Shown here one piece after another: positions 1-64,000 of a stretch of 64,000 nucleotides of DNA; the first letter of the stretch is position 1; each line of letters opens with the position of its first letter. The notes under the pieces were generated by a model, which saw only the letters and a program-made list of their open reading frames with translations, was not told the DNA's origin and did not search any database. This stretch comes from Halobellus inordinatus. Lineage in GTDB: Archaea > Halobacteriota > Halobacteria > Halobacteriales > Haloferacaceae. The DNA lies in NCBI RefSeq assembly GCF_024464655.1, contig NZ_JANHAV010000001.1, positions 372,001 to 436,000 of the forward strand. Direction: 5' to 3'. The position numbers and the translations under genes are program-made.

Positions 1-1
1 A

Positions 2-1867
2 GACGAGATCGTCGACGCGCGCGAGCGGATCGACGCGCTCGAAGACGACCTCGATGCGGCACTCACAGAGACGGACCTCGACGCGGCTAGTTCCGGGCAC
101 GTCGATGCGGACGCCATCGACGCGCGCCGCGAGACGCTCGACGACGAGGAAGCGGACGTCCGCGAGGAACTGCAGGCAGCGCGCCAGCGCCAGACGATGC
201 TGTCGAACCAGGCCGAGAAGTTGCGAGAGCGCGCCGACGAACTCGAAACGCGCGCAGGGGAAGTGCGCGAGCGTGCTACAGACGCGGAATCGACCGCCGA
301 GGAGGCCGCAGAACGCGCGGAGGAGCGCGCTGCGGAACTCTCGACAGTCGACGACGAGATCGAGTCACTCCAGGCCCGTTTCGTGGAGGCACCGATCGAT
401 GTGGGCGAGGCGGCGGCCCACCGCGAATCGCTGCAGGAGGACCAGCAAGCAGTCCGCGACGATCTCGTAGACGCCCGAGCGGAACTGGACTCCGTCCGCG
501 ATCGCCTCGAGGAGGCGAAGGAACTCCAGGCGGCGGGGAAGTGTCCGGAGTGCGGTCAGCCCGTCGAGGGGTCGCCCCACGTCGACGCCATCGGAGAGTA
601 CGAAGCGCAGATCCAGACGCTCGAAGCTGACGTCGAAACGCTGCAGGAGCGACGCAAAGCCCTCGACGAGAAACTCGATACGGCCGAGTCGCTCGCGGAC
701 GCCGAAACGCGATTGGGGAATCTGCGCGAGAAGCGCTCGTTGATCGAAGACAGCATCGCGGACGCCGAAACGACGGCCGAGGACCGCCGAGCGGAGGCGG
801 AGTCGCTCCGCGAGGAGGCCGCCGAACTCGAATCGCAGGCGGCCGAAAAACGCGAAGCGGCCGAGGGCCAGGCCGACGCGGCAGCCGACGCCGCCGAGCG
901 CGTCTCGGCGCTGGAGGGCGACCTCGATGCGATCGAGGCGGCGCGCGAGCGACTCGACCGGGTCGAAGAGTTGCGCGCACAGATCGACGAGATCGAAGGC
1001 CAGATCGACCGCCGCCGCGAGAAGCGGGAGTCGATCGCGGACCGAAACGACGAGCGACGGTCGTATCTCCAGGAGAAGCGGGACCGGCGCGAGGAACTCG
1101 CCGACGCGGTCGACGAGTCACGAATCGAGGAGGCACGGACGAACAAGGCCGACGCCGAGGAGTACCTGTCCGACGTCGAGGTGAAACTGACGGAACTGCG
1201 CGAGCGCCGCGACGAACTGCAGAACAGCATCGGGAGCGTGAAAGGCGAACTGTCGCAACTCGAATCGCTCCGGGAGGACCGCGAACAGATCGCCGCGCGG
1301 GTCGACGATCTGGAGTCGCTCCACGAGGAGATCTCGACGCTCGAATCGACCTACAGCGACCTCCGCGCGGAACTTCGGCGGCGGAACGTCGAGACGCTCG
1401 AACGGATGCTCAACGAGACGTTCGATCTCGTCTACGGCAACGACGCCTACTCGCGCATCCGGCTCGACGACGAGTACGAACTGACGGTCTTCCAGAAGGA
1501 CGGCACCGCGCTCGAACCCGAACAGCTCTCCGGGGGCGAGCGCGCGCTGTTCAACCTCTCGCTGCGGTGTGCGATCTACCGGCTGCTCGCGGAGGGGATC
1601 GAGGGGTCGGCCCCGATGCCGCCGCTCATCCTCGACGAGCCGACGGTGTTTCTCGACTCCGGGCACGTCTCCCGGCTGGTCGATCTCGTCGAGGAGATGC
1701 GGAACCTCGGCGTGAAGCAGATCTTGATCGTGAGCCACGACGACGAACTCGTCGCGGCCGCCGACGATCTGGTGACCGTCGAGAAAGATCCGACGAGCAA
1801 CCGCTCGTCGGTCGACCGCGTCGAGGACGCGTCGCTTGCGGCGGTCACGTCGAGCGCGGACGACTGA
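2..1867 (+). CDS. rad50: DNA double-strand break repair ATPase Rad50, 3' part (5' end outside window)
   Basis: The reading frame is already open at base 2, so only the C-terminal ~621 residues are present. Most of it is heptad-rich, Glu/Arg-rich coiled coil. The zinc-hook motif CPECGQPV lies at about nt 542-565, flanked by the two coiled-coil arms as in Rad50. The C-terminal ABC lobe shows the signature LSGGER (about nt 1537) and the Walker B/D-loop LILDEP (about nt 1627), with the H-loop SHDDE further on. Rad50 pairs with the nuclease Mre11 to tether and process DNA ends; mre11 would normally lie just upstream, outside the window. The cysteine hook makes other SMC-like proteins unlikely. Confidence 0.95.
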
Positions 1868-1884
1868 TCGGTAATTCGGTTTCG

Positions 1885-1941
1885 GCGTTCGACTGCACCG
1901 CCGGCGTTCGACTGCACCGCCGGCGCTCGACTGCACTGCTC
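1885..1941. repeat. 19-bp tandem repeat, three units
   Basis: A 19-bp unit beginning GCGTTCGACTGCACC is repeated head to tail at 1885, 1904 and 1923. The first two units are identical and the third diverges. It sits between the rad50 stop and nth, and looks like replication slippage in non-coding DNA. Confidence 0.8.
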
Positions 1942-2009
1942 GGAGTTATCCCCGCGCGAGCGTCGTGGGAAGCCGAATCACTCAACACACGCGGCGACGA
2001 CGCTCGCGT

Positions 2010-2696
2010 ATGGGCACGCCGCTTTCCGACCGCGAAGAACAGGCCGCGGAGGTTCTCGACCGTCTCTACGAGGAGTACCCCGACTCTACGATCTCGCTGA
2101 ACTACTCGAATCGGCTGGAACTACTCGTCGCCGTCGTCCTCTCGGCGCAGTGCACCGACGAACGCGTCAACGACGTCACCGAGGAACTGTTCGAGACGTA
2201 CCAGACGCCCGAGGACTACGCCGAGGCCGCCGAGGAACAGCTCGCCGAGGACATCTACGGCATCACGTTCCACAACAACAAGGCGGGCTATCTGAAATCC
2301 ATCGGCGAGGCGCTTCGCGACGAGCACGGCGGCGAGGTGCCCGACACGATGGCCGAACTCACAGAGCTCTCCGGCGTCGGCCGCAAGACGGCGAACGTGG
2401 TCCTCCAGCACGGTCACGACGTCGTCGAAGGCATCGTCGTCGACACCCACGTCCAGCGTATTTCCCGACGGCTCGGAATCGCCGAGGAAGAGTCGCCGAC
2501 GAAGATCGAACAGGAACTGATGGAACTGGTCCCCGAATCCGACTGGCAGCAGTTCACGCACCTGTTCATCAGCCACGGTCGCGCGGTCTGTACGGCGCGG
2601 AACCCCGACTGCGACGACTGTGTGCTCGAAGACATCTGTCCGTCCTCGAAACTCGACGGCGACATCGACCTCGCGTCGGGCGAATCCTGGGCCTAG
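2010..2696 (+). CDS. nth: Endonuclease III (base-excision repair DNA glycosylase/AP lyase)
   Basis: A 228-residue protein of the usual Nth length. The helix-hairpin-helix motif LSGVGRKTANVV holds the catalytic Lys, followed by VDTHVQRI with the catalytic Asp. The C terminus carries the [4Fe-4S] ligand pattern C-x6-C-x2-C-x5-C. It removes oxidised pyrimidines and cleaves the abasic site. The ATG at 2010 is chosen because the 15 upstream in-frame residues are Arg-rich and unlike the family. It lies downstream of rad50 on the same strand, probably with its own promoter because the gap is about 140 bp. Confidence 0.93.
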   Translation: MGTPLSDREEQAAEVLDRLYEEYPDSTISLNYSNRLELLVAVVLSAQCTDERVNDVTEELFETYQTPEDYAEAAEEQLAEDIYGITFHNNKAGYLKSIGEALRDEHGGEVPDTMAELTELSGVGRKTANVVLQHGHDVVEGIVVDTHVQRISRRLGIAEEESPTKIEQELMELVPESDWQQFTHLFISHGRAVCTARNPDCDDCVLEDICPSSKLDGDIDLASGESWA

Positions 2697-2711
2697 GCGA
2701 CGGGCAGCATT

Positions 2712-3194
2712 TCACCCGAGGATGTAGCGGCCGACGTACTGATACAGCCCCAAGAGCCACGCGAGAAACCAGAAGAGCACGTAGCCGAAGACGCCGACGC
2801 GGAGGCGCCCCCGCCACGCGCTCATATCCGGGTGGAGCTCGTTCAGGTCGACGTCCTGGGTCGGGTCGTCATATAGGTCGGCGTCTCGCTTCACCTGGAG
2901 GATGCGAACGATTCCGGTCAACGCGAACGCCAGGAGCGCGTACGCCTGGAGGCCCAAAATCGCGTGGAGCACGGTCACGCCACCCAGTTGGTCCAGGAGT
3001 CGCGGCAGCATCCACGTGACGACGGGGATCGTGTTGAGGACGAGCCCGGGGAAAATGAACTTCAGGTGATAGACGAGTACGTCCCAGCTCACGACCTCGG
3101 CGTCGATCATAATCCACGCACCGTAGAGGTAGAACGGGAGGCTCGAGGTGACCATCAGCGCGGCGGCTGTCGCGATGGTCGAATCGGATACCAT
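2712..3194 (-). CDS. Four-helix haloarchaeal membrane protein next to the cytochrome b cluster
   Basis: About 160 residues with four predicted membrane segments and no signal peptide. Hydrophobic stretches run around residues 8-28, 45-65, 72-95 and 135-155, and His residues sit near the ends of helices 2 and 3 (YHLKF, VLHAIL). The start at 3194 (MVSDST) skips an upstream Arg-rich in-frame extension. It is divergent from the acidic membrane protein at 3330 and convergent with nth. I do not recognise a biochemical function. Its place beside the cytochrome b genes suggests a role in that complex or its assembly, which is inference only. Confidence 0.75.
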   Translation of the reverse strand: MVSDSTIATAAALMVTSSLPFYLYGAWIMIDAEVVSWDVLVYHLKFIFPGLVLNTIPVVTWMLPRLLDQLGGVTVLHAILGLQAYALLAFALTGIVRILQVKRDADLYDDPTQDVDLNELHPDMSAWRGRLRVGVFGYVLFWFLAWLLGLYQYVGRYILG

Positions 3195-3329
3195 CGGTCC
3201 GAGTATGGACTCCCCGTGGGTAAAGTGTCCGACTCGTCGTCGGCGCACGCCGATCGATGGTAGTGTCTCGGACCGCCCTGTCTGCGAGAACCGTTACCCT
3301 AAGGAGTCTGCCGCTCCTACAGACAGGAA

Positions 3330-4334
3330 ATGACGGAGTCTTCCGAGGAGTCGTACGCGGCAGACAGCCGTTCGGGCTCGGCCGCCGCCGAAGACTCGTC
3401 GGCCGCACCGGACCCTGCGACGGAAGCCGACGCGGCCGGCCAGTCGAGCACCGAGTCCGACGACCTCGAGGCGCTCCGAAAAGAGGTCGAAGAGACCTAC
3501 GACTTCGACAACTTCGGCCCCGCGGAGATGGCCGAGATGAGCCTCGAAGAGTGGGAAGCGGCGTTCGACCCCGACACGTGGATCGTCGGCGAGGAGCTGC
3601 TCGACCGGGTCGAACAGGAACTGAAAGCCCGCGTCGCGATCCGTGAGATCTTCGCCATCGTCGAACGCGTCGAGGACCGCGTCGTCGCCTACTCCGACGA
3701 GGGCTACGCCATCGTCTACGCCGACGGGAGCGTCGAGGGCGAAGGCACCGTCCTCCGCGACGTCAAACCGACCGTCGCGCTCTGCTCGATGGAAGACTAC
3801 GAGCTGATGGAGGCGCCCGAAGACGCGTCGCTTCCGGAGCCTCAAGACGTCGTCGAAGGGAGCGGCGAGTTCGGCAACCTGATGCTACAGATCGTCGCGG
3901 GCGCGCAGATGCTAGTCGGGTTCGGACTCCTCGTCGCGTGGCTCGCGCTGCCGTCGCTCTCGACGGTCGTCGCCCCCATCGCCGCCATCGGCTTTCTCGT
4001 GATCGGATTCTTCCTCTTTCTGGTGGTCGCGAACGCCCGGCTCTCGGATCGCTTCCGAACGGAGGAGTTCCGCAATCGACTCCGCGCGCTCGACGCCGCC
4101 GGCGACGAGCGACTGGAGGAACTGTTGCACGACGAGGAGCCAGAGCGGGCGCGCAGTACCGACGAAGACGGAGCCGGGGCGGACGAAACCGGCGATAATG
4201 ACGGGGAAAAAGCCCGGGATTTCGCCGGCTCGGCGGATTCAGGCGACCGCGAAGACGGGGGTCCCACGGCCGAGACTCGGGGAGATCAGCAGTCCGTAGA
4301 CGCCGGTACAGCCGACGAGGCTCGCGAATCGTAG
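3330..4334 (+). CDS. Acidic two-helix membrane protein, first gene of the bc-type cluster
   Basis: A 334-residue protein. Residues 1-45 are a Ser/Ala/Glu/Asp-rich disordered tail. A globular part at about 45-175 includes TYDFDNFGP and SLEEWEAAFDPDTW. Two membrane helices lie at about 187-207 and 211-235, followed by a charged tail rich in Glu, Asp and Arg. There is no signal peptide, so both tails are probably cytoplasmic with a helical hairpin between them. It reads toward the halocyanin and cytochrome b genes. Function unknown; the conserved neighbourhood points to an accessory subunit of the respiratory complex. Confidence 0.75.
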   Translation: MTESSEESYAADSRSGSAAAEDSSAAPDPATEADAAGQSSTESDDLEALRKEVEETYDFDNFGPAEMAEMSLEEWEAAFDPDTWIVGEELLDRVEQELKARVAIREIFAIVERVEDRVVAYSDEGYAIVYADGSVEGEGTVLRDVKPTVALCSMEDYELMEAPEDASLPEPQDVVEGSGEFGNLMLQIVAGAQMLVGFGLLVAWLALPSLSTVVAPIAAIGFLVIGFFLFLVVANARLSDRFRTEEFRNRLRALDAAGDERLEELLHDEEPERARSTDEDGAGADETGDNDGEKARDFAGSADSGDREDGGPTAETRGDQQSVDAGTADEARES

Positions 4335-4395
4335 CGTCTGCACTGAGGGGGGAGTCGGTGGGTTTAAGCGCATTCCATCCTCACCTTCGGCTTGT

Positions 4396-5061
4396 ATGAA
4401 GAGGCGGGACTTTCTGCGAGCAGCGAGCGTCCCTGCTGCTGCCACGACGGCCTCTGCTACCGCCGGCCTCGGTGCCGCCCAGGAGACGACGGAGACGTCG
4501 GGCGGAACAGCGACCGGCACAGCAACCGGGACCAGTACTGGAACTGGGACGGCCACGGGGACTGCGAGCGGCTCAGGTGGAGGCGGCGGAAGCGGCGAGA
4601 CCGTAACGGTAACTGTCGGCCCCGGCGGCTCGCTGGTGTTCGAGCCCGGGACGAGCGAACCGCTCCAGATCGCACCCGGGACGACCGTCGAGTTCGTCTG
4701 GGACTCCGACAACCACAACATCGTCGTCGAGAGTCAGCCCGACGGCGCGAACTGGGAGGGCCACGAGCCGATCGAAAACACCGGCTTCACCTACACGCAC
4801 ACGTTCGACACGCTCGGCACGTACGAGTACTACTGTGAACCGCACCGAACGGCCGGGATGGTCGCCACGATCGAAGTCGTCGAGAACCCCAACGCGGGCG
4901 GCGGCGGTGGCGGCGAGAAGGAACTGCACGAGCTCGGCGTCCCGATCCACGCGCACTGGGTCGGCGCCGCCACGATACTCGGGATCCTCGTGACGGTGAT
5001 CTTCACGTTCTACATCCTGAAATACGGTGAATCGGCCCACACGGGCACCGGGAGGAACTGA
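4396..5061 (+). CDS. Membrane-anchored halocyanin (blue copper protein) of the cytochrome b cluster
   Basis: A 221-residue cupredoxin. The N terminus is a Tat signal (MKRRDFLRAA, then Ala/Thr-rich), followed by a Thr/Gly/Ser linker at 30-67. The plastocyanin-like domain (about 68-163) shows the type 1 copper ligands His107 (DNHNIV), Cys147 and His150 (YYCEPH) and Met155. A Gly-rich spacer leads to a C-terminal membrane helix at about 188-208. It should face the outside and pass electrons at the membrane surface. It ends 2 bp before the next gene, so the two are probably cotranscribed with cytochrome b. A TATA-like GGTTTAAGC lies about 30 bp upstream. Confidence 0.9.
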   Translation: MKRRDFLRAASVPAAATTASATAGLGAAQETTETSGGTATGTATGTSTGTGTATGTASGSGGGGGSGETVTVTVGPGGSLVFEPGTSEPLQIAPGTTVEFVWDSDNHNIVVESQPDGANWEGHEPIENTGFTYTHTFDTLGTYEYYCEPHRTAGMVATIEVVENPNAGGGGGGEKELHELGVPIHAHWVGAATILGILVTVIFTFYILKYGESAHTGTGRN

Positions 5062-5063
5062 CG

Positions 5064-5450
5064 ATGTCATCCAGTGGGAGCACCTACGGCGACATCCACC
5101 GCTACGAGCCGGCCCGTGAGAGCACCGCAGCGGCGATCGCCATCGTCCTGCTCACGATCATCGAGGTCGTGTTCGTGTTCCTGTTCACGTACGGCCTCAT
5201 CTCCGGATGGGGGCTGACCGACACCGGGAATATGTATCTCGGCGCCGTGTTGGCCGTCATCTTCATCGACCTGGCGTTCATACTTGCGATGTATCGCAAG
5301 GAGTTCCTGCCGGACGTCGTGATCGTCAAGAAACGACGTCGCAAGTGGGAGGATCTCTACATCCGCGAGGAAGACGTCGATGGCACGCCGTTCGCTGACG
5401 GCGCGTGGGATCACGTCAAACGCGCGGTTTACCCGTATTACAAGCGATAA
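5064..5450 (+). CDS. Small two-helix membrane protein of the bc-type cluster
   Basis: A 128-residue protein with two membrane helices (about 21-45 and 55-77) and a basic then acidic C-terminal tail (KKRRRKWEDLY). It lies between the halocyanin gene (2-bp gap) and cytochrome b (2-bp gap), so it is almost certainly translated as part of one operon. It has no Cys and no iron-sulfur or heme-binding motif, so it is not a Rieske protein. I infer a small structural subunit of the cytochrome b complex. Function unproven. Confidence 0.8.
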   Translation: MSSSGSTYGDIHRYEPARESTAAAIAIVLLTIIEVVFVFLFTYGLISGWGLTDTGNMYLGAVLAVIFIDLAFILAMYRKEFLPDVVIVKKRRRKWEDLYIREEDVDGTPFADGAWDHVKRAVYPYYKR

Positions 5451-5452
5451 CA

Positions 5453-6259
5453 ATGAGTCTCGAAAAGAAAGACGACTACGATCACAAAGGCTGGATGAAA
5501 GAGAAGGATCTGACTCCGATCGAGTCGACCTTCCTCACGACGCTCATCTGGCTTGACAAGCGGCTCCGCATCGTCGACTACCTGGAGCTCTTAGAGACCC
5601 TCTATTACCGGGTCAACCTCCAGATGCCGAAGAGTCACACCGAACAGTACAACCTCGACAACAAGTTCTGGTACTGGTACCCGCTGTACACGCTGGGGCT
5701 GTTCTCGACGTTAGCATACGTCGTCGCGGCCATCTCCGGCGCGCTCTTGGGGTTCTACTACAGCCCCTCCGCGGCCGCCGGGACCGAGGCCGCCGGGACC
5801 GTCGCCTACGAGAGTATCGCGTTCATTATGCGCGATCTCCAGTTCGGCTTTATGCTCCGCTCGATCCACCGGTGGGCGGCGCAGGTGATGGTCGCAGCGG
5901 TGTTCCTGCACATGCTCCGCGTGTACTTCACCGGCGCGTACAAGGAGCCCCGTGAGCTGAACTGGCTCATCGGCATCGTGCTGATCAGCCTGACGATGGT
6001 CTTCGGGTACACCGGCTACCTGCTCCCGTGGGACCAGCTCGCCTACTGGGCGGGACAGATCGGCGTCGAGATGGCGCTGTCGATCCCGCTCGTCGGCGAG
6101 TGGGCCGCACAGCTCCTCTTCGGCGGCTTCTCGTTGAGCCAAGCGACGCTACAGCGGATGTACATCCTCCACGTGTTCCTGCTCCCGTTCGTGGTGACGA
6201 CGCTCATCGCCATCCACATCGGTATCGTCTGGGTGCAGGGCATCGCCGAACCCCACTAA
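5453..6259 (+). CDS. petB: Cytochrome b (b6-type N-terminal subunit) of a bc/b6f-like quinol oxidase complex
   Basis: A 268-residue membrane protein with four helices after a hydrophilic N terminus. Two pairs of heme ligands are visible: His139 (RSIHRW) and His153 (FLHMLR) in one helix, and His240 (YILHVF) and His255 (AIHIGI) in another. The 14- and 15-residue spacings are as in cytochrome b6. It also has the Qo-side stretch GYTGYLLPWDQ. It binds two b hemes and moves electrons between the quinone sites. The ATG at 5453 follows the upstream stop by 2 bp. The split after this point, with the next gene as subunit IV, is the b6f-style arrangement. Confidence 0.95.
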   Translation: MSLEKKDDYDHKGWMKEKDLTPIESTFLTTLIWLDKRLRIVDYLELLETLYYRVNLQMPKSHTEQYNLDNKFWYWYPLYTLGLFSTLAYVVAAISGALLGFYYSPSAAAGTEAAGTVAYESIAFIMRDLQFGFMLRSIHRWAAQVMVAAVFLHMLRVYFTGAYKEPRELNWLIGIVLISLTMVFGYTGYLLPWDQLAYWAGQIGVEMALSIPLVGEWAAQLLFGGFSLSQATLQRMYILHVFLLPFVVTTLIAIHIGIVWVQGIAEPH

Positions 6260-6263
6260 ACCA

Positions 6264-7028
6264 ATGACCGACGAAGACACCAACACCGACGACGTTCGCA
6301 CCGACGGCAGCGGCATCGTCGCGCCGGACGACGAGACGCCGACGTGGCGCGAGCGCAAAGAGCGCACGGAGGGCCTCTCGCGACTCACTTACGAGTACTT
6401 CGAGCGCGCCCGCCGCGAAGACCAAGACCTGCGACAGGAGTCCGACTACGTCGAGCGCGACGTGCTCGCGTTCCCGACGTGGCCCCACGAGATCATCCGG
6501 AACCTCGCGATCGCGAGCTTCTTCGTGGGAATGCTGCTGTTCCTGTCTGCGACGCTGCCGCCGCACATCGGCGCGCCGGCGAATCCGTCCAGTACGCCCG
6601 CGATCATCCTGCCGGACTGGTATCTCTACTGGTCGTTCGGCCTCCTCAAGCTCGGTCCCCTGAACCCCGAGCTCTCGATCTTGGGCGGACAGAAACTGAT
6701 GGCCGACCGGACGTACGGCGTCCTCGCGAACCTGGTCGTCGTCGGCATCGTCGCCATCGTCCCCTTCCTCAACAAGGGGAGCGCGCGCCGCCCCGTCGAG
6801 CAGCCCTTCTGGGCCGCCGTCGGCGTCGGCGGCGTCATCTTCGCGTTCACCATCAGCGTCTACTCCGCGAAGAACCTCATTCCGATGAACGTCGACCTGC
6901 TGTTCGACCTGACGTTCCTCCTGCCGATCGTCGGCGGGTTCGTCACGTGGGCGGTGCTGAAGACGATGCGCGAGGGGTATATGTACGACCTCAACCGCCG
7001 CTACTACCGGCTTCGCCCCCCGAAATAG
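6264..7028 (+). CDS. petD: Cytochrome b C-terminal subunit (subunit IV / PetD-like)
   Basis: A 254-residue protein with an acidic 65-residue N-terminal extension and then about four membrane helices. The quinol-site motif is PDWY at residues 117-120, the form seen in several bacterial and archaeal b/c complexes in place of PEWY, followed by LYWSFGLLKL. It completes the cytochrome b core with the preceding gene (4-bp gap). A T-rich stretch after the stop suggests the operon ends here, although three further small membrane genes follow on the same strand. Confidence 0.92.
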   Translation: MTDEDTNTDDVRTDGSGIVAPDDETPTWRERKERTEGLSRLTYEYFERARREDQDLRQESDYVERDVLAFPTWPHEIIRNLAIASFFVGMLLFLSATLPPHIGAPANPSSTPAIILPDWYLYWSFGLLKLGPLNPELSILGGQKLMADRTYGVLANLVVVGIVAIVPFLNKGSARRPVEQPFWAAVGVGGVIFAFTISVYSAKNLIPMNVDLLFDLTFLLPIVGGFVTWAVLKTMREGYMYDLNRRYYRLRPPK

Positions 7029-7070
7029 CGGGCTCTGCGCGCCGCCGATCGGCGCTCACCGTTCCGACTC

Positions 7071-7083
7071 TTGTTTCGTTTTT
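7071..7083 (+). terminator. T-rich terminator after petD
   Basis: TTGTTTCGTTTTT follows the petD stop by about 45 bp. Archaeal transcription commonly ends at such U-rich tracts without a strong hairpin. It separates the cytochrome b core genes from the next small membrane genes. Confidence 0.45.
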
Positions 7084-7162
7084 CTGTCGGACCACTCGTC
7101 TCTGAGCGTTGCGACGACCGCACACGGAAAGGCACATTTCGCTTCCCGCCGTAGGTCCGGTA

Positions 7163-7576
7163 ATGACTGATGGAGACGCGACCGGGGCGAGCGCGGCCGA
7201 GGGATCGGACGCGGCGTCGACCGGGAGCGGCAACCGTGAGGGCGGGCGCGGACGCGACGTCGTCGTCCCGATGCCGCTTTACAAGGTCGTGACTGTGTTC
7301 TCGACGCTCATCGCCGTCGTGAGCGTCGTGTTCGGATTTATGCTCCTCGACGCGGCGACGCTGAATGTGAGTTTTCTGGGGAACTTCGTCCGGAGCGTCC
7401 TCGCGTTCGTCGGGCTTCAGATCGCCGACGGCATCCTGAGTACGGTCTTCGCCGCCGTCGGCCTCGCGATCATCGCGTTTGGCGCGGGAGTGTACATCAT
7501 CGGGACGCGGTTCCGCGCCCGCGGAATGGGAAAGTATCAAGAGGACTCCGGCGAAGATTCGAACAACAATGGCTGA
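7163..7576 (+). CDS. Small two-helix membrane protein (bc-type cluster)
   Basis: A 137-residue protein with a Gly/Ser/Ala-rich acidic N terminus (1-35) and two hydrophobic segments (about 45-65 and 90-118). The ATG at 7163 is chosen because upstream in-frame sequence is His/Arg-rich. Its end overlaps the next gene by 8 bp, indicating translational coupling. No cofactor motif is visible. Its fixed place after cytochrome b suggests an accessory or assembly role in the complex. Confidence 0.75.
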   Translation: MTDGDATGASAAEGSDAASTGSGNREGGRGRDVVVPMPLYKVVTVFSTLIAVVSVVFGFMLLDAATLNVSFLGNFVRSVLAFVGLQIADGILSTVFAAVGLAIIAFGAGVYIIGTRFRARGMGKYQEDSGEDSNNNG

Positions 7577-7844
7577 CGAGTTCATCAAGGGGCTGGGAAT
7601 CTTCACCGGCGCAGGGCTCGCGTGGATGGTCCTCGCGGGATGGTACCGAACCTCGAGCTTCGAGAGCAGTCAGCAACTGGTGGAACCGGTGTCGCTCAGC
7701 GACTCTGCGACGATGTTCGACACCCTCGGCGTGCTGCTGATGGACGTGTTCTTCTGGTTCGCAATCATCGGCGCCCTCACCTTCTGGGTGGGTATTCCGG
7801 CCGTCCGACAGGCCCGCGAAGCGCTCGAAGAGCGCGTCCAGTAA
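7569..7844 (+). CDS. Small two-helix membrane protein overlapping its upstream neighbour
   Basis: A 91-residue protein beginning MADEFIKGLGIF, with hydrophobic helices at about 8-26 and 55-78. The ATG lies inside the preceding coding sequence in another frame (8-bp overlap). No motif of known function. Probably an accessory subunit of the cytochrome b complex, judged only from position. Confidence 0.75.
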   Translation: MADEFIKGLGIFTGAGLAWMVLAGWYRTSSFESSQQLVEPVSLSDSATMFDTLGVLLMDVFFWFAIIGALTFWVGIPAVRQAREALEERVQ

Positions 7845-7988
7845 ACCAGTCGCGCTGCGATCCGGCGAGCGAGCGCCGACGTTTTCGGTCACGATCGTCT
7901 CGACGACAGACTACTATTCCACGATAGGTCACGCTATCCTCGCGTCGGATTGGAAAAACTCTAATGAGTCCTGTACCCAAGGTCGGGT

Positions 7989-8438
7989 ATGCAACCGCTA
8001 CAGTTCCTCGTCCCGATCGACGCGCTGGAGGGGGTCGCACCCATCCTCCCAGTCGTCCTCGTCGGCCTGGTGCTCCTGAATTTCCTCACCCGCGCGATTC
8101 AGCACCGGAAGCACCACACGCAGGCTGACTCGGGCGACGGCGACGCGGAGATCAGCCGGTGGCTGCCGCACACCGCAACCACGCTGGCGCTGGTGCTGGT
8201 CTCGTTCCTCTTTATGATCGTCGAGCCACACGGTGGGATGGTGATGTCCGCGCTCGCACTCTCGGTGTTCGTCTCGGACTTCTTCGAGTACGAGGCCCGC
8301 CGGGTGGAGGCGCGCTCGAAGAGCAAGGAACTCGGACGTCCCACGACGGCCATCGGCTCTGCGGTGTTCGCGCTGCTGTACGCGAGCTATCAGGGCTTTT
8401 TCTACCTCATCGAACCGCTCTGGAACTCGATCATCTGA
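7989..8438 (+). CDS. Membrane protein at the end of the bc-type cluster
   Basis: A 149-residue protein with about four hydrophobic segments (roughly 14-32, 60-78, 82-96 and 118-140) and a charged His/Arg-rich loop after the first. A TATA-like CTCTAATG about 26 bp before the ATG fits a leaderless transcript of its own. It is the last gene reading rightward before the strand switch at 8.5 kb. Function not recognised. Confidence 0.75.
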   Translation: MQPLQFLVPIDALEGVAPILPVVLVGLVLLNFLTRAIQHRKHHTQADSGDGDAEISRWLPHTATTLALVLVSFLFMIVEPHGGMVMSALALSVFVSDFFEYEARRVEARSKSKELGRPTTAIGSAVFALLYASYQGFFYLIEPLWNSII

Positions 8439-8476
8439 GTCGGGTCGTCCGTTTCGACGTCGTCGACGACCGCCCA

Positions 8477-8515
8477 GAAAAACCGCTCTCGTAGACGGCG
8501 CTGACGTGCTTTTTT
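8477..8515. terminator. Oppositely oriented T-tracts between convergent genes
   Basis: On the + strand a run of six T (8510-8515) lies about 70 bp after the membrane-protein stop at 8438. On the - strand the A-run at 8478-8482 reads GGTTTTTCTG beyond the end of the NAD-kinase-like gene. Each convergent gene therefore has a U-rich terminator candidate. Confidence 0.45.
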
Positions 8516-8544
8516 CGCTGTGCAGTTCGCTTCCCCCCGCCGTC

Positions 8545-9288
8545 CTACCCGTCACCGAGCGTTTGCGGACGAACGAGCGATATCTCCCGGCCGATGCTGA
8601 CGTCGATCGGCGTGTCGGCCGGAACCGAACGCACGGATTCGTCGTCGAGAAGCAGCGAGACGGCCGCCTCGTCTCGTTCGACCGAGAGCGATACCGGTGG
8701 GCGAAGCACCCACGAGTCGGCGTGCATCGCGTACGGTGAGATCGGAACGGTGATCAGTCCCGTTTCGGGCGCGAGCAGGGATCCACCGGCGTCGCGGGCG
8801 TAGCCCGCGCTGCCGAGCGGCGTGGCGATCACGACGCCGTCGGAGCGGACCGTATCCAGCCAGCCGTCGGGCGATCCCACGGCGTACTCGGAGATGCGGG
8901 CCGGTTCCGAGGTTAGAAGCGTCACGTCGGTGATGGCCGTCCCCGCCGCCTCGCCGTCTACCGCAACGTCCAGAATCGGATGTGATACAGTCTCGTATGT
9001 CCCGCGCAGGAAGGCCTCCGCGGCGACGTCGACGTTTCCGACCGGAACATCGTACCGATCCGCGCCGACGCCGATCGGGAAGACGGGACAGTCGAGCGGA
9101 CAGTCGGCGAGCGCGAGAAGGGCTGTCTCGCCGACGGCGAACACCGAATCCGCGTCGTCGCCGATCCGGCAGTCTCCTGCGGTCGGGTCCGCGCGCTCGG
9201 TTAGAATCCCCTCGGTGCCGGCGAGTGCTTCGACGACCGCGTCACCGGTCGAGCCGGGTTCGCTCACGATGACGGCCGTCTCGCTCAC
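8545..9288 (-). CDS. NAD kinase-like protein without the GGDGT motif
   Basis: A 247-residue protein. The C-terminal half matches the NAD kinase fold: DGVVIATPLGSAGYARDAGG aligns with the family's DGLIxSTPTGSTAYxxSAGG, followed by ITVPISPYAMHADSW, the counterpart of the PIxPHxLxxR segment. Where NAD kinases carry the ATP-phosphate-binding GGDGTLL, this protein has VFAVGETALLAL, so the central Asp is gone. It is shorter than the usual ~280-300. Either it binds NAD-like ligands without phosphorylating them, or it does different chemistry. It is not likely to be the cell's main NAD kinase. Confidence 0.8.
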   Translation of the reverse strand: MSETAVIVSEPGSTGDAVVEALAGTEGILTERADPTAGDCRIGDDADSVFAVGETALLALADCPLDCPVFPIGVGADRYDVPVGNVDVAAEAFLRGTYETVSHPILDVAVDGEAAGTAITDVTLLTSEPARISEYAVGSPDGWLDTVRSDGVVIATPLGSAGYARDAGGSLLAPETGLITVPISPYAMHADSWVLRPPVSLSVERDEAAVSLLLDDESVRSVPADTPIDVSIGREISLVRPQTLGDG

Positions 9289-9352
9289 GGACCCGCCCCC
9301 GTCCGGTCTGGTTTCGTCGACTCCGGCTCGACTCCAAGCATACGCGCCGGTA

Positions 9353-9381
9353 AACCGCTGGGGAAAAAAGACCCAGCGGTT
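9353..9381 (-). terminator. Perfect 10-bp hairpin with a T6 loop
   Basis: AACCGCTGGG (9353-9362) and CCCAGCGGTT (9372-9381) form a perfect stem around GAAAAAAGA. On the - strand the loop reads TCTTTTTTC. It lies about 70 bp beyond the hydrolase stop and about 65 bp upstream of the next - strand start, so it probably terminates the hydrolase transcript. Confidence 0.6.
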
Positions 9382-9451
9382 CGCTGCGGCGAGCGACGTC
9401 GCGGCGCTCCGGAGCGGGGGTCGGGCGTCGCGTCGCCGCTCGGTGGAAGCA

Positions 9452-10375
9452 TCACTCGCCGATCGCGTCGCGAATGGCGTCGAGGGACTCCTCGGGGAAC
9501 TCGACGTGCGGGAGGAGTTTCGCGTCGTCGACGACGACGAGTCGCGTGTCGGTCGCTGTCGCCAACTCCCGGCCGCGCTTCAGCGGAGTGATGTCCGCCT
9601 CGCGCCCCCACAGGAGCGTCACGGGGGCGTCGACGCCCGCGAGCGTCTCTTCGAGATCGAACTCGGCGTTGAGAAAGCCACTGACGAACGATGCGGGTGC
9701 GTAGCGGGCGTTCGGCTGGTGGGCCGTCCGCCACTCGTAGTCCATCCACGCATCGCTCACGCGATCCATATCGTAGTAGCCGTGATCCGCGTTGAAATAC
9801 CGGATCGAGGGCTTCGACGAGAGAAGATTGAACAGCGCCTCACCGACGACCGGAGCGCGGAGGAGTTCCCGCGCGGGGAGGTTGCGGTCGGGGCCGCCGC
9901 GTTCGGTGGGACAGATGAGGACGACCGAGGCGAGATCTAGATCGTCGGCGACAGCCGTGAGATACGCCCCCGTCAGCGAGGAGGCGACGACCGCCGGGTT
10001 CTCGAAGGCGGCGACGAAGTCGCGGACGAACTCCTCGTAGAACGTCGCGGAGTATCGAAGCGGCGGGCGCTCTGAGGTTCCGAACCCGGGCAGATCGGGG
10101 GCGATCACGTGGTAGTCCGCTGCGAGTTCGTCGAATATCTCGCGGAACTCGCCGTTCGACCCGGCGGCGTTGACGCCGTGCAGTAAGACGAGGTCCGGAT
10201 CGTCCGTGTCGCCCGCCTCCGCGTACCGGACATCGATTCCGTTCCACTCGAAGGTGCGGTGGTCACCGCCGAGTGCTGGCTCCAGCGGCGGGGCGCGCTG
10301 TCTCAGTGCGGCGTTTGCGAGGGCGACTGCTCCCGTCCCGGCGACGAGTGCGCCGGCGACCGATCTGAGCTTCAT
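9452..10375 (-). CDS. Alpha/beta hydrolase with N-terminal membrane anchor
   Basis: About 307 residues. Residues 1-28 (MKLRSVAGALVAGTGAVALA) form a hydrophobic anchor or uncleaved signal. The hydrolase core shows the oxyanion HGVNAAGS, DLPGFGTSERP, and the nucleophile elbow ASSLTG, where Ser sits in a variant of GxSxG with the first Gly replaced by Ala and the last by Thr. The acid is Asp in GREADITP and the His lies in KLLPHVEFPE. Substrate unknown; the family includes esterases and C-C hydrolases. The ATG at 10375 is preferred to one 12 bp upstream. Confidence 0.85.
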   Translation of the reverse strand: MKLRSVAGALVAGTGAVALANAALRQRAPPLEPALGGDHRTFEWNGIDVRYAEAGDTDDPDLVLLHGVNAAGSNGEFREIFDELAADYHVIAPDLPGFGTSERPPLRYSATFYEEFVRDFVAAFENPAVVASSLTGAYLTAVADDLDLASVVLICPTERGGPDRNLPARELLRAPVVGEALFNLLSSKPSIRYFNADHGYYDMDRVSDAWMDYEWRTAHQPNARYAPASFVSGFLNAEFDLEETLAGVDAPVTLLWGREADITPLKRGRELATATDTRLVVVDDAKLLPHVEFPEESLDAIRDAIGE

Positions 10376-10448
10376 ACCACAACGCACGACCGCGAGGGTA
10401 ATCAGGCTGCTGGGGCAGCTCCCCGGTCCGCTTTGCTCGCTGTGCTGT

Positions 10449-11627
10449 TCACTCCGACGTTCTCGGTTCGTCGCGCTCGCGTCTCGCTTCGACGCAGTCG
10501 CGAAGCGGCCCGACGATCGACGCCGCGACGGCGTAGGGATCTGTCTCGCGTTCGTAGACGCGCTTTGCGAGCGCGTCGACGCCGCCGTGACGGCGGAGTT
10601 CCTCGTCGAGAAGTTCGTTCGCGTCGCTCCGCATCAGCCGACGGATCTCGTCCGCGTACCGGGCGCGGGCTTTCGTCTCTCGTTTGCCGGAGTCGCAGAG
10701 ATAGTCGGCGTGCGCGTCGAACGCGTCGATGAGTTCGTCGATGCCGTCGCCCGTCGTCGCGACGGTCTCGACGACCGGCGGTTCCCACACGTCGTCTGTG
10801 TCGTCGTCGGACGCGTCATTTTGGGTGTCGGCGTCTGCGTCGGCTCCAGCGGATCCGGCGACTCCGTGGTGTCCGATCTCAGACGGTGGCCGTCGTTCGG
10901 TCGCGTCGCCCGCGGCGTCTCGCCGGTGAATCATCTCTTTTAGCTCCGCGACAGTCCGCTCGACGCCGTCCATATCCGCCTTGTTGACCACGAAGACGTC
11001 GCCGATTTCGAGAATCCCGGCCTTCAGCATCTGGACGTCGTCGCCGCTGCCGGGTTGCACGAGCACGGCGACGGTGTCGGCCGTTCGGACGATGTCGACC
11101 TCACTCTGTCCGGCGCCGACGGTTTCGACGACGACGACGTCCTTCCCGAAGGCGTCGAGCGCCTTCACCGCGTCCGTCGTCGCGGTCGCGAGGCCGCCAA
11201 GCCGCCCGCGAGCGCTCATCGAGCGGAAGAACACGTCCATATCGCCGACAGTCGACGCCATCCGGATGCGGTCCCCGAGGACCGAGCCCCCGGAGTACGG
11301 CGAGGAGGGGTCGACGGCGACGACGCCGACGGTGTCGCCGCGTCTCCGATAGGCCTCCGCCAGTTTATCCACGAGCGTCGACTTCCCCGCGCCCGGGCTC
11401 CCGGTAATCCCGACGATGGCGGCCTCGCCGGTGTGTGGGTGCAACCGAGCGACGAGGTCACGGTGGCCCGGGGCCTGGTTCTCGATCCGGGTAATGACGC
11501 GCGCTAGCGCGCGGTGTTCGCCCGCGAGGAGCGACTCGACGAGGCGCTCGTTGCGTGCGGCCGTCTCCGGGTCGACGTCCTCAGGTCGGGTGGCCGTGTC
11601 GCGTCGGTCGGCGTCCGTTCCCTCCAT
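10449..11627 (-). CDS. meaB: MeaB/ArgK-type G3E GTPase, methylmalonyl-CoA mutase chaperone
   Basis: A 392-residue P-loop GTPase: Walker A GSPGAGKST, switch DPSSPYSGG, VETVGAGQSEVD and the base-specificity motif NKAD. MeaB loads and protects the B12 cofactor of methylmalonyl-CoA mutase. Its ATG overlaps the TGA of the upstream B12-binding subunit gene by one base, so the two are translationally coupled. A low-complexity acidic insert rich in Ala, Asp and Gly (HHGVAG onward) interrupts the region after NKAD, a haloarchaeal elaboration. An Arg-rich in-frame extension upstream is the shadow of the neighbour. Confidence 0.92.
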   Translation of the reverse strand: MEGTDADRRDTATRPEDVDPETAARNERLVESLLAGEHRALARVITRIENQAPGHRDLVARLHPHTGEAAIVGITGSPGAGKSTLVDKLAEAYRRRGDTVGVVAVDPSSPYSGGSVLGDRIRMASTVGDMDVFFRSMSARGRLGGLATATTDAVKALDAFGKDVVVVETVGAGQSEVDIVRTADTVAVLVQPGSGDDVQMLKAGILEIGDVFVVNKADMDGVERTVAELKEMIHRRDAAGDATERRPPSEIGHHGVAGSAGADADADTQNDASDDDTDDVWEPPVVETVATTGDGIDELIDAFDAHADYLCDSGKRETKARARYADEIRRLMRSDANELLDEELRRHGGVDALAKRVYERETDPYAVAASIVGPLRDCVEARRERDEPRTSE

Positions 11628-12058
11628 CAGTCGCGTTGGGGAGCGTGCTCCCGGACGAAGTCGATCGTCTCTTGCATCGGTGTCCCCGGGCCGAAAATCG
11701 CCGCGACGCCCATCTCTCGAAGGCCCTCGCGGTCTTCTTCGGGGATGATTCCTCCGACGATCAAGAGCGTGTCCGCGAAGGCGTTGTACTCTTCGAGGCC
11801 CTCGATCACTTTCGGGACGAGCGTGTTGTGTGCACCAGAGAGTATCGAGATCCCGAGGACGTCGACGTCCTCCTGGACGGCCGCTTGGACGATCTCCTCG
11901 GGAGCACGATGGAGCCCCGAGTAGACGACCTCGAAGCCGGCGTCTCTGAACGCACGGGCGATGACGTGTGCGCCCCGATCGTGGCCGTCGAGTCCCACCT
12001 TCGCGATGAGACACCGGATCGGCTGCTGTGTTTGTCCTCGCTCCGCGTCGGCGCTCAT
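11627..12058 (-). CDS. mcmA2: Methylmalonyl-CoA mutase small (cobalamin-binding) subunit
   Basis: A 143-residue Rossmann-like B12 domain. The cobalamin motif DGHDRG (DxHxxG, axial His) follows IAKVGLDG, then GISILSGAH and VGGIIPEED, as in mutase C-terminal domains. In archaea the mutase is often split. The large catalytic subunit is not in this window. The start at MSADAERG (12058) is used because the family begins near RCLIAKVGLDG. It is cotranscribed with meaB (1-bp overlap). The pathway is propionyl-CoA to succinyl-CoA conversion. Confidence 0.92.
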   Translation of the reverse strand: MSADAERGQTQQPIRCLIAKVGLDGHDRGAHVIARAFRDAGFEVVYSGLHRAPEEIVQAAVQEDVDVLGISILSGAHNTLVPKVIEGLEEYNAFADTLLIVGGIIPEEDREGLREMGVAAIFGPGTPMQETIDFVREHAPQRD

Positions 12059-12228
12059 ACTCGACCCTTCGAAGGCCGACCGTTTGGTTCTACCGCCGTC
12101 GAACATCAACTGACGCCGTCGAGTCGCACCCCCGTCTGCTGACAGTGGTTATCGGAAGTCCGCTCCGAGTCTCGCCGAACGGTCTGGCGTGATCGCTGCA
12201 CCGTTACGATACCCACTATGAGCCGTCA

Positions 12229-13659
12229 CTATGGACCCAACATCGGTATCTCGCCGTCGGCACCGACGTAGATCCCGTAGGAACACTCGTTTACCCCCGG
12301 CGGAGACACGGGAATGACGCTGAGTGAAAACGTCTGGGGTGCCCCGTCCTCGACCGATCGCTCGACGGTGTCCGTGGTGACGTCTCCGGTCCTGAGAGCC
12401 GTCTGATACTGCTCGAACTCCGTATCGCTCTGGACGGCATTCAAGAGCGACTTGCCCGTTTCTGGTTCGCCGAACTGGCTGGCGTACGCGCAGTTCACTT
12501 CTTCGATTTGGACGACGCCGTCGTGACACTTGACGTAGATCGCCGGCACCGGGAGGTCGCCGAAGAATGCGTGGAGTCGATCCCGTTCCGTCCGAAGCGT
12601 CACTTCGCGCTCGATCCGTTCCAGCGCCTCCCGCGTGTATCCCGCGAGGATCTCGACGAACTCTTTGTCTCTCTCGTCGAACGCCCCACACTCTTTCGAC
12701 GCCATCTGGATGACTCCCTGTGTCCCGATCGGCACGCTCAGTACGGCGTGCAACCCGTCGTGTTCCGGAATGGCGTCGGGGTCAGTCTGCATATCGTCGA
12801 CGATTTCGGATTCGCCCGCGGCCAGCGTTCGCCCCGCGATGCCGTCCTCGATATTGCTCGGACTCGCTTCGGGTTCCGGAAGTACCGAGGCGCGCGGGAC
12901 CAGCCGGTCTCCCTCGGTGAGAAAGACGATCGAGTGATCGAACGCCAGCGCCTCGACCGCGGCTTCGATCGTTCGGTCGAGGACCGCCTCGATGGTCTCA
13001 CACGCGGTGATGTCTTCGGCGTAGTGACTCAGCGCCGTCAGTCGTGCGTTCGCCTCGTGAAGTTCGCTTTTGGACCGGTCCGACCAGACCTCGCCGCGCA
13101 CGCGTTCGATTAGCTCCCCGTGATCTTCGTCAGTAAGAGCGCCGTCGACGACGCTGACGACTGGTGGATCGTAGACGACTGTGGGAATCGATTTGTCCGC
13201 GGCGAGTTCCCGAATTAGCGGTGGGTCCGCCCCGAGAATGACCACACAGTCGAGTGTCGGTCCGAGTTCCTCGACGTACTCGACAGCGGTCGCTGAACAC
13301 CGTGACACGACGTCCGCTGGAAGCCGCCGATCCAGCTCTGCGATTACTTCCTTAGGGTTACAGTCGCAGTCGGCGTCGTAACCGTCCTCTTCGCCACCGT
13401 CCGCATTGGGGGATCCCGTCGAGTCAGGGCGATCCGTGGACGGTCCGGTGGCGTCCGTTCTGCCACCAGAGCCAACCGGGTTAGCGCCCGTTTCCGACTT
13501 CGTGTCTCCCCCTCCTCGATAGAACGTATCTTCGTCGTCCGACCTGTCAGCACCGGGGCGACGATCGGTGTCTGATCCGCCGTCAGCCTTTCGGTCGTCC
13601 TCACCGACGGCGGAAGAAACGACGACGAGAACGCGCCCCCCAGCATGTTCTCTCGTCAT
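12229..13659 (-). CDS. Sensor protein: interrupted receiver-like domain, GAF and PAS-like domains, no kinase
   Basis: A 476-residue protein. The N-terminal beta strand RVLVVVSSAV is followed by about 90 residues of Asp/Gly/Ser/Thr-rich low complexity, then a segment resembling the rest of a receiver fold (KEVIAELDRRLP...DCVVILGADPP). A GAF domain spans about 200-350 (FLTEGDRLVPRAS, AVLSVPIGTQGVIQM), and a PAS-like domain follows (LPVPAIYVKCHDG). No histidine kinase, GGDEF or HTH is visible. The start is leaderless: CTTAATG lies about 27 bp upstream. Probably a signalling adaptor; the ligand is unknown. Confidence 0.75.
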   Translation of the reverse strand: MTREHAGGRVLVVVSSAVGEDDRKADGGSDTDRRPGADRSDDEDTFYRGGGDTKSETGANPVGSGGRTDATGPSTDRPDSTGSPNADGGEEDGYDADCDCNPKEVIAELDRRLPADVVSRCSATAVEYVEELGPTLDCVVILGADPPLIRELAADKSIPTVVYDPPVVSVVDGALTDEDHGELIERVRGEVWSDRSKSELHEANARLTALSHYAEDITACETIEAVLDRTIEAAVEALAFDHSIVFLTEGDRLVPRASVLPEPEASPSNIEDGIAGRTLAAGESEIVDDMQTDPDAIPEHDGLHAVLSVPIGTQGVIQMASKECGAFDERDKEFVEILAGYTREALERIEREVTLRTERDRLHAFFGDLPVPAIYVKCHDGVVQIEEVNCAYASQFGEPETGKSLLNAVQSDTEFEQYQTALRTGDVTTDTVERSVEDGAPQTFSLSVIPVSPPGVNECSYGIYVGADGEIPMLGP

Positions 13660-13777
13660 ACTGCGGGACTCGCCCGTCAGCCCATTAAGACGTTCGGTCT
13701 GTTGACTATTTTCTCGGATCAATCGACCGGGTCTAAGACACACAAAGGTGATTTCGACTCATCTAACACGATTTTGA

Positions 13778-13796
13778 ATCGGATACAGAATCCGAT
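13778..13796. repeat. AT-rich hairpin in the gap before the S9 peptidase
   Basis: ATCGGAT (13778-13784) and ATCCGAT (13790-13796) form a perfect 7-bp stem around five bases. The surrounding 13.70-13.84 kb is clearly richer in A/T than the rest of the window and holds no credible gene. Confidence 0.5.
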
Positions 13797-13836
13797 CAGT
13801 ATTCGTATTCAAGCGTGTACACTGGTCGCTGAGTCT

Positions 13837-13920
13837 CTCATCGGGATTATCGTAACGGTGCAGCGATCACGCCAGACCGTTCGGCGAGCATCGATTCGGA
13901 CTTTCGATACTCTCTATCAG
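13837..13920. repeat. Inverted-repeat element family A, copy 1 (diverged)
   Basis: An 84-bp element with termini CTCATCGGGATTATCGTAA and, at the other end, CTCTCTATCAG. It matches the two better-conserved copies at 26447 and 59707 in its ends and size; its centre is diverged. There is no coding capacity, so it resembles a MITE or mobile palindrome. Its right end overlaps the TGA stop of the S9 peptidase gene (13917-13919, - strand). Confidence 0.7.
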
Positions 13921-15722
13921 TGTACGTGCTCGTTCAGGAATTCGACGATTGCGCCGTACGCGTCGATCCGGTTCTCCAGTTTCGTGATCCCGTGGCCCTC
14001 GTCCTCGAAGACGAGTTCGCGGACCGGGACGTGGTCGCTGGCCGCCTCGACGAGTTGGTGGGCCTCCGAGACGGGCACTCGCGGGTCGTTCTCGCCGTGC
14101 AGCACGAACAGTGGCGCGCGGATGTCCTCGATAGTGTTGAGCGGCGAGATGGATTCGAGGAACTCCCGGTCGTCCTCGAGAGATCCGTACTCGGCTTCGC
14201 GGAGTTTGCGCCGCCACTCACCGGTGTTTTCGAGGAACGTGACGAAGTTCGCGATGCCGACGATGTCGACGCCGGCGGCCCACAGGTCGGGATACTCCGT
14301 CATCGCGGCGAGGACCATAAATCCGCCGTAGGACCCGCCCATCGCGACGATTCGATCGGGATCGACCGCGGGGTGATCGTGGAGCCACTCCACGGCGGCT
14401 TCGACGTCGGCCACCGAGTCCATCCGGTTTTCGACGTCGTCGAGGTGACCGTAGGCCTTCCCGTAGCCCGCCGACCCGCGGACGTTCGGCTCGAAGACCG
14501 CATAGCCGTTCGCGAGGAAGTACTGCGTGACCGCGCTGAAGGAGGGTCGGCGCTGGGACTCGGGGCCGCCGTGGATGTCGACGATCACCGGTGTCTCGCC
14601 CGCGCCGGTGTCGGTCTCCGGCAGCGTGAAGAACGCCGGGATCTCCCGGCCGTCGAACGTCGGGTAGTGGACCAGTTCGGGTTCGACGAAGGAGTCCCGC
14701 GGGATGCCGGCGGTCGCCGCGCGCGTCCAGCGTTCGGTCGCTCCGGTCTCGGCGTCGACGACGTAGACGTTCGCGGGGTCGCTGCGCCGCGTGACGGTGA
14801 TCGCGAACCGCTCGCCGGTCGAATCGAACGCGACGCCGCCCGCGACGCCCTGCGGGAGATCCGGCGTCGTCGGGTCGGCAATCGTCGTCGGCCCCGCGAG
14901 TTCGCCGACTGTCAGTTCGGTGTAGCCGTCGACGTTCGTCGAGTAGACGATGCGCCCCGACTCGTCGTCGACCGCGACCCCGTCGATCTCCCAGTCGGCG
15001 TCGGCGGCGACGAGCGAGAACGCGCCGCTGTCGACGTCGACGCACCACAGATCGAGCGTGTCGCTGTCGCGGTCGGAGACGAGATAGACGCGTTCGCCGT
15101 CGGGTCCCCACTCGGCGCTCTGGAACCGGACGGTCCCGTCGTGAGGGGTCAGATGGGTCAACTCGCCGGTTTCGACGTCGAGCACCGAGACGTCCTGATC
15201 GAAGTTCGAGTACGCCTCCGAGACGATGAGCCGTGCGTCGTCCGGGGACCATCCGCCGACCGTCAGCCAGCCGTCGCCCTCGGCGACGAGTTCGGCCTCG
15301 TCTCCGCCGGCGTCGCGGTCCTGCACGTAGACGTCGAACACCGACTCGTCGCGTCGGTTCGAGGCGAACGCGAAGCGCTCGCCGTCGTGGCTCCACCCGC
15401 CCCAGCGGTGCTTCGCGTCGGGGTGGGCCGTCAGGTTCGTGATCTCGCCCGTGGGGAGATCGTACCGGAACAACTGCTGGCGCTCGTTGCCGCCCTCGTC
15501 CATCCCGAAGACGAACTCCTCGCGCTCGGGCGAGAACGACGCGAACGTCACCCGTTCGTCGAAGAAGGTCCGCTGCTCGGGCCAGCCGCCAGGTTCGGCC
15601 ACCGTCCACACCTGCGGGACGCCGGTCGTGTCCATCAGGAACGCGACGTGCTCGTCGTCGGGGGCGACCGACGCGCCGTAGGCGCTCCGAACGTTGAGAT
15701 AGCGCTCGATGTCGTGGGGCAT
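13917..15722 (-). CDS. S9 family prolyl oligopeptidase/acylaminoacyl peptidase
   Basis: A 601-residue protein. The N-terminal ~350 residues form a beta-propeller with repeated WSPDD/WSHDGE-type blades. The C-terminal hydrolase domain has the nucleophile GGSYGGF, the catalytic Asp in GENDPRVP and the catalytic His in DEGHGI. There is no signal peptide, so it is probably cytoplasmic and degrades short peptides. The start at MPHDIERYLNVRSAYG is chosen because upstream in-frame sequence belongs to the next gene's shadow. The last codon runs into a family-A repeat, which supplies the TGA. Confidence 0.92.
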   Translation of the reverse strand: MPHDIERYLNVRSAYGASVAPDDEHVAFLMDTTGVPQVWTVAEPGGWPEQRTFFDERVTFASFSPEREEFVFGMDEGGNERQQLFRYDLPTGEITNLTAHPDAKHRWGGWSHDGERFAFASNRRDESVFDVYVQDRDAGGDEAELVAEGDGWLTVGGWSPDDARLIVSEAYSNFDQDVSVLDVETGELTHLTPHDGTVRFQSAEWGPDGERVYLVSDRDSDTLDLWCVDVDSGAFSLVAADADWEIDGVAVDDESGRIVYSTNVDGYTELTVGELAGPTTIADPTTPDLPQGVAGGVAFDSTGERFAITVTRRSDPANVYVVDAETGATERWTRAATAGIPRDSFVEPELVHYPTFDGREIPAFFTLPETDTGAGETPVIVDIHGGPESQRRPSFSAVTQYFLANGYAVFEPNVRGSAGYGKAYGHLDDVENRMDSVADVEAAVEWLHDHPAVDPDRIVAMGGSYGGFMVLAAMTEYPDLWAAGVDIVGIANFVTFLENTGEWRRKLREAEYGSLEDDREFLESISPLNTIEDIRAPLFVLHGENDPRVPVSEAHQLVEAASDHVPVRELVFEDEGHGITKLENRIDAYGAIVEFLNEHVH

Positions 15723-15784
15723 ACGTTCCGATTCCGCTGCAGAAGACGAAAGCGTTCGGGTGGTGCCCCCGTGCCCCGAGCGGG

Positions 15785-16555
15785 CTACCGATCCACGTCT
15801 GCGAAGTCGTCGAGACTGGTCCGCTCGTCTGCGATCCAGCCCCGCGCCTTCGCGTAGGCAGTCGGGTTGTTCGGGACGCCCTCGGTGTTCAAAAGTGTCT
15901 CCGGGAACAGCTCGTAGGCGATTCCGACGAGCTGGTACTCCAGTTCGGCGAGATACGGGTACGTGTCCGGATACGGGCCTTCGCTGCGGTCCCACGCGCG
16001 GACCCAGAAGTAGACTGGGCGACGGAGGCGATGCGTCCCCGCCTCGAAGAGCCGCCGTGCCCACGTCCGATACTTCTCCGTCGGAGCGTCGTGGTTCGCG
16101 GCGTCGACGTCCTCACAGGCGTCGAGAACGGCCGCGCTCAGATCACCGATGTGGTACGCGTTCCCGTAGCCCCAGCGGGCGAACTTCCCGCCCGTCTCGG
16201 AGACGTTCCGGAGGTTCGCGCTCAGTCCGTCGTCGGAGCGGCGGTACATCCCTGTTTTTCCGATGTAGTATGGGACCACCTGCGACTCCTCGATAGTGTA
16301 CATCAGGTACACGAGACCGTCGTACTCGCCGCGGCGGGTCTCGTGGTCTTCTACGACGGTTTCGACGGCCTGCTTAAGCTGGGCGTTCATCGCCTCACTC
16401 CGCCGGAGCACGGGGCGACGCTGTCGTCGGCCGTACTCGGTTAGCTCGACCGCTAGGCCCGCGTCGTCGGTCGTCGCAAAGAGCGGTGTGGGGTCGTCGC
16501 TGTCGACGTAGCGGTCGAGCCACGACTCCCAGAGCGCCCGTTTGGTCTCGCGCAC
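15785..16555 (-). CDS. GIY-YIG-like nuclease-fold protein
   Basis: A 256-residue protein that I read as a divergent GIY-YIG domain. VYLMYTI stands for the GIY strand. PYYIGKTG, 13 residues on, matches YIG-x-T. ANLRNVS may hold the conserved Arg. Near the C terminus LAELEYQLVGIAYELFPETLLNTEG supplies the family's metal-binding Glu helix and Asn. The N-terminal 70 residues are of unknown fold. GIY-YIG proteins cut or process DNA. There is no methylase or integrase partner nearby, so a repair role is as likely as restriction. It lies upstream of, and on the same strand as, the S9 peptidase. Confidence 0.65.
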   Translation of the reverse strand: MRETKRALWESWLDRYVDSDDPTPLFATTDDAGLAVELTEYGRRQRRPVLRRSEAMNAQLKQAVETVVEDHETRRGEYDGLVYLMYTIEESQVVPYYIGKTGMYRRSDDGLSANLRNVSETGGKFARWGYGNAYHIGDLSAAVLDACEDVDAANHDAPTEKYRTWARRLFEAGTHRLRRPVYFWVRAWDRSEGPYPDTYPYLAELEYQLVGIAYELFPETLLNTEGVPNNPTAYAKARGWIADERTSLDDFADVDR

Positions 16556-16573
16556 GAACCGACCGGCCGCCGC

Positions 16574-16831
16574 TTAGATCATCCCTTCGGCTTTCAGCCC
16601 CTCGATGACGTCGTCGACGAGCGACTCGGCGTCGTCGTAGGGGAAGTCTTGGTGCGAGCCGAGTTTCGCTGCCATCTCCATCGCGGTGAGCGTGACGTCG
16701 CCGGCCTCGAACTTCGTCCCCGGTCCATCCGGGAGCGCGGGGACGAGGTCCATCTGACTGGTGATCGGGTAGTCGGCGCCACTGAACGCGTCCATAAACT
16801 GCTTTCGGAGTTCCGCCTCAACGTCTGCCAT
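16574..16831 (-). CDS. MTH865-family small protein
   Basis: An 85-residue acidic protein starting MADVEAELRKQFMDAF. It has the MTH865-like pattern: an N-terminal helix, a YPITSQMDLVPALPDG strand-loop, then GDVTLTAMEMAAKLG and DFPYDDAESLVDDVI. The family has a small solved fold in methanogens but no known function. The longer in-frame extension upstream is Arg-rich and rejected. It ends 18 bp before the GIY-YIG-like gene, so they may share a transcript. Confidence 0.8.
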   Translation of the reverse strand: MADVEAELRKQFMDAFSGADYPITSQMDLVPALPDGPGTKFEAGDVTLTAMEMAAKLGSHQDFPYDDAESLVDDVIEGLKAEGMI

Positions 16832-16911
16832 AGCCGAGACGTGCCACACAATCCGCAAAAGCGTTCCGGAACCACCACAAATCGGTTGAGAGTTTACGAC
16901 GGCCCGTAGCT

Positions 16912-17040
16912 TCCTTCGCCGAGTACGCGTCGGTCGCGGGGCTGAGCGTGTTCGAGCAGGAGGCGCTCGCACTCGACCCCGAGTGGCACGGACTCGAAAT
17001 CGACGAGATGAACGGTCGACACTCGCCGCCGCTGGAGTGA
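16912..17040 (+). pseudogene. Possible remnant of a protein-coding gene (C-terminal fragment)
   Basis: From about 16912 to a TGA at 17038-17040 one frame shows strongly haloarchaeal codon use and a protein-like product: SVFEQEALALDPEWHG, then EIDEMNG and PPLE. No ATG exists at a sensible distance; the frame is open upstream to a GTG at 16843, but codon use there is unlike coding DNA. I take it as the tail of a decayed gene in the 388-bp gap. Family not recognised. Confidence 0.35.
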
Positions 17041-17219
17041 TCGGTCGCGTCGACGGCGTCGGTGCGGTCGAGATTCCGCCGGTTTCAGTTGGGTCCCGCC
17101 AGCATCAGGGCCTCACCCGCCTCGATCGGGGGAACATCGGCCCCGTTTCGACACACCGGCCCGCGCTCTCGACGAGACAAACCAAAGTATTCACTACAGC
17201 CGACTTCTAACGCCCGGGT

Positions 17220-17774
17220 ATGACTGACGGCAACGCGGAGATGTCCCGTCGCGCCTTCCTCACGACCGCGGCCGGTACCGCCGCGGCCGCCGGTGCTGCC
17301 GGAACCGCCGCAGCACAGGAAGGCGGCGGTGGCGGCACGAAGACGGTTATGGTCGGCCCCGGCGGCTCGCTGGTGTTCGAGCCCGGGACGAACGAACCGC
17401 TCCAGATCACGCCCGGAACGACTGTCGAGTTCGTCTGGGACTCCGACAACCACAACATCGTCGTCGACAGCCAGCCCGAGGGCGCGAACTGGGAGGGCCA
17501 CGAGCCGATCGAGAACACGGGATTCACCTACTCGCACACGTTCGAGACGCTCGGCACCTACGAGTACTACTGCGCGCCGCACCAGAGCGCGGGAATGGTC
17601 GGGACCATCGAAGTCGTCGAGTCTATCTCGACGCCTGCACCCTCGAACGTCCCGACGGTTCCGGACTCCGCGAAGACGCTCGGCGTCGCGACGACGTTCG
17701 CGATGGTCGCGACACTCGGTCTCGCCTTCTTCTTCCTGAAGTACGGCGGCGACTACGAGATCGAAGACGAGTAA
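17220..17774 (+). CDS. Second membrane-anchored halocyanin
   Basis: A 184-residue cupredoxin with a Tat signal (SRRAFLTTAAG), a very short Gly linker, a plastocyanin domain with His78 (DNHNIV), Cys118 and His121 (YYCAPH) and Met126, and a C-terminal helix at about 152-173 ending in a short acidic tail. The domain is close to identical, also in DNA, to that of the halocyanin at 4396. It stands alone, away from the cytochrome b genes, and may shuttle electrons from the same complex or to an oxidase. Confidence 0.9.
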   Translation: MTDGNAEMSRRAFLTTAAGTAAAAGAAGTAAAQEGGGGGTKTVMVGPGGSLVFEPGTNEPLQITPGTTVEFVWDSDNHNIVVDSQPEGANWEGHEPIENTGFTYSHTFETLGTYEYYCAPHQSAGMVGTIEVVESISTPAPSNVPTVPDSAKTLGVATTFAMVATLGLAFFFLKYGGDYEIEDE

Positions 17775-17916
17775 TCGTCTTCGGCGGCCACAGACCGTCG
17801 CAGCGCGCGATCGTTTCTCTGGCCTGATAGCTATTCGCTCGTCTCCAACCCGGACCACCGCACTACCGCTCTCCGCGTGGCTCTCTACCTGCCCGCTCTC
17901 TCCGCTATCGCGCGCT

Positions 17917-18975
17917 TCAAAAGAACCCGTAGTCGTCGCGCTCGGTCTCGTAGATCTGCTCGTAGGACTGCAATACGTCGGCGTGATCGAAGTCGGCGAA
18001 CGCCTCGTTGATCGACGCCCGCTCGTGGCCCGCGGCGGCGACGACCTCGTCGGCCAGTTCCTGCGGGTTGGTCACGCGGACGCCACGCTCGCAGTTTTCG
18101 ACTAATTCGTGGGCGCTCGATCGGGCCTGATACTCCACGATGCCGACACAGCCGGCGGCGAGCGCCCAGAGCAGTCCGCGCGGGAACGGCTCGACGGTCG
18201 CCGTCTGGGCGAACACGTGCGCGCCCTTCAGAACCGGGACGAACTCGGCGGGCGGGAGGTCACCGAGGAACTCCACGCGGTCGTCGATCCGGAGTTCCGC
18301 GGCAGTCTGCTCTGCCGCGTCGCGTTCGGGTCCGTCGCCGATAATGGCCGCACGCCAATCGCGGTCGCGGAGTTCCGCGAGCGCGAGGAGGAACGACTCG
18401 ACGTTCGCGTGTTCGTCCAAGTGGCGGGCGTACACGAGGTCCGCTCGGTTGTCGACGTCTGACTCACGCACCAGGTCGACGTCGATGGATTCGGGGACGA
18501 CCGAGACCGCGTCCTCGGGCACGCCGTGCTCGCGAACGTCCGTCTTGACCATCCGCGACGGCGTCAGAACCCGGTTCGCGCTCGTCGCTGCCTTGCCGAG
18601 CATCCGGGCCGAGTCGTCTCCGCGGGCGGCCCACCAGTCGACGACGACCGGGACTCGGAGAACGCGCGCAGCCGTCTTCGCGGCGACGACCTGCGAGGGG
18701 GGGCTGTTCGTCGCGTGGATCACGTCCGGATCAGCCCGCCGGAGCGCAAAGGGAAGTTTCGAGGCGAAGGTGCGTGCCGAAGGCGTCTCGCTGACGGCGA
18801 CGTACTCGACGTCGTTCTGCTCGAAGGCGTCTAACTCGCCGTCCCACCACTGCGAACAGAGGAAGACGACGTCGTGACCGCGCGCCGCGAGGTGTTCGGC
18901 GACTCGTCGCGTTCGCCTCGTCGCGCCGTCGGACCGGCGCTGTTCGGGATACAACGAGACGAACGCGACGCGCAT
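17917..18975 (-). CDS. Glycosyltransferase family 4-type protein
   Basis: A 352-residue GT-B fold enzyme. The N-terminal domain begins MRVAFVSLYPEQ with the Gly/His-rich ARGHDVVFLC. The linker VLTPSRMVKTDV and VPESIDVD lead into the C-terminal sugar-nucleotide domain, with AAIIGDGPERD, FLGDLPPAEFVPVL and a GT4-like donor segment (TATVEPFPRGLLWALAAGC) where Glu precedes PFPRGLLWAL. It probably adds a sugar to a lipid carrier or polysaccharide for S-layer glycans or surface polymers. The start at 18975 skips a 13-residue in-frame extension. Confidence 0.88.
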   Translation of the reverse strand: MRVAFVSLYPEQRRSDGATRRTRRVAEHLAARGHDVVFLCSQWWDGELDAFEQNDVEYVAVSETPSARTFASKLPFALRRADPDVIHATNSPPSQVVAAKTAARVLRVPVVVDWWAARGDDSARMLGKAATSANRVLTPSRMVKTDVREHGVPEDAVSVVPESIDVDLVRESDVDNRADLVYARHLDEHANVESFLLALAELRDRDWRAAIIGDGPERDAAEQTAAELRIDDRVEFLGDLPPAEFVPVLKGAHVFAQTATVEPFPRGLLWALAAGCVGIVEYQARSSAHELVENCERGVRVTNPQELADEVVAAAGHERASINEAFADFDHADVLQSYEQIYETERDDYGFF

Positions 18976-19075
18976 ACCCGTGGATTTCGTCGGGGCGATA
19001 AAAATCCTCGACATTCGGCGGTCGGGGCCGGGATCCGACGGGTCGACGGCCCGACAGACGACGAGCCGAATCCGA

Positions 19076-19696
19076 TCAGACGAAGACCAGAGCCGCAGCG
19101 GCGGCTTCGATGTACTCCCAACTGTAGACGTGGTTCAGCAACAGGTAGGTGACGACGCCGAGCGCGAGCGAGAGCAGCCACGCGCCCGCGGCGATCCGGC
19201 CGACGCGACGGTGCGGCGTCTCGGTCCGAAGTTCCGTCGGCGAGTGGGTCAGACCGAGCACGAGCGCGTACAGCACTACCGGCACCGAAATGATGGAGAG
19301 GATGATGTGGATCGCGAGCATCGCCAGGTAGGGGTAGTACGCGAACGCCGGCCCGACGAACTCCTTCGTGCCCCCGCCGCCGATTTTCGTGAGATACATC
19401 ACGAGGAACACGAGGATCAGGACGAACGAGGTCACCATCGAAGCCGCGTGCTTTTTCACCTCGTCGCGGCGGATCCACCGCCAGCCGGCGGCGATCACGA
19501 CGACGTTTATCGCGTTCACGAGAGCGATCGCGTCCGAGAGCCGGTTCACCGCACGCAGCGATAGTTCGGGGAAGACGCTCCCCGGAACGAGTCCGAGAAA
19601 GGTGCCGACGACGGCAGCGTATCCGACGACCGAGAGCACGGCAGTGACGGCCAACGGGTGCCGCTTCGCCGCGTTGTCGGCGCTCGAAGTTGCCAT
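19076..19696 (-). CDS. DUF420 family membrane protein
   Basis: A 206-residue protein with five to six membrane helices. It has the DUF420 pattern: NAINVVVIAAGWRWIRRDEVKKHAASMVTS, then LAMLAIHIILSIISVPVVLYALVLGL and HRRVGR near the last helices, with conserved His residues that could bind heme or metal. Related proteins sit near cytochrome oxidase and heme-biogenesis genes. Function is unproven. The start at MATSSADN (19696) removes a long Arg-rich upstream extension that antisenses the next gene. Confidence 0.85.
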   Translation of the reverse strand: MATSSADNAAKRHPLAVTAVLSVVGYAAVVGTFLGLVPGSVFPELSLRAVNRLSDAIALVNAINVVVIAAGWRWIRRDEVKKHAASMVTSFVLILVFLVMYLTKIGGGGTKEFVGPAFAYYPYLAMLAIHIILSIISVPVVLYALVLGLTHSPTELRTETPHRRVGRIAAGAWLLSLALGVVTYLLLNHVYSWEYIEAAAAALVFV

Positions 19697-19788
19697 ACCG
19701 TGGGGTGAGGACTCTGCCGTATTCCGTCTTCGGATCGAGGACCGATCGTGGACGCCGTGCGTGGGATGTGCGCGATGGTGGGAGTCGC

Positions 19789-20835
19789 TCAGATGACGCC
19801 GGTGAACGCCGCGGCTTCGCGCGCGGCCGCCTCGCTGACGCCGTCGCCGAGGATCGTGTAGCGGTCGCGGATCGTGTGCGCAGTCGTCACCGCTTCCAGG
19901 AACGTCGCGTCGTCGATGCCGAGTTCGCCGGCGGTGGTCGGCGCGCCCACATCGTCGAGGGCGTCGCGGATGTCGGCCCACTCGCCGCGTTCGCCCGAGT
20001 GGAGGTACTCGGTGACGACGGCGGCGACGCCAACCTGGTGTCCGTGGAGCGCACGACCGGGGACAAGTCGGTCGAGTTGGTGTGAGATGAGGTGCTCTGC
20101 GCCCGAGGCGGGCCGGGAGGATCCAGCGATCGACATCGCCACGCCCGAGGAGACGAGCGCTTTCGCGACCAGCCACGCCGACTCCTCGAACCCGGGTTTG
20201 ATCGCGTCGGAGGATTCGACGAGCATCTCCGCGGTCATCTGTGAGAGCGCGCCCGCGTACTCGCTGTACTCGACGTTCTTCAGCCGGTGCGCGAGCTTCC
20301 AGTCTTTCACCGCCGTGTAGTTCGAGACGATGTCCGCACAGCCAGCCGTCGTGAGTTCCCAGGGCGCTTCCGCGAGGATTTCCGTGTCGGCGACGACGGC
20401 GAGCGGCGGGTCGGCCGCGACCGAGTGCCGGGTGTCACCTTCCGGGATTGACGAGCGCCCGGAGACGATCCCGTCGTGGCTCGCCGCAGTCGGGACGGAG
20501 ACGAATCCGCAGTCGAGCCGATCGGACGCCATCTTCGCGGTGTCGATCGGCTTGCCGCCGCCGAGGCCGACGAGATAGCCCGCGTCGGCCGCCTCGGCAG
20601 CGTCGATGACGTGCTCGACGGCCTCGAAGCTGGCCGTATCGACCGTGACGGTCGCCGGATCGTCGAACTGGGCGCGGACGCGGTCGCCGACCAGGCTGTC
20701 CGGCGTCGAACTCGTCACGACTAGCGGGCGGCCCGAGAGATAGAGCTCCGCCAGCGCGTCTGAGAGGTCGTCGAGGACGCCGTGACCGACGAGGACGTTT
20801 CGCGGAAGTTTGATCCACGTCGTCTTCTCGAACAT
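19789..20835 (-). CDS. egsA: NAD(P)-dependent glycerol-1-phosphate dehydrogenase
   Basis: A 348-residue enzyme that reduces dihydroxyacetone phosphate to sn-glycerol 1-phosphate, the first step of archaeal lipid backbone synthesis. Visible motifs are the N-terminal LPRNVLVGHGV, the nucleotide site GGGKPIDTAKM, SVPTAASHDGI, and the metal-ligand region with SGAEHLISHQLD and ALHGHQVG. The start MFEKTTWIKLPR at 20835 lies about 30 bp downstream of an AGTATATTCT TATA box on the - strand. Length and motifs match the archaeal family rather than glycerol dehydrogenase. Confidence 0.95.
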   Translation of the reverse strand: MFEKTTWIKLPRNVLVGHGVLDDLSDALAELYLSGRPLVVTSSTPDSLVGDRVRAQFDDPATVTVDTASFEAVEHVIDAAEAADAGYLVGLGGGKPIDTAKMASDRLDCGFVSVPTAASHDGIVSGRSSIPEGDTRHSVAADPPLAVVADTEILAEAPWELTTAGCADIVSNYTAVKDWKLAHRLKNVEYSEYAGALSQMTAEMLVESSDAIKPGFEESAWLVAKALVSSGVAMSIAGSSRPASGAEHLISHQLDRLVPGRALHGHQVGVAAVVTEYLHSGERGEWADIRDALDDVGAPTTAGELGIDDATFLEAVTTAHTIRDRYTILGDGVSEAAAREAAAFTGVI

Positions 20836-20890
20836 ACGCACCGTACCTGACGGGGCCGTTAGAATATACTGGTTCGTGGAGCAGTTGTGT

Positions 20891-21268
20891 TTATACCGCT
20901 TCCATTGCGGCGGCGACACCGCGCCTGACTGCTCCGGCGACCCCGCTCACTCGGATCTCGACCGTCTCGACACCGAGCAGTTCGGAGAGTAGCCCCGGTC
21001 GGGCTCCGGCGCCAGAAACCGCCACGGTCCGGTCGCGGACACGGAACTCGACGGTGAGGTCAGTCCGAGAAAGCAGTTCGCTGAGCCGCTTCTCAGACCC
21101 GCCGGGGAGTCTTCGGAACGCCTGAACGGCGCCGAGTAATGAGGGGAACATCACGAACACTCGTTCGCCGATCGATCGCACGTCCGCCTGCGTCCCAGCG
21201 ACCTCGATCGTCAGGTCTGCGTCCACCGAAAGCGGCGTGAACCGCTCGTCTACGTGGGAATCACTCAC
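20891..21268 (-). CDS. Hypothetical protein, second gene of a two-gene overlapping pair
   Basis: A 125-residue alpha/beta-looking protein with no recognised family. Strand-like repeats DADLTIEVAGT, DLTVEFRVRDRTVAVSG and VETVEIRVSG alternate with helices. There is no membrane segment and no Cys. Its ATG lies 8 bp inside the end of the upstream small gene, so the pair is coupled. It follows egsA in reverse order (its stop lies upstream of the egsA start region), so it may share that promoter region. Confidence 0.65.
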   Translation of the reverse strand: MSDSHVDERFTPLSVDADLTIEVAGTQADVRSIGERVFVMFPSLLGAVQAFRRLPGGSEKRLSELLSRTDLTVEFRVRDRTVAVSGAGARPGLLSELLGVETVEIRVSGVAGAVRRGVAAAMEAV

Positions 21269-21476
21269 GCTCTCTGGTCGTGATTCGGACGGTGCCGTCG
21301 ACGAGCCACGTGGCGTGCTCCGCGTCCGGCCCCGTCCCGCTGGGCACTTCGACCGACATATCCTCGAATTCGTACGTGATCTCGGCGCCTCGTCCAGTTA
21401 GGCGATCGTAGAGGCCGATCGCGAGCTCGGGCCACGTCGTCGTTTCGTCAACGCGCTCTTCGGGCGGTTGTGACAT
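21261..21476 (-). CDS. Small acidic protein, first gene of the pair
   Basis: A 71-residue protein beginning MSQPPEERVDETTTWPELA. The second half reads as two or three beta strands (ITYEFEDMSVEVPSG, WLVDGTVRITT). The start at 21476 is preferred because upstream in-frame residues lie in an A/T-rich promoter. On the - strand a TATA-like GTATGTATAC lies about 25 bp upstream. Function unknown. The partner at 20891 has similar strand-rich character, so the two may form a complex. Confidence 0.6.
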   Translation of the reverse strand: MSQPPEERVDETTTWPELAIGLYDRLTGRGAEITYEFEDMSVEVPSGTGPDAEHATWLVDGTVRITTRERE

Positions 21477-21592
21477 AATAGATAATTCTGTTTCTGAGTA
21501 TACATACCTTATGCCCAATCTGGGCGGGTCGCTGAATCCGATTATGCGTTTGCACGTCGTCCCTCATCCGACTGCACGCGCCTCGCGCTCGT

Positions 21593-22288
21593 TCACGACA
21601 GCGCGGCGATGCTCTGCGCTAAGAACAGGACGCCGAACCCGGCGAGGACGACGGCGCTGACGCCGGCGACGATCGGGGCGAAGGCCTCGACGCGGCGCTC
21701 TGCGCTGACGAGCGCGGCCGGGAAGCCGGTGACCCACACGACGATTCCGCCGAAGAAGCCCGCGACTAGCGCCGGCGATCCGGTGTTGACGACCAGAATG
21801 CCGGCGAGCGAGGAGCCGACGTACGGCGTCTGTGCGAGCACGTCGAGCGTGCCCGGCTGGAGCAGCCCGACCCCGATCGTGAGCCAAAAGAGGATCTGAT
21901 AGGGGTTGGTGAGGGCGAGGACGAACGCCTTGCGGAACCCGGTCCCGATGCGCGGGTCGGAGTCGTCGGTGGCGCCGCCGCCGGCCCGGAACGACGATTT
22001 GATGTCGCTGGCTGCGCCGTAGGCGAAGTACAGCATCAGGACGCCGCCGACGCCGACCATCCCCGCCCGCAGGAGCGGGAACCGCTCGACGAACGCGACG
22101 ACGCCGAGCGCCGCGAGGACGAAAAAGATCGCGTCGGCGCTCATCGCGCCGAGGCCCGCTTTGAACCCGGCGAGCCACCCCCGCACGACGCTCTCCTCGG
22201 CGATAATTGCGTTCATCGGTCCGGGCGGCGCAGCGAGGGCAACCCCGAAGACGATACCGGCCGAGAGGGTTGCGACGAGACTCGTCAT
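21593..22288 (-). CDS. LysE/RhtB family exporter
   Basis: A 231-residue membrane protein with six predicted helices. The N-terminal helix contains the family motif AAPPGPMNAIIAEESVVRG, and later LTNPYQILFWLTIG corresponds to the NPKxxLFW region. The family exports amino acids or other small solutes. It begins about 110 bp from the transporter/regulator operon to its right, so it may be a separate transcript. Substrate cannot be read from sequence. Confidence 0.88.
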   Translation of the reverse strand: MTSLVATLSAGIVFGVALAAPPGPMNAIIAEESVVRGWLAGFKAGLGAMSADAIFFVLAALGVVAFVERFPLLRAGMVGVGGVLMLYFAYGAASDIKSSFRAGGGATDDSDPRIGTGFRKAFVLALTNPYQILFWLTIGVGLLQPGTLDVLAQTPYVGSSLAGILVVNTGSPALVAGFFGGIVVWVTGFPAALVSAERRVEAFAPIVAGVSAVVLAGFGVLFLAQSIAALS

Positions 22289-22397
22289 CGTCCCATCTCA
22301 CGAGTGGTATCGAGAAAAAAGATCCGAAGGCGCGGCAGGCACTACGTCGGACCGCAGTGCACCGAGTGCGACCGGCCAGTCACACGGGTCCGCCCAG

Positions 22398-23108
22398 TTA
22401 CACGAGCCCGGTCGCGGCGGCGGTCACCGCCCCGATGAACGTCTCCCAGACGGAGAAGCCGGTGACGATCGAGAGGACCGTATCCAGCCCGAAGAAGGCG
22501 AACAGGATCGCGGAGCCGAAGTGGGCCTTGCGCATATTGAACTTGTGCGCGAAGGTGTGGAACAGATACGCGTTCGCGAGGCTGATCGGAATGATCGCGA
22601 GCATCTCGCCGGCCCAGATCGCCGAGGTCGCGCCGTACTGGACGGCCAGCCCGATCGTTATTAACTGCGTCTTGTCGCCGAACTCGCCGGTGACCATCAT
22701 CACGAAAATGGGGAGGAATCCGCCGAAGGAACCGGCGTACCGATCGAGCGGGCGCGGGAGATCGAGGTCTGCCAACTCTGCGAAGCCCCCATCGGTAACG
22801 CTCGTCCCGTCGAGTTCGGAGCCACCGGCGGCCTTCGGAGCCGAACGGTACAGGAGGACCGCGAACGTCAAAAACAGCGCCGCCGTCACTGCATCGAGGA
22901 CGACCGGCGGCAAGGCTGACTGAAGTGCCCGCCCGAAGAGGATCTCGATTGCGGTCCAGCCGGCGAACGCCGACCCTGCGGCGGCCACGACGATCCGCGG
23001 GTCGTACCGGGTCGAGAGCCCCGCGATGATGAACTGCACCTTCTCTCCGGGGAGGACGGCCAACTGAGCGACGAACGCGACGATCAGGATTTCGAGGTAG
23101 GAACTCAC
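22398..23108 (-). CDS. GDT1/TMEM165 (UPF0016) family cation transporter
   Basis: A 236-residue membrane protein with six to seven helices. The second signature is intact: TGEFGDKTQLITIGLA (ExGDK[ST]). The first repeat is altered: LPGEKVQFIIAGLS keeps Glu-Lys but lacks the Gly-Asp pair. Bacterial members of this family export Mn2+; eukaryotic ones move Ca2+/Mn2+. Its start overlaps the end of the DtxR-type regulator by 4 bp, so the two form one operon. A manganese-homeostasis role is inferred. Confidence 0.85.
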   Translation of the reverse strand: MSSYLEILIVAFVAQLAVLPGEKVQFIIAGLSTRYDPRIVVAAAGSAFAGWTAIEILFGRALQSALPPVVLDAVTAALFLTFAVLLYRSAPKAAGGSELDGTSVTDGGFAELADLDLPRPLDRYAGSFGGFLPIFVMMVTGEFGDKTQLITIGLAVQYGATSAIWAGEMLAIIPISLANAYLFHTFAHKFNMRKAHFGSAILFAFFGLDTVLSIVTGFSVWETFIGAVTAAATGLV

Positions 23109-23809
23109 GCGTCGCTCACCTCAGTTGAACCGCCGGCTGGCGCCGCATCGGTCGCAGGACGAACGTAGATCGCTTCGGCCACTGATTCTGGGAGACTCTG
23201 TTCGGCGTCTGATCCGGTTCGCACCGTGACCATTCCGAAGGGAGCGACGTCGACAACTTCGAGCGTCGTCCCGGGTGTGATCCCCGCGTCAGCAAGGTAT
23301 TCGAGTTCGTCGCGGTCACGGTCGCTGACGCGCGAGACGACGACGCGGTCGTCGACCTCGTGGGCCGTCAGGGGCGTCGCCTCGTCGTCTTCGAGCGGGG
23401 CGAGATCAGCGGACGGAATCGGATCGCCGTGCGGGTCGACGACCGGATCGTCGAGCGCCTCCGCGACGCGACGCTCGAACTCTTCGCTGATGTGGTGTTC
23501 CAGCGCGTCGGCCTCGTCGTGGACCTCGCTCCAGGAGTAATCAAGATGCTCTGCGAGGTACGCTTCGAGGAGGCGGTGATGGCGGAGAATCTCCAGTGCG
23601 ACCGTCTCTCCTTCGGGGGTGAGTTCGGCTCCTTTGTACTTCTCGCGCGTCACGAGCCCGCGGTCTTCGAGATTCCCGAGCATACTCGTCACCGTCGGCG
23701 GGGTCTTCTCGAGGGCGTCTGCGACCGCAGAGGTGGAGACGGGCGGCCCGGATCGAGCCTGAATCTGGTAGATCGTTTTGAGATAGTCCTCCATCACGTC
23801 GCTCAACAT
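23105..23809 (-). CDS. DtxR/MntR family metal-dependent transcription regulator
   Basis: A 234-residue protein: an N-terminal winged helix (MEDYLKTIYQIQ, VSTSAVADAL, VTSMLGNLEDRGLV), a dimerisation and metal domain (HHRLLEAYLAEHLDYSWSEVHDEADALEHHIS with several His/Glu/Asp ligands), and a C-terminal FeoA/SH3-like domain (ITPGTTLEVVDVAPFGMVTVR). The ATG at 23809 is chosen; the alternative upstream start is TTG within the promoter. It is followed with a 4-bp overlap by the GDT1 transporter. A palindrome at 23817-23831 is a plausible autoregulatory operator. Confidence 0.92.
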   Translation of the reverse strand: MLSDVMEDYLKTIYQIQARSGPPVSTSAVADALEKTPPTVTSMLGNLEDRGLVTREKYKGAELTPEGETVALEILRHHRLLEAYLAEHLDYSWSEVHDEADALEHHISEEFERRVAEALDDPVVDPHGDPIPSADLAPLEDDEATPLTAHEVDDRVVVSRVSDRDRDELEYLADAGITPGTTLEVVDVAPFGMVTVRTGSDAEQSLPESVAEAIYVRPATDAAPAGGSTEVSDA

Positions 23810-23816
23810 ACGACGA

Positions 23817-23831
23817 TTTAGACTAGCCAAA
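23817..23831 (-). promoter_or_regulatory. Candidate DtxR-type operator with adjacent TATA
   Basis: On the - strand TTTGGCTAGTCTAAA is a near-palindrome around a central TA, with the form expected of DtxR/SirR sites in haloarchaea. It lies 8 bp before the regulator ATG, and an A/T-rich TATA-like ATTATTAATT lies just upstream (23832-23841). A bound dimer would cover the transcription start. Confidence 0.5.
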
Positions 23832-23876
23832 ATTAATAATCTGTCGGTACAAACGATACTGCGTGAGTGTTCTAAC

Positions 23877-25049
23877 TCATATTCCTTTTCCCATCAAATG
23901 GCTCCGGAGCACGTCTGCGGTCTTGGTTCCGGATTCCGTGTTGACGACGACGACGTGATCGTCGGGGCCGAACACGCCGTCGGCAGCGAGTTCGCCGGCC
24001 GCCGCGACCGCGACTCCGCCGGCGGCACCAACCTCTAACCCTGCCTTCTGAGCGGCCACGACAGCGCTTTCGAGGCTGTTCTCGTCGTCGACGGCCACGA
24101 ATCCGCCGCCGGTCTCCGCAACGGCGTCGAGCGCCGGCTCCGCACCGTTCGGCTCGGGGATCTCCAGTTCGCCGACGATGGTGTCCGGCGACTCCCAGGG
24201 TTCGATCGTGTCGGCACCGCGATCGTGCGCGGCGACGAGCGGCGCACAGCCGGCGGGCTGGGCCGCATACACCGGCGGCACGTCGTCGGTCATCCCGACC
24301 TCGCGGAGTTCGCGGAAGCCCTTCACGACGCCCGCGACGACCTCACCCGTCCCCGCCGGAAGGACGACGGCGTCCGGGAGCGCCCAATCGACAGACTCCG
24401 CGATCTCGAAGGCGACCGTCTTGATACCGTCGTGTCGGTGCGGATTGTCGAACTCCTGCAGCGTGTACCACTCCGACTGCAACTGTTCGTGGAGTGCGGC
24501 CTCCGCGTCGGGGTAGCGCCCGCCCGCGACTCGCATCTCCCCGCCGTGGACGTTCACCATCGCCTTGTTCGAGAACGGCGCGCGGGAGGGGACGAACGCG
24601 TACGAGCGGATGTCGGCCATCCCGGCGTAGGACGCCGCCGACTGCCCCGCGTTCCCCGGCGTCGCGAGCGCGACGAGGTCCGCGTCGGCTTCGCGCGCCG
24701 CCGTCACCGCCGGCGCCAGCCCCCGGTCGAGAACCGTTCCGGTCGGGTTGCGGCTCTCGTCTTTGATCGAGAGTTCGCCGAGACCGACTTCCTCGGCCAG
24801 CGTCGGCGCGGCGACGAGCGGCGTGCCGCCCTCGTCGGCCGTGACCGGCGATTCGAACGCGAGCAGGTCGCTGTAGCGCCACATCGACCGCGGCGCGTCC
24901 GCGAGCGCCTCGTCGGACCACTCGACGGCGTCGTAGTCGTACGCGGCTTCGAGCCGTGCGCCGGCGTCGCTCTCGCCCGTCGCAGTCGCGTCGTAGCGCT
25001 CGTCGGTCGCCGTACAGACTAGGCCGCAGAACGCCTCGCTCGTTTGCAT
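23877..25049 (-). CDS. Threonine synthase-like PLP-fold protein lacking the Schiff-base lysine
   Basis: A 390-residue fold-type II protein. It has the N-terminal CxxC-like start (FCGLVC) of archaeal threonine synthases, SIKDESRNPTGT, ATPGNAGQSAASYAG (phosphate/Asn region), LPAGTGEVVAGVVKGF and a C-terminal TESGTKTAD. In active enzymes NPTGSFKDRG holds the PLP lysine, but here it reads NPTGTVLDRG, so the lysine is Leu. The DNA (GTT CTC GAC) is unambiguous. It may be a pseudoenzyme or may act on a different ligand. A catalytic thrC should exist elsewhere in the genome. Confidence 0.85.
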   Translation of the reverse strand: MQTSEAFCGLVCTATDERYDATATGESDAGARLEAAYDYDAVEWSDEALADAPRSMWRYSDLLAFESPVTADEGGTPLVAAPTLAEEVGLGELSIKDESRNPTGTVLDRGLAPAVTAAREADADLVALATPGNAGQSAASYAGMADIRSYAFVPSRAPFSNKAMVNVHGGEMRVAGGRYPDAEAALHEQLQSEWYTLQEFDNPHRHDGIKTVAFEIAESVDWALPDAVVLPAGTGEVVAGVVKGFRELREVGMTDDVPPVYAAQPAGCAPLVAAHDRGADTIEPWESPDTIVGELEIPEPNGAEPALDAVAETGGGFVAVDDENSLESAVVAAQKAGLEVGAAGGVAVAAAGELAADGVFGPDDHVVVVNTESGTKTADVLRSHLMGKGI

Positions 25050-25142
25050 ACCTGGAGTTACGATCCGACGAACAAATCCCTATTCACTTCTCTCCGGGAC
25101 CCACTCGCAGTCTCTTTGTGTCCCGCGATCGAAACGACGCGT

Positions 25143-26417
25143 ATGAACGGAGCTTCCGTCGTCGTCGCCGGCGCAGGGCTGGCCGGGCTCGTCGCCGCCC
25201 GTCGACTCGCCGGCGCAGGCGCAGATGTGACAGTGCTGGAGCGCCGATCGACCGTCGGTGGCCGCGTCCGGACGGAGACGAGAGACGGATTCACTCTCGA
25301 CCGCGGATTTCAGGTGCTTTTCACCGCGTATCCGGCCGTCCGGCGGGAACTAGATCTGGCGGCGCTCGACCTCCGGTACTTCACGCCCGGCGCAGTCATC
25401 GCCCGGCCCGGATCACGCTCCGTCCTCTCGGACCCGCTGCGCGACCTTCGATCCGCGCCGGCGTCGATCCGCAACGACGAGGTGACGTTCACCGACAAGG
25501 TCCGGACGCTGTTCCTTCGGCAGCACGTCGACACGCGGACGGAGTCCGAGATCTTCAGGAGCGCCGATCGATCGATCCGCTCGTATCTCCGCGAGTGGGG
25601 CTTTTCGGACGACTACGTCGACAACTTCGTCGCCCCCTTCTACGGCGGAATTACGCTCGATCGGTCGCTATCGACCTCGAAACGCGTCTTCGAGTACACG
25701 TTCAAGGCGCTCTCGGATGGCCGCATCGCCGTTCCGGCTGCCGGAATGGCCGCGATTCCGGAGCAGTTGGCAGCGCGAGCGCGAAGCACGGGCGCGTCGA
25801 TCCGTCTCTCCGAACGCGTCGAATCGGTGACCGACCACGGCGACGGCGTCACCGTCGAGACCGACGCCGAGACGATCGACGCCGACGCACTCGTCGTCGC
25901 GACCGACCCCAAGGAGGCGAAACGCCTCACGGACGTCGCGGAGATCCCGACTGACGCTCGCGGGTGCGTGACTCAGCACTACCGGCTTCCGGACGACGTC
26001 GCGCCGACGACGCGGCGCAAGCTCCTGCTCAATGCCGGCGATCCGTCGCCGAATACGGTCGTGCCGATGTCCGAGGTCGCGCCGGAGTACGCACCCGACG
26101 GCGAGGCGCTACTCAACGCCACGTTCCTCGGCGACGCCGCACTCGACCGCGACGCTGGAGCCCTCGCCGACGAGACGCGCCTGACCCTGGAATCGTGGTA
26201 CCCCGACCGCGACTTCGCGGACCTCGACCCCGTCCGCACCCACCGGATCGAGTTCGCGCAGTTCGATCAACCGCCGGGCGTACACGACACGCTCCCGGAT
26301 CACCGCGCGCCGGGCGGTCGGACGTATCTGGCCGGTGACTACACCGCGTGGTCCTCCATTCAGGGTGCGATGCGAAGCGGTCGCGAGGTGGCCAGAGCGG
26401 TCGAGTGGGACTTCTGA
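25143..26417 (+). CDS. FAD-dependent oxidoreductase, phytoene dehydrogenase-like
   Basis: A 424-residue flavoprotein. The dinucleotide-binding motif VVVAGAGLAGLVAARRLAGAG is followed by VLERRSTVGGRVRTE, as in amine oxidases and carotenoid desaturases. Near the C terminus GRTYLAGDYTAWSSIQGAMRSG is the second FAD contact. It probably oxidises or isomerises an isoprenoid or amine; the substrate is not identifiable. The ATG at 25143 fits the glycine-rich start. It converges with the phosphoesterase gene, with a family-A repeat between their stops. Confidence 0.88.
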   Translation: MNGASVVVAGAGLAGLVAARRLAGAGADVTVLERRSTVGGRVRTETRDGFTLDRGFQVLFTAYPAVRRELDLAALDLRYFTPGAVIARPGSRSVLSDPLRDLRSAPASIRNDEVTFTDKVRTLFLRQHVDTRTESEIFRSADRSIRSYLREWGFSDDYVDNFVAPFYGGITLDRSLSTSKRVFEYTFKALSDGRIAVPAAGMAAIPEQLAARARSTGASIRLSERVESVTDHGDGVTVETDAETIDADALVVATDPKEAKRLTDVAEIPTDARGCVTQHYRLPDDVAPTTRRKLLLNAGDPSPNTVVPMSEVAPEYAPDGEALLNATFLGDAALDRDAGALADETRLTLESWYPDRDFADLDPVRTHRIEFAQFDQPPGVHDTLPDHRAPGGRTYLAGDYTAWSSIQGAMRSGREVARAVEWDF

Positions 26418-26446
26418 CTCCCGATCCGTGAGGGGCGCCGTACGGA

Positions 26447-26532
26447 CTCATAGGGGTTATCGTCACTGTTCGGAGATTCTCGCCGTCCCGTCCGGCAAGA
26501 AATCTATGGAGACTTACGATAACCCCTATCAG
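26447..26532. repeat. Inverted-repeat element family A, copy 2
   Basis: An 86-bp element with termini ATAGGGGTTATCGT (26450-26463) and ACGATAACCCCTAT (26516-26529), a perfect 14-bp inverted repeat, plus an inner stem AGATTCTCGCCG/CGGCAAGAAATCT. By eye it matches the copy at 59707 at about 76 of 86 positions. No coding capacity. Its right end supplies the TGA stop of the phosphoesterase gene. Confidence 0.85.
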
Positions 26533-27224
26533 AGCAATCGTCGAAACGACGCAAGCGGCGGAAACGTGAGGGCTTCGTCACTCCCGTCGTCGTAGATGGT
26601 CGGTCGGACGTCGTCGAGGTCGCGGACGAGTGGTGACTGGAGGTCGGATCCGCGCGCGTCGTTGACCTCGGCGCCCGCAGCCAGTCGCGAGAACGCGGGC
26701 AGCATCAGCACGTCCGCGCCCTCGTAGGCGGCCGGTGCGTCGAGAAAACACGGTCGCCGCTGCCCTTCGATGTCGATCGCCGGGTGGTCGTGTCCGATCA
26801 CGTACTGCTCGGCGTCGAGCGACGGCTCCTCGTGACCGTGACAGACTACGGTTCGTGGGTCCGCTGCGACGACGTAGGCGTCACGGGCGTCGTCGCGGAC
26901 GGCATCCAACATCGGGTCGTGATTCCCGCGAACGAACACGGGATCGCTTCCAGCCTCGCGGCACGCCGCTGCGAGTTCGGCGACCGTCTCACGACTCCGC
27001 TCCGAGATCGTCTCGAACCGGTGGAGCACGTCGCCGGCGAAGACCACGGTTGTCGGCTTTGCGCGGGTGAGCAGCGCGCCGATTCGGTCGAGCAGGTCGC
27101 GACGCTCACCGAGCGGAAACGCGACGTCTGACGCTTCGTTCCGCCCGACGTGGAGGTCGGCGACGACGAGCGCGTCCGCGGTCGGCAGGAAGACGCTCCG
27201 CGGGAGAAACTGGAAGCCGTCCAC
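26529..27224 (-). CDS. ICC-type metallophosphoesterase
   Basis: A 231-residue calcineurin-like phosphoesterase with metal-ligand motifs in order: DLHVG, AGDVLHRF, RGNHDPML, CHGHEEP and GHDHPAID. This subfamily often lies beside Lhr-type helicases and is thought to act on nucleic acid or nucleotides. Here the neighbours differ. The TGA stop falls in the terminus of a family-A repeat, and a second stop (TAG) follows directly, so the original C terminus may have been a few residues different. Confidence 0.92.
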   Translation of the reverse strand: MDGFQFLPRSVFLPTADALVVADLHVGRNEASDVAFPLGERRDLLDRIGALLTRAKPTTVVFAGDVLHRFETISERSRETVAELAAACREAGSDPVFVRGNHDPMLDAVRDDARDAYVVAADPRTVVCHGHEEPSLDAEQYVIGHDHPAIDIEGQRRPCFLDAPAAYEGADVLMLPAFSRLAAGAEVNDARGSDLQSPLVRDLDDVRPTIYDDGSDEALTFPPLASFRRLL

Positions 27225-27403
27225 GGTCGACGTACGGATGGGGCGGTCATATCGGTGACGGCAGCGGGAGCACGCACCGACGATGGCAGTGAGAGCACGC
27301 GTCGATGACGATAGCGTGACTACGCAACTGTGCTCTGCGGCTTGGGCGCCCCGCTCGTCGGGTTCCGGTGGGATTTTTCTCGGCGGCCTGCAAGGACGCC
27401 AGT

Positions 27404-28285
27404 ATGAGCGGAGCCCTCGAAGACAAGCGGACTGCGACGCGGTTTCGCATCCTCGTCGAAATCGCGGACCGGCAACCGGCGGTGAGCCAGGGCGAGATCG
27501 CCGAGGCCGTCGGCGTGACGAGCCAGGCCGTCAGCGAGTACATCCGAGAACTCGTCGACGACGGCTACGTCGAGAAGGAAGCGCGGTCGCGGTACCGCGT
27601 GACGAAAGAGGGCGTCGACTGGCTGTTCCAGGAGGCCAAAGGGCTCCAGCGATTCGCCGAGCACGTCACCGACGACGTGCTCGAAAGCGTCCAGGAGGAT
27701 GCCGCCATCGCGACGGCGACGATCGAGACCGGCGACACGGTGACGCTGTCGCTCCGCGACGGACTGCTGCACGCCTCGCCGGGCGGTTCCGGCCCCGCGA
27801 CCGGCGTCGCGACGACGAGCGCCGACCCCGGCGAGGACGTGAGCGTCACTGGCTTCGAGGGCGTCATCGAGATCGAGCCGGGCGAAGTCACCGTCGTTCA
27901 GGTTCCGTCGGCGCGCTCCGGCGGCAGCCGAGCGGTTTCGCCGGAGGAGTTGGCGGGGATCTGTGCCGATGCGGCTGTCGTCGTTGCGGCGGGAGTCGAA
28001 GCGGTCGTCGCGCTTCGAGCAGCCGAGGTCGACGTCGAAACGTCGTTCGCTGCCGGCGAAGTCGCCGCAGCGGCGGCCGCACGCGGTGTCGACAGCGTCG
28101 TCGTGGCCACGGCGGACAACGTGGGGCGCGTGACGGACGCACTCCGTGACAGCGACGTCCTGTACGAGGTAACCGAAGCCGGACGTGACGGGGCGACGCC
28201 GGCGGCCGGCGATCCGAACGAGGCGGGCGACAGCGACGAGGCGGGCGACAGCGACGAGGCGGGCGACAGCGACGGGGCGGACTGA
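27404..28285 (+). CDS. Winged-helix transcription regulator with metabolite-like C-terminal domain
   Basis: A 293-residue protein. A MarR-like winged helix covers about 8-70 (TRFRILVEIAD, VSQGEIAEAVGVTSQAVSEYIRELVDDG). The rest is alpha/beta, with VVVAAGVEAVVALRAAEVDVET and SVVVATADNVGRVTDALRDS; it resembles archaeal regulators of the COG1709 type. The C terminus is a tandem EAGDSD repeat encoded by an 18-bp unit. The start at MSGALEDKRTATRF (27404) is preferred over a longer in-frame start. Target genes unknown. Confidence 0.8.
   Translation: MSGALEDKRTATRFRILVEIADRQPAVSQGEIAEAVGVTSQAVSEYIRELVDDGYVEKEARSRYRVTKEGVDWLFQEAKGLQRFAEHVTDDVLESVQEDAAIATATIETGDTVTLSLRDGLLHASPGGSGPATGVATTSADPGEDVSVTGFEGVIEIEPGEVTVVQVPSARSGGSRAVSPEELAGICADAAVVVAAGVEAVVALRAAEVDVETSFAAGEVAAAAAARGVDSVVVATADNVGRVTDALRDSDVLYEVTEAGRDGATPAAGDPNEAGDSDEAGDSDEAGDSDGAD
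28220..28273 (+). repeat. 18-bp tandem repeat encoding EAGDSD
   Basis: GAGGCGGGCGACAGCGAC is repeated exactly three times (28220, 28238, 28256) at the 3' end of the regulator gene, with a degenerate fourth unit. It adds an acidic tail and is prone to copy-number change. Confidence 0.85.
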
Positions 28286-28424
28286 CACCGAGCGACGCCT
28301 CTCGATGCGGGCGAACAGGTGGCACGGGACTGCCCGTCTCCGAATCACACGGCGCGGTGTACCACGCAACCGCGAGACGCGCCGTGGCGAGGGCTACATT
28401 ACGCGCGGTCTGGCCGCGGCTCCG

Positions 28425-28433
28425 TATATAAAA
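28425..28433. promoter_or_regulatory. Orphan TATA box
   Basis: TATATAAAA inside CCGTATATAAAACC is one of the best TATA matches in the window, yet no gene starts within 30 bp on either strand. On the + strand it would start a transcript near 28455 that runs into the hairpin at 28468. Confidence 0.4.
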
Positions 28434-28467
28434 CCTCGCGCAGACCGGGGCTTCTGCGGCACTGGGG

Positions 28468-28486
28468 CTGTCTCTTAGTGAGACAG
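28468..28486. terminator. Hairpin between convergent transcripts
   Basis: CTGTCTC (28468-28474) and GAGACAG (28480-28486) pair perfectly around TTAGT, and GTTT follows. It is 3 bp from the stop of the J-domain gene (- strand), so it may be its terminator; it could also end a short + strand RNA from the TATA box at 28425. Confidence 0.45.
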
Positions 28487-28488
28487 GT

Positions 28489-29094
28489 TTACTCGCTCGC
28501 GTGTTCTCGTGCCGTTGCGTACGCTTCTTGGAGCTGCTTGAACTCCGCCTGTGAGCCGCCGTGATCCGGATGGACGGACTTCACGCGGTCGCGGTAGGCG
28601 GTCCTGACGGCCTCGGGACTGGCACCCCGCGAGAGATCCAGGTAGTCGAACGCCTCCGAGACCGGATCCGCTCTGGCGTTCGAGCGGGGACCGTGGGTGA
28701 AGGTGGGGACGTCGAACGGGAGTCGACGGCCGAGGGCGTGGACCGGCATCTCGTGCTCACAGAGGACGGTGTAGGTCCCTGCGCGTTCGAGTCTGAAGTA
28801 CGCCTGCGCGTCGAAGGTGATCGCGACGTCCCGGCGCGGCAAGTAGAATTCGATCGTCTCGCCGCGGACGACGTGGTCCTCGGCGAACGGCTCGGAAATA
28901 TCGCGGAGATACTCGCGAATCTCCGCGCGTCGGCGCGTCGAGCCATCGATTCGGTGGCCGGCGGGCGTCGGCTCGTCCGGAAAGAGGCGTCCGCCTACGA
29001 CGAACACGCCCGCGGCGACGACGGAGGCGATACCGCCCCCGAGGAGGCCGAAGACGAGCCACGGCGGCAACAACGAGACCCACTCCGGAAGCAC
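28489..29094 (-). CDS. Membrane-anchored J-domain (DnaJ-like) protein
   Basis: About 201 residues from a GTG start at VLPEWVSLLPPWL. One membrane helix lies near the N terminus (VFGLLGGGIASVVAAGVFVVGG), then a middle domain of unknown fold, and a C-terminal J-domain: DYLDLSRGASPEAVRTAYRD, the HPD motif in VHPDHGG, and FKQLQEAYATAR. The J-domain would stimulate an Hsp70 partner at the membrane. A longer frame reaches another GTG at 29172, but that lies only about 15 bp from the A/T-rich TATA at 29184-29197, too close for an archaeal start. Confidence 0.8.
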   Translation of the reverse strand: MLPEWVSLLPPWLVFGLLGGGIASVVAAGVFVVGGRLFPDEPTPAGHRIDGSTRRRAEIREYLRDISEPFAEDHVVRGETIEFYLPRRDVAITFDAQAYFRLERAGTYTVLCEHEMPVHALGRRLPFDVPTFTHGPRSNARADPVSEAFDYLDLSRGASPEAVRTAYRDRVKSVHPDHGGSQAEFKQLQEAYATAREHASE

Positions 29095-29278
29095 GTATAG
29101 ACACAGGGCGCCGTCCCTAAAGAATTTCTCGCCCGGGGCTCGTACTCCAGAGCCGAAGAGCGAGCGCGCCACGCATCCTCACCTATTATATATTAAAAAT
29201 TCGCTTCCGAGTACGTTTTATTCGGCGTCTCACGCTTCGGAAAGTACTTTAGTGATATCTGCGGACTTGCACACGCTA

Positions 29279-31567
29279 ATGGCTGTAGCTTGGCTGGACG
29301 ACGTGCGGTCCGCCGACATCGAGAGCGTCGGCGGAAAGGCGGCTTCGCTGGGCGAACTCACCGGGGCAGGGCTGCCTGTTCCCTCGGGGTTCGTCGTGAC
29401 CGCCGGGACATACCGTGAATTCATCGAGGACGCAGGCATCGACGAGGAGCTGTTTTCGGCTGTCGACGTCGATCACGAAGACACCGAGGCTCTTCGTGAG
29501 GCTCACGAACGTGCTCACGAACTTATTATGAACACCCCCGTCCCCGACGACGTTCGGGAGGGAATCCTCGCTGCGTACCAAGACCTCGGCGACGGCGAAC
29601 GCTTCGTCGCCGTCCGTTCGTCTGCAACCGCCGAGGACCTGCCGGACGCGTCTTTCGCCGGCCAACAGGAGACCTTCCTGAACGTCCAGGAGGACGCGCT
29701 GGTCGAGCGTGTCAAGGAGTGCTGGGCGTCGCTGTTCTCCCAGCGAGCGATCTACTACCGGAACCGACAGGGCTTCCCGCACGACCAGGTCGACATCGCC
29801 GTCGTCGTACAGGAGATGGTCGACGCCGAGAAGTCCGGCGTGCTGTTCACCTCGCACCCCTCGACGGGCGAGCCGCAGATCATCATCGAGGCCGCGTGGG
29901 GACTCGGCGAAGCGGTCGTCTCCGGGTCTGTCTCCCCGGACAACTACGTCATCGACCGGGACACTGCCGAAGTCGAGACCATCACGGTCGCCGACAAGAA
30001 GATGATGATGGTCAAAGACGAGGAGACCGGCGAGACCATCGAGACGGAGGTCCCCGACGAAAAGCGGAGCGCACGCGTGCTCTCCGACGAGGAGATCGAA
30101 GAACTCGTCGCGCTCGGTGAGCGCGTCGAAGACCACTACGGAACGCCGCAGGACGTCGAGTGGGCGATCCACGAGGGCGAGGTGTATATGCTCCAGTCGC
30201 GGCCGATCACGACGATCTCCGACGACGAGGAGTCCGCCGAGGCGGCCGCCGGCGCGAACGGCGGACAGGTCCAGGCAGGCGACACCTCTCAGTCCGGCGA
30301 CGTCCTCTTCCGCGGGCTCGGATCGAGTCCCGGGATCGCCTCCGGTGAGGCCCGGATCGTCACGAAACTCGACCACCTCGACCAGGTCGGCGAGGGCGAC
30401 ATCATCGTGACTGAGATGACGATGCCTGATATGGTGCCCGCGATGAAGCGCGCGTCGGGCATCGTCACCGACGAGGGCGGGATGACTTCCCACGCCGCGA
30501 TCGTCTCGCGCGAGCTCGGCGTTCCGGCGGTCGTCGGCGCCGGCTCGGCCACCCGGCAACTGGAAGACGGCCAGCCGATCACGATCGACGGGGACAAAGG
30601 GACCGTTCGCGAGGGTGCCGAGCCCGAGAAAGAGACGCCCGAACCCATCGAGGAGGCGCGACCGAAGACGCCCGTGAAACCGATGACGGCGACCGAAGTG
30701 AAGGTCAACGTTTCGATCCCCGAAGCCGCAGAGCGCGCCGCCGCGACGGGCGCCGACGGGGTTGGACTCCTCCGCATCGAGCATATGGTGCTCTCGCTCG
30801 GCAAGACGCCAACGAAGTACATTGCCGAGAACGGCGAGCGGGCGTACGTCGACGAACTCGTCGACGGCATCCGAACCGCCGCCGAGGCGTTCTACCCGCG
30901 TCCCGTCCGCGTCCGCACGCTCGACGCGCCGACCGACGAGTTCCGCCAGTTGGAGGGCGGCGACGACGAGCCACACGAGCACAACCCGATGCTCGGATAT
31001 CGCGGCATCCGCCGCTCGCTCGACAACCCGGATCTGTTCAAGCACGAACTGGAGGCGTTCAGGCGGATCTTCGAGATGGGCTACGACAACGTCGAGGTGA
31101 TGTTCCCGCTCGTCAACGACGCCGAGGACGTCTTCCGTGCACGGAATCTGATGGAACAGGCCGGCATCGACCCCACGAAGCGCGAGTGGGGCGTGATGAT
31201 CGAGACGCCGGCGGCCGCGCTCGAAGTCGAGTCGATGGCCGAAACCGGCATCGACTTCGTCTCCTTCGGGACGAACGACCTCACGCAGTACACGCTCGCG
31301 GTCGACCGCAACAACGAGCGCGTCGCCGACCGCTTCGACGAGCTACACCCGGCAGTTCTGAAGCTCATCGGCGACACCATCGAGACGTGCCGGGACCTCG
31401 ACGTCCGCACGAGTATCTGCGGGCAGGCCGGCTCGAAACCGCAGATGGTCCAGTTCCTCGTCGAGAAGGGCGTCTCATCGGTTTCGGCGAACATCGACGC
31501 CGTTCGCGATGTCCAGCACGAGGTCAAGCGGGTCGAACAGCGCCTCCTGCTCGATTCCGTTCGCTGA
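29279..31567 (+). CDS. ppsA: Phosphoenolpyruvate synthase
   Basis: A 762-residue enzyme that makes PEP from pyruvate and ATP for gluconeogenesis. Domains in order: ATP-grasp-like N-terminal (GGKAASLGEL, AVRSSATAEDLPDASFAGQQETFLNV), phosphohistidine swivel (GGMTSHAAIVSRELGVPAVVG), and PEP/pyruvate TIM barrel (VMIETPAAALEVE, FGTNDLTQYTL, and the catalytic Cys in SICGQAGSKP). The start at 29279 (MAVAWLDD) lies about 28 bp after GTACTTTAGTGA, consistent with leaderless transcription. A GAGTA half-site upstream may belong to a TrmB-type regulator. Confidence 0.96.
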   Translation: MAVAWLDDVRSADIESVGGKAASLGELTGAGLPVPSGFVVTAGTYREFIEDAGIDEELFSAVDVDHEDTEALREAHERAHELIMNTPVPDDVREGILAAYQDLGDGERFVAVRSSATAEDLPDASFAGQQETFLNVQEDALVERVKECWASLFSQRAIYYRNRQGFPHDQVDIAVVVQEMVDAEKSGVLFTSHPSTGEPQIIIEAAWGLGEAVVSGSVSPDNYVIDRDTAEVETITVADKKMMMVKDEETGETIETEVPDEKRSARVLSDEEIEELVALGERVEDHYGTPQDVEWAIHEGEVYMLQSRPITTISDDEESAEAAAGANGGQVQAGDTSQSGDVLFRGLGSSPGIASGEARIVTKLDHLDQVGEGDIIVTEMTMPDMVPAMKRASGIVTDEGGMTSHAAIVSRELGVPAVVGAGSATRQLEDGQPITIDGDKGTVREGAEPEKETPEPIEEARPKTPVKPMTATEVKVNVSIPEAAERAAATGADGVGLLRIEHMVLSLGKTPTKYIAENGERAYVDELVDGIRTAAEAFYPRPVRVRTLDAPTDEFRQLEGGDDEPHEHNPMLGYRGIRRSLDNPDLFKHELEAFRRIFEMGYDNVEVMFPLVNDAEDVFRARNLMEQAGIDPTKREWGVMIETPAAALEVESMAETGIDFVSFGTNDLTQYTLAVDRNNERVADRFDELHPAVLKLIGDTIETCRDLDVRTSICGQAGSKPQMVQFLVEKGVSSVSANIDAVRDVQHEVKRVEQRLLLDSVR

Positions 31568-31634
31568 TCTCCGGTACTCCCTGGTCTGATCGCTAAACGG
31601 AACCACTAAACGCGGACGGGAACTAAACGGCGCT

Positions 31635-32747
31635 ATGCAGCGGGCGGCCCCGCAAGAGTTCGACCGGGTTCTCTCGTCGATGTGCACGGAGCCACATCCC
31701 GCCGCGCGGGACGCGGCGGAGCGATTTCTCGCGACGAACCCGGGGGATCCGGCGACGTACGCCGAAGTCGCCGACCTCGAATCGCGCGCGGTGGCCGGAC
31801 TCGGGCGGCTCGCCGGCCTCGACGACGCAGCTACAGCCCCTTCGTCGTCACGAGCGGGCGCCGGCCGACCAGCGGCCGACGCCCCGTATGGATACATCAC
31901 GAGCGGCGGGACCGAGGCGAACATCCAGGCGCTCCGCTCCGCTCGGAACCGTCGGGACGTCGAGCACCCGAACGTCGTCGTCCCCGAGAGCGCGCACTTT
32001 TCGTTTCCCAAGGCTGCCGACATCCTCGACGTGGAGTTACGCTCGGTTCCGACCGACGACGCCCACCGCGTCGACCTCGACGGCGTGCGGGCCGCCGTCG
32101 ACGACCAGACGGTGTTAGTGCTCGGCGTCGCCGGAACCACCGAGTACGGCCGTGTCGACCCGATTCCGGAACTCACCAGAATCGCTCACGACGCCGGCGC
32201 GTACTGTCACGTCGACGCCGCGTGGGGTGGCTTTCTGCTCCCCTTCACCGACTACGAGTGGAGCTTCGCGCACGCGCCGATCGACTCGCTGACGATCGAC
32301 CCTCACAAGTGCGGGCGGGCGGTCATCCCCGCCGGCGGCCTCCTGTTCCGCGAACGCGCAGGCGTCGACGCGCTCGCGGTCGATACTCCGTATCTGGAGT
32401 CGACCTCGCAGGCGTCGCTGACGGGGACGCGGAGCGGGGCCGGTGTCGCGGGCGCCGTCGCCGCGATGGACGCACTGTGGCCTGACGGCTACCGCCGCGA
32501 GTACGAGCGCGCCGACCGTCTCGCGCGGTGGCTGGCGACCGAACTCCGGGAGCGCGGCTACGACGTCGCCGACGTGGCACTCCCGATCGTCGTCGCCGAC
32601 GTCGACGCCCCGACGTTCGAGCGGATCCGTGACCGGGGCTGGCGACTCTCCCGCACCGGTTCGGGGTTGGCTCGGATCGTCGTGATGCCACACGTCACCC
32701 GGGACGTGCTCCACGCCTTCCTGTCGGATCTCGACGAGATCCGGTAG
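31635..32747 (+). CDS. mfnA: L-tyrosine/L-aspartate decarboxylase (MfnA type)
   Basis: A 370-residue group II PLP decarboxylase. [19 protein letters not shown] binds PLP phosphate, HVDAAWGGF carries the PLP Asp, and [12 protein letters not shown] has the Schiff-base Lys. In haloarchaea, which lack methanofuran, the homologue most likely makes beta-alanine from aspartate for coenzyme A. It follows ppsA on the same strand after 67 bp. The length is normal. Confidence 0.92.
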
Positions 32748-32824
32748 CCGCGCTCGCGTCTACGGCGCCGATTTCGCCCGGAAACTCAAGACTTACGACC
32801 CCGTGCGACTCACTCTCCGGTAAC

Positions 32825-33427
32825 GTGTCCCTCCCTGTCACGGCAGTACCGCTCGACCTCGTCGTCGACACGGCCAGCACTGTCGGTCTCGCGCTCGCGA
32901 GTGACCTGTTGCCCGACTTCGGTTGGCTCTCGGCGGCGGTCGAGACGGCGACGGGATGGCCCGGGCTGGGCATCATCTTCGTCTACTCGTTCCTCATCGC
33001 GTTCGCGCTGCCCGGTGTGAGCGAGATCGTTCTGCTCGCGCCGCTGAATCTCGGCCTCTCGGAGACGGGACGACTCGCGGTCATCACGCTCGTGACCGGC
33101 GTCGGAAAGGCAGCGGGCAGCGTCTTCGCGTTCCACATCGGCCAGGAGGTCAAGGAGGCGGGACCGGTCATCCGGTTCCTGCGGCGGTCCCGGTTCGACG
33201 TGATCGAGTGGTCCGAGCGCCGCACCGTCGACATCGCACAGAAGTGGGGCTACGCCGGGCTCGCGGTCGCGCTCTCGATCCCGTTCTTCCCGGACACCCT
33301 CTCGATCTACGCGTTCGCCGTGCTCGAAGAGGACTACGCGAAGTTCGCGGCCGCGACGTTCGTCGGGAGCGTCGGCCGCCTCGTCGTCACCGTCGTCGGC
33401 GTCGGCACCGTGCTGTCGATCGTCTAG
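32825..33427 (+). CDS. DedA/VTT-like membrane protein (YqaA type)
   Basis: A 200-residue membrane protein from a GTG start. It has about five hydrophobic segments. GIIFVYSFLIAFALPGVSEIVLLAPLNLG and a later GYAGLAVALSIPFFPDTLSIYAFAVLEEDYAKF resemble the paired re-entrant segments with a conserved Pro of VTT-domain proteins, and GKAAGSVFAFHIG fits the family Gly-rich helix. Such proteins act in lipid scrambling or envelope integrity. No ATG is available in a better position. Confidence 0.75.
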   Translation: MSLPVTAVPLDLVVDTASTVGLALASDLLPDFGWLSAAVETATGWPGLGIIFVYSFLIAFALPGVSEIVLLAPLNLGLSETGRLAVITLVTGVGKAAGSVFAFHIGQEVKEAGPVIRFLRRSRFDVIEWSERRTVDIAQKWGYAGLAVALSIPFFPDTLSIYAFAVLEEDYAKFAAATFVGSVGRLVVTVVGVGTVLSIV

Positions 33428-33512
33428 TCGGGGTCGCCCTCGCCACTGAGAGGCGGCCCGCCGGCGACTCCGAATCAGCGGGATTTTGGTGTCGCCGCTG
33501 AGAGTACCCCCT

Positions 33513-35621
33513 ATGAGCCACGAGGACTTTCCCACCGAGAACCCGGCGGTGGTGACCTGCGGCCTGCCGTACGCCAACGGCGACCTGCACATCGGCCACC
33601 TCCGAACGTACGTCGGCGGCGACATCTACAGTCGCGCGCTGAAGCGACTCGGCCAGCAGACCGCGTTCGTCTGCGGGTCGGATATGCACGGCACCCCGGT
33701 CGCCGTCAACGCCGCCCAGGAGGGCGTCACGCCCGAGGAGTTCGCGCTCCGACACCACGAACAGTACGAGGAGACCTTCCCGAAGTTCGACGTCGAGTTC
33801 GACAACTACGGGCACACGGACGACGCGACGAACACGGAGACGACCCAGGAGATCGTCCGGACTCTCGAAGCGGAGGGCTACGTCTACGAGAAGGAGATCC
33901 CGGTCGCCTACGACCCCGACGCCGACCAGTGGCTCCCCGACCGCTTCGTCGAGGGAACCTGCCCCTACTGCGGCGAGCACGCCCGGGGCGACGAGTGCGA
34001 CGAGGGCTGCGGTCGCCACCTCGAACCCGGCGAGATCGAAGATCCCGTCTCGACGATCACGGGCAACTCAGCGGAGTACCGAAACCGAGAGCACAAGTTC
34101 TTCGCCGTCTCCGACCTGCAGGAGTACCTCGGCGAGTTCATCGACCGCCTGGAAGGCACCTCGAACGCGCAGAATCAGCCCCGCGAGTGGATCGAGGGCG
34201 AACTCCAGGACTGGTGTATCACCCGCGATATGGAGTGGGGCGTCGACTACCCCGGCGAGGAGGACCTCGTCCTCTACGTCTGGGTCGACGCGCCGATCGA
34301 GTACATCTCCTCGACGAAGCAGTACACCGAACGCGTCGGTCCCGACGTCTTCGACTGGGAGGAAGCCTGGCGCGAGGACGGCGACATCGTCCACATCATC
34401 GGCCGCGACATCATCCAGCACCACACGGTGTTCTGGCCGGCGATGCTCCACGCCGCGGGCTACGTCGAACCCCGCGCCGTGATGGCCTCCGGGTTCATCA
34501 CGCTGGAGGGCAAGGGCTTCTCGACCTCGCGAAACCGCGCGGTCTGGGCCGACGAGTACCTCGAGGAGGGCTTCCGTCCCGACCTCCTGCGCTACTACCT
34601 CGCGACCAACGGCGGCTTCCAGCAGGACGTCGACTTCTCGTGGGCGCGCTTCCGCGAGCGCGTGAACAACGAACTCGTCGGCACGGTCGGCAACTTCGCG
34701 TACCGCTCGCTGCTCTTCGCCGCCCGCGAGTTCGGCGGCACGCCCGACGCCGACCTCTCGGAGTCGGTCCGTGAGCGCATCGAGACGGCGATGGCCGGGT
34801 TCGAGGCCGGCGTCAACGAGTACTCGGTCCGCGAGGTCGGCGACGCCGCCGTCCGCCTCGCGCAGTTCGGCAACGAGTACATCCAGCGGAACGAACCCTG
34901 GAAGCTCGACGACGACGATCCCGAGAAGGCGCAGGTCATCCGTGACTGCGTCCAGATCGCGAAGGCCGTCGCTGTGCTCTTCGAGCCGGTCACGCCCGAA
35001 GCGGCCGAGAACCTCTGGGACGACCTCAACGAGGACGGCGACGTCCACGCCGTCGGCATCGACGCCGCACTCGAGGCCCCGGCCGCGGCGTTCGACGAAC
35101 CGACGGAACTGTTCGAGAAGATCCCCGAGGAGCGCGTCGAGGAACTGAACGAGAAACTCGAAGCGCGAGTCGACGCCGCGACCGAAGACGACGAGGCCGA
35201 CGCGGACGACGAGGCCGACGCGGACGACGAGGCCGACGCAGATACCGGCGCCGGCGACGAGCCGAGCGAGGAAGCAGTGGCCGACCTCGAACCGATCGCC
35301 GACGAGCGGATCAGCTTCGAGGACTTCCAGGATCTCGACATCCGCGTGGGCGAGATCGTCGCCGCCGAGGGCGTCGAAGGCGCCGACAAACTCGCGAAGC
35401 TGACGGTCGACATCGGCGTCGAAGAGCGCCAGATCGTCGCCGGGATCAAACAGCTCCACGACCTGGATTCGCTCCCTGGCACGAAGATCGTCGTCGTCGC
35501 CAACTTGGAGAAGGCCGAACTGTTCGGCGTCGAGTCCAACGGGATGCTGCTCGCAGCGGGCGATCAGGCCGACCTCCTGACCACCCACGGCGACGCCGTC
35601 CCCGGAACGAAAGTCCAGTAG
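33513..35621 (+). CDS. metG: Methionyl-tRNA synthetase with C-terminal tRNA-binding domain
   Basis: A 702-residue class I enzyme. The HIGH motif is HIGHLRTY, zinc-binding knuckles are CPYC and CDEGC (about 150-170), and the KMSKS counterpart is GKGFSTSRN. The anticodon domain follows, then an acidic repeat linker, and a C-terminal EMAP/Trbp111-like tRNA-binding domain (DIRVGEIVAAEGVEGADKL, NLEKAELFGVESNGMLLAA). It charges initiator and elongator tRNA-Met. The fused tRNA-binding domain is normal for this class in archaea; the (DEADAD)n linker is a haloarchaeal trait. Confidence 0.96.
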   Translation: MSHEDFPTENPAVVTCGLPYANGDLHIGHLRTYVGGDIYSRALKRLGQQTAFVCGSDMHGTPVAVNAAQEGVTPEEFALRHHEQYEETFPKFDVEFDNYGHTDDATNTETTQEIVRTLEAEGYVYEKEIPVAYDPDADQWLPDRFVEGTCPYCGEHARGDECDEGCGRHLEPGEIEDPVSTITGNSAEYRNREHKFFAVSDLQEYLGEFIDRLEGTSNAQNQPREWIEGELQDWCITRDMEWGVDYPGEEDLVLYVWVDAPIEYISSTKQYTERVGPDVFDWEEAWREDGDIVHIIGRDIIQHHTVFWPAMLHAAGYVEPRAVMASGFITLEGKGFSTSRNRAVWADEYLEEGFRPDLLRYYLATNGGFQQDVDFSWARFRERVNNELVGTVGNFAYRSLLFAAREFGGTPDADLSESVRERIETAMAGFEAGVNEYSVREVGDAAVRLAQFGNEYIQRNEPWKLDDDDPEKAQVIRDCVQIAKAVAVLFEPVTPEAAENLWDDLNEDGDVHAVGIDAALEAPAAAFDEPTELFEKIPEERVEELNEKLEARVDAATEDDEADADDEADADDEADADTGAGDEPSEEAVADLEPIADERISFEDFQDLDIRVGEIVAAEGVEGADKLAKLTVDIGVEERQIVAGIKQLHDLDSLPGTKIVVVANLEKAELFGVESNGMLLAAGDQADLLTTHGDAVPGTKVQ
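35190..35243 (+). repeat. 18-bp tandem repeat encoding DEADAD
   Basis: GACGAGGCCGACGCGGAC repeats three times (35190, 35208, 35226; the last with two changes) in the linker before the tRNA-binding domain of metG. It encodes an acidic spacer. Confidence 0.8.
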
Positions 35622-35654
35622 ACCCCTCGTTACGCCGGCCGGCTCATCGTCGGT

Positions 35655-35682
35655 CTTTTTAACTCACTCCCGAGTAGGGAGT
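35655..35682 (+). promoter_or_regulatory. pyk promoter with a TrmB-like site overlapping the start region
   Basis: CTTTTTAACT (35655-35664) is a TATA box 26 bp before the pyk ATG, giving a leaderless mRNA. AACT-N7-GAGTA (35661-35676) matches the TACT-N7/8-GAGTA motif reported for the sugar-responsive TrmB of Halobacterium with one mismatch, and an ACTCCC/GGGAGT palindrome surrounds GAGTA. A site downstream of TATA would repress. Confidence 0.5.
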
Positions 35683-35685
35683 CCT

Positions 35686-37452
35686 ATGAGAAAGGCGAAA
35701 ATCGTCTGCACGCTCGGCCCGGCGTCGGACGACGAATCCACGATTCGGGGCCTCGTCGACGCCGGGATGAGCGTCGCCCGCCTCAACGCGAGCCACGGGA
35801 CGCCGGACCACCGCCGGAAGGTCATCGAGCGCATTCGGTCCGTAGACGACGTGACCGACAGCCCCCTGGCCGCGATGGTCGATCTCCAGGGCCCCGAGGT
35901 CAGGACCGCGCCGCTCGAAGATCCGATCACGCTAGAGGCCGGCACGGAGATCCGGTTCGTCGCGGGCGAGGAGGCGACGCCCGAAACGATCGGACTCTCG
36001 TATTCGATCACGGCCGCCGAGCCGGGCGATACGGTGCTCCTCGACGACGGTCGGATCGAGGCCACGGTCGTCCGCGTCGACGACGACGGCGTCGTCGCGC
36101 GCGTCGACTCCGGCGGCGAACTCGGGGGACGAAAGGGCGTCAACCTCCCGGGCGTCGACCTCGACATTGACCTCATCACCGAAGGTGATCGCGCGGAACT
36201 GGCCGTCGCCGCCGAGACCGAGGCCGACTTCGTCGCCGCCTCGTTCGTCCGCTCTGCGGAAGACGTCTACACCATCAGCGACGCGCTCGACGAACTCGGC
36301 GCGGACATCCCCGTCGTCGCGAAGATCGAGCGCGCGGGGGCGGTCGAGAACCTCGACGAGATCATCGACGCCGCCTACGGCGTGATGGTCGCTCGCGGCG
36401 ACCTCGGCGTCGAGATGCCGCTCGAAGACGTCCCGATCATCCAAAAGCGGATCATCCGAAAGTGCCACGCCGCCGGGACGCCCGTCATCACGGCGACCGA
36501 GATGCTCGATTCGATGGTGCACGCCCGCCGACCCACTCGGGCGGAGGCCTCCGACGTCGCGAACGCGGTCCTCGACGGCACCGACGCGGTGATGCTCTCG
36601 GGCGAGACCGCGATCGGCGACGACCCGGTACGCGTCGTCGAGACGATGGACCGGATCGTCCGACAGGTCGAGTCCAGCGACGAGTACGCCGAGAGCCGCG
36701 AACAGCGGATTCCGACGCCGGACGAGGACTCCCGCACCGAGGCGCTCGCCCGCTCGGCGCGGTATCTCGCCCGCGACGTCGGCGCGAGTGCAATCGTCGC
36801 CGCTTCCGAGTCCGGCTACACAGCGCGGAAGACGGCGAAGTTCCGGCCGGCAGTCCCGGTGGTCGCGACGACTCCGACGGACCGCGTCCGCCGGCAACTC
36901 GCCCTCTCGTGGGGCGTCATCCCGGTCTACTCGGCGTACCGCGACGGCATCGACGCGATGATGGAAGACGCCGTCGACGCCGCGCTCGACGCCGGCGTCG
37001 CGAAATCCGGCGACACGCTCGTCGTCCTCTCGGGGATGATGACCGAACTCGAGGGCACGAACACGACGAATATGCTGAAACTCCACGTCGCCGCCGAGGC
37101 CGTCGCGACGGGCCGGAAGGTCGTCGGAGGCCGCGTCGCTGGCCCGCTCGCAGTCACCGAGGACGGCGACCTCTCGTCGGTCCCCGACGGAGCGATCCTG
37201 GCGCTGCCGGCGACCTTCGACGGCGAGTTCGACGGCGAGGCCGCCAAACTCGGCGGTATCGTCGATGCGCGCCCCGGGATGACTGGCTATCCGGCGCTCG
37301 TCGCCCGCGAACTCGACATCCCGATGATCTCGGGCGCGCCGCTGCCGACGTCGCTGTCGCCCGGGACGACTTTGACGCTGCACGCCGAACGCGGCATCGT
37401 CTACGAGGGCGACGTCATCAGACACCGCACGCGAGACGCCGAGATCCGATAG
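35686..37452 (+). CDS. pyk: Pyruvate kinase with degenerate C-terminal PEP-utilising domain
   Basis: A 588-residue protein. The catalytic barrel shows RKAKIVCTLGPAS, ARLNASHG, VARGDLGVEMP, and TATEMLDSMVHARRPTRAEASDVANAVLDG. An allosteric domain follows, then about 110 extra residues matching the swivelling domain of PEP-utilising enzymes (GGIVDARPG, then ALVARELDIPMISG). In that domain the phospho-His of the TSHAA motif is missing: the sequence is MTGYPALVA. The enzyme makes ATP and pyruvate from PEP. It is the glycolytic counterpart of ppsA 4 kb upstream, and probably oppositely regulated. Confidence 0.95.
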   Translation: MRKAKIVCTLGPASDDESTIRGLVDAGMSVARLNASHGTPDHRRKVIERIRSVDDVTDSPLAAMVDLQGPEVRTAPLEDPITLEAGTEIRFVAGEEATPETIGLSYSITAAEPGDTVLLDDGRIEATVVRVDDDGVVARVDSGGELGGRKGVNLPGVDLDIDLITEGDRAELAVAAETEADFVAASFVRSAEDVYTISDALDELGADIPVVAKIERAGAVENLDEIIDAAYGVMVARGDLGVEMPLEDVPIIQKRIIRKCHAAGTPVITATEMLDSMVHARRPTRAEASDVANAVLDGTDAVMLSGETAIGDDPVRVVETMDRIVRQVESSDEYAESREQRIPTPDEDSRTEALARSARYLARDVGASAIVAASESGYTARKTAKFRPAVPVVATTPTDRVRRQLALSWGVIPVYSAYRDGIDAMMEDAVDAALDAGVAKSGDTLVVLSGMMTELEGTNTTNMLKLHVAAEAVATGRKVVGGRVAGPLAVTEDGDLSSVPDGAILALPATFDGEFDGEAAKLGGIVDARPGMTGYPALVARELDIPMISGAPLPTSLSPGTTLTLHAERGIVYEGDVIRHRTRDAEIR

Positions 37453-37499
37453 GCGTCCGAGGCGGCAAGTCTTTTCCTGTGGCAGTCGTACTACTCGTA

Positions 37500-37733
37500 A
37501 TGAGTAATCCGGACACTGGTCCCGACCGGGAGTTCGACGAGGCCCGAACCGATCAGGACGCTGCGCCGCCTGCGACCGACGTCGATGCCGACGGGCTCGG
37601 CGACGGACGGCTCTCGCTCCGTGCGCCGATCGAACCCGGCGATCCCGACGCGGAGAACGCCCTGTTCGTGGTGGCTGGCGCGCTCGGTACGGTCGCGCTC
37701 CTCGCGTCAGCGATCGTCCCGGGCGTACTCTGA
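37500..37733 (+). CDS. Small single-helix membrane protein
   Basis: A 77-residue protein (MSNPDTGPDREFDE) with a 50-residue acidic, disordered N terminus and one C-terminal membrane helix (ALFVVAGALGTVALLASAIVPG). The haloarchaeal codon use and acidic bias argue it is real. It lies 47 bp after pyk on the same strand. Function unknown. Confidence 0.65.
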   Translation: MSNPDTGPDREFDEARTDQDAAPPATDVDADGLGDGRLSLRAPIEPGDPDAENALFVVAGALGTVALLASAIVPGVL

Positions 37734-37852
37734 GCGGCTCGCCGCCACTCGATTTCGGCCTCCGTGCTGCACGTCCGTTATCAGTTCTGATCCTGTGACC
37801 GCAGCGTTTTATGCGAGTTGGTCGGTAGCGTAGGGAGACGACCGTATCGCCG

Positions 37853-39676
37853 ATGTCTCACGCCCATCCCTACCTCGCTCTCGCTATCGCCCTCTCCCTC
37901 CTCGTCGGCGGTGCGACGCCCGTTTCGGGGTTCGCCCCTGCGTCGACGGCGCCGGGAGTGGCCCACAGCGCCGGGACCGAGACGATCGGCGAGGACAGCC
38001 ACAGCACCTCTCCGCACGCACTCGCAGCCGCCGATCGCGCGCCGCAACAGACCGACGACGCCTCGGCGTCGTTCCCTGGCGGCAACGTGACCGTCACCCG
38101 CGGCGACGAGGTGACGTTCTCGGTCTCACACTCCGACCCCGCGAACGTGACGATCGGCGGCCCGGAGTACGGCTTTCACCTCACCGTCGCGCTCGGCGGC
38201 AGCGGCACGTCCGAAGTAACTCTCGACACACGCCAGACGACTGCCGCCGATCCAGCCGTCTTCGTCGAAGGCGGATCCGCGACGCTGCACTCCGCACCGC
38301 TCGATGAGCCCATCGAGCCCGAAGACTACCTTCTCCGCGTCTCTATCGACGGCGTCGAGCGCGACATCGGGACGCTCACCGTCGACCCACGGGGCGAAAC
38401 GACAGCGGAATCGTACCGCGCGCCGGGGGCGTTCGAGCCCTCGGAGTACGTCGACGGCGGCGAAGACGGCGACGCCAACGTCGGGCCCCTGGAGACGACG
38501 ATGAGCGCCGGAACCGACCTCGCACGCGGCGATTACGCCGTCGTCCGCTTCGAGGAGAGCGGCCTGGAGTCGGCGCTGAACACGAGCGACCTCACCGGTG
38601 CCGCGGCGGCTAACGGGCTCAAAGTGAACTTCACGCAGACGACGCCCGGGCCGAACCAGGAGCCGCGGGAGTACGTCGCGACGGCCTCGGCGAACGTCTC
38701 CGTGCTGCCGAGTCTCGCGAACGACGAGATCTACGTGCTCTGGGACACCAGCGAGGTTCCGATCGGGAATCTGGAGAAGCGCAATCGCTACCGCGCGGCC
38801 CTGACGCTGACCGACGAGAGCGGCCTCGCCGACTCGCCGACGACGATCGCGTCGACGCCGTTCCATCTCAGTTCGCAGTCGGTGTCGCTGTCGCCGGACA
38901 ACGACTCGGTGCATTACCCCTGGGAGAACAGTTCGTTCGCCGTCTCCGGGACGACGAACCGCGCGCCGAACACGACGCTGGAAGTCCGCCTCCGGTCCTC
39001 GGATCCGAACGCGTTCCTGCAGCTGCGCGATGCCACAGTCGGCCCCGACGGGGACTTCGAGGCGTCGTTCGACCTCTCGTCGGTCTCTCGGGGGACGAAC
39101 GCGACGCTTTGGGTCCGCAATCACTTCTTGCAGACCGCACAGGACGTCTACTTGGTCGCACCGGATCCGAGCGTCCGCATCGAAGACCAAACGGCGAACG
39201 GAACGACGCTACGGATCGCGAGCGCCGAAGTCCCCGCGGGCGGTTTCGTTCGCTTGGAAGACGCCGACGGGTCGTCGGTCGGACGGAGCGACTACCTCGC
39301 GCCCGGCGAGCATACGAACGTGACAGCGGAGTTGGGGACGCCGCTGTTCGAGGCCCAACAGATCCGCGCCGAACTGGTCCGCGCCGGCGAGGAGCAGTCC
39401 TACGACCCCGACGCGGCGGCCTACACCGCGAACGACGCCGTCGTCAACGACACGGCGCGGATCGAGTTCCCGCCGGCACCGACCGAGACGAGCACACCGA
39501 CGCGGACCGCGACGGCGACGGCGACGTCCACGGCGACGCCGTACCCCGTCGTCACGCGGACGCCGCTGGCACCCGCTGGTGCCTCGCAGTCGAGTCTCCC
39601 GCTGTCGCCGGGAGTCGCGGTCGCCGCGCTGCTCGGCGCCGGTGCACTGCTCGCACGCCGAGGTGGGTCGTCGTGA
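37853..39676 (+). CDS. Large secreted or S-layer-like surface protein with C-terminal anchor
   Basis: A 607-residue protein with a Sec-type signal (ALAIALSLLVGGATPVSGFA), a long beta-rich ectodomain with many N-glycosylation sequons (NVT, NTS, NAT), a Thr/Ala/Pro linker near 545-575 and a final hydrophobic segment PGVAVAALLGAGALLARRGG. This is the layout of haloarchaeal surface glycoproteins that are lipid-anchored or held by a C-terminal helix. Its TGA overlaps the GTG of the next gene by 4 bp, so the two are coupled. No enzymatic motif is seen. Confidence 0.75.
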   Translation: MSHAHPYLALAIALSLLVGGATPVSGFAPASTAPGVAHSAGTETIGEDSHSTSPHALAAADRAPQQTDDASASFPGGNVTVTRGDEVTFSVSHSDPANVTIGGPEYGFHLTVALGGSGTSEVTLDTRQTTAADPAVFVEGGSATLHSAPLDEPIEPEDYLLRVSIDGVERDIGTLTVDPRGETTAESYRAPGAFEPSEYVDGGEDGDANVGPLETTMSAGTDLARGDYAVVRFEESGLESALNTSDLTGAAAANGLKVNFTQTTPGPNQEPREYVATASANVSVLPSLANDEIYVLWDTSEVPIGNLEKRNRYRAALTLTDESGLADSPTTIASTPFHLSSQSVSLSPDNDSVHYPWENSSFAVSGTTNRAPNTTLEVRLRSSDPNAFLQLRDATVGPDGDFEASFDLSSVSRGTNATLWVRNHFLQTAQDVYLVAPDPSVRIEDQTANGTTLRIASAEVPAGGFVRLEDADGSSVGRSDYLAPGEHTNVTAELGTPLFEAQQIRAELVRAGEEQSYDPDAAAYTANDAVVNDTARIEFPPAPTETSTPTRTATATATSTATPYPVVTRTPLAPAGASQSSLPLSPGVAVAALLGAGALLARRGGSS

Positions 39677-40836
39677 TCCCCGAACTGGAGCCCGAGGATT
39701 TCGTCGCGTTCCTCGCGGACCTCTGGCGTGAGCGGGGCTGGGAGATCTCCGTCAAAGAGCGCGCCGACGAGACGCGGTTCGTGATCGGCGAGCGGGGCGA
39801 CGGCAAGCGCGGCGTCATTTACGCCTTCCCGACGACGACGGCGACGGTCACCGAACGGCACCTCAAGCAGTTCGTCGCCTTCTGTCGGAAACGCAGCATC
39901 GACGTGGCCGTCGTCGCGACGCAGGGCGCGTTCGCGGACGGCGCCAAGAAGGTGGCCGCCCAGCGCAGCGTCCACCTCCTCGACCGCGCGACGCTCGCCG
40001 AGACAGTCGAGGAGGGCGGCTTCGAGGACGTCCTGAAGCAGTACACCGAGACGAGCGGCCTCGAAGCAGCCGTCGAACGGCTCCAGGAACTGGGGGTGCC
40101 GGTCCCCGTGTCCGTCGTCGACCGCGTCCCCGACTTCGGTGAGTCGCTCGCGGCGATCCGCGCGAAGCTCGACCGCGGCGACGGGGACGACAGCGACGAC
40201 GCGGATGCATCGGGGGCGCAGTCCGGTTCTGATCCCGATTCGAGCGGCGACCCCGGGGCCGACGCCGGAGTCACGGACCGGATCCGCGCGCTCTCCTCGC
40301 GCTCGCTACCGGCGACTGTCATCCCGATCGTCCTCGTCGTCGCGTTCGTGCTCGGGGCTGCGCTGGGGCCGGCGCTCGGCCTCGGGGGTCCCTTCGCCTC
40401 CGGCGGCGACGACGGCCTCGACGTCTCGGCGGTCTCGACGGCGAGCGCGAACGCGACGGCGGACGTGCGCTGGAATGCGAAGACGACGCAGGCGCTCACG
40501 GTGAACGGGACCACCTACGACGCCCCCGACGAACAGACGTTCCTCCTAGTTCGGATGAACGTGACCAACCGGGCCGACACTCCGACGCAGTTCGCACAGT
40601 CGAAGTTGGCCGTCGAGGTCGCGGGCGAGCGCTACGCGCATCAACCGCTCGACGGCGTGACCGGCTTCCCCTCCGCCGGGCTGTTCGAACCTGGGGAGTC
40701 GCGGGAGGTGTGGATGGTCTTCAGCGTTCCCGCCGACGGAGAGAGCGCGACGCTCTTGATGACCGGCGAACTGAACGTTCGCTTCACCCGCGATACCACG
40801 ATCACGCCCGAGGCGACCGTCCCGGAGCGCGAATAG
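39673..40836 (+). CDS. Restriction-endonuclease-fold, transmembrane and DUF4352-like fusion protein
   Basis: A 387-residue protein from a GTG start overlapping the upstream stop (GTGA). Residues 1-115 resemble the Mrr-type nuclease fold (FVAFLADLWRERGWEIS, RFVIGERGDGKRGVIYAFP, HLKQFVAFCRKRSIDVAVVATQGAF), but the usual catalytic Glu-x-Lys is not visible. An acidic linker precedes one membrane helix at about 213-237. The C-terminal 130 residues (FLLVRMNVTNRADTPTQF, GLFEPGESREVWMVFSVP) look like a DUF4352 beta-sandwich outside the cell. A transmembrane signalling role is inferred from the topology. Confidence 0.65.
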   Translation: MIPELEPEDFVAFLADLWRERGWEISVKERADETRFVIGERGDGKRGVIYAFPTTTATVTERHLKQFVAFCRKRSIDVAVVATQGAFADGAKKVAAQRSVHLLDRATLAETVEEGGFEDVLKQYTETSGLEAAVERLQELGVPVPVSVVDRVPDFGESLAAIRAKLDRGDGDDSDDADASGAQSGSDPDSSGDPGADAGVTDRIRALSSRSLPATVIPIVLVVAFVLGAALGPALGLGGPFASGGDDGLDVSAVSTASANATADVRWNAKTTQALTVNGTTYDAPDEQTFLLVRMNVTNRADTPTQFAQSKLAVEVAGERYAHQPLDGVTGFPSAGLFEPGESREVWMVFSVPADGESATLLMTGELNVRFTRDTTITPEATVPERE

Positions 40837-40994
40837 CGGGTCCGACGGCCTTCCCGTCGGTCGGTGTCGCACGCTCGGTCACGCCACGCAGTTGGTCGAT
40901 CGACCGATATCGCACACTCCCGTCGCTCGGTTTCCCAACGTGTGCATCGATCTCTCGTGACAACGCTTAATCGTGCGCCAGACTTATCGCTCGT

Positions 40995-41600
40995 ATGCTC
41001 GAACCAGCGCTTTCGGTCGCCCTGCAGCTCTCGATCCCGCCGGAGACGCTGCCGCTGTTGCTGGTCACCGCCGGACTCGGCGTCAGCTTCCTCGAAGCCT
41101 TCGCGCCGGGCGCGCACTTCATCGTCCTCGGAATCGCCCTCCTCGCGGCCGGACTCGTCGGGCTGGTCCTCGGGCCGCTGGCCTCACCGATCGTCCTCGG
41201 CGTCCTCGTCCTCGTCTTCGGGTCGCTTGCGCTCTACGGCTACCGCGAGTTCGACATCTACGGCGGCAAAGGCACCGAACAGACGAGCGATTCGGCGAGT
41301 CTCCGCGGCCGGACCGGTCGCGTCACGGAACGCGTGACCCCGACCGACGGCGAGGTCAAGCTCGACGACGGCGGTTTCAACCCCCTCTACGCCGCGCGAT
41401 CGGTGGACGGCGAACTCCCCGTCGGGACGGAAGTTGTCGTCGTCGATCCCGGCGGCGGGAACGTCGTCACCGTCGAGTCGCTCTCGTCCGGCTACGACGA
41501 GATCGACCGCCAACTCGATCAGGGCCGAGCGTCGCGGTCGGACGACGTCGAGAGAGCAGACAGCGAGGACGACACCGAGATGGAGACCGAGCGCGCCTGA
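40995..41600 (+). CDS. NfeD-like membrane protein
   Basis: A 201-residue protein with three to four helices in the first 85 residues, then an OB-fold domain (LRGRTGRVTERVTP, ELPVGTEVVVVDPGGGNVVTVE). NfeD proteins pair with stomatins in membrane protein quality control. The stomatin/SPFH gene follows at 41784. This one lacks the N-terminal ClpP-like serine protease part of long NfeD. A GCTTAATC TATA lies 27 bp before the ATG. It has an acidic C-terminal tail. Confidence 0.88.
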   Translation: MLEPALSVALQLSIPPETLPLLLVTAGLGVSFLEAFAPGAHFIVLGIALLAAGLVGLVLGPLASPIVLGVLVLVFGSLALYGYREFDIYGGKGTEQTSDSASLRGRTGRVTERVTPTDGEVKLDDGGFNPLYAARSVDGELPVGTEVVVVDPGGGNVVTVESLSSGYDEIDRQLDQGRASRSDDVERADSEDDTEMETERA

Positions 41601-41783
41601 TCGTAGCTGCGACGACGCTCAGACGCGACGACATCGAGACGTAACGATACTGAGACACGACGACACGGAGACGGCGGCCGAACCGGTCTCACCGACGTAC
41701 CGCGATTCTGTGCGCACTCGCGTCGCCGAATTTCTCAGTTCGACTGGGCCAACGCTTATCAGACCCACACACTAAGTCCGCGT

Positions 41784-43019
41784 ATGGTACTTGGTCCCGT
41801 TCCATTACAGACAGGTCTCGGTATCCCGACGATCGGGATACTCGTACTCCTCCTCGCGATCGTCATCGTCTACCAGATGGTCGAGATCGTCGACGCCTAC
41901 GAGAAGAAGGCGCTGACGGTGTTCGGTGAGTACAGGAAGCTCCTCCAACCCGGCATCAACTTCATCCCGCCGTTCGTCTCGCGGACGTATCCGTTCGATA
42001 TGCGGACGCAGACGCTCGACGTGCCTCGACAGGAGGCGATCACCCGCGACAACTCGCCGGTGACTGCCGACGCCGTCGTCTACATCAAGGTGATGGACGC
42101 GAAGAAGGCGTTCCTGGAGGTCGACGACTACAAGCGCGCCGTCTCGAACCTCGCACAGACGACGCTGCGGGCCGTCATCGGCGATATGGAACTCGACGAC
42201 ACGCTCAACAAGCGTCAGGAGATCAACGGCCGGATCCGCCGCGAACTCGACGAGCCGACCGACGAGTGGGGCGTGCGCGTCGAGAGCGTCGAGGTCCGCG
42301 AGGTCAATCCCTCCCAGGACGTCCAGCAGGCGATGGAGCAGCAGACGTCCGCCGAGCGCCGTCGCCGTGCAATGATCCTGGAAGCGCAGGGTGAACGCCG
42401 CTCTGCGGTCGAGCAGGCCGAGGGTGAGAAGCAGTCGAACATCATCCGCGCCCAGGGTGAAAAGCAGAGTCAGATCCTGGAAGCGCAGGGTGACGCCATC
42501 TCGACGGTCCTCCGCGCGAAGTCCGCCGAGTCGATGGGCGAACGCGCGATCATCGAGAAGGGTATGGAGAGCTTAGAGACGATCGGGCAGGGCGAGTCGA
42601 CGACGTTCGTCCTCCCGCAGGAACTCACGAGCCTCCTCGGGCGCTACGGCCGGCAGTTGACCGACTCGGACGTCCAAGAGCAGGCCGGCCTCGACAGTCT
42701 CGACTTCGACGCGGAGACGCGCGAACTCCTCGGCCTCGACGACATCGAGGAGATCCTCGGGCAGATCGATCAGGCCACCGAGATGGACGTCGAAGAACTC
42801 GAACAGGAGGCCGAAGCGATCAAGCGCGGCGCGGGCACGGACATCCGGAGCGCCGACGCGGTCATCGACCAGGCCGACGCCGCAGACGAGGCCGCGATCA
42901 AAGATCCCGAAGACATCGTCGCCGACGCACAAGCCGCGACCGACACGGAAGCCCCGACAGAACAGAGCGACGAAGCCGCGGATGACGACGACCGCGCCGT
43001 CGAGAAAGAGCGGGAGTAG
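41784..43019 (+). CDS. SPFH/stomatin-family membrane protein
   Basis: A 411-residue protein with one N-terminal membrane helix (IPTIGILVLLLAIVIVYQMV), the SPFH domain (EKKALTVFGEYRKLLQPGINFIPPF, DNSPVTADAVVYIKV) and a coiled coil (QQAMEQQTSAERRRRAMILEAQ with repeated AEGEKQSN and AQGEKQSQ), followed by a long acidic tail. Stomatins form rings or scaffolds at the membrane; the adjacent NfeD is the usual partner. A TATA-like GCTTATC lies 27 bp before the ATG, so it also has its own promoter. Confidence 0.93.
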   Translation: MVLGPVPLQTGLGIPTIGILVLLLAIVIVYQMVEIVDAYEKKALTVFGEYRKLLQPGINFIPPFVSRTYPFDMRTQTLDVPRQEAITRDNSPVTADAVVYIKVMDAKKAFLEVDDYKRAVSNLAQTTLRAVIGDMELDDTLNKRQEINGRIRRELDEPTDEWGVRVESVEVREVNPSQDVQQAMEQQTSAERRRRAMILEAQGERRSAVEQAEGEKQSNIIRAQGEKQSQILEAQGDAISTVLRAKSAESMGERAIIEKGMESLETIGQGESTTFVLPQELTSLLGRYGRQLTDSDVQEQAGLDSLDFDAETRELLGLDDIEEILGQIDQATEMDVEELEQEAEAIKRGAGTDIRSADAVIDQADAADEAAIKDPEDIVADAQAATDTEAPTEQSDEAADDDDRAVEKERE

Positions 43020-43063
43020 GACCGCGTTACCGACGCGTTCCGGCGACGTTACCCGCGTTCGCG

Positions 43064-43069
43064 TTTTTT
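43064..43069 (+). terminator. T6 terminator after the stomatin gene
   Basis: A run of six T in a GC-rich context (GCGTTTTTTCG) lies about 45 bp after the stop at 43019, the expected form of an archaeal terminator. Confidence 0.5.
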
Positions 43070-43136
43070 CGTCCGGTTTCGCTGAGACGAGCGAAGCGCT
43101 TTTCTCCGTGTCGAGTCGTACTAGTGGTAGATTCGA

Positions 43137-43778
43137 ATGCCGAACCGCGACATCGACGAGGAGAAGCGGGCGACGCTCCGACGTTTCGCCGCGCTGGGGG
43201 CGGCGTCGCCGCTCGCTGGACTCGGTGCCAGTGGCGAGGCCGAAGCCACGTCCGACTCGACGAGCGACGCCCGCGACGCCATCGTCGGCTACGTGGCGTC
43301 GACGCCGGGTGCGCACTTCTCGAAGATACGCGACGATCTCAGCCTGGGGACGGGCGAGACCCAGCACCACCTCCGACAACTCGTCGACGACGGCGTACTC
43401 GTGTTCCGCCGCGACGGCGATTACAAGCGGTTCTTCCCCGCAGACCGGTTCTCCGAGTTCGAACAGGTCGCGCTCGGGTACCTCCGTCGTCGCACGCCGC
43501 GCGGAATGCTCGTTGCCCTCCTCCGCGACCCGGGCACGAGCGGCGCAGCGATCGCAGAACGCCTCGACGTGTCGCGAGCGACCGTGAGCGGGTATGCCCG
43601 CAAACTCGACGACGCCGGGCTGCTCTCGCGCGACGGCGCGTACGCCGTCGAACGGCCGGAGACGCTCCTCACGCTCGTCGTCAGATACGCCGACTCGCTC
43701 GGACCAGAGGCCGCTGCCCTGGCCGACGAGGCCGACTCGCTGATCCGATACGAGCCGCGGGACGGCGCAGACGACTGA
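43137..43778 (+). CDS. Winged-helix regulator with an unexpected Tat-like N terminus
   Basis: A 213-residue protein. Residues 1-38 read like a twin-arginine signal (TLRRFAALGAASPLAGLGA followed by EAEA). Two helix-turn-helix units come after: one at about 45-95 (YVASTPGAHFSKIRDDLSLGTGETQHHLRQLVDDGVLVF) and one at about 115-160 (RGMLVALLRDPGTSGAAIAERLDVSRATVSGYARKL). It resembles haloarchaeal two-wing ArsR/MarR regulators. The signal-like region may be a membrane anchor that is not exported. Regulon unknown. Confidence 0.75.
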   Translation: MPNRDIDEEKRATLRRFAALGAASPLAGLGASGEAEATSDSTSDARDAIVGYVASTPGAHFSKIRDDLSLGTGETQHHLRQLVDDGVLVFRRDGDYKRFFPADRFSEFEQVALGYLRRRTPRGMLVALLRDPGTSGAAIAERLDVSRATVSGYARKLDDAGLLSRDGAYAVERPETLLTLVVRYADSLGPEAAALADEADSLIRYEPRDGADD

Positions 43779-43826
43779 CTCCGTAGTTCCGATTGATCGT
43801 GTTCTTCGCGACGCACCTGTGGCAGG

Positions 43827-44072
43827 CTACTGGGTCACTTTCCAGGTCGTCCCCGAGGAGTAGCCCCACTTCTCGATTGTGAGGCCGACGTCGCCGTCGA
43901 GGATGGCACGCATATTGGCTCCGACTTCCTTCGCCGAGAGACCGAGATCCTCCGCGATCAGCCGCGACTTGAAGTACGTCTGCGTGTCGGCGTTCGCGCG
44001 GAGGTACTGGAGAATCTGTCGCTGTTTGTCGCTGAGGTTCGGTGCGGTCGTCGTGGAGGCGGTCGCGCTCAT
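43827..44072 (-). CDS. Small winged-helix protein
   Basis: An 81-residue protein starting MSATASTTTAPNLSDKQRQILQYLRANADTQ; the HTH is SRLIAEDLGLSAKEVGANMRAILDG, and a wing ends GYSSGTTWKVT. A long in-frame N-terminal extension is the shadow of the glycosyltransferase gene and is rejected. A single-domain DNA-binding protein conserved in haloarchaea is likely. It is divergent from the glycosyltransferase fusion at 44266. Confidence 0.75.
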   Translation of the reverse strand: MSATASTTTAPNLSDKQRQILQYLRANADTQTYFKSRLIAEDLGLSAKEVGANMRAILDGDVGLTIEKWGYSSGTTWKVTQ

Positions 44073-44265
44073 ATTCCTACACACGGTGTATCTCCCTATG
44101 AGGGGTTTGGTACGCGCGGTTAACACGCCGCTGTGATGCGGTCTTTCGCGATTGGGGCCGCGTTTCCACGTGCTATTCTCGGCTTCGGGGTACGGTCGCC
44201 TAACGGAGCAGACCACCCGCGCCGAGGCAGAAAGTTCATACGCGCCGCCCGGCCAGAAAGCACTA

Positions 44266-46134
44266 ATGGGTCCCTCCGACGGTGCCGCCCGCGGCCCGCC
44301 CGCCGACCGCGCCAGCGACGGCGCGGCCCCCTCCATCGCTGTGAGCGTCGTACTCCCCGCGTACAACGAAGCCAGCACCATCGAGTCGACCGTGGAGACG
44401 ACGCTCCGGACGCTCGATGCCTTCCTCGAACCGGGGGCCTTCGAGGTCATCGTCGCCGAGGACGGCTGCGACGACAGGACGCCCGAGATCGCAGACCGCC
44501 TGGCGGACGCTGACGGCCGCGTCAGGCACTTCCACAGCGACGAGCGGCTCGGACGTGGTGGGGCGCTCGAACACGCCTTCGAGGCCGCACACGGCGATGT
44601 GCTGGTCTACTTCGACACCGATCTAGCGACCGATATGCGCCACCTCGAAGAGCTCGTCGAGCGCGTACGCTCCGGCGAGGCCGACGTCGCGACCGGTTCG
44701 CGCTGGATGCCCGAGAACGTCGCTGACAGACCGGCAAAGCGCGGCGTCCCCAGCCGCGTGTACAACGGCCTGGTGCGTACGTTCCTCCGCTCTGACCTCC
44801 GGGACCACCAGTGCGGGTTCAAGGCGTTCAGCCGCGAGGCGTTCGAGACGCTCGCAGACGAGGTCGAAGACGACCACTGGTTCTGGGACACAGAGATGCT
44901 CGTCCGGGCACAGCGGGCCGGCTACGAGGTGACTGAGTTCCCCGTCGACTGGACGCCGAAGGGCGACACGAAAGTCGACCTCGTCCGCGACGTCCTCGGG
45001 ATGGGAAGTCAGATTCTGCGGACGTGGTGGCAGTTGTCGGTTCGTCCGCGACTCTCCCAGCGGGTCGGGCTCGCGGCCGGTGCGGTACTGGCCGTCCTCG
45101 CACTCGTGTTGATGACGCAGTATCTCGACTTCGGGACGGTGCTCACGGAAATGCGCGACGCCGATCCCGCGCTGGTCGGCGCGGCCGCGCTCGTCTACGT
45201 CCTCTCGTGGCCGCTCCGTGGGTTCCGCTACCAGGATATTCTCACCGAGTTGGGCTATCGCGAGCAGTTGAGCTTCTTGACGGGCGCGGTGTTCATCAGC
45301 CAGACCGGGAACCTGGTCTTCCCCGCACGTGCCGGGGACCTGATCCGCGCGTACGTCGTCAAGGCCCGTCGCGGCATTCCGTACCCCTCGGGCTTCGCGT
45401 CGCTGGCGGCCGAGCGGGTCTTCGATCTACTCACCATCGCGTCGATGGCGGGCGTCGTCCTGCTCGGCTACACGGCGACGGGGCAGACAGCGGAGTTAGC
45501 CCGAACCGTCGTCGGCGCGGAGGGCGCGGGCCGCGTGGCCGTCGTCGTCGCGATGGGCGTCGGACTCGTCGCCATCGCCGCCGTGATCGGCATCGCGCTG
45601 TCGGCCCGGAGCGACCGCGACGTCGTCACCGCGCTCGTCTACCGCGTGAGCACGGACTCGTACGCCGACTTCGTCGCCGGCGTCATCGGGCGGTTCGTCG
45701 GCGACCTCCAGACCGTCGCCGGCACGCGGCGCGGGTTCGCCCGCGTCGGCGCGACGAGCGCCCTCGTCTGGACGCTCGACGTCTTCACGGCACTTTTGGT
45801 CCTCGCGGCGTTCTCTCCCGGGCTGCCGGTCGTGGAACTGATCGCGGTGAGTTTCTTCGCGGTCAGCGTCGGGAACCTCGCGAAGGTGCTTCCGCTGTCT
45901 CCCGGCGGTGTCGGTCTCTACGAGGGCGCGTTCACGCTGCTCGTCGTCGGGCTGACGCCGCTCGGAGCCGAGCTGGCGCTAGGCGCGGCCGTGCTGGATC
46001 ACGCCGTCAAGAACATCGTCACCGTGATCGGCGGCTACGCCTCGATGCTCGGTCTCAACGTCTCGCTGACGACGGCGGTCGAGGAGACGCGCGACGTGCG
46101 CGAAGCGCGCGAGGAAGCGCCGGAGCTGGACTGA
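44266..46134 (+). CDS. Fused GT2 glycosyltransferase and flippase-like membrane protein
   Basis: A 622-residue protein. Residues 22-245 are a dolichyl-phosphate-sugar synthase type GT2 domain (VSVVLPAYNEAS, VIVAEDGCDDRTPEIAD, YFDTDLATDM, TGSRWMPEN, QCGFKAFSREAF). From about 265 on there are seven to eight helices resembling the UPF0104/lysyl-PG-synthase flippase domain (PLRGFRYQDI, NLVFPARAGDLIRAY, FAVSVGNLAKVLPLSPGGVGLYEG). It probably makes a polyprenyl-linked sugar and moves lipid or glycan across the membrane in one polypeptide. The ATG at 44266 fits the GT2 start. Confidence 0.88.
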   Translation: MGPSDGAARGPPADRASDGAAPSIAVSVVLPAYNEASTIESTVETTLRTLDAFLEPGAFEVIVAEDGCDDRTPEIADRLADADGRVRHFHSDERLGRGGALEHAFEAAHGDVLVYFDTDLATDMRHLEELVERVRSGEADVATGSRWMPENVADRPAKRGVPSRVYNGLVRTFLRSDLRDHQCGFKAFSREAFETLADEVEDDHWFWDTEMLVRAQRAGYEVTEFPVDWTPKGDTKVDLVRDVLGMGSQILRTWWQLSVRPRLSQRVGLAAGAVLAVLALVLMTQYLDFGTVLTEMRDADPALVGAAALVYVLSWPLRGFRYQDILTELGYREQLSFLTGAVFISQTGNLVFPARAGDLIRAYVVKARRGIPYPSGFASLAAERVFDLLTIASMAGVVLLGYTATGQTAELARTVVGAEGAGRVAVVVAMGVGLVAIAAVIGIALSARSDRDVVTALVYRVSTDSYADFVAGVIGRFVGDLQTVAGTRRGFARVGATSALVWTLDVFTALLVLAAFSPGLPVVELIAVSFFAVSVGNLAKVLPLSPGGVGLYEGAFTLLVVGLTPLGAELALGAAVLDHAVKNIVTVIGGYASMLGLNVSLTTAVEETRDVREAREEAPELD

Positions 46135-46139
46135 GATTC

Positions 46140-46718
46140 CTAGTAGAGGCCGCTCAGGAACGGCGCGGCGGCAGCCGCGACGGCATCTTCCAGCGCGTCG
46201 GTGCGCGTCAGTTGTCCGGCGGTGAACGCGCCCGCTGCGCCCTGGTTCTTCGCGACGTTCGACTCACCGAGCACGTCGTCCATCACCGGTCCCAACTCCT
46301 CGCCGTCGTGGATGCGAGTCGCGATCGACTCCGGGAGACGGAGGCTCGGGCCGGAGCCGACGCCCCAGCGGTCGCCGTCTGTGGCGGCCGCCCACATCAC
46401 GAGGTACGTGTCGGTCGCGGATGCCTCGGCGTCGGCGGCTCCGTTGGCGTCGTCGACAACGCGGCCGTCACCGAAGGACGCGACGCCGCCTTCGATCCCG
46501 ACGCCGAGACGGGTCTCTTCGGAGTCGTCCGCTTCGTCTCGAACCGTTTCGAGCACCGCTTCGGCTCTGTTCTGCGCTCCCGCTCGCGTCTCGTCGTGCC
46601 CGATCGGTTGCTCGGAGACGCCCGATGGGACTGCTTCGGCGACGACGGTCGCGCCGGGGAACACGCGGGCCGTCGCGTCGCGCTTCACCGGGTTGCCGCT
46701 GCCGACTGCGACGTACAT
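46140..46718 (-). CDS. Inosine/xanthosine triphosphatase (YjjX/DUF84 family)
   Basis: A 192-residue protein of the non-canonical NTP house-cleaning family. MYVAVGSGNPVKRDAT is the conserved N terminus; VPSGVSEQPIGHDETRAGAQNRAEAV and LGVGIEGGV follow, then WGVGSGPSLRLPESI and KNQGAAGAFTAGQLTR near the end. It hydrolyses ITP/XTP and keeps deaminated purines out of nucleic acids. It converges with the glycosyltransferase gene with a 5-bp gap. Confidence 0.92.
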   Translation of the reverse strand: MYVAVGSGNPVKRDATARVFPGATVVAEAVPSGVSEQPIGHDETRAGAQNRAEAVLETVRDEADDSEETRLGVGIEGGVASFGDGRVVDDANGAADAEASATDTYLVMWAAATDGDRWGVGSGPSLRLPESIATRIHDGEELGPVMDDVLGESNVAKNQGAAGAFTAGQLTRTDALEDAVAAAAAPFLSGLY

Positions 46719-46781
46719 ACCCCTGAGTGAACGACCGCCGGCGATACGTGTGTCGCTTCTGTGCGATTCGGAGAACCTACT

Positions 46782-47588
46782 TCAGTTATCTCCGTGAAAG
46801 AGTTCAGCGAGCGTCTCGACGCCGTCGAGGAGCCGCGGACTCGGCTGATTCAGCAGATCGTCGTCGAGAACGTGGACGGACGCGTCGAGGTCCCACCACC
46901 CGCGGTCGGCGAGGATGTCGGGGTCGGCCCGGTCGCCGTGGCCGCAGTGATGGACGATCACGTGCGTCGGATCCGCCGCTTCGACCTGCTCGCGTGTCAC
47001 CTCGCGGGAGCGCTCGCCGGGGTTACAGAAGGGATAGCTGCCCCCGGCCGCCACGACGACTTCTGGGACCCAGTTACCGGCGGCCATCGGCGGGTCACCC
47101 CACTCCTCACAGTAGACGACCGGTCGTGCGTCCTCGCCGCCTTGCTCGCCGTCGCTTCGCCCGGGAATGCGGTCCCGAACCGCATCGATCCGGCGGCGGG
47201 CCTCGTCGGCCAGCCGTTCGCCTGCCTCGGGACGACCGACGGCACGGCCGAGCGTCGCGAAGGAGTCGACGACGGCGTCCAGTCGGTCGGGCTCGACGTG
47301 ACAGACGTCGTAGCCGCGCGCTGCGAGTTCGTCGCGAACGTCCGCTTGCAACGCGTCGGCGGTGCAGACCAGATCCGGGTCGAGGTCGGCCAGCCGATCG
47401 TAGTCTGGGTTCAGCCACCCGCCGACGACCGTGCGGTCCAGCGGGCAGTGCGTCGTCACGCCGACGAGGAGGTCCTCGCCACCCATCGCCGCCACCGTCG
47501 CCGTGGCGCTCGGCGCGAGCGAGACGACGCGCTCGACGTCGCTAGACGAGCCGGCCCCCCCGGCTGCGCCGCCGCGAGAAGAGTACAT
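46782..47588 (-). CDS. BtuF-like cobalamin-binding protein without a signal peptide
   Basis: A 268-residue periplasmic-binding-protein fold of the BtuF family: RVVSLAPSATATVAAMGGEDLLVGVT, WLNPDYDRLADLDPDLV, EEWGDPPMAAGNWVPEVVVAAGG, and DPTHVIVHHCGHG. There is no lipobox, Sec or Tat signal between the start MYSSRGGAAGG and the domain, unusual for a transport component. Permease and ATPase genes are not adjacent. It may be a cytoplasmic B12 or corrinoid binder. Much longer in-frame upstream sequence is not credible. Confidence 0.85.
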   Translation of the reverse strand: MYSSRGGAAGGAGSSSDVERVVSLAPSATATVAAMGGEDLLVGVTTHCPLDRTVVGGWLNPDYDRLADLDPDLVCTADALQADVRDELAARGYDVCHVEPDRLDAVVDSFATLGRAVGRPEAGERLADEARRRIDAVRDRIPGRSDGEQGGEDARPVVYCEEWGDPPMAAGNWVPEVVVAAGGSYPFCNPGERSREVTREQVEAADPTHVIVHHCGHGDRADPDILADRGWWDLDASVHVLDDDLLNQPSPRLLDGVETLAELFHGDN

Positions 47589-47742
47589 AGTCGTCGTCGA
47601 CGGGGGACGATCAAGTGCGTTGTGGACGGGACTGGCCCACGATTTTGGCGGGTCGTGCCGCCGATACCGACTATATAAATCATAACGGTCTATTTCGACA
47701 GACAACGCGACTCGGGGCTGTGCACTGGGTTCGGGCGAGCGA

Positions 47743-47762
47743 TTCCGAACCGCTTTTATATT
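47743..47762 (+). promoter_or_regulatory. Promoter of tfb1
   Basis: CCGAACCGCTTTTATATT combines a BRE-like CCGAAC with a TTTTATAT TATA box. The predicted start site near 47785 leaves a leader of about 58 nt before the ATG at 47844. A second TATA-like CTATATAAAT at 47671 may serve the divergent btuF-like gene. Confidence 0.5.
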
Positions 47763-47843
47763 CTCCGTCGGTGGAATGGGTACGGACCGCTCCGGGCCTC
47801 TCTTACCCCGTGTCTGTGGCACGGAGCATTCGTCGCTATACCG

Positions 47844-48896
47844 ATGAGCGAGAAGAGTACGTACACTCGCGTGAACGCGAGAACGAGAGACGAATCGCGA
47901 ACGAACGACGGCCGAGACGGCGACTCGGCCGGCCAGCGGTGGGTACGACCCGGCCAGGAAGAAGAAGAAGAGACCGAAGAAGAATCCACCGAGGAAGAGC
48001 TCTCCTGTCCGGAGTGTGGCGGCAACGTCGTCGTCGACGACGAACACGGCGAGACCGTCTGTGACGACTGTGGTCTGGTCATCACCGAGGACTCGGTCGA
48101 TCGCGGCCCCGAGTGGCGCGCGTTCGACGCCAAGGAGAAAGACCAGAAGTCCCGCGTCGGCGCGCCGACGACGAACACGATGCACGACAAGGGGCTCTCG
48201 ACGAACATCGACTGGCGCGACCGCGACGCCTACGGCAACTCGCTGTCGTCGAACCAGCGCCAGAAGATGCAGCGCCTCCGCAAGTGGAACGAGCGCTTCC
48301 GGACGCGCGACTCGAAAGAGCGCAACCTCAAGCAGGCGCTCGGCGAGATAGACCGGATGGCCTCTGCGCTCGGCCTCCCCGAGAACGTCCGAGAGACCGC
48401 CTCTGTCATCTACCGCCGCGCGCTCGACGAGGATCTGCTCCCCGGCCGCTCCATCGAAGGCGTCGCCACCTCGTGTGTCTACGCTGCGGCGCGGATGGCG
48501 GGCGTCCCCCGCTCGCTCGACGAGATCGCGGAGGTCTCCCGCGTCCCCAAGAGCGAGGTCGCGCGAACCTACCGCTACATCGCCCGCGAACTGTCGCTAG
48601 AAGTCAAGCCCGCCGACCCCGAGCAGTACGTCCCCCGATTCGCCTCGGAACTGGGCCTCTCTGACGAGGCGAAACTCCGCGCGCGCCAGCTGCTGAAGAA
48701 CGCCAAAGAGAAGGGCGTCCACTCCGGAAAGTCGCCGGTCGGCCTCGCGGCCGCCGCCGTCTACGCCGCCGCCCTGCTCACCAACGAGAAGACGACGCAG
48801 GCCGCCGTGAGCGACGTTGCAGATATCTCCGAGGTCACGATCCGCAACCGATATCACGAACTGCTCGAAGCCGAAGAGAGCATCGGCCTCGCGTAA
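47844..48896 (+). CDS. tfb: Transcription initiation factor TFB (complete)
   Basis: A 350-residue TFIIB homologue. The N-terminal acidic region is followed by a zinc ribbon with Cys55, Cys58, Cys73 and Cys76 (SCPECGG, VCDDCGLV), the B-reader segment ([17 protein letters not shown]) and two cyclin folds ([19 protein letters not shown] onward; ARQLLKNAKEKGVHSGKSPVGLAAAAVY). It recruits RNA polymerase to TATA/TBP. Haloarchaea carry several TFBs; a second one lies at 55662, and that copy lacks the zinc ligands. Confidence 0.96.
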   Translation: MSEKSTYTRVNARTRDESRTNDGRDGDSAGQRWVRPGQEEEEETEEESTEEELSCPECGGNVVVDDEHGETVCDDCGLVITEDSVDRGPEWRAFDAKEKDQKSRVGAPTTNTMHDKGLSTNIDWRDRDAYGNSLSSNQRQKMQRLRKWNERFRTRDSKERNLKQALGEIDRMASALGLPENVRETASVIYRRALDEDLLPGRSIEGVATSCVYAAARMAGVPRSLDEIAEVSRVPKSEVARTYRYIARELSLEVKPADPEQYVPRFASELGLSDEAKLRARQLLKNAKEKGVHSGKSPVGLAAAAVYAAALLTNEKTTQAAVSDVADISEVTIRNRYHELLEAEESIGLA

Positions 48897-49069
48897 GCCG
48901 GGTCTCGGTATCGCCGTCGGCGCGGCGATTTCGTCGGCACTCCGCATTTCTGGCCACCTCTTCCCCGCGAGACAGCCGTCGGCACCCCGCGAGGCAGCCG
49001 TACGTCCCCTGCGTGACAGCGAGAGATATTCCCGTGAGTTTAAGAACGCCCACGGCGTCGGCCACGGAT

Positions 49070-49522
49070 ATGACTCGAACGCGACGCCGTGCGATGATCG
49101 CGACGCTCGTCGCCGTCCTCGGTGCCAGCGTCGGCGTCGCCGGGGCCGGACATCTCTACCTCCGCGAGTGGCGACGGGGCGCAGCGTGGTTCTCGTTCGT
49201 CATCGGGGCGGCACTCGTGCTTCTCTCGGTGTTCGTCGATCCGACGACGGTCAGTCTCACCGATCCCGCGTCCGTCGCGGCGATGCAGCCGTCGTCGCTG
49301 CCGACGATCGTCACCGCGCCGCTGTTTGCGCTCCTGCTGCTCAGCGCGCTCGACGCCTACCGTCTCGCGACCCGTGGACCGACGTCGACGGACGCACCGC
49401 AGTGTCCGAACTGCGGCGGCGAGATCGACCCGGAAATCTCGTTCTGTCCCTGGTGTACGGTCGAGTTCGAGAACTACCCGGTCGAGGACGGAGAAGTCGG
49501 CGATCGACGAACGGAAAACTGA
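49070..49522 (+). CDS. Membrane protein with C-terminal zinc ribbon
   Basis: A 150-residue protein with three hydrophobic segments (about 9-28, 38-56 and 78-98) and a C-terminal zinc ribbon, Cys112, Cys115, Cys126 and Cys129 (QCPNCGGEIDPEISFCPWC). The start at MTRTRRRAM is preferred to one 57 bp upstream. It probably faces its ribbon to the cytoplasm. Function unknown. It converges with the dehydroquinate synthase gene, with a family-B inverted repeat between. Confidence 0.75.
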   Translation: MTRTRRRAMIATLVAVLGASVGVAGAGHLYLREWRRGAAWFSFVIGAALVLLSVFVDPTTVSLTDPASVAAMQPSSLPTIVTAPLFALLLLSALDAYRLATRGPTSTDAPQCPNCGGEIDPEISFCPWCTVEFENYPVEDGEVGDRRTEN

Positions 49523-49539
49523 ACGCCGCTGCGATATAG

Positions 49540-49610
49540 AGCGTTTGCAAGTCTTCACTCACCCAATCACACCAGTCGTGCGATCGACTCTGTAATCAGT
49601 TGCAAACGCT
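49540..49610. repeat. Inverted-repeat element family B, copy 1
   Basis: AGCGTTTGCAA (49540-49550) and TTGCAAACGCT (49600-49610) are a perfect 11-bp inverted repeat around GTCTTCACTCACC and a spacer. It lies between convergent stops at 49522 and 49622. A related element with GAGTCTTCACGCACC lies at 58051, also between convergent genes, so either a small mobile element or a bidirectional terminator family. Confidence 0.65.
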
Positions 49611-49621
49611 ACTACAGACGC

Positions 49622-50818
49622 CTACTTCTCGATGATACTCTCTTCGACGGCCTCGCCGAAGTGTCGCGCGGTCTGCTCGTAGAACAGCAGGACGTCGTCT
49701 CCGGCTTCCAGGTCCGTGACGGCCGTGCGTCCCTCTCGCGTGTGGACCTTGATCGTCTCGGCGTTCTGCAGCAGCGTCTCCACGCGGTCGCCGTCGACCT
49801 CGGCCTCGATGCGGAACATCGGGCGCTTTTCGATCTTCACGCGGCCGACGACGGCCTCGCGCGTCTTGCCGTCGGCGTCGACGACTTGCACCTCGTCGCC
49901 GCTCTTGAGTTCCGAGAGGTACTTCGTGCCGCCGTCTGGCGTCCGGACGTAGGCGTGGACCGCGCCGGCGTTGACTCGGAACGGCCGGGAGGCGACGTAC
50001 GGCGATTCGGCGGTCTCGGCGTGGACGAAGAACAGTCCGCGGCCCATACTGCCGACGAGCATCCCCTCGTCGTGTTCCATCAGATTGCCCGTATCGACGC
50101 AGACGCGGTCGGCCATCCCGGTCCGTTCGACGGCCGTGACGGTGGCCCACTGGAGGTCGAGCGTCTCGCGCTCGGCCTCGTCGCGCACCTCGACCGTCTG
50201 GCGGATCTCGTCGGGATCGTCGGAGTCGAGAAGTACGCCGTCGGCCCCGAGTTCGAGCGTCTCGAAGGCCGTCTTGGCCTCTTCGGCGGTCGTGACACCG
50301 GCGATCAGGTCAGTCTCCTCGCCGATCCGCGCGATGAGGTTCTCCAGCGGGATGATCGTCCAGTCCTCGCCGACGACGATGGTGTAGTCAGCGTCTTTGG
50401 CTGCCTCCTCGGCGAAGCTCTCGTAGTCCTTCGAGAGAATCCGGACGTAGGAGCCCTGCGCTCGGTTGTCCTCGCGGCGGAGCGTCGTGAGATCGGCCGA
50501 CCCGGAGAAGTCGCCGGGGAGGTCGACGGTGCCGTCGCCCTCGCCGTCCTTGCCGACGATGTACGTGTCGGCCTCGCTCGCGGCGTCGATGCTCGCGGCG
50601 TCCTCGTCACCCTCCTCGACGTCGTCGATGAGCGTCGTATCTGAGTCCGTCCGGAACGCCGCCACGGAGACGTCGCCGAGCGAGCGAACGCGCTCGACGT
50701 CGTCCTCGTCGACGAGTACCCAGTCGACCCCGGCTTCGAGCCCTGCCGTGATCCGTCGTTTGCGTGTCTCCCAGTCGCCGACGCTGTCGTCGGCCTTGAG
50801 CCAGACGCTTCGTGTCAT
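49622..50818 (-). CDS. 3-dehydroquinate synthase II (archaeal type)
   Basis: A 398-residue enzyme of the archaeal route in which 2-amino-3,7-dideoxy-D-threo-hept-6-ulosonate is converted with NAD to 3-dehydroquinate. Recognisable parts: MTRSVWLKAD start, GEDWTIIPLENLIA, VCVDTGNLMEHDEGMLVGSM, and VNAGAVHAYVRTPDGGTKYLSELKSGDEV, then the C-terminal DDVLLFYEQTARHFGE. The length is slightly above the usual ~360 because of acidic inserts near residue 60-90. It feeds aromatic amino acid synthesis. The other early-pathway gene (aroA') is not here. Confidence 0.93.
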   Translation of the reverse strand: MTRSVWLKADDSVGDWETRKRRITAGLEAGVDWVLVDEDDVERVRSLGDVSVAAFRTDSDTTLIDDVEEGDEDAASIDAASEADTYIVGKDGEGDGTVDLPGDFSGSADLTTLRREDNRAQGSYVRILSKDYESFAEEAAKDADYTIVVGEDWTIIPLENLIARIGEETDLIAGVTTAEEAKTAFETLELGADGVLLDSDDPDEIRQTVEVRDEAERETLDLQWATVTAVERTGMADRVCVDTGNLMEHDEGMLVGSMGRGLFFVHAETAESPYVASRPFRVNAGAVHAYVRTPDGGTKYLSELKSGDEVQVVDADGKTREAVVGRVKIEKRPMFRIEAEVDGDRVETLLQNAETIKVHTREGRTAVTDLEAGDDVLLFYEQTARHFGEAVEESIIEK

Positions 50819-50899
50819 CGTTGTCGGCTCAACTCGGTCGGTGCGCTTGAACGTGGCGACTCTGCGGAGGATTGCCGCGGTGCCGTCTCCGCTCAAGCG

Positions 50900-51556
50900 T
50901 CAGCGTTCGTCAGTCGGCTGCTCGACGGCCGAGACCGCGCGCGGTTCGTCCGGGTCGCCGTCCGGATCCCGGAGTCGACGGTGATACCAGACGACGTCGC
51001 GCCACTCACCCAGTTTGAAACCGGCAGCGGGGAACTGTCCGACGCGCTCGAAGCCGTGTCGTTCGTGAAAGCGCTCGCTCTCGGGGTTCGGCATTCCCAG
51101 CGCGGCGTACGCCGAGCAGTACCCCTGCCGGCGGAGCGTGCCGAGCAGGCGGTCGTACAGCCGCGTCCCCACGCCGGACCGATGTGTCGCGGGATCGACG
51201 TAGATGGACGTCTCGACGGTCCAGCGGTACGCCGCCCGGTCGCGGAGCCGGCTGGCGTAGGCGTAGCCGACGACCTCCTGGTCGCGCCCCCCCGCATCGC
51301 TGACGGCGACGTACCACGGATACTCGTCGACCGCGCGCTTCGCGCGGATCTTCTCGGCGAGTTCGGCCGTTGTCGGCACGTCGGTTCGGAACGTCGCCGG
51401 GGAGTCGCGGACGAACGGCGCGTAGATGTCGCGGATGGCAGCGGCGTCTTCCGGGCGGGCGGGACGGAGCGTCACGATAGCGTCCGAGGTATCTGACGAG
51501 TCCGCACGACAGTCCGTTCCGTCGGCGTGCGGGTTCGGTCCGGCGTCCTCGCTCAT
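50900..51556 (-). CDS. GNAT acetyltransferase, phosphinothricin N-acetyltransferase-like
   Basis: A 218-residue GNAT protein. The N-terminal 28 residues are acidic and disordered. The core begins VTLRPARPEDAAAIRDIYAPFVRDSPATF, typical of Pat/Bar-type enzymes, with ETSIYVDPATHRSGVGTRLYDRLL (acetyl-CoA loop) and ALGMPNPESERFHERHGFERVG. The natural substrate is probably a free amino acid or amine; herbicide detoxification is not implied. It lies between the dehydroquinate synthase gene and the divergent radical SAM gene. Confidence 0.88.
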   Translation of the reverse strand: MSEDAGPNPHADGTDCRADSSDTSDAIVTLRPARPEDAAAIRDIYAPFVRDSPATFRTDVPTTAELAEKIRAKRAVDEYPWYVAVSDAGGRDQEVVGYAYASRLRDRAAYRWTVETSIYVDPATHRSGVGTRLYDRLLGTLRRQGYCSAYAALGMPNPESERFHERHGFERVGQFPAAGFKLGEWRDVVWYHRRLRDPDGDPDEPRAVSAVEQPTDER

Positions 51557-51679
51557 ACATCTCGAACCGACCCGCGAGCTAACCTCTCTTGCGGTTGCGG
51601 CGCGCCAGCGCATCGCGGCCGACCCTCGAGTTCGTCTGAGAAGGTGAGCGTTTTACCGCTCGGCCGTCTTTGCACTCGT

Positions 51680-53413
51680 ATGACTGACCCGGCCGACCTC
51701 TCCGTGACGCTCGTCGACGGCTACGTCGACGAGCCGGCGCACTTCGGCGTGCCGCCGTACATCTCGACGTATCCGCGGTTCACGGCCGGTGCGATCGTCG
51801 ACGCCGGCGTCCCCGAGGCGAACGTCACGTACCACACGATCGACGAACTCCGCGAGGACCGGGCGAAGTGGGCCGACGTCGCCGACGCCGACCTGTTCGT
51901 CTACCTCGGCGGGATGACCGTCCCCGGCAAGTACGTCGGCGGGACGCCCGCCGAACCCGACGAAGTGCGCGAACTCGCCTGGGCCGCAGAGGGCGTCTCC
52001 GTGATGGGCGGGCCGATCCGCTTCGGCGTCGGCGAGGAGAACGCCGGCGCACAGGAGATGCAGCGGCAGGACCTCGACTACGACTTCCTCGCGATGGGCG
52101 ACGTCGAGGCCGCGGCGTACGACCTCGTCGACAGCGGACTGGAGGGCTTCGAGAACCGCTACCGCGACAACGACGAACTGGACCGCTGGGCGGCGCAGGG
52201 CGCGTTCGTCGTCGAACAGCATCCGAACCACCCCGAGTACCTCATCGCCGAACTGGAGACCTCGCGCGGGTGCGCCTACCGATGTTCGTTCTGTACGGAG
52301 CCGATGTACGGCAACCCCGCGTTCCGGACGCCCGAGTCGGTCGTCCGCGAGGTCGAGAACCTCTACGAGCGGGGCGTTCGACACCTCCGGCTCGGTCGAC
52401 AGGCCGACATCCTCGCGTACGGCGGCGACGGCGAAGCGCCCAACCCGGACGCCCTGCGCCGACTCTACGGCGGGATCCGGGAGGTCGCGCCCAACCTCGG
52501 GACGCTTCACCTCGACAACATGAACCCGATCACGGTGGTGAAGTGGCCCGAGAAAGCCAGAGAGGGCATTCGGATCATCGCCGAACACAACACGCCCGGC
52601 GACACCGCGGCGTTCGGACTCGAATCGGCAGATCCCGTGGTACAGGAGCGAAATCAGCTGAACGTCACCGCCGACGAGTGCTTCCGAGCGATCGAGATCG
52701 TCAACGAGGAGGCGGGCTGGCGTCCCGGCGACGACCCCGCCGACGCGCCGACGCACGGCGACGGCGCCGCGAACCGCCTCCCGAAACTCCTGCCCGGGAT
52801 CAACCTCCTGCACGGGCTGAAAGGTGAGCGCGCGGAGACCTTCGAGCACAACAAACAGTTCCTCCAGCGCGTCTACGACGCGGGGCTGATGGTCCGGCGG
52901 ATCAACATCCGGCAGGTGATGGCCTTCGAGGGCACCGAGATGGCCGACGAAGGAGCCGACATCGCGAAGGAACACAAAAAGCGGTTCAAACAGTACAAAC
53001 GCGACATCCGCGAGGAGATCGACCGGCCGATGCTGCGGCGGCTCGCACCGATCGGAACCGTGCTGCCGGACGTCCACCTCGAATATCACCAGGACGGTCG
53101 GACGTTCGGCCGGCAGCTCGGGACGTATCCACTCTTGGTCGGCATCCCGGGCGAGCGCGACCTCGGGGCGACGATCGACGTCGCGGTCGTCGACCACGGC
53201 TATCGGTCGGTGACCGGCGTTCCGTACCCGCTGGACCCCAACGCGGCGACGATGGACGAACTCACGGCGATTCCTGGCATCGGCGACCGGACGGCCGGCG
53301 ATATCGTCATCAATCGCCCGTACGACTCTGCGGCGGCCGTGCCGAGTCCAGAAATCGACTTCTCGACGTTCACCGGGAGCTACCCGACTGACGAACGACC
53401 GAGCGCGGACTGA
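51680..53413 (+). CDS. Radical SAM protein with C-terminal HhH (COG1031-like)
   Basis: A 577-residue protein. An N-terminal alpha/beta domain (about 1-180) lacks a B12 DxHxxG motif. The radical SAM cluster motif is C198-x3-C202-x2-C205 (SRGCAYRCSFC). The C-terminal part contains an OB-like region and a helix-hairpin-helix (MDELTAIPGIGDRTAGDIV). This architecture matches the archaeal COG1031 Fe-S oxidoreductases, function unknown; RNA or DNA binding through the HhH is likely. It is adjacent and convergent to the TRAM protein. Confidence 0.85.
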   Translation: MTDPADLSVTLVDGYVDEPAHFGVPPYISTYPRFTAGAIVDAGVPEANVTYHTIDELREDRAKWADVADADLFVYLGGMTVPGKYVGGTPAEPDEVRELAWAAEGVSVMGGPIRFGVGEENAGAQEMQRQDLDYDFLAMGDVEAAAYDLVDSGLEGFENRYRDNDELDRWAAQGAFVVEQHPNHPEYLIAELETSRGCAYRCSFCTEPMYGNPAFRTPESVVREVENLYERGVRHLRLGRQADILAYGGDGEAPNPDALRRLYGGIREVAPNLGTLHLDNMNPITVVKWPEKAREGIRIIAEHNTPGDTAAFGLESADPVVQERNQLNVTADECFRAIEIVNEEAGWRPGDDPADAPTHGDGAANRLPKLLPGINLLHGLKGERAETFEHNKQFLQRVYDAGLMVRRINIRQVMAFEGTEMADEGADIAKEHKKRFKQYKRDIREEIDRPMLRRLAPIGTVLPDVHLEYHQDGRTFGRQLGTYPLLVGIPGERDLGATIDVAVVDHGYRSVTGVPYPLDPNAATMDELTAIPGIGDRTAGDIVINRPYDSAAAVPSPEIDFSTFTGSYPTDERPSAD

Positions 53414-53421
53414 CGATAGGA

Positions 53422-53820
53422 TTAGATCTCTTCTTCGATCACTTCGCCGACGGCGAAGTTCGATTTCACTTCGGTGACCTCGATCTTCACTCGGTCGCCC
53501 ACCTCCGTGTCGGGGACGATGATCACGTAGCCGCGTTCGACGCGGGCGATGCCGTCGCCTTGCTTGCCGATGTCCTCGATCTCGACGTAGCGCAGTTCGC
53601 CGGGTTCGACCGGCGGCTGTGGCTCCGAGGACGGCCGTTCGGACTCGGACGGTTCCGAGGAAGACTCGACGGCACGAGAGATGAGAGCGACGCGGTAGGC
53701 CTCGCCGGGTTCTATCGACCCGGTTTCGACCTCGCGCTTCGGTACTTCGACGACGTAGCGATCCTCTTCGGCGCGAACGTCCGCGTTGAACAGACACAGG
53801 AGTTTATCTGAGATTTCCAC
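53422..53820 (-). CDS. TRAM-domain RNA-binding protein
   Basis: A 132-residue protein. The start is GTG at 53820: a strong Shine-Dalgarno GGAGGT lies 7-8 nt upstream, unlike most genes here, and no ATG fits. The N-terminal part begins EISDKLLCLFNADV, then an acidic Ser/Pro linker, then a TRAM domain (GELRYVEIEDIGKQGDGIARVERGYVIIVPD, KIEVTEVKSNFAVGEV). TRAM proteins bind RNA and may act as archaeal RNA chaperones. It neighbours the convergent radical SAM gene. Confidence 0.88.
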   Translation of the reverse strand: MEISDKLLCLFNADVRAEEDRYVVEVPKREVETGSIEPGEAYRVALISRAVESSSEPSESERPSSEPQPPVEPGELRYVEIEDIGKQGDGIARVERGYVIIVPDTEVGDRVKIEVTEVKSNFAVGEVIEEEI

Positions 53821-53926
53821 CGTGTAGACCTCCGGTGGTATCTCTCGGCGAATCGTTAAAGTAGTACCGCCGGTCACGCCACCGCGGCGGGTCGATTTCC
53901 CCACGATTGCTGGGTTTTCTCCGCGC

Positions 53927-55189
53927 TCATCCGAAGTCCCCGAGCGTCCGCTGGAGTCCGGCCGCCATCGTCGATTTTCGCCGGAGCGTCGACAGCGACA
54001 CGGGGAGGTGCTTCGTGACGCCGCGGACTGCGTCGCCGAACGTTTCAGCGGTGCCGTGTTCGTCCTCGAACGCGTCCCGGACGGTCTCGCGAACCTGCCA
54101 GACGCCGACCGGCCCCCAGTAGTCGTCGGAGACGTGCCGGAGGACGAGCGCTTTCGCCTGCCGGCCACGGTCTTCGAGGTGTTCGAGGACGGCCAGCCGT
54201 GCTGCGTGGTACGCGCCGGCGGTCTCGTCGACGTAGCCTGTGCGACCCTCCGAGCCCTCGCTGTCCGCGGCGAGGTACATCCCGGCTTCGGGGTCGGGAT
54301 TCCAGACGCTCCCGGGTGCTTTCAACTCGACGAGTTCGTACTCCCACTTGCCCGGTGCGAGGATCACCCAGAAGGCGTTTCCGAGGAACTCGTTGCGGTG
54401 GACTTCGACGGCGTCGATTCCAGGATTCGTCCGGATCCGCCCTCTGAGGTACTGGCCGACGGTGTCGTCGACGGCGGTGATCGACCAGCGCGTGGGCACG
54501 AGTCGCCGCTGGTCGGTCTGTCCGAGCGCGCCCGCAGAGAGAATCGTGTTGATGTCGTAGACGTCGAAGCCGCGGCGATAGAGGTAGTTCATCGCGCCCT
54601 CGGCGTTCCAGTCGTCGTCTTCGAGCGTCTTCTCGACGGGACGCGGCACGTGGGGGTTCTCCGCTAACTCCGCAGAGCGGGCACGAGCGCGCGGCCCGAC
54701 CGGCGTGGCGACGTCTTCGACGCCGACGTCTAAGTCGACGTCCGGGCGTTCGTCGAGGCCGATCTCGACCGTCACGGGACGGTCGGCGATCGCCACTTCG
54801 CGCTGGGTGCCGAGAAAGCCGTTCCACGAGTCCGCGACGTTCGTCACCTTCTGTGAGCGATTGGAGTTGAGAAGCGACGTGCGCCGCGCGAAGACGTCGG
54901 AGATCGAGACGCCTTCGTCGTACCACGCTCCGGAGGTCTCGAACTGCTCGGCGTTTTCGTCGTGACCGACGGGCGAGAGAAGGCCCGTCGAGACGCGCGG
55001 GTAGTTGGAGGTGCCGACGAAGATCGACGGCGAGACGCCGCCGTACAGCGAGTCGCCCTGGATGGTCTCCTCGAAGCGATCCTGAAACGTCTCCAGGTGA
55101 TCGAGGATGTCGTAGGACTTCTCCTCGGCGAGTCGCCGACGCTCCGCGCGCTCGTTCCGCTCGACGTCGACGTACTCGTCCAGATTCAT
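53927..55189 (-). CDS. nreA: DNA repair protein NreA
   Basis: A 420-residue protein of the archaeal Nre family. The N-terminal part has YGGVSPSIFVGTSNYPRVSTGLLSP and the C-terminal domain includes WSITAVDDTVGQYLRGRI, NRFEFLGN-like EFLGNAFWVILAPGKWEYELVELKAPGSVW. It ends with QRTLGDFG, a PCNA-interacting (PIP) box as described for NreA in Haloferax; that protein is needed for resistance to mitomycin-type damage. No N-terminal zinc finger is seen here. The gene lies between the TRAM gene and an intergenic region of 470 bp. Confidence 0.92.
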   Translation of the reverse strand: MNLDEYVDVERNERAERRRLAEEKSYDILDHLETFQDRFEETIQGDSLYGGVSPSIFVGTSNYPRVSTGLLSPVGHDENAEQFETSGAWYDEGVSISDVFARRTSLLNSNRSQKVTNVADSWNGFLGTQREVAIADRPVTVEIGLDERPDVDLDVGVEDVATPVGPRARARSAELAENPHVPRPVEKTLEDDDWNAEGAMNYLYRRGFDVYDINTILSAGALGQTDQRRLVPTRWSITAVDDTVGQYLRGRIRTNPGIDAVEVHRNEFLGNAFWVILAPGKWEYELVELKAPGSVWNPDPEAGMYLAADSEGSEGRTGYVDETAGAYHAARLAVLEHLEDRGRQAKALVLRHVSDDYWGPVGVWQVRETVRDAFEDEHGTAETFGDAVRGVTKHLPVSLSTLRRKSTMAAGLQRTLGDFG

Positions 55190-55661
55190 CGTGTGGGTGT
55201 GCGGCGGGGACGGATATGAACCTTCGGCGTCTCGTCGATCGACCCGCGGCTCGGTGCGTGAGTTTATCTACGAACGAGCGGCCAGCGATCGTGTGACGTG
55301 ATGTCTATCCCGCGCCGGGCAGCGGTTGTTCGGCACGTCGGTGCGGGACTGTGGCGTGCCGACTGTTCGCTATCGCACCGCTTCTGGCGACACGGCACAT
55401 CGGACGTGGCGCTCCGTGGGGAGGGCGCTACCGGATGTGCCGCGACGCGAGAGCGTCTACCGGATGTGCCGCGACGTGAGGTCGACGTTTCTCTCCGGGA
55501 CGATCGTCCCCCTGTGGCTGGAGGAGGTACGTTCGAATGTGGAACGGCCGAGTCGTCCGCGCTCGCAACAGAGGCGGCTCGACCGTCGAGCGACCGACAG
55601 TACGAAGCGACGGAGGGGATTTTGGCGCCCTCCGAGACTCGCGAGCGACGCCGGCGTGGCT
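55190..55661. other. Intergenic region without a supported gene
   Basis: These 472 bp between nreA (reading left) and tfb2 (its 3' end) hold no convincing coding frame: the open frames are Arg-rich and have no family signal. The only structure I see is the direct repeat at 55428 with an inverted relative nearby. The left part must contain the nreA promoter. Confidence 0.5.
55428..55476. repeat. 20-bp direct repeat, period 29
   Basis: CTACCGGATGTGCCGCGACG occurs exactly at 55428-55447 and 55457-55476, 29 bp apart, with CGAGAGCGT between. About 40 bp to the left ACACGGCACATCGG is a near inverted copy. Confidence 0.75.
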
Positions 55662-56645
55662 CTAACTGTGGATGCCCATCGCTTCGATCTGCTCTTGGTA
55701 GCGATTCCGGATGGTGACTTCCGTCACCTGCGCGACGTCGGCGACCTCGCGCTGGGTCTTCTTCTCGTTGCAGAGCAGCGACGCCGCGTAGATTGCCGCA
55801 GCCGCGAAGCCCGTCGGCGACTTCCCGGAGAGCAGTCCCTTCTCTGCGGTCGTCTCGATGATCTCGTCGGCCTTCGATTGGACCTCCTTCGAGAGATCGA
55901 GTTCCGAACAGAACCGTGGGACGTACTTCTTCGGATCGACCGGCTTCATCTCCAGGCCGAGCTCCTGGGAGATGTAGCGATACGTCCGGCCGATCTCCTT
56001 TCGATCGACGCGGGAGACCTCAGAGATCTCCTCTAAGGACCGGGGGATTCCCTCCTTGCGGCACGCCGCATAGAGGGCAGAAGTGGCGACGCCTTCGATG
56101 GAGCGGCCGCGGATGAGGTCCTCGTTGAGCGCGCGGCGATAGATGACCGACGCGACCTCCCGTACCGATCGTGGGACGCCCAGCGCCGACGCCATCCGGT
56201 CGATCTCCGAGAGCGCGAACTGGAGGTTGCGCTCGCCTGCGTCCTTCGTCCGGATGCGCTCTTGCCACTTGCGCAATCGGTGCATCTGTGAGCGCTTGCG
56301 CGAGGAGATCGAGCGCCCGTAAGCGTCTTTGTCCTTCCAGTCGATCGTCGTCGTCAGCCCCTTATCGTGCATCGTCTGTGTCGTGGGCGCGCCCACGCGA
56401 GACTTCTCTTGGCGCTCGGAGTGGTTGAACGCCCGCCACTCCGGTCCGGGATCGATCTGCTCTTCCTCGACGACGATACCCGTCGGTTCGTGGATGAGTT
56501 CTCCGTCACCCGTACGGACGAGGTCTTCCTCGTCCATATCCTCGAAGTCGATGTCGTCTTCCGCTCCGTCCGCCTCGTCTTCACGCTCGCCCTGCCATCG
56601 CGTCCTCTCGACGTCCTGTTCCCGCTGGCGGGTGGGCCGTGTCAT
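55662..56645 (-). CDS. TFB paralogue without zinc-ribbon cysteines
   Basis: A 327-residue TFIIB homologue. The B-reader ([24 protein letters not shown]) and both cyclin folds ([48 protein letters not shown]) are intact and close to the TFB at 47844. The N-terminal region that should be a zinc ribbon reads [25 protein letters not shown], with no cysteine. It may therefore dock to RNA polymerase differently or regulate other TFBs. A TTTAACT box about 35 bp upstream of the ATG suggests a nearly leaderless start. Confidence 0.94.
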
Positions 56646-56797
56646 CGCATTTTTATATTCGCTATCTCGATACAGTTAAACCCTCGGCTGTTCGGGGTGC
56701 ACCGTCGCACGAGTCGTACGGTCGGCGGCGGCGACGACGCCCTCGGAGAGCGAGGAGAGACCGAACGGTTCTTTCCCGCGCTCTGACTCTCTCCGGT

Positions 56798-57394
56798 ATG
56801 CCGAGTGTGGAGTGCGATCCCGACGTCGCCCGCGACCGACTCGAAGCCGCGGGCGTCGAGGTTCGGGCGGGTAACACCGACTACGAGCGGTGGCGTGCCG
56901 AACGCGGCGGGGCGACTGCCGTCGCCTACGACGACAAGGTGGTCGTGCAGGGATCGCAGCCGACAGATCTGCTTGCGATCCTCCGGTCTGACGGTGGCGG
57001 ACGCGCGCACGTGTACTTCGACGGCGCGAGCCGCGGCAACCCCGGCCCCGCGGCGATCGGCTGGGTCATCGTCACGAGCGACGGGATCGTCGACGAGGGG
57101 AGCAAACGCATCGGCGAGACGACGAACAACCGCGCGGAGTACGAGGCGCTCGCACGCGCACTGGAAGTCGCCCGCGACTACGGGTTCGACGAGGTCGACG
57201 TTCGCGGCGACTCCCAGTTGATCGTCCGCCAGGTGAAAGGCGAGTACGACACGAACAACCCGGAACTGCGGGAGCGACGGGTCCGCGTGCTCGAACTGCT
57301 CGATGCGTTCGATCGGTGGTCGCTCGAACACGTACCGAGAGCGGTAAACGGACGCGCCGACTCACTAGCGAACGAGGCGCTCGACGATGGCTGA
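56798..57394 (+). CDS. rnhA: Ribonuclease HI, haloarchaeal type
   Basis: A 198-residue protein: a 65-residue N-terminal domain, then RNase H with the catalytic acids in YFDGASRGNPGP (Asp), NNRAEYEAL (Glu), VRGDSQLIV (Asp) and NGRADSLAN (Asp). It cleaves RNA in RNA-DNA hybrids and removes RNA primers. The start MPSVECDP is favoured over an upstream Arg-rich extension. It overlaps the next gene by 8 bp. Confidence 0.94.
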   Translation: MPSVECDPDVARDRLEAAGVEVRAGNTDYERWRAERGGATAVAYDDKVVVQGSQPTDLLAILRSDGGGRAHVYFDGASRGNPGPAAIGWVIVTSDGIVDEGSKRIGETTNNRAEYEALARALEVARDYGFDEVDVRGDSQLIVRQVKGEYDTNNPELRERRVRVLELLDAFDRWSLEHVPRAVNGRADSLANEALDDG

Positions 57395-58043
57395 AGACCA
57401 CAGTGAGACGTTCGATCGACGGGAGCGCGAGGCGGCAGACGTCCCAGAGCCGGCCGACGGACGCCGGCCGACCGGAAGTGACGATGCGGCCGACGATCCC
57501 GAGATACCCGAAGACGTGATAGACGAAGCGGAGCGGCTGACGCGACTGGAAAGCGAGGCCGCCGTCGACGACGCCGCGGAGGCGTACCAGGAGCGTCGCG
57601 ACGAACTCGTCGACGAGCACGACTTCACCGCACGCGTCCGCGACGAGGACGACACGCTCGTTCTCTACCCCGAGGAGTGGGTCGAAGACGGTACGGTCCA
57701 GTTCGATCGCATCGAGGATACCGACCGCGCGGTGGAGGTATCGCTGTCGGGTCCAGACCACGGCGCGGAGTGGGAATACGTCGAAGACGAGAACCAGGCG
57801 ATCGTCGACGCGATAGAGAAAGAGTACGGTCCCGCCCACGCCGGCAACGTCCGCGCGTTTGCGGACTTTATGGGAAACCACTACCTCAAGACGGTCGCGG
57901 ACGCCACGCCCGAGGAGCGCGAGGAGTTCCTCGCGGAGTACTACCCGCGCAACGCGTGGCCATCGAAAGAACAGGAATCCATCGTCGTCGATAGCGTCGA
58001 GCTCGTTGCCGAGGTGGTCGACGACGGAGTGCCCGGAACCTGA
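57387..58043 (+). CDS. rnhA operon protein
   Basis: A 218-residue highly acidic protein, overlapping the end of rnhA by 8 bp. Residues 1-45 are disordered. The middle (EAAVDDAAEAYQERRDELVDEHDFTARVRDEDDTLVLYPEEWVEDG) and C terminus (FADFMGNHYLKTVADATPEEREEFLAEYYPRNAWPSK) are likely folded. No membrane helix or known catalytic motif. The coupling with rnhA is the only functional clue; it may be an RNase H partner. Confidence 0.8.
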   Translation: MAEDHSETFDRREREAADVPEPADGRRPTGSDDAADDPEIPEDVIDEAERLTRLESEAAVDDAAEAYQERRDELVDEHDFTARVRDEDDTLVLYPEEWVEDGTVQFDRIEDTDRAVEVSLSGPDHGAEWEYVEDENQAIVDAIEKEYGPAHAGNVRAFADFMGNHYLKTVADATPEEREEFLAEYYPRNAWPSKEQESIVVDSVELVAEVVDDGVPGT

Positions 58044-58050
58044 ACTACAG

Positions 58051-58123
58051 TAGCATTCGCGAGTCTTCACGCACCGACCGCACGACAGCGTGTGATCTGG
58101 TGCGCAATCGGTTGCAAATGCTA
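58051..58123. repeat. Inverted-repeat element family B, copy 2
   Basis: TAGCATTCGCGA (58051-58062) and TTGCAAATGCTA (58112-58123) are an imperfect 12-bp inverted repeat. GAGTCTTCACGCACC inside is shared with the copy at 49540. It sits between the convergent stops at 58043 and 58135. Confidence 0.6.
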
Positions 58124-58134
58124 CGATATCCGGT

Positions 58135-58494
58135 CTATCGGTACGCTTCGACGAGGTCGGTGAGTTCTGCGGCGCGTTCGTCGCCGGTGACGAACTTCGC
58201 GAACATCCAATCGAACTGATCGAGGAGCGCGTCGTGGCCCTGTTCGGTAAGCTCGTACTGGTTCGTCCGCTTGTCGAGTTCGCTCTTTTCGACGAGTCCC
58301 ATCTCGACGAGGTCGTCGAGGTTGGGGTAGAGTCGGCCGTGGTTCACTTCGGTGCCGTAGTACGTCTCGAGTTCGCGTTTGATCGCGAGGCCGTACATCG
58401 GCTCCTCGGCGAGGATGACGAGGATATTCTGCTGGAATGCCGTAAGGTCGCGTACCACACCTTCCGTGTCAGTAACTGTTTGTGCCTCTGACAT
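58135..58494 (-). CDS. PadR-family transcription regulator (RosR-like)
   Basis: A 119-residue winged-helix protein: LTAFQQNILVILAEEPMYGLAIKRELETYYG, then VNHGRLYPNLDDLVEMGLVEKSELDKRTNQYELTEQG, the PadR signature. It lacks a long C-terminal domain. Size and sequence resemble RosR of Halobacterium, a regulator of the oxidative-stress response, but I cannot prove orthology. A GCGTTAAATATCC TATA box lies 26 bp before the ATG, so the mRNA is leaderless. Confidence 0.88.
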   Translation of the reverse strand: MSEAQTVTDTEGVVRDLTAFQQNILVILAEEPMYGLAIKRELETYYGTEVNHGRLYPNLDDLVEMGLVEKSELDKRTNQYELTEQGHDALLDQFDWMFAKFVTGDERAAELTDLVEAYR

Positions 58495-58514
58495 ACCAGT
58501 TGAAATGGGTCCGG

Positions 58515-58526
58515 GATATTTAACGC
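58515..58526 (-). promoter_or_regulatory. TATA box of the PadR-family gene
   Basis: On the - strand GCGTTAAATATCCC is centred about 26 bp upstream of the ATG at 58494, typical for leaderless haloarchaeal mRNAs. Confidence 0.5.
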
Positions 58527-58750
58527 TTCTCAACTAATCTTCACATTAAAACCAAATCGGCCTCTAGCCGGTTCTTGGCGGTCGCAATCGGGCGATCCGT
58601 GTTTCTTCCCCCACGGATATCGGCCCGGAAATGTCTAGTGATGGGCCCGTCTGGGTATTCTTGGACGAATATTACCCGATCATCAAATCGGTCGCATATA
58701 CCGCGTTACACGCTGACACGTGTGATGTTACCGGTTGCGTACCGACGATG

Positions 58751-58766
58751 CGAAAGGACTTTTTGC
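58751..58766 (+). promoter_or_regulatory. ppa promoter (BRE and TATA)
   Basis: CGAAAGGACTTTTTGC holds a BRE-like CGAAAG and a TATA-like CTTTTTG centred about 26 bp before the ppa ATG, predicting a leaderless transcript. Confidence 0.55.
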
Positions 58767-58787
58767 TCGTTCGGAGACAGCACAGGT

Positions 58788-59321
58788 ATGACGAACCTCT
58801 GGGAAGACATCGAGACCGGCCCGGACGCGCCGGACGTCGTCTACGCCGTCGTCGAGTGTCTAAAGGGCGAACGGAACAAATACGAGTACGACAAGGACGT
58901 TCCCGGTGTCGTCCTCGACCGCGTGCTCCACTCGAACGTTCACTACCCCTCGGACTACGGGTTCCTCCCGCAGACGTACTACGACGACGAGGACCCCTTC
59001 GACATCCTCGTGCTCGTCGAGGATCAGACGTTCCCCGGGTGCATCATCGAGGCCCGCCCGGTCGCGCTGATGCGGATGGACGACGACGGCGAAAAAGACG
59101 ACAAGGTGATCGCCGTCCCCGACGAGGACCCGCGCTACGACGACGTCCAAGACGTCGACGACCTCACCGACCAGCAGAAGGCCGAGATTGCCGAGTTCTT
59201 CGAGACCTACAAGAACCTCGAAGAGGGCAAACAGACGGAGACGCTCGGCTGGGAAGACGCCGCCGCCGCGAAGGACGCCATCGAGCACGCGATGGACCTC
59301 TACGAAGAGAACTTCGCGTAA
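58788..59321 (+). CDS. ppa: Inorganic pyrophosphatase, family I
   Basis: A 177-residue soluble pyrophosphatase: ECLKGERNKYEYDKD, VHYPSDYGFLPQTYYDDEDPFDILVL (catalytic Asp cluster), DKVIAVPDEDPRYDDV and FFETYKNLEEGKQTETLGW. It hydrolyses PPi and pulls biosynthetic reactions forward. The start MTNLWEDIETGP is leaderless by the promoter spacing. The 290-bp gap before it holds the two divergent promoters and no gene. Confidence 0.96.
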   Translation: MTNLWEDIETGPDAPDVVYAVVECLKGERNKYEYDKDVPGVVLDRVLHSNVHYPSDYGFLPQTYYDDEDPFDILVLVEDQTFPGCIIEARPVALMRMDDDGEKDDKVIAVPDEDPRYDDVQDVDDLTDQQKAEIAEFFETYKNLEEGKQTETLGWEDAAAAKDAIEHAMDLYEENFA

Positions 59322-59471
59322 GCGACCCCTCGTTCCGTTTTTCGCGCCGTATCACCCTGCTTAGCAGCGGTTTACGTCACCCGGATACCTCCCAGTAATG
59401 GTCGCTGTGCGCCCCGATGCGTTATGCGTATGGGTAATCTTTTGCCCGTAGGGGCTGAAGTACTATCTGTG

Positions 59472-59606
59472 ATGGCTGCCAAGAACCCGCGCCTCGGCGT
59501 CGCCCACCCGACGGTCGTTCCCACCAACCACCGACAGGAGCGCGACGCAGACGAGGCTCCGACCAGCGAGAGCGGATCGGAAGAGACGACCGAGAACGCG
59601 GCGTAA
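59472..59606 (+). CDS. Small hypothetical protein
   Basis: A 44-residue protein starting MAAKNPRLGVAHPTVVP with an acidic, disordered C terminus (ESGSEETTENAA). Codon use is haloarchaeal. A longer version from an ATG at 59424 is possible, but the sequence there looks like promoter (TAATCTTTTGC). No family recognised. Confidence 0.45.
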   Translation: MAAKNPRLGVAHPTVVPTNHRQERDADEAPTSESGSEETTENAA

Positions 59607-59706
59607 CGACGTCTTCTTCGAGCCACGTTCGACGACCGGACCGCTGTGCCGACGAGCGGTCGTGGCCGCGAAACGCCGAACGTCTTGGGTGAAAAATACA
59701 AGACTG

Positions 59707-59792
59707 CTCATAGGGATTATCGTAACTGTTCGGAGATTCTCGCCGCACCGTCCGGCGAGAAATCTACGAGGACTTACGATAGTCCCTATCAG
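59707..59792. repeat. Inverted-repeat element family A, copy 3
   Basis: An 86-bp element with termini ATAGGGATTATCGT and ACGATAGTCCCTAT and the same inner stem as copy 2. Its right end lies 14 bp before the ATG of the DUF2892-like gene, so it occupies the place of that gene's promoter. Confidence 0.85.
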
Positions 59793-59806
59793 TTCGTGGT
59801 ATCAGT

Positions 59807-60091
59807 ATGGAACAAAACGTCGGCCGAATGGATCGACGCGCACGCATCGCTGCAGGAGCGACGCTACTCGGTGCGGCCCTCACGACGCGCGGCCCGGTCC
59901 GGCGGGCGGCCGCGCTCGGAGCTGGCGGGACGATGCTCGCGACGGGTGCGACGGGGTACTGTCCGGCCTACGACGTCGCCGGCGTCGACACCCGCGAGAA
60001 CGACGCTAGCCCGGACGGATCGGGTGGGGGTCGTCCGGACGGATCGGATCACACCGACGAGGCCGTAGAGATCGACGTCGAGGCCGCCTGA
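59807..60091 (+). CDS. DUF2892/YgaP-like small membrane protein
   Basis: A 94-residue protein: MEQNVGRMDRRARIAAGATLLGAALTTRG and LGAGGTMLATGATGYCPAYDVAG match the two-helix DUF2892 pattern (NVGxxDRxxR ... TGxxGxCPxY). The C-terminal tail is Asp/Gly-rich. Related proteins are often fused to rhodanese domains, and the Cys of GYCPAY is conserved. It begins 14 bp after a mobile palindrome. Confidence 0.82.
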   Translation: MEQNVGRMDRRARIAAGATLLGAALTTRGPVRRAAALGAGGTMLATGATGYCPAYDVAGVDTRENDASPDGSGGGRPDGSDHTDEAVEIDVEAA

Positions 60092-60235
60092 GTCCCGCCC
60101 GAGTTCGGGTCTCCGAGGCGTTCCCGGATCGGCGACCAGCGCCTCGCCGAACGGTGCCCGCGCAATCGTCGCAAGACGCCGGTGGGTGGGGCCGGCCCGT
60201 TCGCCAGCCTCGCACCGCACGCGATCCCACCGAGG

Positions 60236-60250
60236 GGAACCGCTTTTACT
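60236..60250 (+). promoter_or_regulatory. Promoter of the rhomboid gene
   Basis: GGAACCGCTTTTACT places a TATA-like CTTTTACT centred 26 bp before the ATG at 60273, again predicting a leaderless mRNA. Confidence 0.5.
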
Positions 60251-60272
60251 TGCGCCGCGACTACGGTGAGTG

Positions 60273-61220
60273 ATGGCTACCTGCGACGAGTGCGGGAAGC
60301 ACGAGAACCTGCCGTACCAGTGTCGACGGTGCGGGAACACGTTCTGTGCTGAACACCGACTCCCGGAGAACCACGACTGCCCGGGCCTCAGCGACTGGAA
60401 CGACCCCTCGGGCGTCTTCGACAGCGGGTTCGACGACTCAGTCCAGAACCGCGGCAGTACGTCGCGTTCGAGTGGCTTCGCCGACCGACTGCTCGGCACT
60501 GGCGGCCCGCTCGGGTACTTCCGTGGAAATATGAGCTACGTCTTCCTCGGCGTGATGTGGATCACGTTCGCGCTGCAGTACTTCATCTTCCCCTTCCTGC
60601 TCGGCGCGTCGCCGCGGAGTTCGCTCTGGCAGGCCGCGTTCGTGCTCTCGCCCGGGCACATCGAGTACGTCTGGACGTGGCTCACCTCGATCTTCGCCCA
60701 CGGCGGCTTCACGCACATCGCCTTCAACAGCATCGCGCTGTACTTCTTCGGCCCGGTGGTCGAGCGCTATCTCTCCACGAAGCGCTTCGCCGCGCTCTTC
60801 TTCGGGGCGGGCATCATCGCCGGGCTCGCGCAGGTCTTCTCGACGCTGCTGACGGTCGGCCCCTTCGGCGCGGGCGTCGTCGGCGCGTCCGGGGCGATTA
60901 TGGGTGTGCTCGGCGTGCTCACCGTCCTGAACCCGAACCTGAAGGTGTATCTCTACTTCATCATCCCGATGCCGCTGTGGGTGCTCACGTTCGGCTTCGC
61001 CGCGTTCAGCATCGTCGCCGGCTTCGGCGCCGCCGGCAGCGGCCTCGTCGGCGGTAACGTCGCCCACCTCGCACACCTCGCCGGCCTGCTCGTCGGCCTC
61101 GCCTACGGCGTCCGCGTGAAGGACCGGGTCGGCGTCCCGAACTCCCTGCAGTTCGGTCGCGGCGGCGGCGGAATGGGCGGTGGTCCGGGCGGCCCCGGCG
61201 GTCCGGGCCGACGCCCCTGA
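60273..61220 (+). CDS. AN1-type zinc finger fused to a rhomboid protease
   Basis: A 315-residue protein. The N-terminal AN1-like finger (CDECG, YQCRRCGNTFCAEHRLPENHDCPG) is followed by a linker and a six-helix rhomboid domain. The loop HGGFTHIAFN, the nucleophile GASGAIMG and the catalytic His in NVAHLAHLAG are present. It should cleave membrane-embedded substrates. A Gly/Pro-rich tail ends the protein. The start at 60273 is the second codon of a GTG-ATG pair. It ends 4 bp before endonuclease V, so the two are an operon. Confidence 0.92.
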   Translation: MATCDECGKHENLPYQCRRCGNTFCAEHRLPENHDCPGLSDWNDPSGVFDSGFDDSVQNRGSTSRSSGFADRLLGTGGPLGYFRGNMSYVFLGVMWITFALQYFIFPFLLGASPRSSLWQAAFVLSPGHIEYVWTWLTSIFAHGGFTHIAFNSIALYFFGPVVERYLSTKRFAALFFGAGIIAGLAQVFSTLLTVGPFGAGVVGASGAIMGVLGVLTVLNPNLKVYLYFIIPMPLWVLTFGFAAFSIVAGFGAAGSGLVGGNVAHLAHLAGLLVGLAYGVRVKDRVGVPNSLQFGRGGGGMGGGPGGPGGPGRRP

Positions 61221-61224
61221 ACCG

Positions 61225-62007
61225 ATGCGGCCGGTTCGTCCCGAGTTCGTCCCCGACCCCGCGCTGACGCGCGCGGAGATGGAGTCGCTGCAACTCGACG
61301 TCGCCGCGGCGGCGATGTGGGAAGACGCGTTCGATTTCGATCCAACAGCTCTGTCGCTGCGGGCCGACCACACCCTCGATGCAGCGACCGATCCCGACGA
61401 CCGTCCGCTCGTCGCCGGGGTCGATCAGGCGTTCCTCGACGACCGCGCCGTGAGCGTCGTGGTCGTCCGCCGCGGGGAGACTGTCGTCGAGCGCGCGCAC
61501 GCCGTGACCGACCTGGAGACCCCCTACATTCCTGGACTGCTCGCCTTCCGGGAGGGTGGGCCGATTCTCGCCGCGTTCGCGGAACTGGCGTGTGAGCCCG
61601 ACCTCGTCGTCTTCGACGGCAGCGGCCGCATCCACTACCGGCAGGCGGGACTGGCGACGCACCTCGGCGTGTTGCTCGACCTCCCGAGCGTCGGCGTCGC
61701 GAAGGGCCTGCTCTGTGGCACCCCTGACGACGACGTCGACGGCCGCCCGGAGGGGTGGCGGACGCCGGTCCGGGCCGGCGCGGACGTCGAGAACGCTGCA
61801 CCCGGTGAACAGATCGGCCACGCGTTCCAGTCCCGGCAGTACGCGTCGCGGCCGATCGTCAACCCGCTGTACGTCAGTCCGGGACATCGCGTGGGCGTCG
61901 GGACCGCGACCGACCTCGTCGAGCGGCTCTGTGACGGCTACAAACTCCCCGAGCCGACCCGGCTGGCGGACGCCTACGCCGACGAGGTGAAGGCGGAGTA
62001 CGCATAA
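61225..62007 (+). CDS. nfi: Endonuclease V (deoxyinosine-specific repair nuclease)
   Basis: A 260-residue enzyme with the catalytic Asp in VAGVDQAF, PYIPGLLAFREGGP (Glu), FDGSGRIHYRQAGLATHLGV (Asp, here with HYR where most members have HPR) and PSVGVAKGLLCG. It nicks DNA beside deaminated adenine (hypoxanthine). It starts 4 bp after the rhomboid stop. The window also has an ITP-cleaning NTPase, complementary to this repair. Confidence 0.9.
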   Translation: MRPVRPEFVPDPALTRAEMESLQLDVAAAAMWEDAFDFDPTALSLRADHTLDAATDPDDRPLVAGVDQAFLDDRAVSVVVVRRGETVVERAHAVTDLETPYIPGLLAFREGGPILAAFAELACEPDLVVFDGSGRIHYRQAGLATHLGVLLDLPSVGVAKGLLCGTPDDDVDGRPEGWRTPVRAGADVENAAPGEQIGHAFQSRQYASRPIVNPLYVSPGHRVGVGTATDLVERLCDGYKLPEPTRLADAYADEVKAEYA

Positions 62008-62117
62008 CGAGTGTCGCGTCGGGTATCGCGGCGACGCCGCTGTACTCTCTCAGATCTCTCAAACACTCCTTTGATCCTCCACAAGGCCCTTTCTGCCCAC
62101 TGCCGTGTTCCCACGTG

Positions 62118-62573
62118 ATGGACCTCACACGAGCCGCCTCCGTGGTGGTCGCCGTCTTACTGCTCTCCGCCGGTTGCCTCGGCGTCCCGAACGGCGACGC
62201 TCCCTCGACCTCGACGTCGCCGACGGCGTCGACGCCGGCCAGAACGGCTCACGCGTCGGACCAGCCGGATCCGAACAAGGAGGTGCGACTGGAGAACGCC
62301 TGGAACCGGAGCGTCGAGATCCACGTGCGCGTCGTCCGCGAGACGACGAACGAGACGGTTCACGAGGCGACCTACACTCTCGAACCGGGTGCAGAACGCG
62401 ACGTCTACAACCTCTCGGCGGCTGACCCGGCGGGGATCGAACCGTTCCGCGTCGTGGCGGCCGCCCGCAACACGACAGAGAGCGTCACGATCGAGACGAG
62501 CGCGTGCTACGGGAACGCCTACGTGGAGATCACAGACGAGGGGGAACTCTATTCCTACTACGCCATCTGCTGA
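62118..62573 (+). CDS. Secreted lipoprotein of unknown function
   Basis: A 151-residue protein with a Sec/lipobox signal ending LSAGC (Cys at about 20), a Thr/Ser-rich spacer, then a small beta domain (EVRLENAWNRSVEIHVRVVRETTNETVHEATYTLEPGAERDVYNLS) with two Cys near the end (ACYGNAY, YYAIC) that may form a disulfide. The ATG at 62118 directly follows a GTG. It is exported and held by a lipid. Function unknown. Confidence 0.75.
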   Translation: MDLTRAASVVVAVLLLSAGCLGVPNGDAPSTSTSPTASTPARTAHASDQPDPNKEVRLENAWNRSVEIHVRVVRETTNETVHEATYTLEPGAERDVYNLSAADPAGIEPFRVVAAARNTTESVTIETSACYGNAYVEITDEGELYSYYAIC

Positions 62574-62635
62574 CCGCGGATCGGTGTCGGTACCGAGCGT
62601 GCGCCCAGCGCTGACGTACCAGCCCGTTCGGCGAC

Positions 62636-62651
62636 TCGAAAACACTTATTC
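62636..62651 (+). promoter_or_regulatory. thrS promoter
   Basis: CTCGAAAACACTTATT joins a BRE-like CGAAAAC to a TATA-like CACTTATT centred about 27 bp before the ATG at 62675, so a leaderless start is expected. Confidence 0.5.
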
Positions 62652-62674
62652 GTACGCTCGCACTCCCAACGCGT

Positions 62675-64000
62675 ATGAGCGAAATCGTTGTCAGCCTCCC
62701 CGACGGCTCTGAACTCTCTGTTTCGGAGGACGCGACGGTCGAGGACGTCGCCTACGAGATCGGACCCGGACTCGGCCGCGACACCGTCGCGGGCGTCGTC
62801 GACGGGGAACTCGTCGACAAGGCGGCACCCGTTCACGACGGTGCCGAGATCGTCATCGTCACCGACCAGAGCGACGAGTATCTCCGCGTGCTGCGCCACT
62901 CGGCCGCGCACGTCTTCGCCCAGGCGCTCCAGCGGCTCCACCCCGAAGCGAAACTCGCCATCGGGCCGCCGACCGACGAGGGCTTCTACTACGACGTCGC
63001 GAACGTCGACCTCGATCAGGACGACCTCGAAGCGATCGAAGACGAGATGGAGGCCATCATCGAAGAGGACCTCCCCATCGAGCGTGAACTCCGGCCGCGC
63101 GAGGAGGCACTCGACACCTACGACGACAACCCATACAAACAGGAGATTCTCCAGGACGAGGCTGCCGGCGAGGATCCCATCTCCTTCTACGTCCAGGGCG
63201 ACTTCGAGGATCTCTGTAAGGGTCCCCACGTCGAGTCCACGGGCGAGATCGGTGCAGTGACGCTTCTCAACATCTCCTCGGCGTACTGGCGTGGCGACGA
63301 GGACAACGACACGCTGACGCGCGTCTACGGGACGGCCTTCGAGTCCGAATCCGACCTCGAAGACTACCTCACCCTTCGCGAAGAGGCCCAAGAGCGCGAC
63401 CACCGAAAGCTCGGACAGGAACTCGATCTGTTCTCCATACCGGAGGTCACGGGTCCCGGCCTGCCGCTGTATCACCCCAACGGGAAGAAGATCCTCGACG
63501 AACTCGCCGACTACGCCCGCTCGCTCAACCTCGACGCCGGCTACGACCCCGTCGAGACGCCCCATCTGTTCCGGACGGAACTGTGGAAGAAGTCGGGACA
63601 CTACGACAACTACGTCGACGATATGTTCCTGATGGACGTCAACGACGAGGAATACGGCCTGAAGCCGATGAACTGCCCGGGCCACGCGACCATCTTCGAT
63701 CAGAAGTCCTGGTCCTACCGCGACCTGCCAGTTCGCTACTTCGAGGACGGCAAAGTCTACCGGAAAGAGCAGCGCGGGGAGCTCTCGGGCCTCTCGCGCG
63801 TCTGGTCGTTCACTATCGACGACGGCCACCTGTTCTGCCGCCCCGAGCAGATCGAAGGAGAGGTCAATCAGGTGATGGACGCCATCTACGAGGTGCTCGA
63901 CACCTTCGACCTCGACGCCCACGTCGCGCTCGCGACCCGCCCGGAGAAGTCCGTCGGCGGCGACGAGATCTGGGAGCAAGCGGAGTCACAGCTCCGTTCG
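62675..64000 (+). CDS. thrS: Threonyl-tRNA synthetase, 5' part (3' end outside window)
   Basis: 442 codons of a class II enzyme, open at the window end. Domains: TGS ([16 protein letters not shown]), editing domain ([29 protein letters not shown]), then the catalytic core with [20 protein letters not shown] (zinc Cys) and [18 protein letters not shown] bacterial-type N-terminal editing domain is present rather than the archaeal D-aminoacyl type. It attaches threonine to its tRNA. Confidence 0.95.

Follow-up and report, generated by a model that had tools for sequence, protein, structure and literature searches.

A gene pair in the window analysed here (64,000 nt of the Halobellus inordinatus genome) is shared by members of three haloarchaeal families. 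On balance we lean towards the view that the membrane protein encoded by its second gene is a pseudonuclease adaptor or sensor acting across the cell envelope, with the surface protein encoded by the first as a dependent partner, and is not an enzyme. The upstream gene encodes a secreted Ig-like surface protein that is made of S-layer-type domains (BGTF, DUF7827 and DUF7282) and anchored in the membrane at its C-terminus. The product of the downstream gene (the fusion) is predicted to be a single-pass protein in which one helix joins an inactivated Mrr/PD-(D/E)XK domain inside the cell to an external DUF4352 domain with many glycosylation sites. On the outside the DUF4352 domain may dock the surface protein or a different component of the S-layer, and the inactivated nuclease fold may serve as a cytosolic binding or sensing module; together they would link the two sides of the envelope as an adaptor or sensor. 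Neither a nuclease nor a defence system could be recognised in the pair. The features of the pair are listed in Table 1.

Table 1. Features of the gene pair (positions are those of the window)
Feature	Position	Strand	Evidence
Secreted surface glycoprotein, 607 aa	37853..39676	+	ORF and translation, domain matches, AlphaFold model
BGTF surface domain, surface glycoprotein aa 363-424	38939..39124	+	NF045517, E=1.3e-16
DUF7282 domain, surface glycoprotein aa 439-537	39167..39463	+	PF23951, E=1.3e-16, 61.2 bits
C-terminal membrane helix, surface glycoprotein aa 586-602	39608..39658	+	Model helix, hydrophobicity, C-termini of 46 partners
Putative Shine-Dalgarno-like GAGGTG, 7 nt upstream of the GTG start of the fusion gene	39660..39665	+	Sequence; inference
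GTGA stop/start codon overlap of both genes	39673..39676	+	Sequence; likewise in other Halobellus copies having the surface gene
Single-pass membrane fusion, 387 aa, GTG start: dead Mrr-like domain, helix and DUF4352	39673..40836	+	Translation, Pfam, model
Cytosolic PD-(D/E)XK-fold domain without catalytic residues, fusion aa 1-125	39673..40047	+	Pfam, model, fold matches, catalytic columns
Acidic disordered linker, fast-evolving, fusion aa 126-209	40048..40299	+	pLDDT <50 from aa 169; dN/dS 0.60
Transmembrane helix, predicted N-in/C-out, fusion aa 214-232	40312..40368	+	Hydrophobicity, K/R and sequon asymmetry
External DUF4352 Ig-like domain with N-glycosylation sequons, fusion aa 250-375	40420..40797	+	Pfam, sequons, model matches, member profiles

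The fusion is present in a single copy in the H. inordinatus genome. A preliminary description of this DNA had read the second protein as an Mrr-like fold joined to one membrane helix and a DUF4352-like sandwich, and Pfam, hydrophobicity and the structural model all agree with that reading. Residues 4–111 match Mrr_cat (PF04471) with E=2e-10 (41.2 bits, cut-off 21), and residues 277–363 match DUF4352 (PF11611) with E=4e-5 at 24.2 bits, just below the cut-off of 25.9. Across the aligned fusion members the Mrr_cat profile was matched by 17 of 17 and the DUF4352 profile by 15 of 17 at E<=0.01 (best 1.2e-10). Searches by sequence returned no significant PDB homologue for the fusion or the surface protein. 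In the AlphaFold model of the fusion the N- and C-domains are confident and the linker is of low confidence. The model of the N-domain, for which structure prediction had been proposed as a check, has the PD-(D/E)XK fold, and no alternative fold was seen. Its matches include the PD-(D/E)XK proteins AF1548 (Z 13.2), AspBHI (Z 10.7), EndoMS (Z 10.4) and MspJI (Z 10.2), and further the non-catalytic RPB5 (Z ~9) and the cytosolic domain of YqgP (Z 8.2). As the non-catalytic members of this fold are protein-binding or metal-sensing modules, a nucleic-acid-type fold need not bind nucleic acid.

A protein search covering 293 genomes of the order first revealed the full fusion, and a profile search placed it in 59 of the 293, including one (G190) where it is decayed. 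Near-full-length copies number 57 and come from three haloarchaeal families, labelled f1 (which includes Halobellus and Halogeometricum), f12 and f17, where they lie in three unrelated gene contexts. In f1 the pair is flanked by pyruvate kinase and an NfeD/SPFH pair. In f12 it adjoins a gene whose product starts M(T/A)RSFYSHIKEAW, which we take to be ribosomal protein L15e, and in f17 it is flanked by a J-domain membrane protein and an EF-Tu-like GTPase. The location of the fusion is constant within each family. The surface gene lies directly upstream on the same strand in 47 of the 59 fusion-search matches examined; two of these matches are not members of the fusion family (an Mrr protein with intact catalytic residues, L050, and a 173-aa protein resembling the DUF4352 half), and some of the remaining matches are truncated. 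Conservation of the pair in other haloarchaea, which had been suggested as a check, was found, with the two genes adjacent in 48 genomes and in all three contexts. A phylum-wide search did not find the fusion outside the haloarchaea, returning only single-domain matches there. No protease or secretion gene is common to the three contexts and no defence genes were recognised in them. Most f1 loci also keep, upstream of the pair (37509–37733 in the window), a gene for a small membrane protein with DUF7312.

A plasmid or mobile origin was considered and rejected. The fusion of the window had no plasmid match, and the f12 and f17 copies had only single-domain plasmid matches, with <60% identity and covering less than half of the query. 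A plasmid of Natrinema sp. DC36 (L129:2770-3501) does encode a 243-aa DUF4352 protein resembling the outer half of an f17 fusion (30.7% over 155 aa), and this plasmid protein had no full fusion match.

The lack of a visible ExK catalytic pair, already noted in the preliminary description, holds across the aligned columns. The catalytic Asp and Gln/Glu are each kept in 0 of the 57 fusion copies and the Lys in one, whereas in 19 related haloarchaeal Mrr proteins the same positions are kept in 18, 19 and 18, respectively. No replacement set of acidic and lysine residues is conserved among the 57 members, and an active nuclease was ruled out on the basis of these columns. PADLOC returned only the Mrr part of ZorD for the fusion (E=0.004) and nothing for the surface protein, and a known anti-phage system was likewise rejected. 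An anti-virus effector, in which the surface triggers a nuclease that is active through a catalytic site at a new position, would fit membership of the Mrr family by sequence and the weak ZorD match. We consider it extremely unlikely given the loss of all three catalytic positions in essentially every copy without a conserved substitute, the fixed chromosomal place in each family and the lack of recognised defence genes around it. As a separate observation, five soluble haloarchaeal Mrr proteins (L105, L106, L110, L115 and L116) have intact catalytic residues together with a C-terminal beta-sandwich-like domain; in L105, the one scanned, this domain had no Pfam match.

In the inner-domain tree, which was built from few alignment columns, a branch with SH-aLRT 99 separates the inactive group from the other proteins. 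One loss is enough to account for this, and the disappearance of the nuclease site appears consistent with a single event. Among seven Halobellus copies dN/dS was lowest in the Mrr-like domain (0.20), followed by the DUF4352 domain (0.30) and the linker (0.60) and, on these sequence comparisons, the inactivated domain is held under purifying selection. Its near-invariant positions (F10, F13, W18, W23, G44, G47, T83, G85, L102 and D104) look like the core of the fold, being mostly hydrophobic or glycine with the addition of T83 and D104. No basic residue of the inner domain is conserved across the 57 members, which speaks against a retained nucleic-acid surface, as far as residue conservation can indicate. 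The same observation bears on the idea that the inactivated domain has kept the ability to bind DNA, or binds RNA polymerase, and thereby ties the nucleoid or transcription to the envelope. Such a tether would agree with the fold matches to DNA-binding nucleases and to the RPB5 jaw, and with RecC, whose inactive PD-(D/E)XK domain can keep DNA contacts (PMC1185551). With no conserved basic residue, and near-invariant residues that are those expected of a fold core, we regard it as very unlikely.

The orientation of the fusion in the membrane was examined using N-glycosylation sequons and charged residues. The sequence on the N-side of the helix, 9659 residues in total, has only eight sequons, and that on the C-side, 8962 residues, has 296. 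Asn itself is more frequent on the C-side (484 against 120 on the N-side), and composition therefore explains about a fourfold difference, not the fortyfold one observed. The mean number of K/R residues is 1.37 in the 15 residues before the helix and 0.07 after it. Together, the sequon and K/R asymmetries indicate a predicted N-in/C-out topology, in agreement with the outside DUF4352-like domain and inside nuclease-like domain proposed earlier. The model of the C-domain matches sandwiches of the DUF4352 type (YxkC, Z 9.3; YcdA, Z 8.9; YjhA, Z 8.0) and, judging from its sequons, this outer domain is probably decorated with sugars.

The surface glycoprotein consists of a signal peptide, a chain of Ig-like domains, a Thr-rich stalk and a C-terminal helix followed by an Arg tail, and it shares BGTF, DUF7827 and DUF7282 with S-layer-type proteins. 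BGTF (NF045517) scored 60.5 bits in the partner from the window (cut-off 40) and was matched by 21 of 21 aligned partner members at E<=0.01. Against the S-layer glycoprotein model NF041335 the partner scored 59.2 bits, below the cut-off of 1100. Its AlphaFold model is a chain of beta-sandwich domains, and the many Ig-like chains that Foldseek matched to it include 7ptp, an S-layer protein of haloarchaea. The partner is probably glycosylated. At the C-terminus, the partner in the window scored 14.5 against a cut-off of 24.5 for PGF-CTERM and has PLSP instead of PGF. When 46 partner C-termini were compared the PGF motif was found in 23, all from f17, and the f1 and f12 partners were without it. 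The f1 and f12 proteins have a tripartite C-terminus (39590–39676 in the window), mostly with a PLSP-like motif at the PGF position. This is possibly a variant sorting signal, or it may reflect the loss of archaeosortase processing.

Orthologues of the surface protein (at least 319 bits) were detected in 49 of the 293 genomes, and the fusion was present in all 49 and adjacent in 48, a count that was taken by hand from match listings, is partly circular because the surface-protein profile was trained on adjacent copies, and covers genomes that are phylogenetically non-independent. A genome with a fragment of the surface gene at a contig end (G176) was excluded from the 49. In the one genome of the 49 without adjacency (G041) the two genes share a contig, at a distance of about 90 kb. 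No orthologue at this score was found in the 234 genomes without the fusion, and the best-scoring protein that is not a partner, an S-layer-type protein of 865 aa, reached 305 bits. In the other direction, nine of the 59 fusion genomes (G012, G017, G039, G064, G074, G101, G155, G185 and G275) have no partner orthologue at or above 319 bits. The G185 contig is just 3 kb and the neighbour was possibly lost from the assembly, while G017 and G074 have more distant relatives of the surface protein elsewhere in the genome. In H. rarus the surface gene is missing beside the fusion. No remnant of the surface gene was found beside ten unpaired fusions, nor in H. rarus, and the paired or unpaired state changed at least four times on the tree. 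In the 7.3 Mb genome G190 (L124), both genes are decayed: two internal stops interrupt the surface gene, and the fusion is reduced to a fragment that contains one stop.

As the surface protein was never found without the fusion, while the fusion occurs without the surface protein in nine genomes, the dependence looks asymmetric: the surface protein seems to need the fusion, and the fusion can persist alone. The partner's absence from those nine genomes, and its lack of adjacency in H. rarus, imply that a complex of the two is not obligatory. There was also no measurable speed-up of DUF4352 divergence after partner loss, which gives no support for tight binding. Asymmetry of this kind would also be expected if the fusion were a dedicated assembly or quality-control factor, its DUF4352 domain holding the secreted protein as a client and its cytosolic fold bringing in a membrane protease or the secretion machinery, as in YqgP-MgtE-FtsH. 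In YqgP a restriction-endonuclease-fold domain does sit on the cytosolic side of a protease adaptor (PMC7231995). We nevertheless think this role somewhat unlikely, as the repeated changes between the paired and unpaired states mean that the fusion persists without this client, and the three gene contexts share no conserved protease or secretion gene.

The preliminary description had also proposed that the two genes are translationally coupled. The overlap on which this was based is present (39673–39676) and recurs in the Halobellus copies, among them those of five named species or strains; the exception is H. rarus, which lacks the surface gene there. Coupling through this overlap is confined to Halobellus and does not stand as a general feature of the pair, because in Halogeometricum limi and other genera the genes are separated by a gap, mostly of 34–160 nt. 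In f12 and f17 this gap often holds a TATA-like T-rich element, and the downstream gene is therefore likely to have its own promoter, as predicted from the element. A scan for sigma-70 promoters and terminators, which is unsuited to archaea, found nothing. Separate promoters outside Halobellus, together with a location so fixed within each family that linkage can be due to vertical inheritance, would suit two envelope proteins that are simply co-inherited side by side and do no joint work. This explanation is unlikely in our view, given that order and strand are identical in three unrelated contexts, that the 234 genomes without the fusion have no partner orthologue, and that both genes decayed together in G190.

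The last 90 nt before the fusion gene were also scanned for small reading frames. An ATG-started mini-ORF of 7–40 codons that ends between -8 and +3 nt of the fusion start was present for 40 of 53 fusion genes, compared with 35 of 532 controls, and for 48 of 57 after correction of the starts. It often overlaps the fusion start as TGATG, ATGA or GTGA (L043, L044, L047, L048, L067-L076 and others). A translated leader was considered as its explanation and set aside: the TATA-like box in f17 appears to put the start of transcription inside the mini-ORF, and the Shine-Dalgarno GGTGA can itself provide the stop.

Beyond the adaptor or sensor role that we favour, the pair could represent a class of archaeal transmembrane receptor, in which the S-layer-associated glycoprotein and the Ig-like ectodomain sense the cell surface and signal via the helix to the inactivated domain, which binds a cytosolic effector. 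We put this forward tentatively, as possible rather than probable. In archaea that have an S-layer, the transfer of information or force from the cell surface into the cytoplasm is poorly understood, and a conserved single-pass protein with a surface partner and an inner pseudoenzyme makes this question testable. Inactivated nuclease folds and inner domains of the YqgP type were already known. The fusion is a well-supported case, consistent with one origin, in which a restriction-endonuclease fold has lost catalysis and been kept under selection on the cytoplasmic side of a membrane protein. Genes for the fusion probably carry restriction-endonuclease annotations, as the plasmid Mrr relatives do, and this would distort counts of restriction genes.

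No description of this domain combination was found in the literature searched, and among papers on DUF4352, judged by title, none was found on haloarchaea. Each part of the pair nevertheless resembles something known. The inner domain is that of Mrr-type restriction endonucleases (PF04471; soluble and membrane-anchored in haloarchaea) both by Pfam score and by fold, and close Mrr sequence relatives occur in the same order. The fusion differs from them in having lost the catalytic D, Q/E and K and in forming a separate group in the tree. The outer domain has the fold of the DUF4352-type extracellular proteins of Firmicutes (YcdA, YjhA and YxkC), but the matched structures have no fused nuclease-fold domain. 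For YxkC, the deposited entry 9a4z is, by its title, a cross-linking model with DacA. The partner resembles haloarchaeal S-layer glycoproteins and BGTF/DUF7282 surface proteins in carrying BGTF, DUF7827 and DUF7282, to which the partners of one family add PGF-CTERM, but it is shorter (mostly 436–617 aa) than the S-layer-type protein used for comparison (865 aa).

Precedents for inactivated PD-(D/E)XK domains are provided by NA-iREase1, RecC and RPB5; the NA-iREase1 profile was matched, weakly, by 1 of 17 fusion members. To our knowledge, these domains belong to cytosolic or nuclear complexes and in no case form the cytoplasmic part of a single-pass membrane protein. YqgP, a rhomboid protease of Bacillus subtilis, comes nearer. 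The domain on its cytosolic side adopts a restriction-endonuclease-type fold and senses Mn2+/Zn2+, and the protein also acts as an FtsH adaptor that presents MgtE to FtsH (PMC7231995). This N-terminal domain is described only from YqgP orthologues of Bacilli (PMC7231995), and descriptions of YqgP mention neither a DUF4352 domain nor a surface-protein partner. The fusion, with one membrane helix and no rhomboid match, is also unlike YqgP in that the latter is a polytopic protease. What the two have in common is a restriction-endonuclease fold as the N-terminal cytosolic module of a membrane protein (PDB 6r0j; Z 8.2 over 114 residues, a value common to many folds of this class), and the cytosolic domain of YqgP is the best precedent, and the closest working analogue, for the inner half of the fusion.
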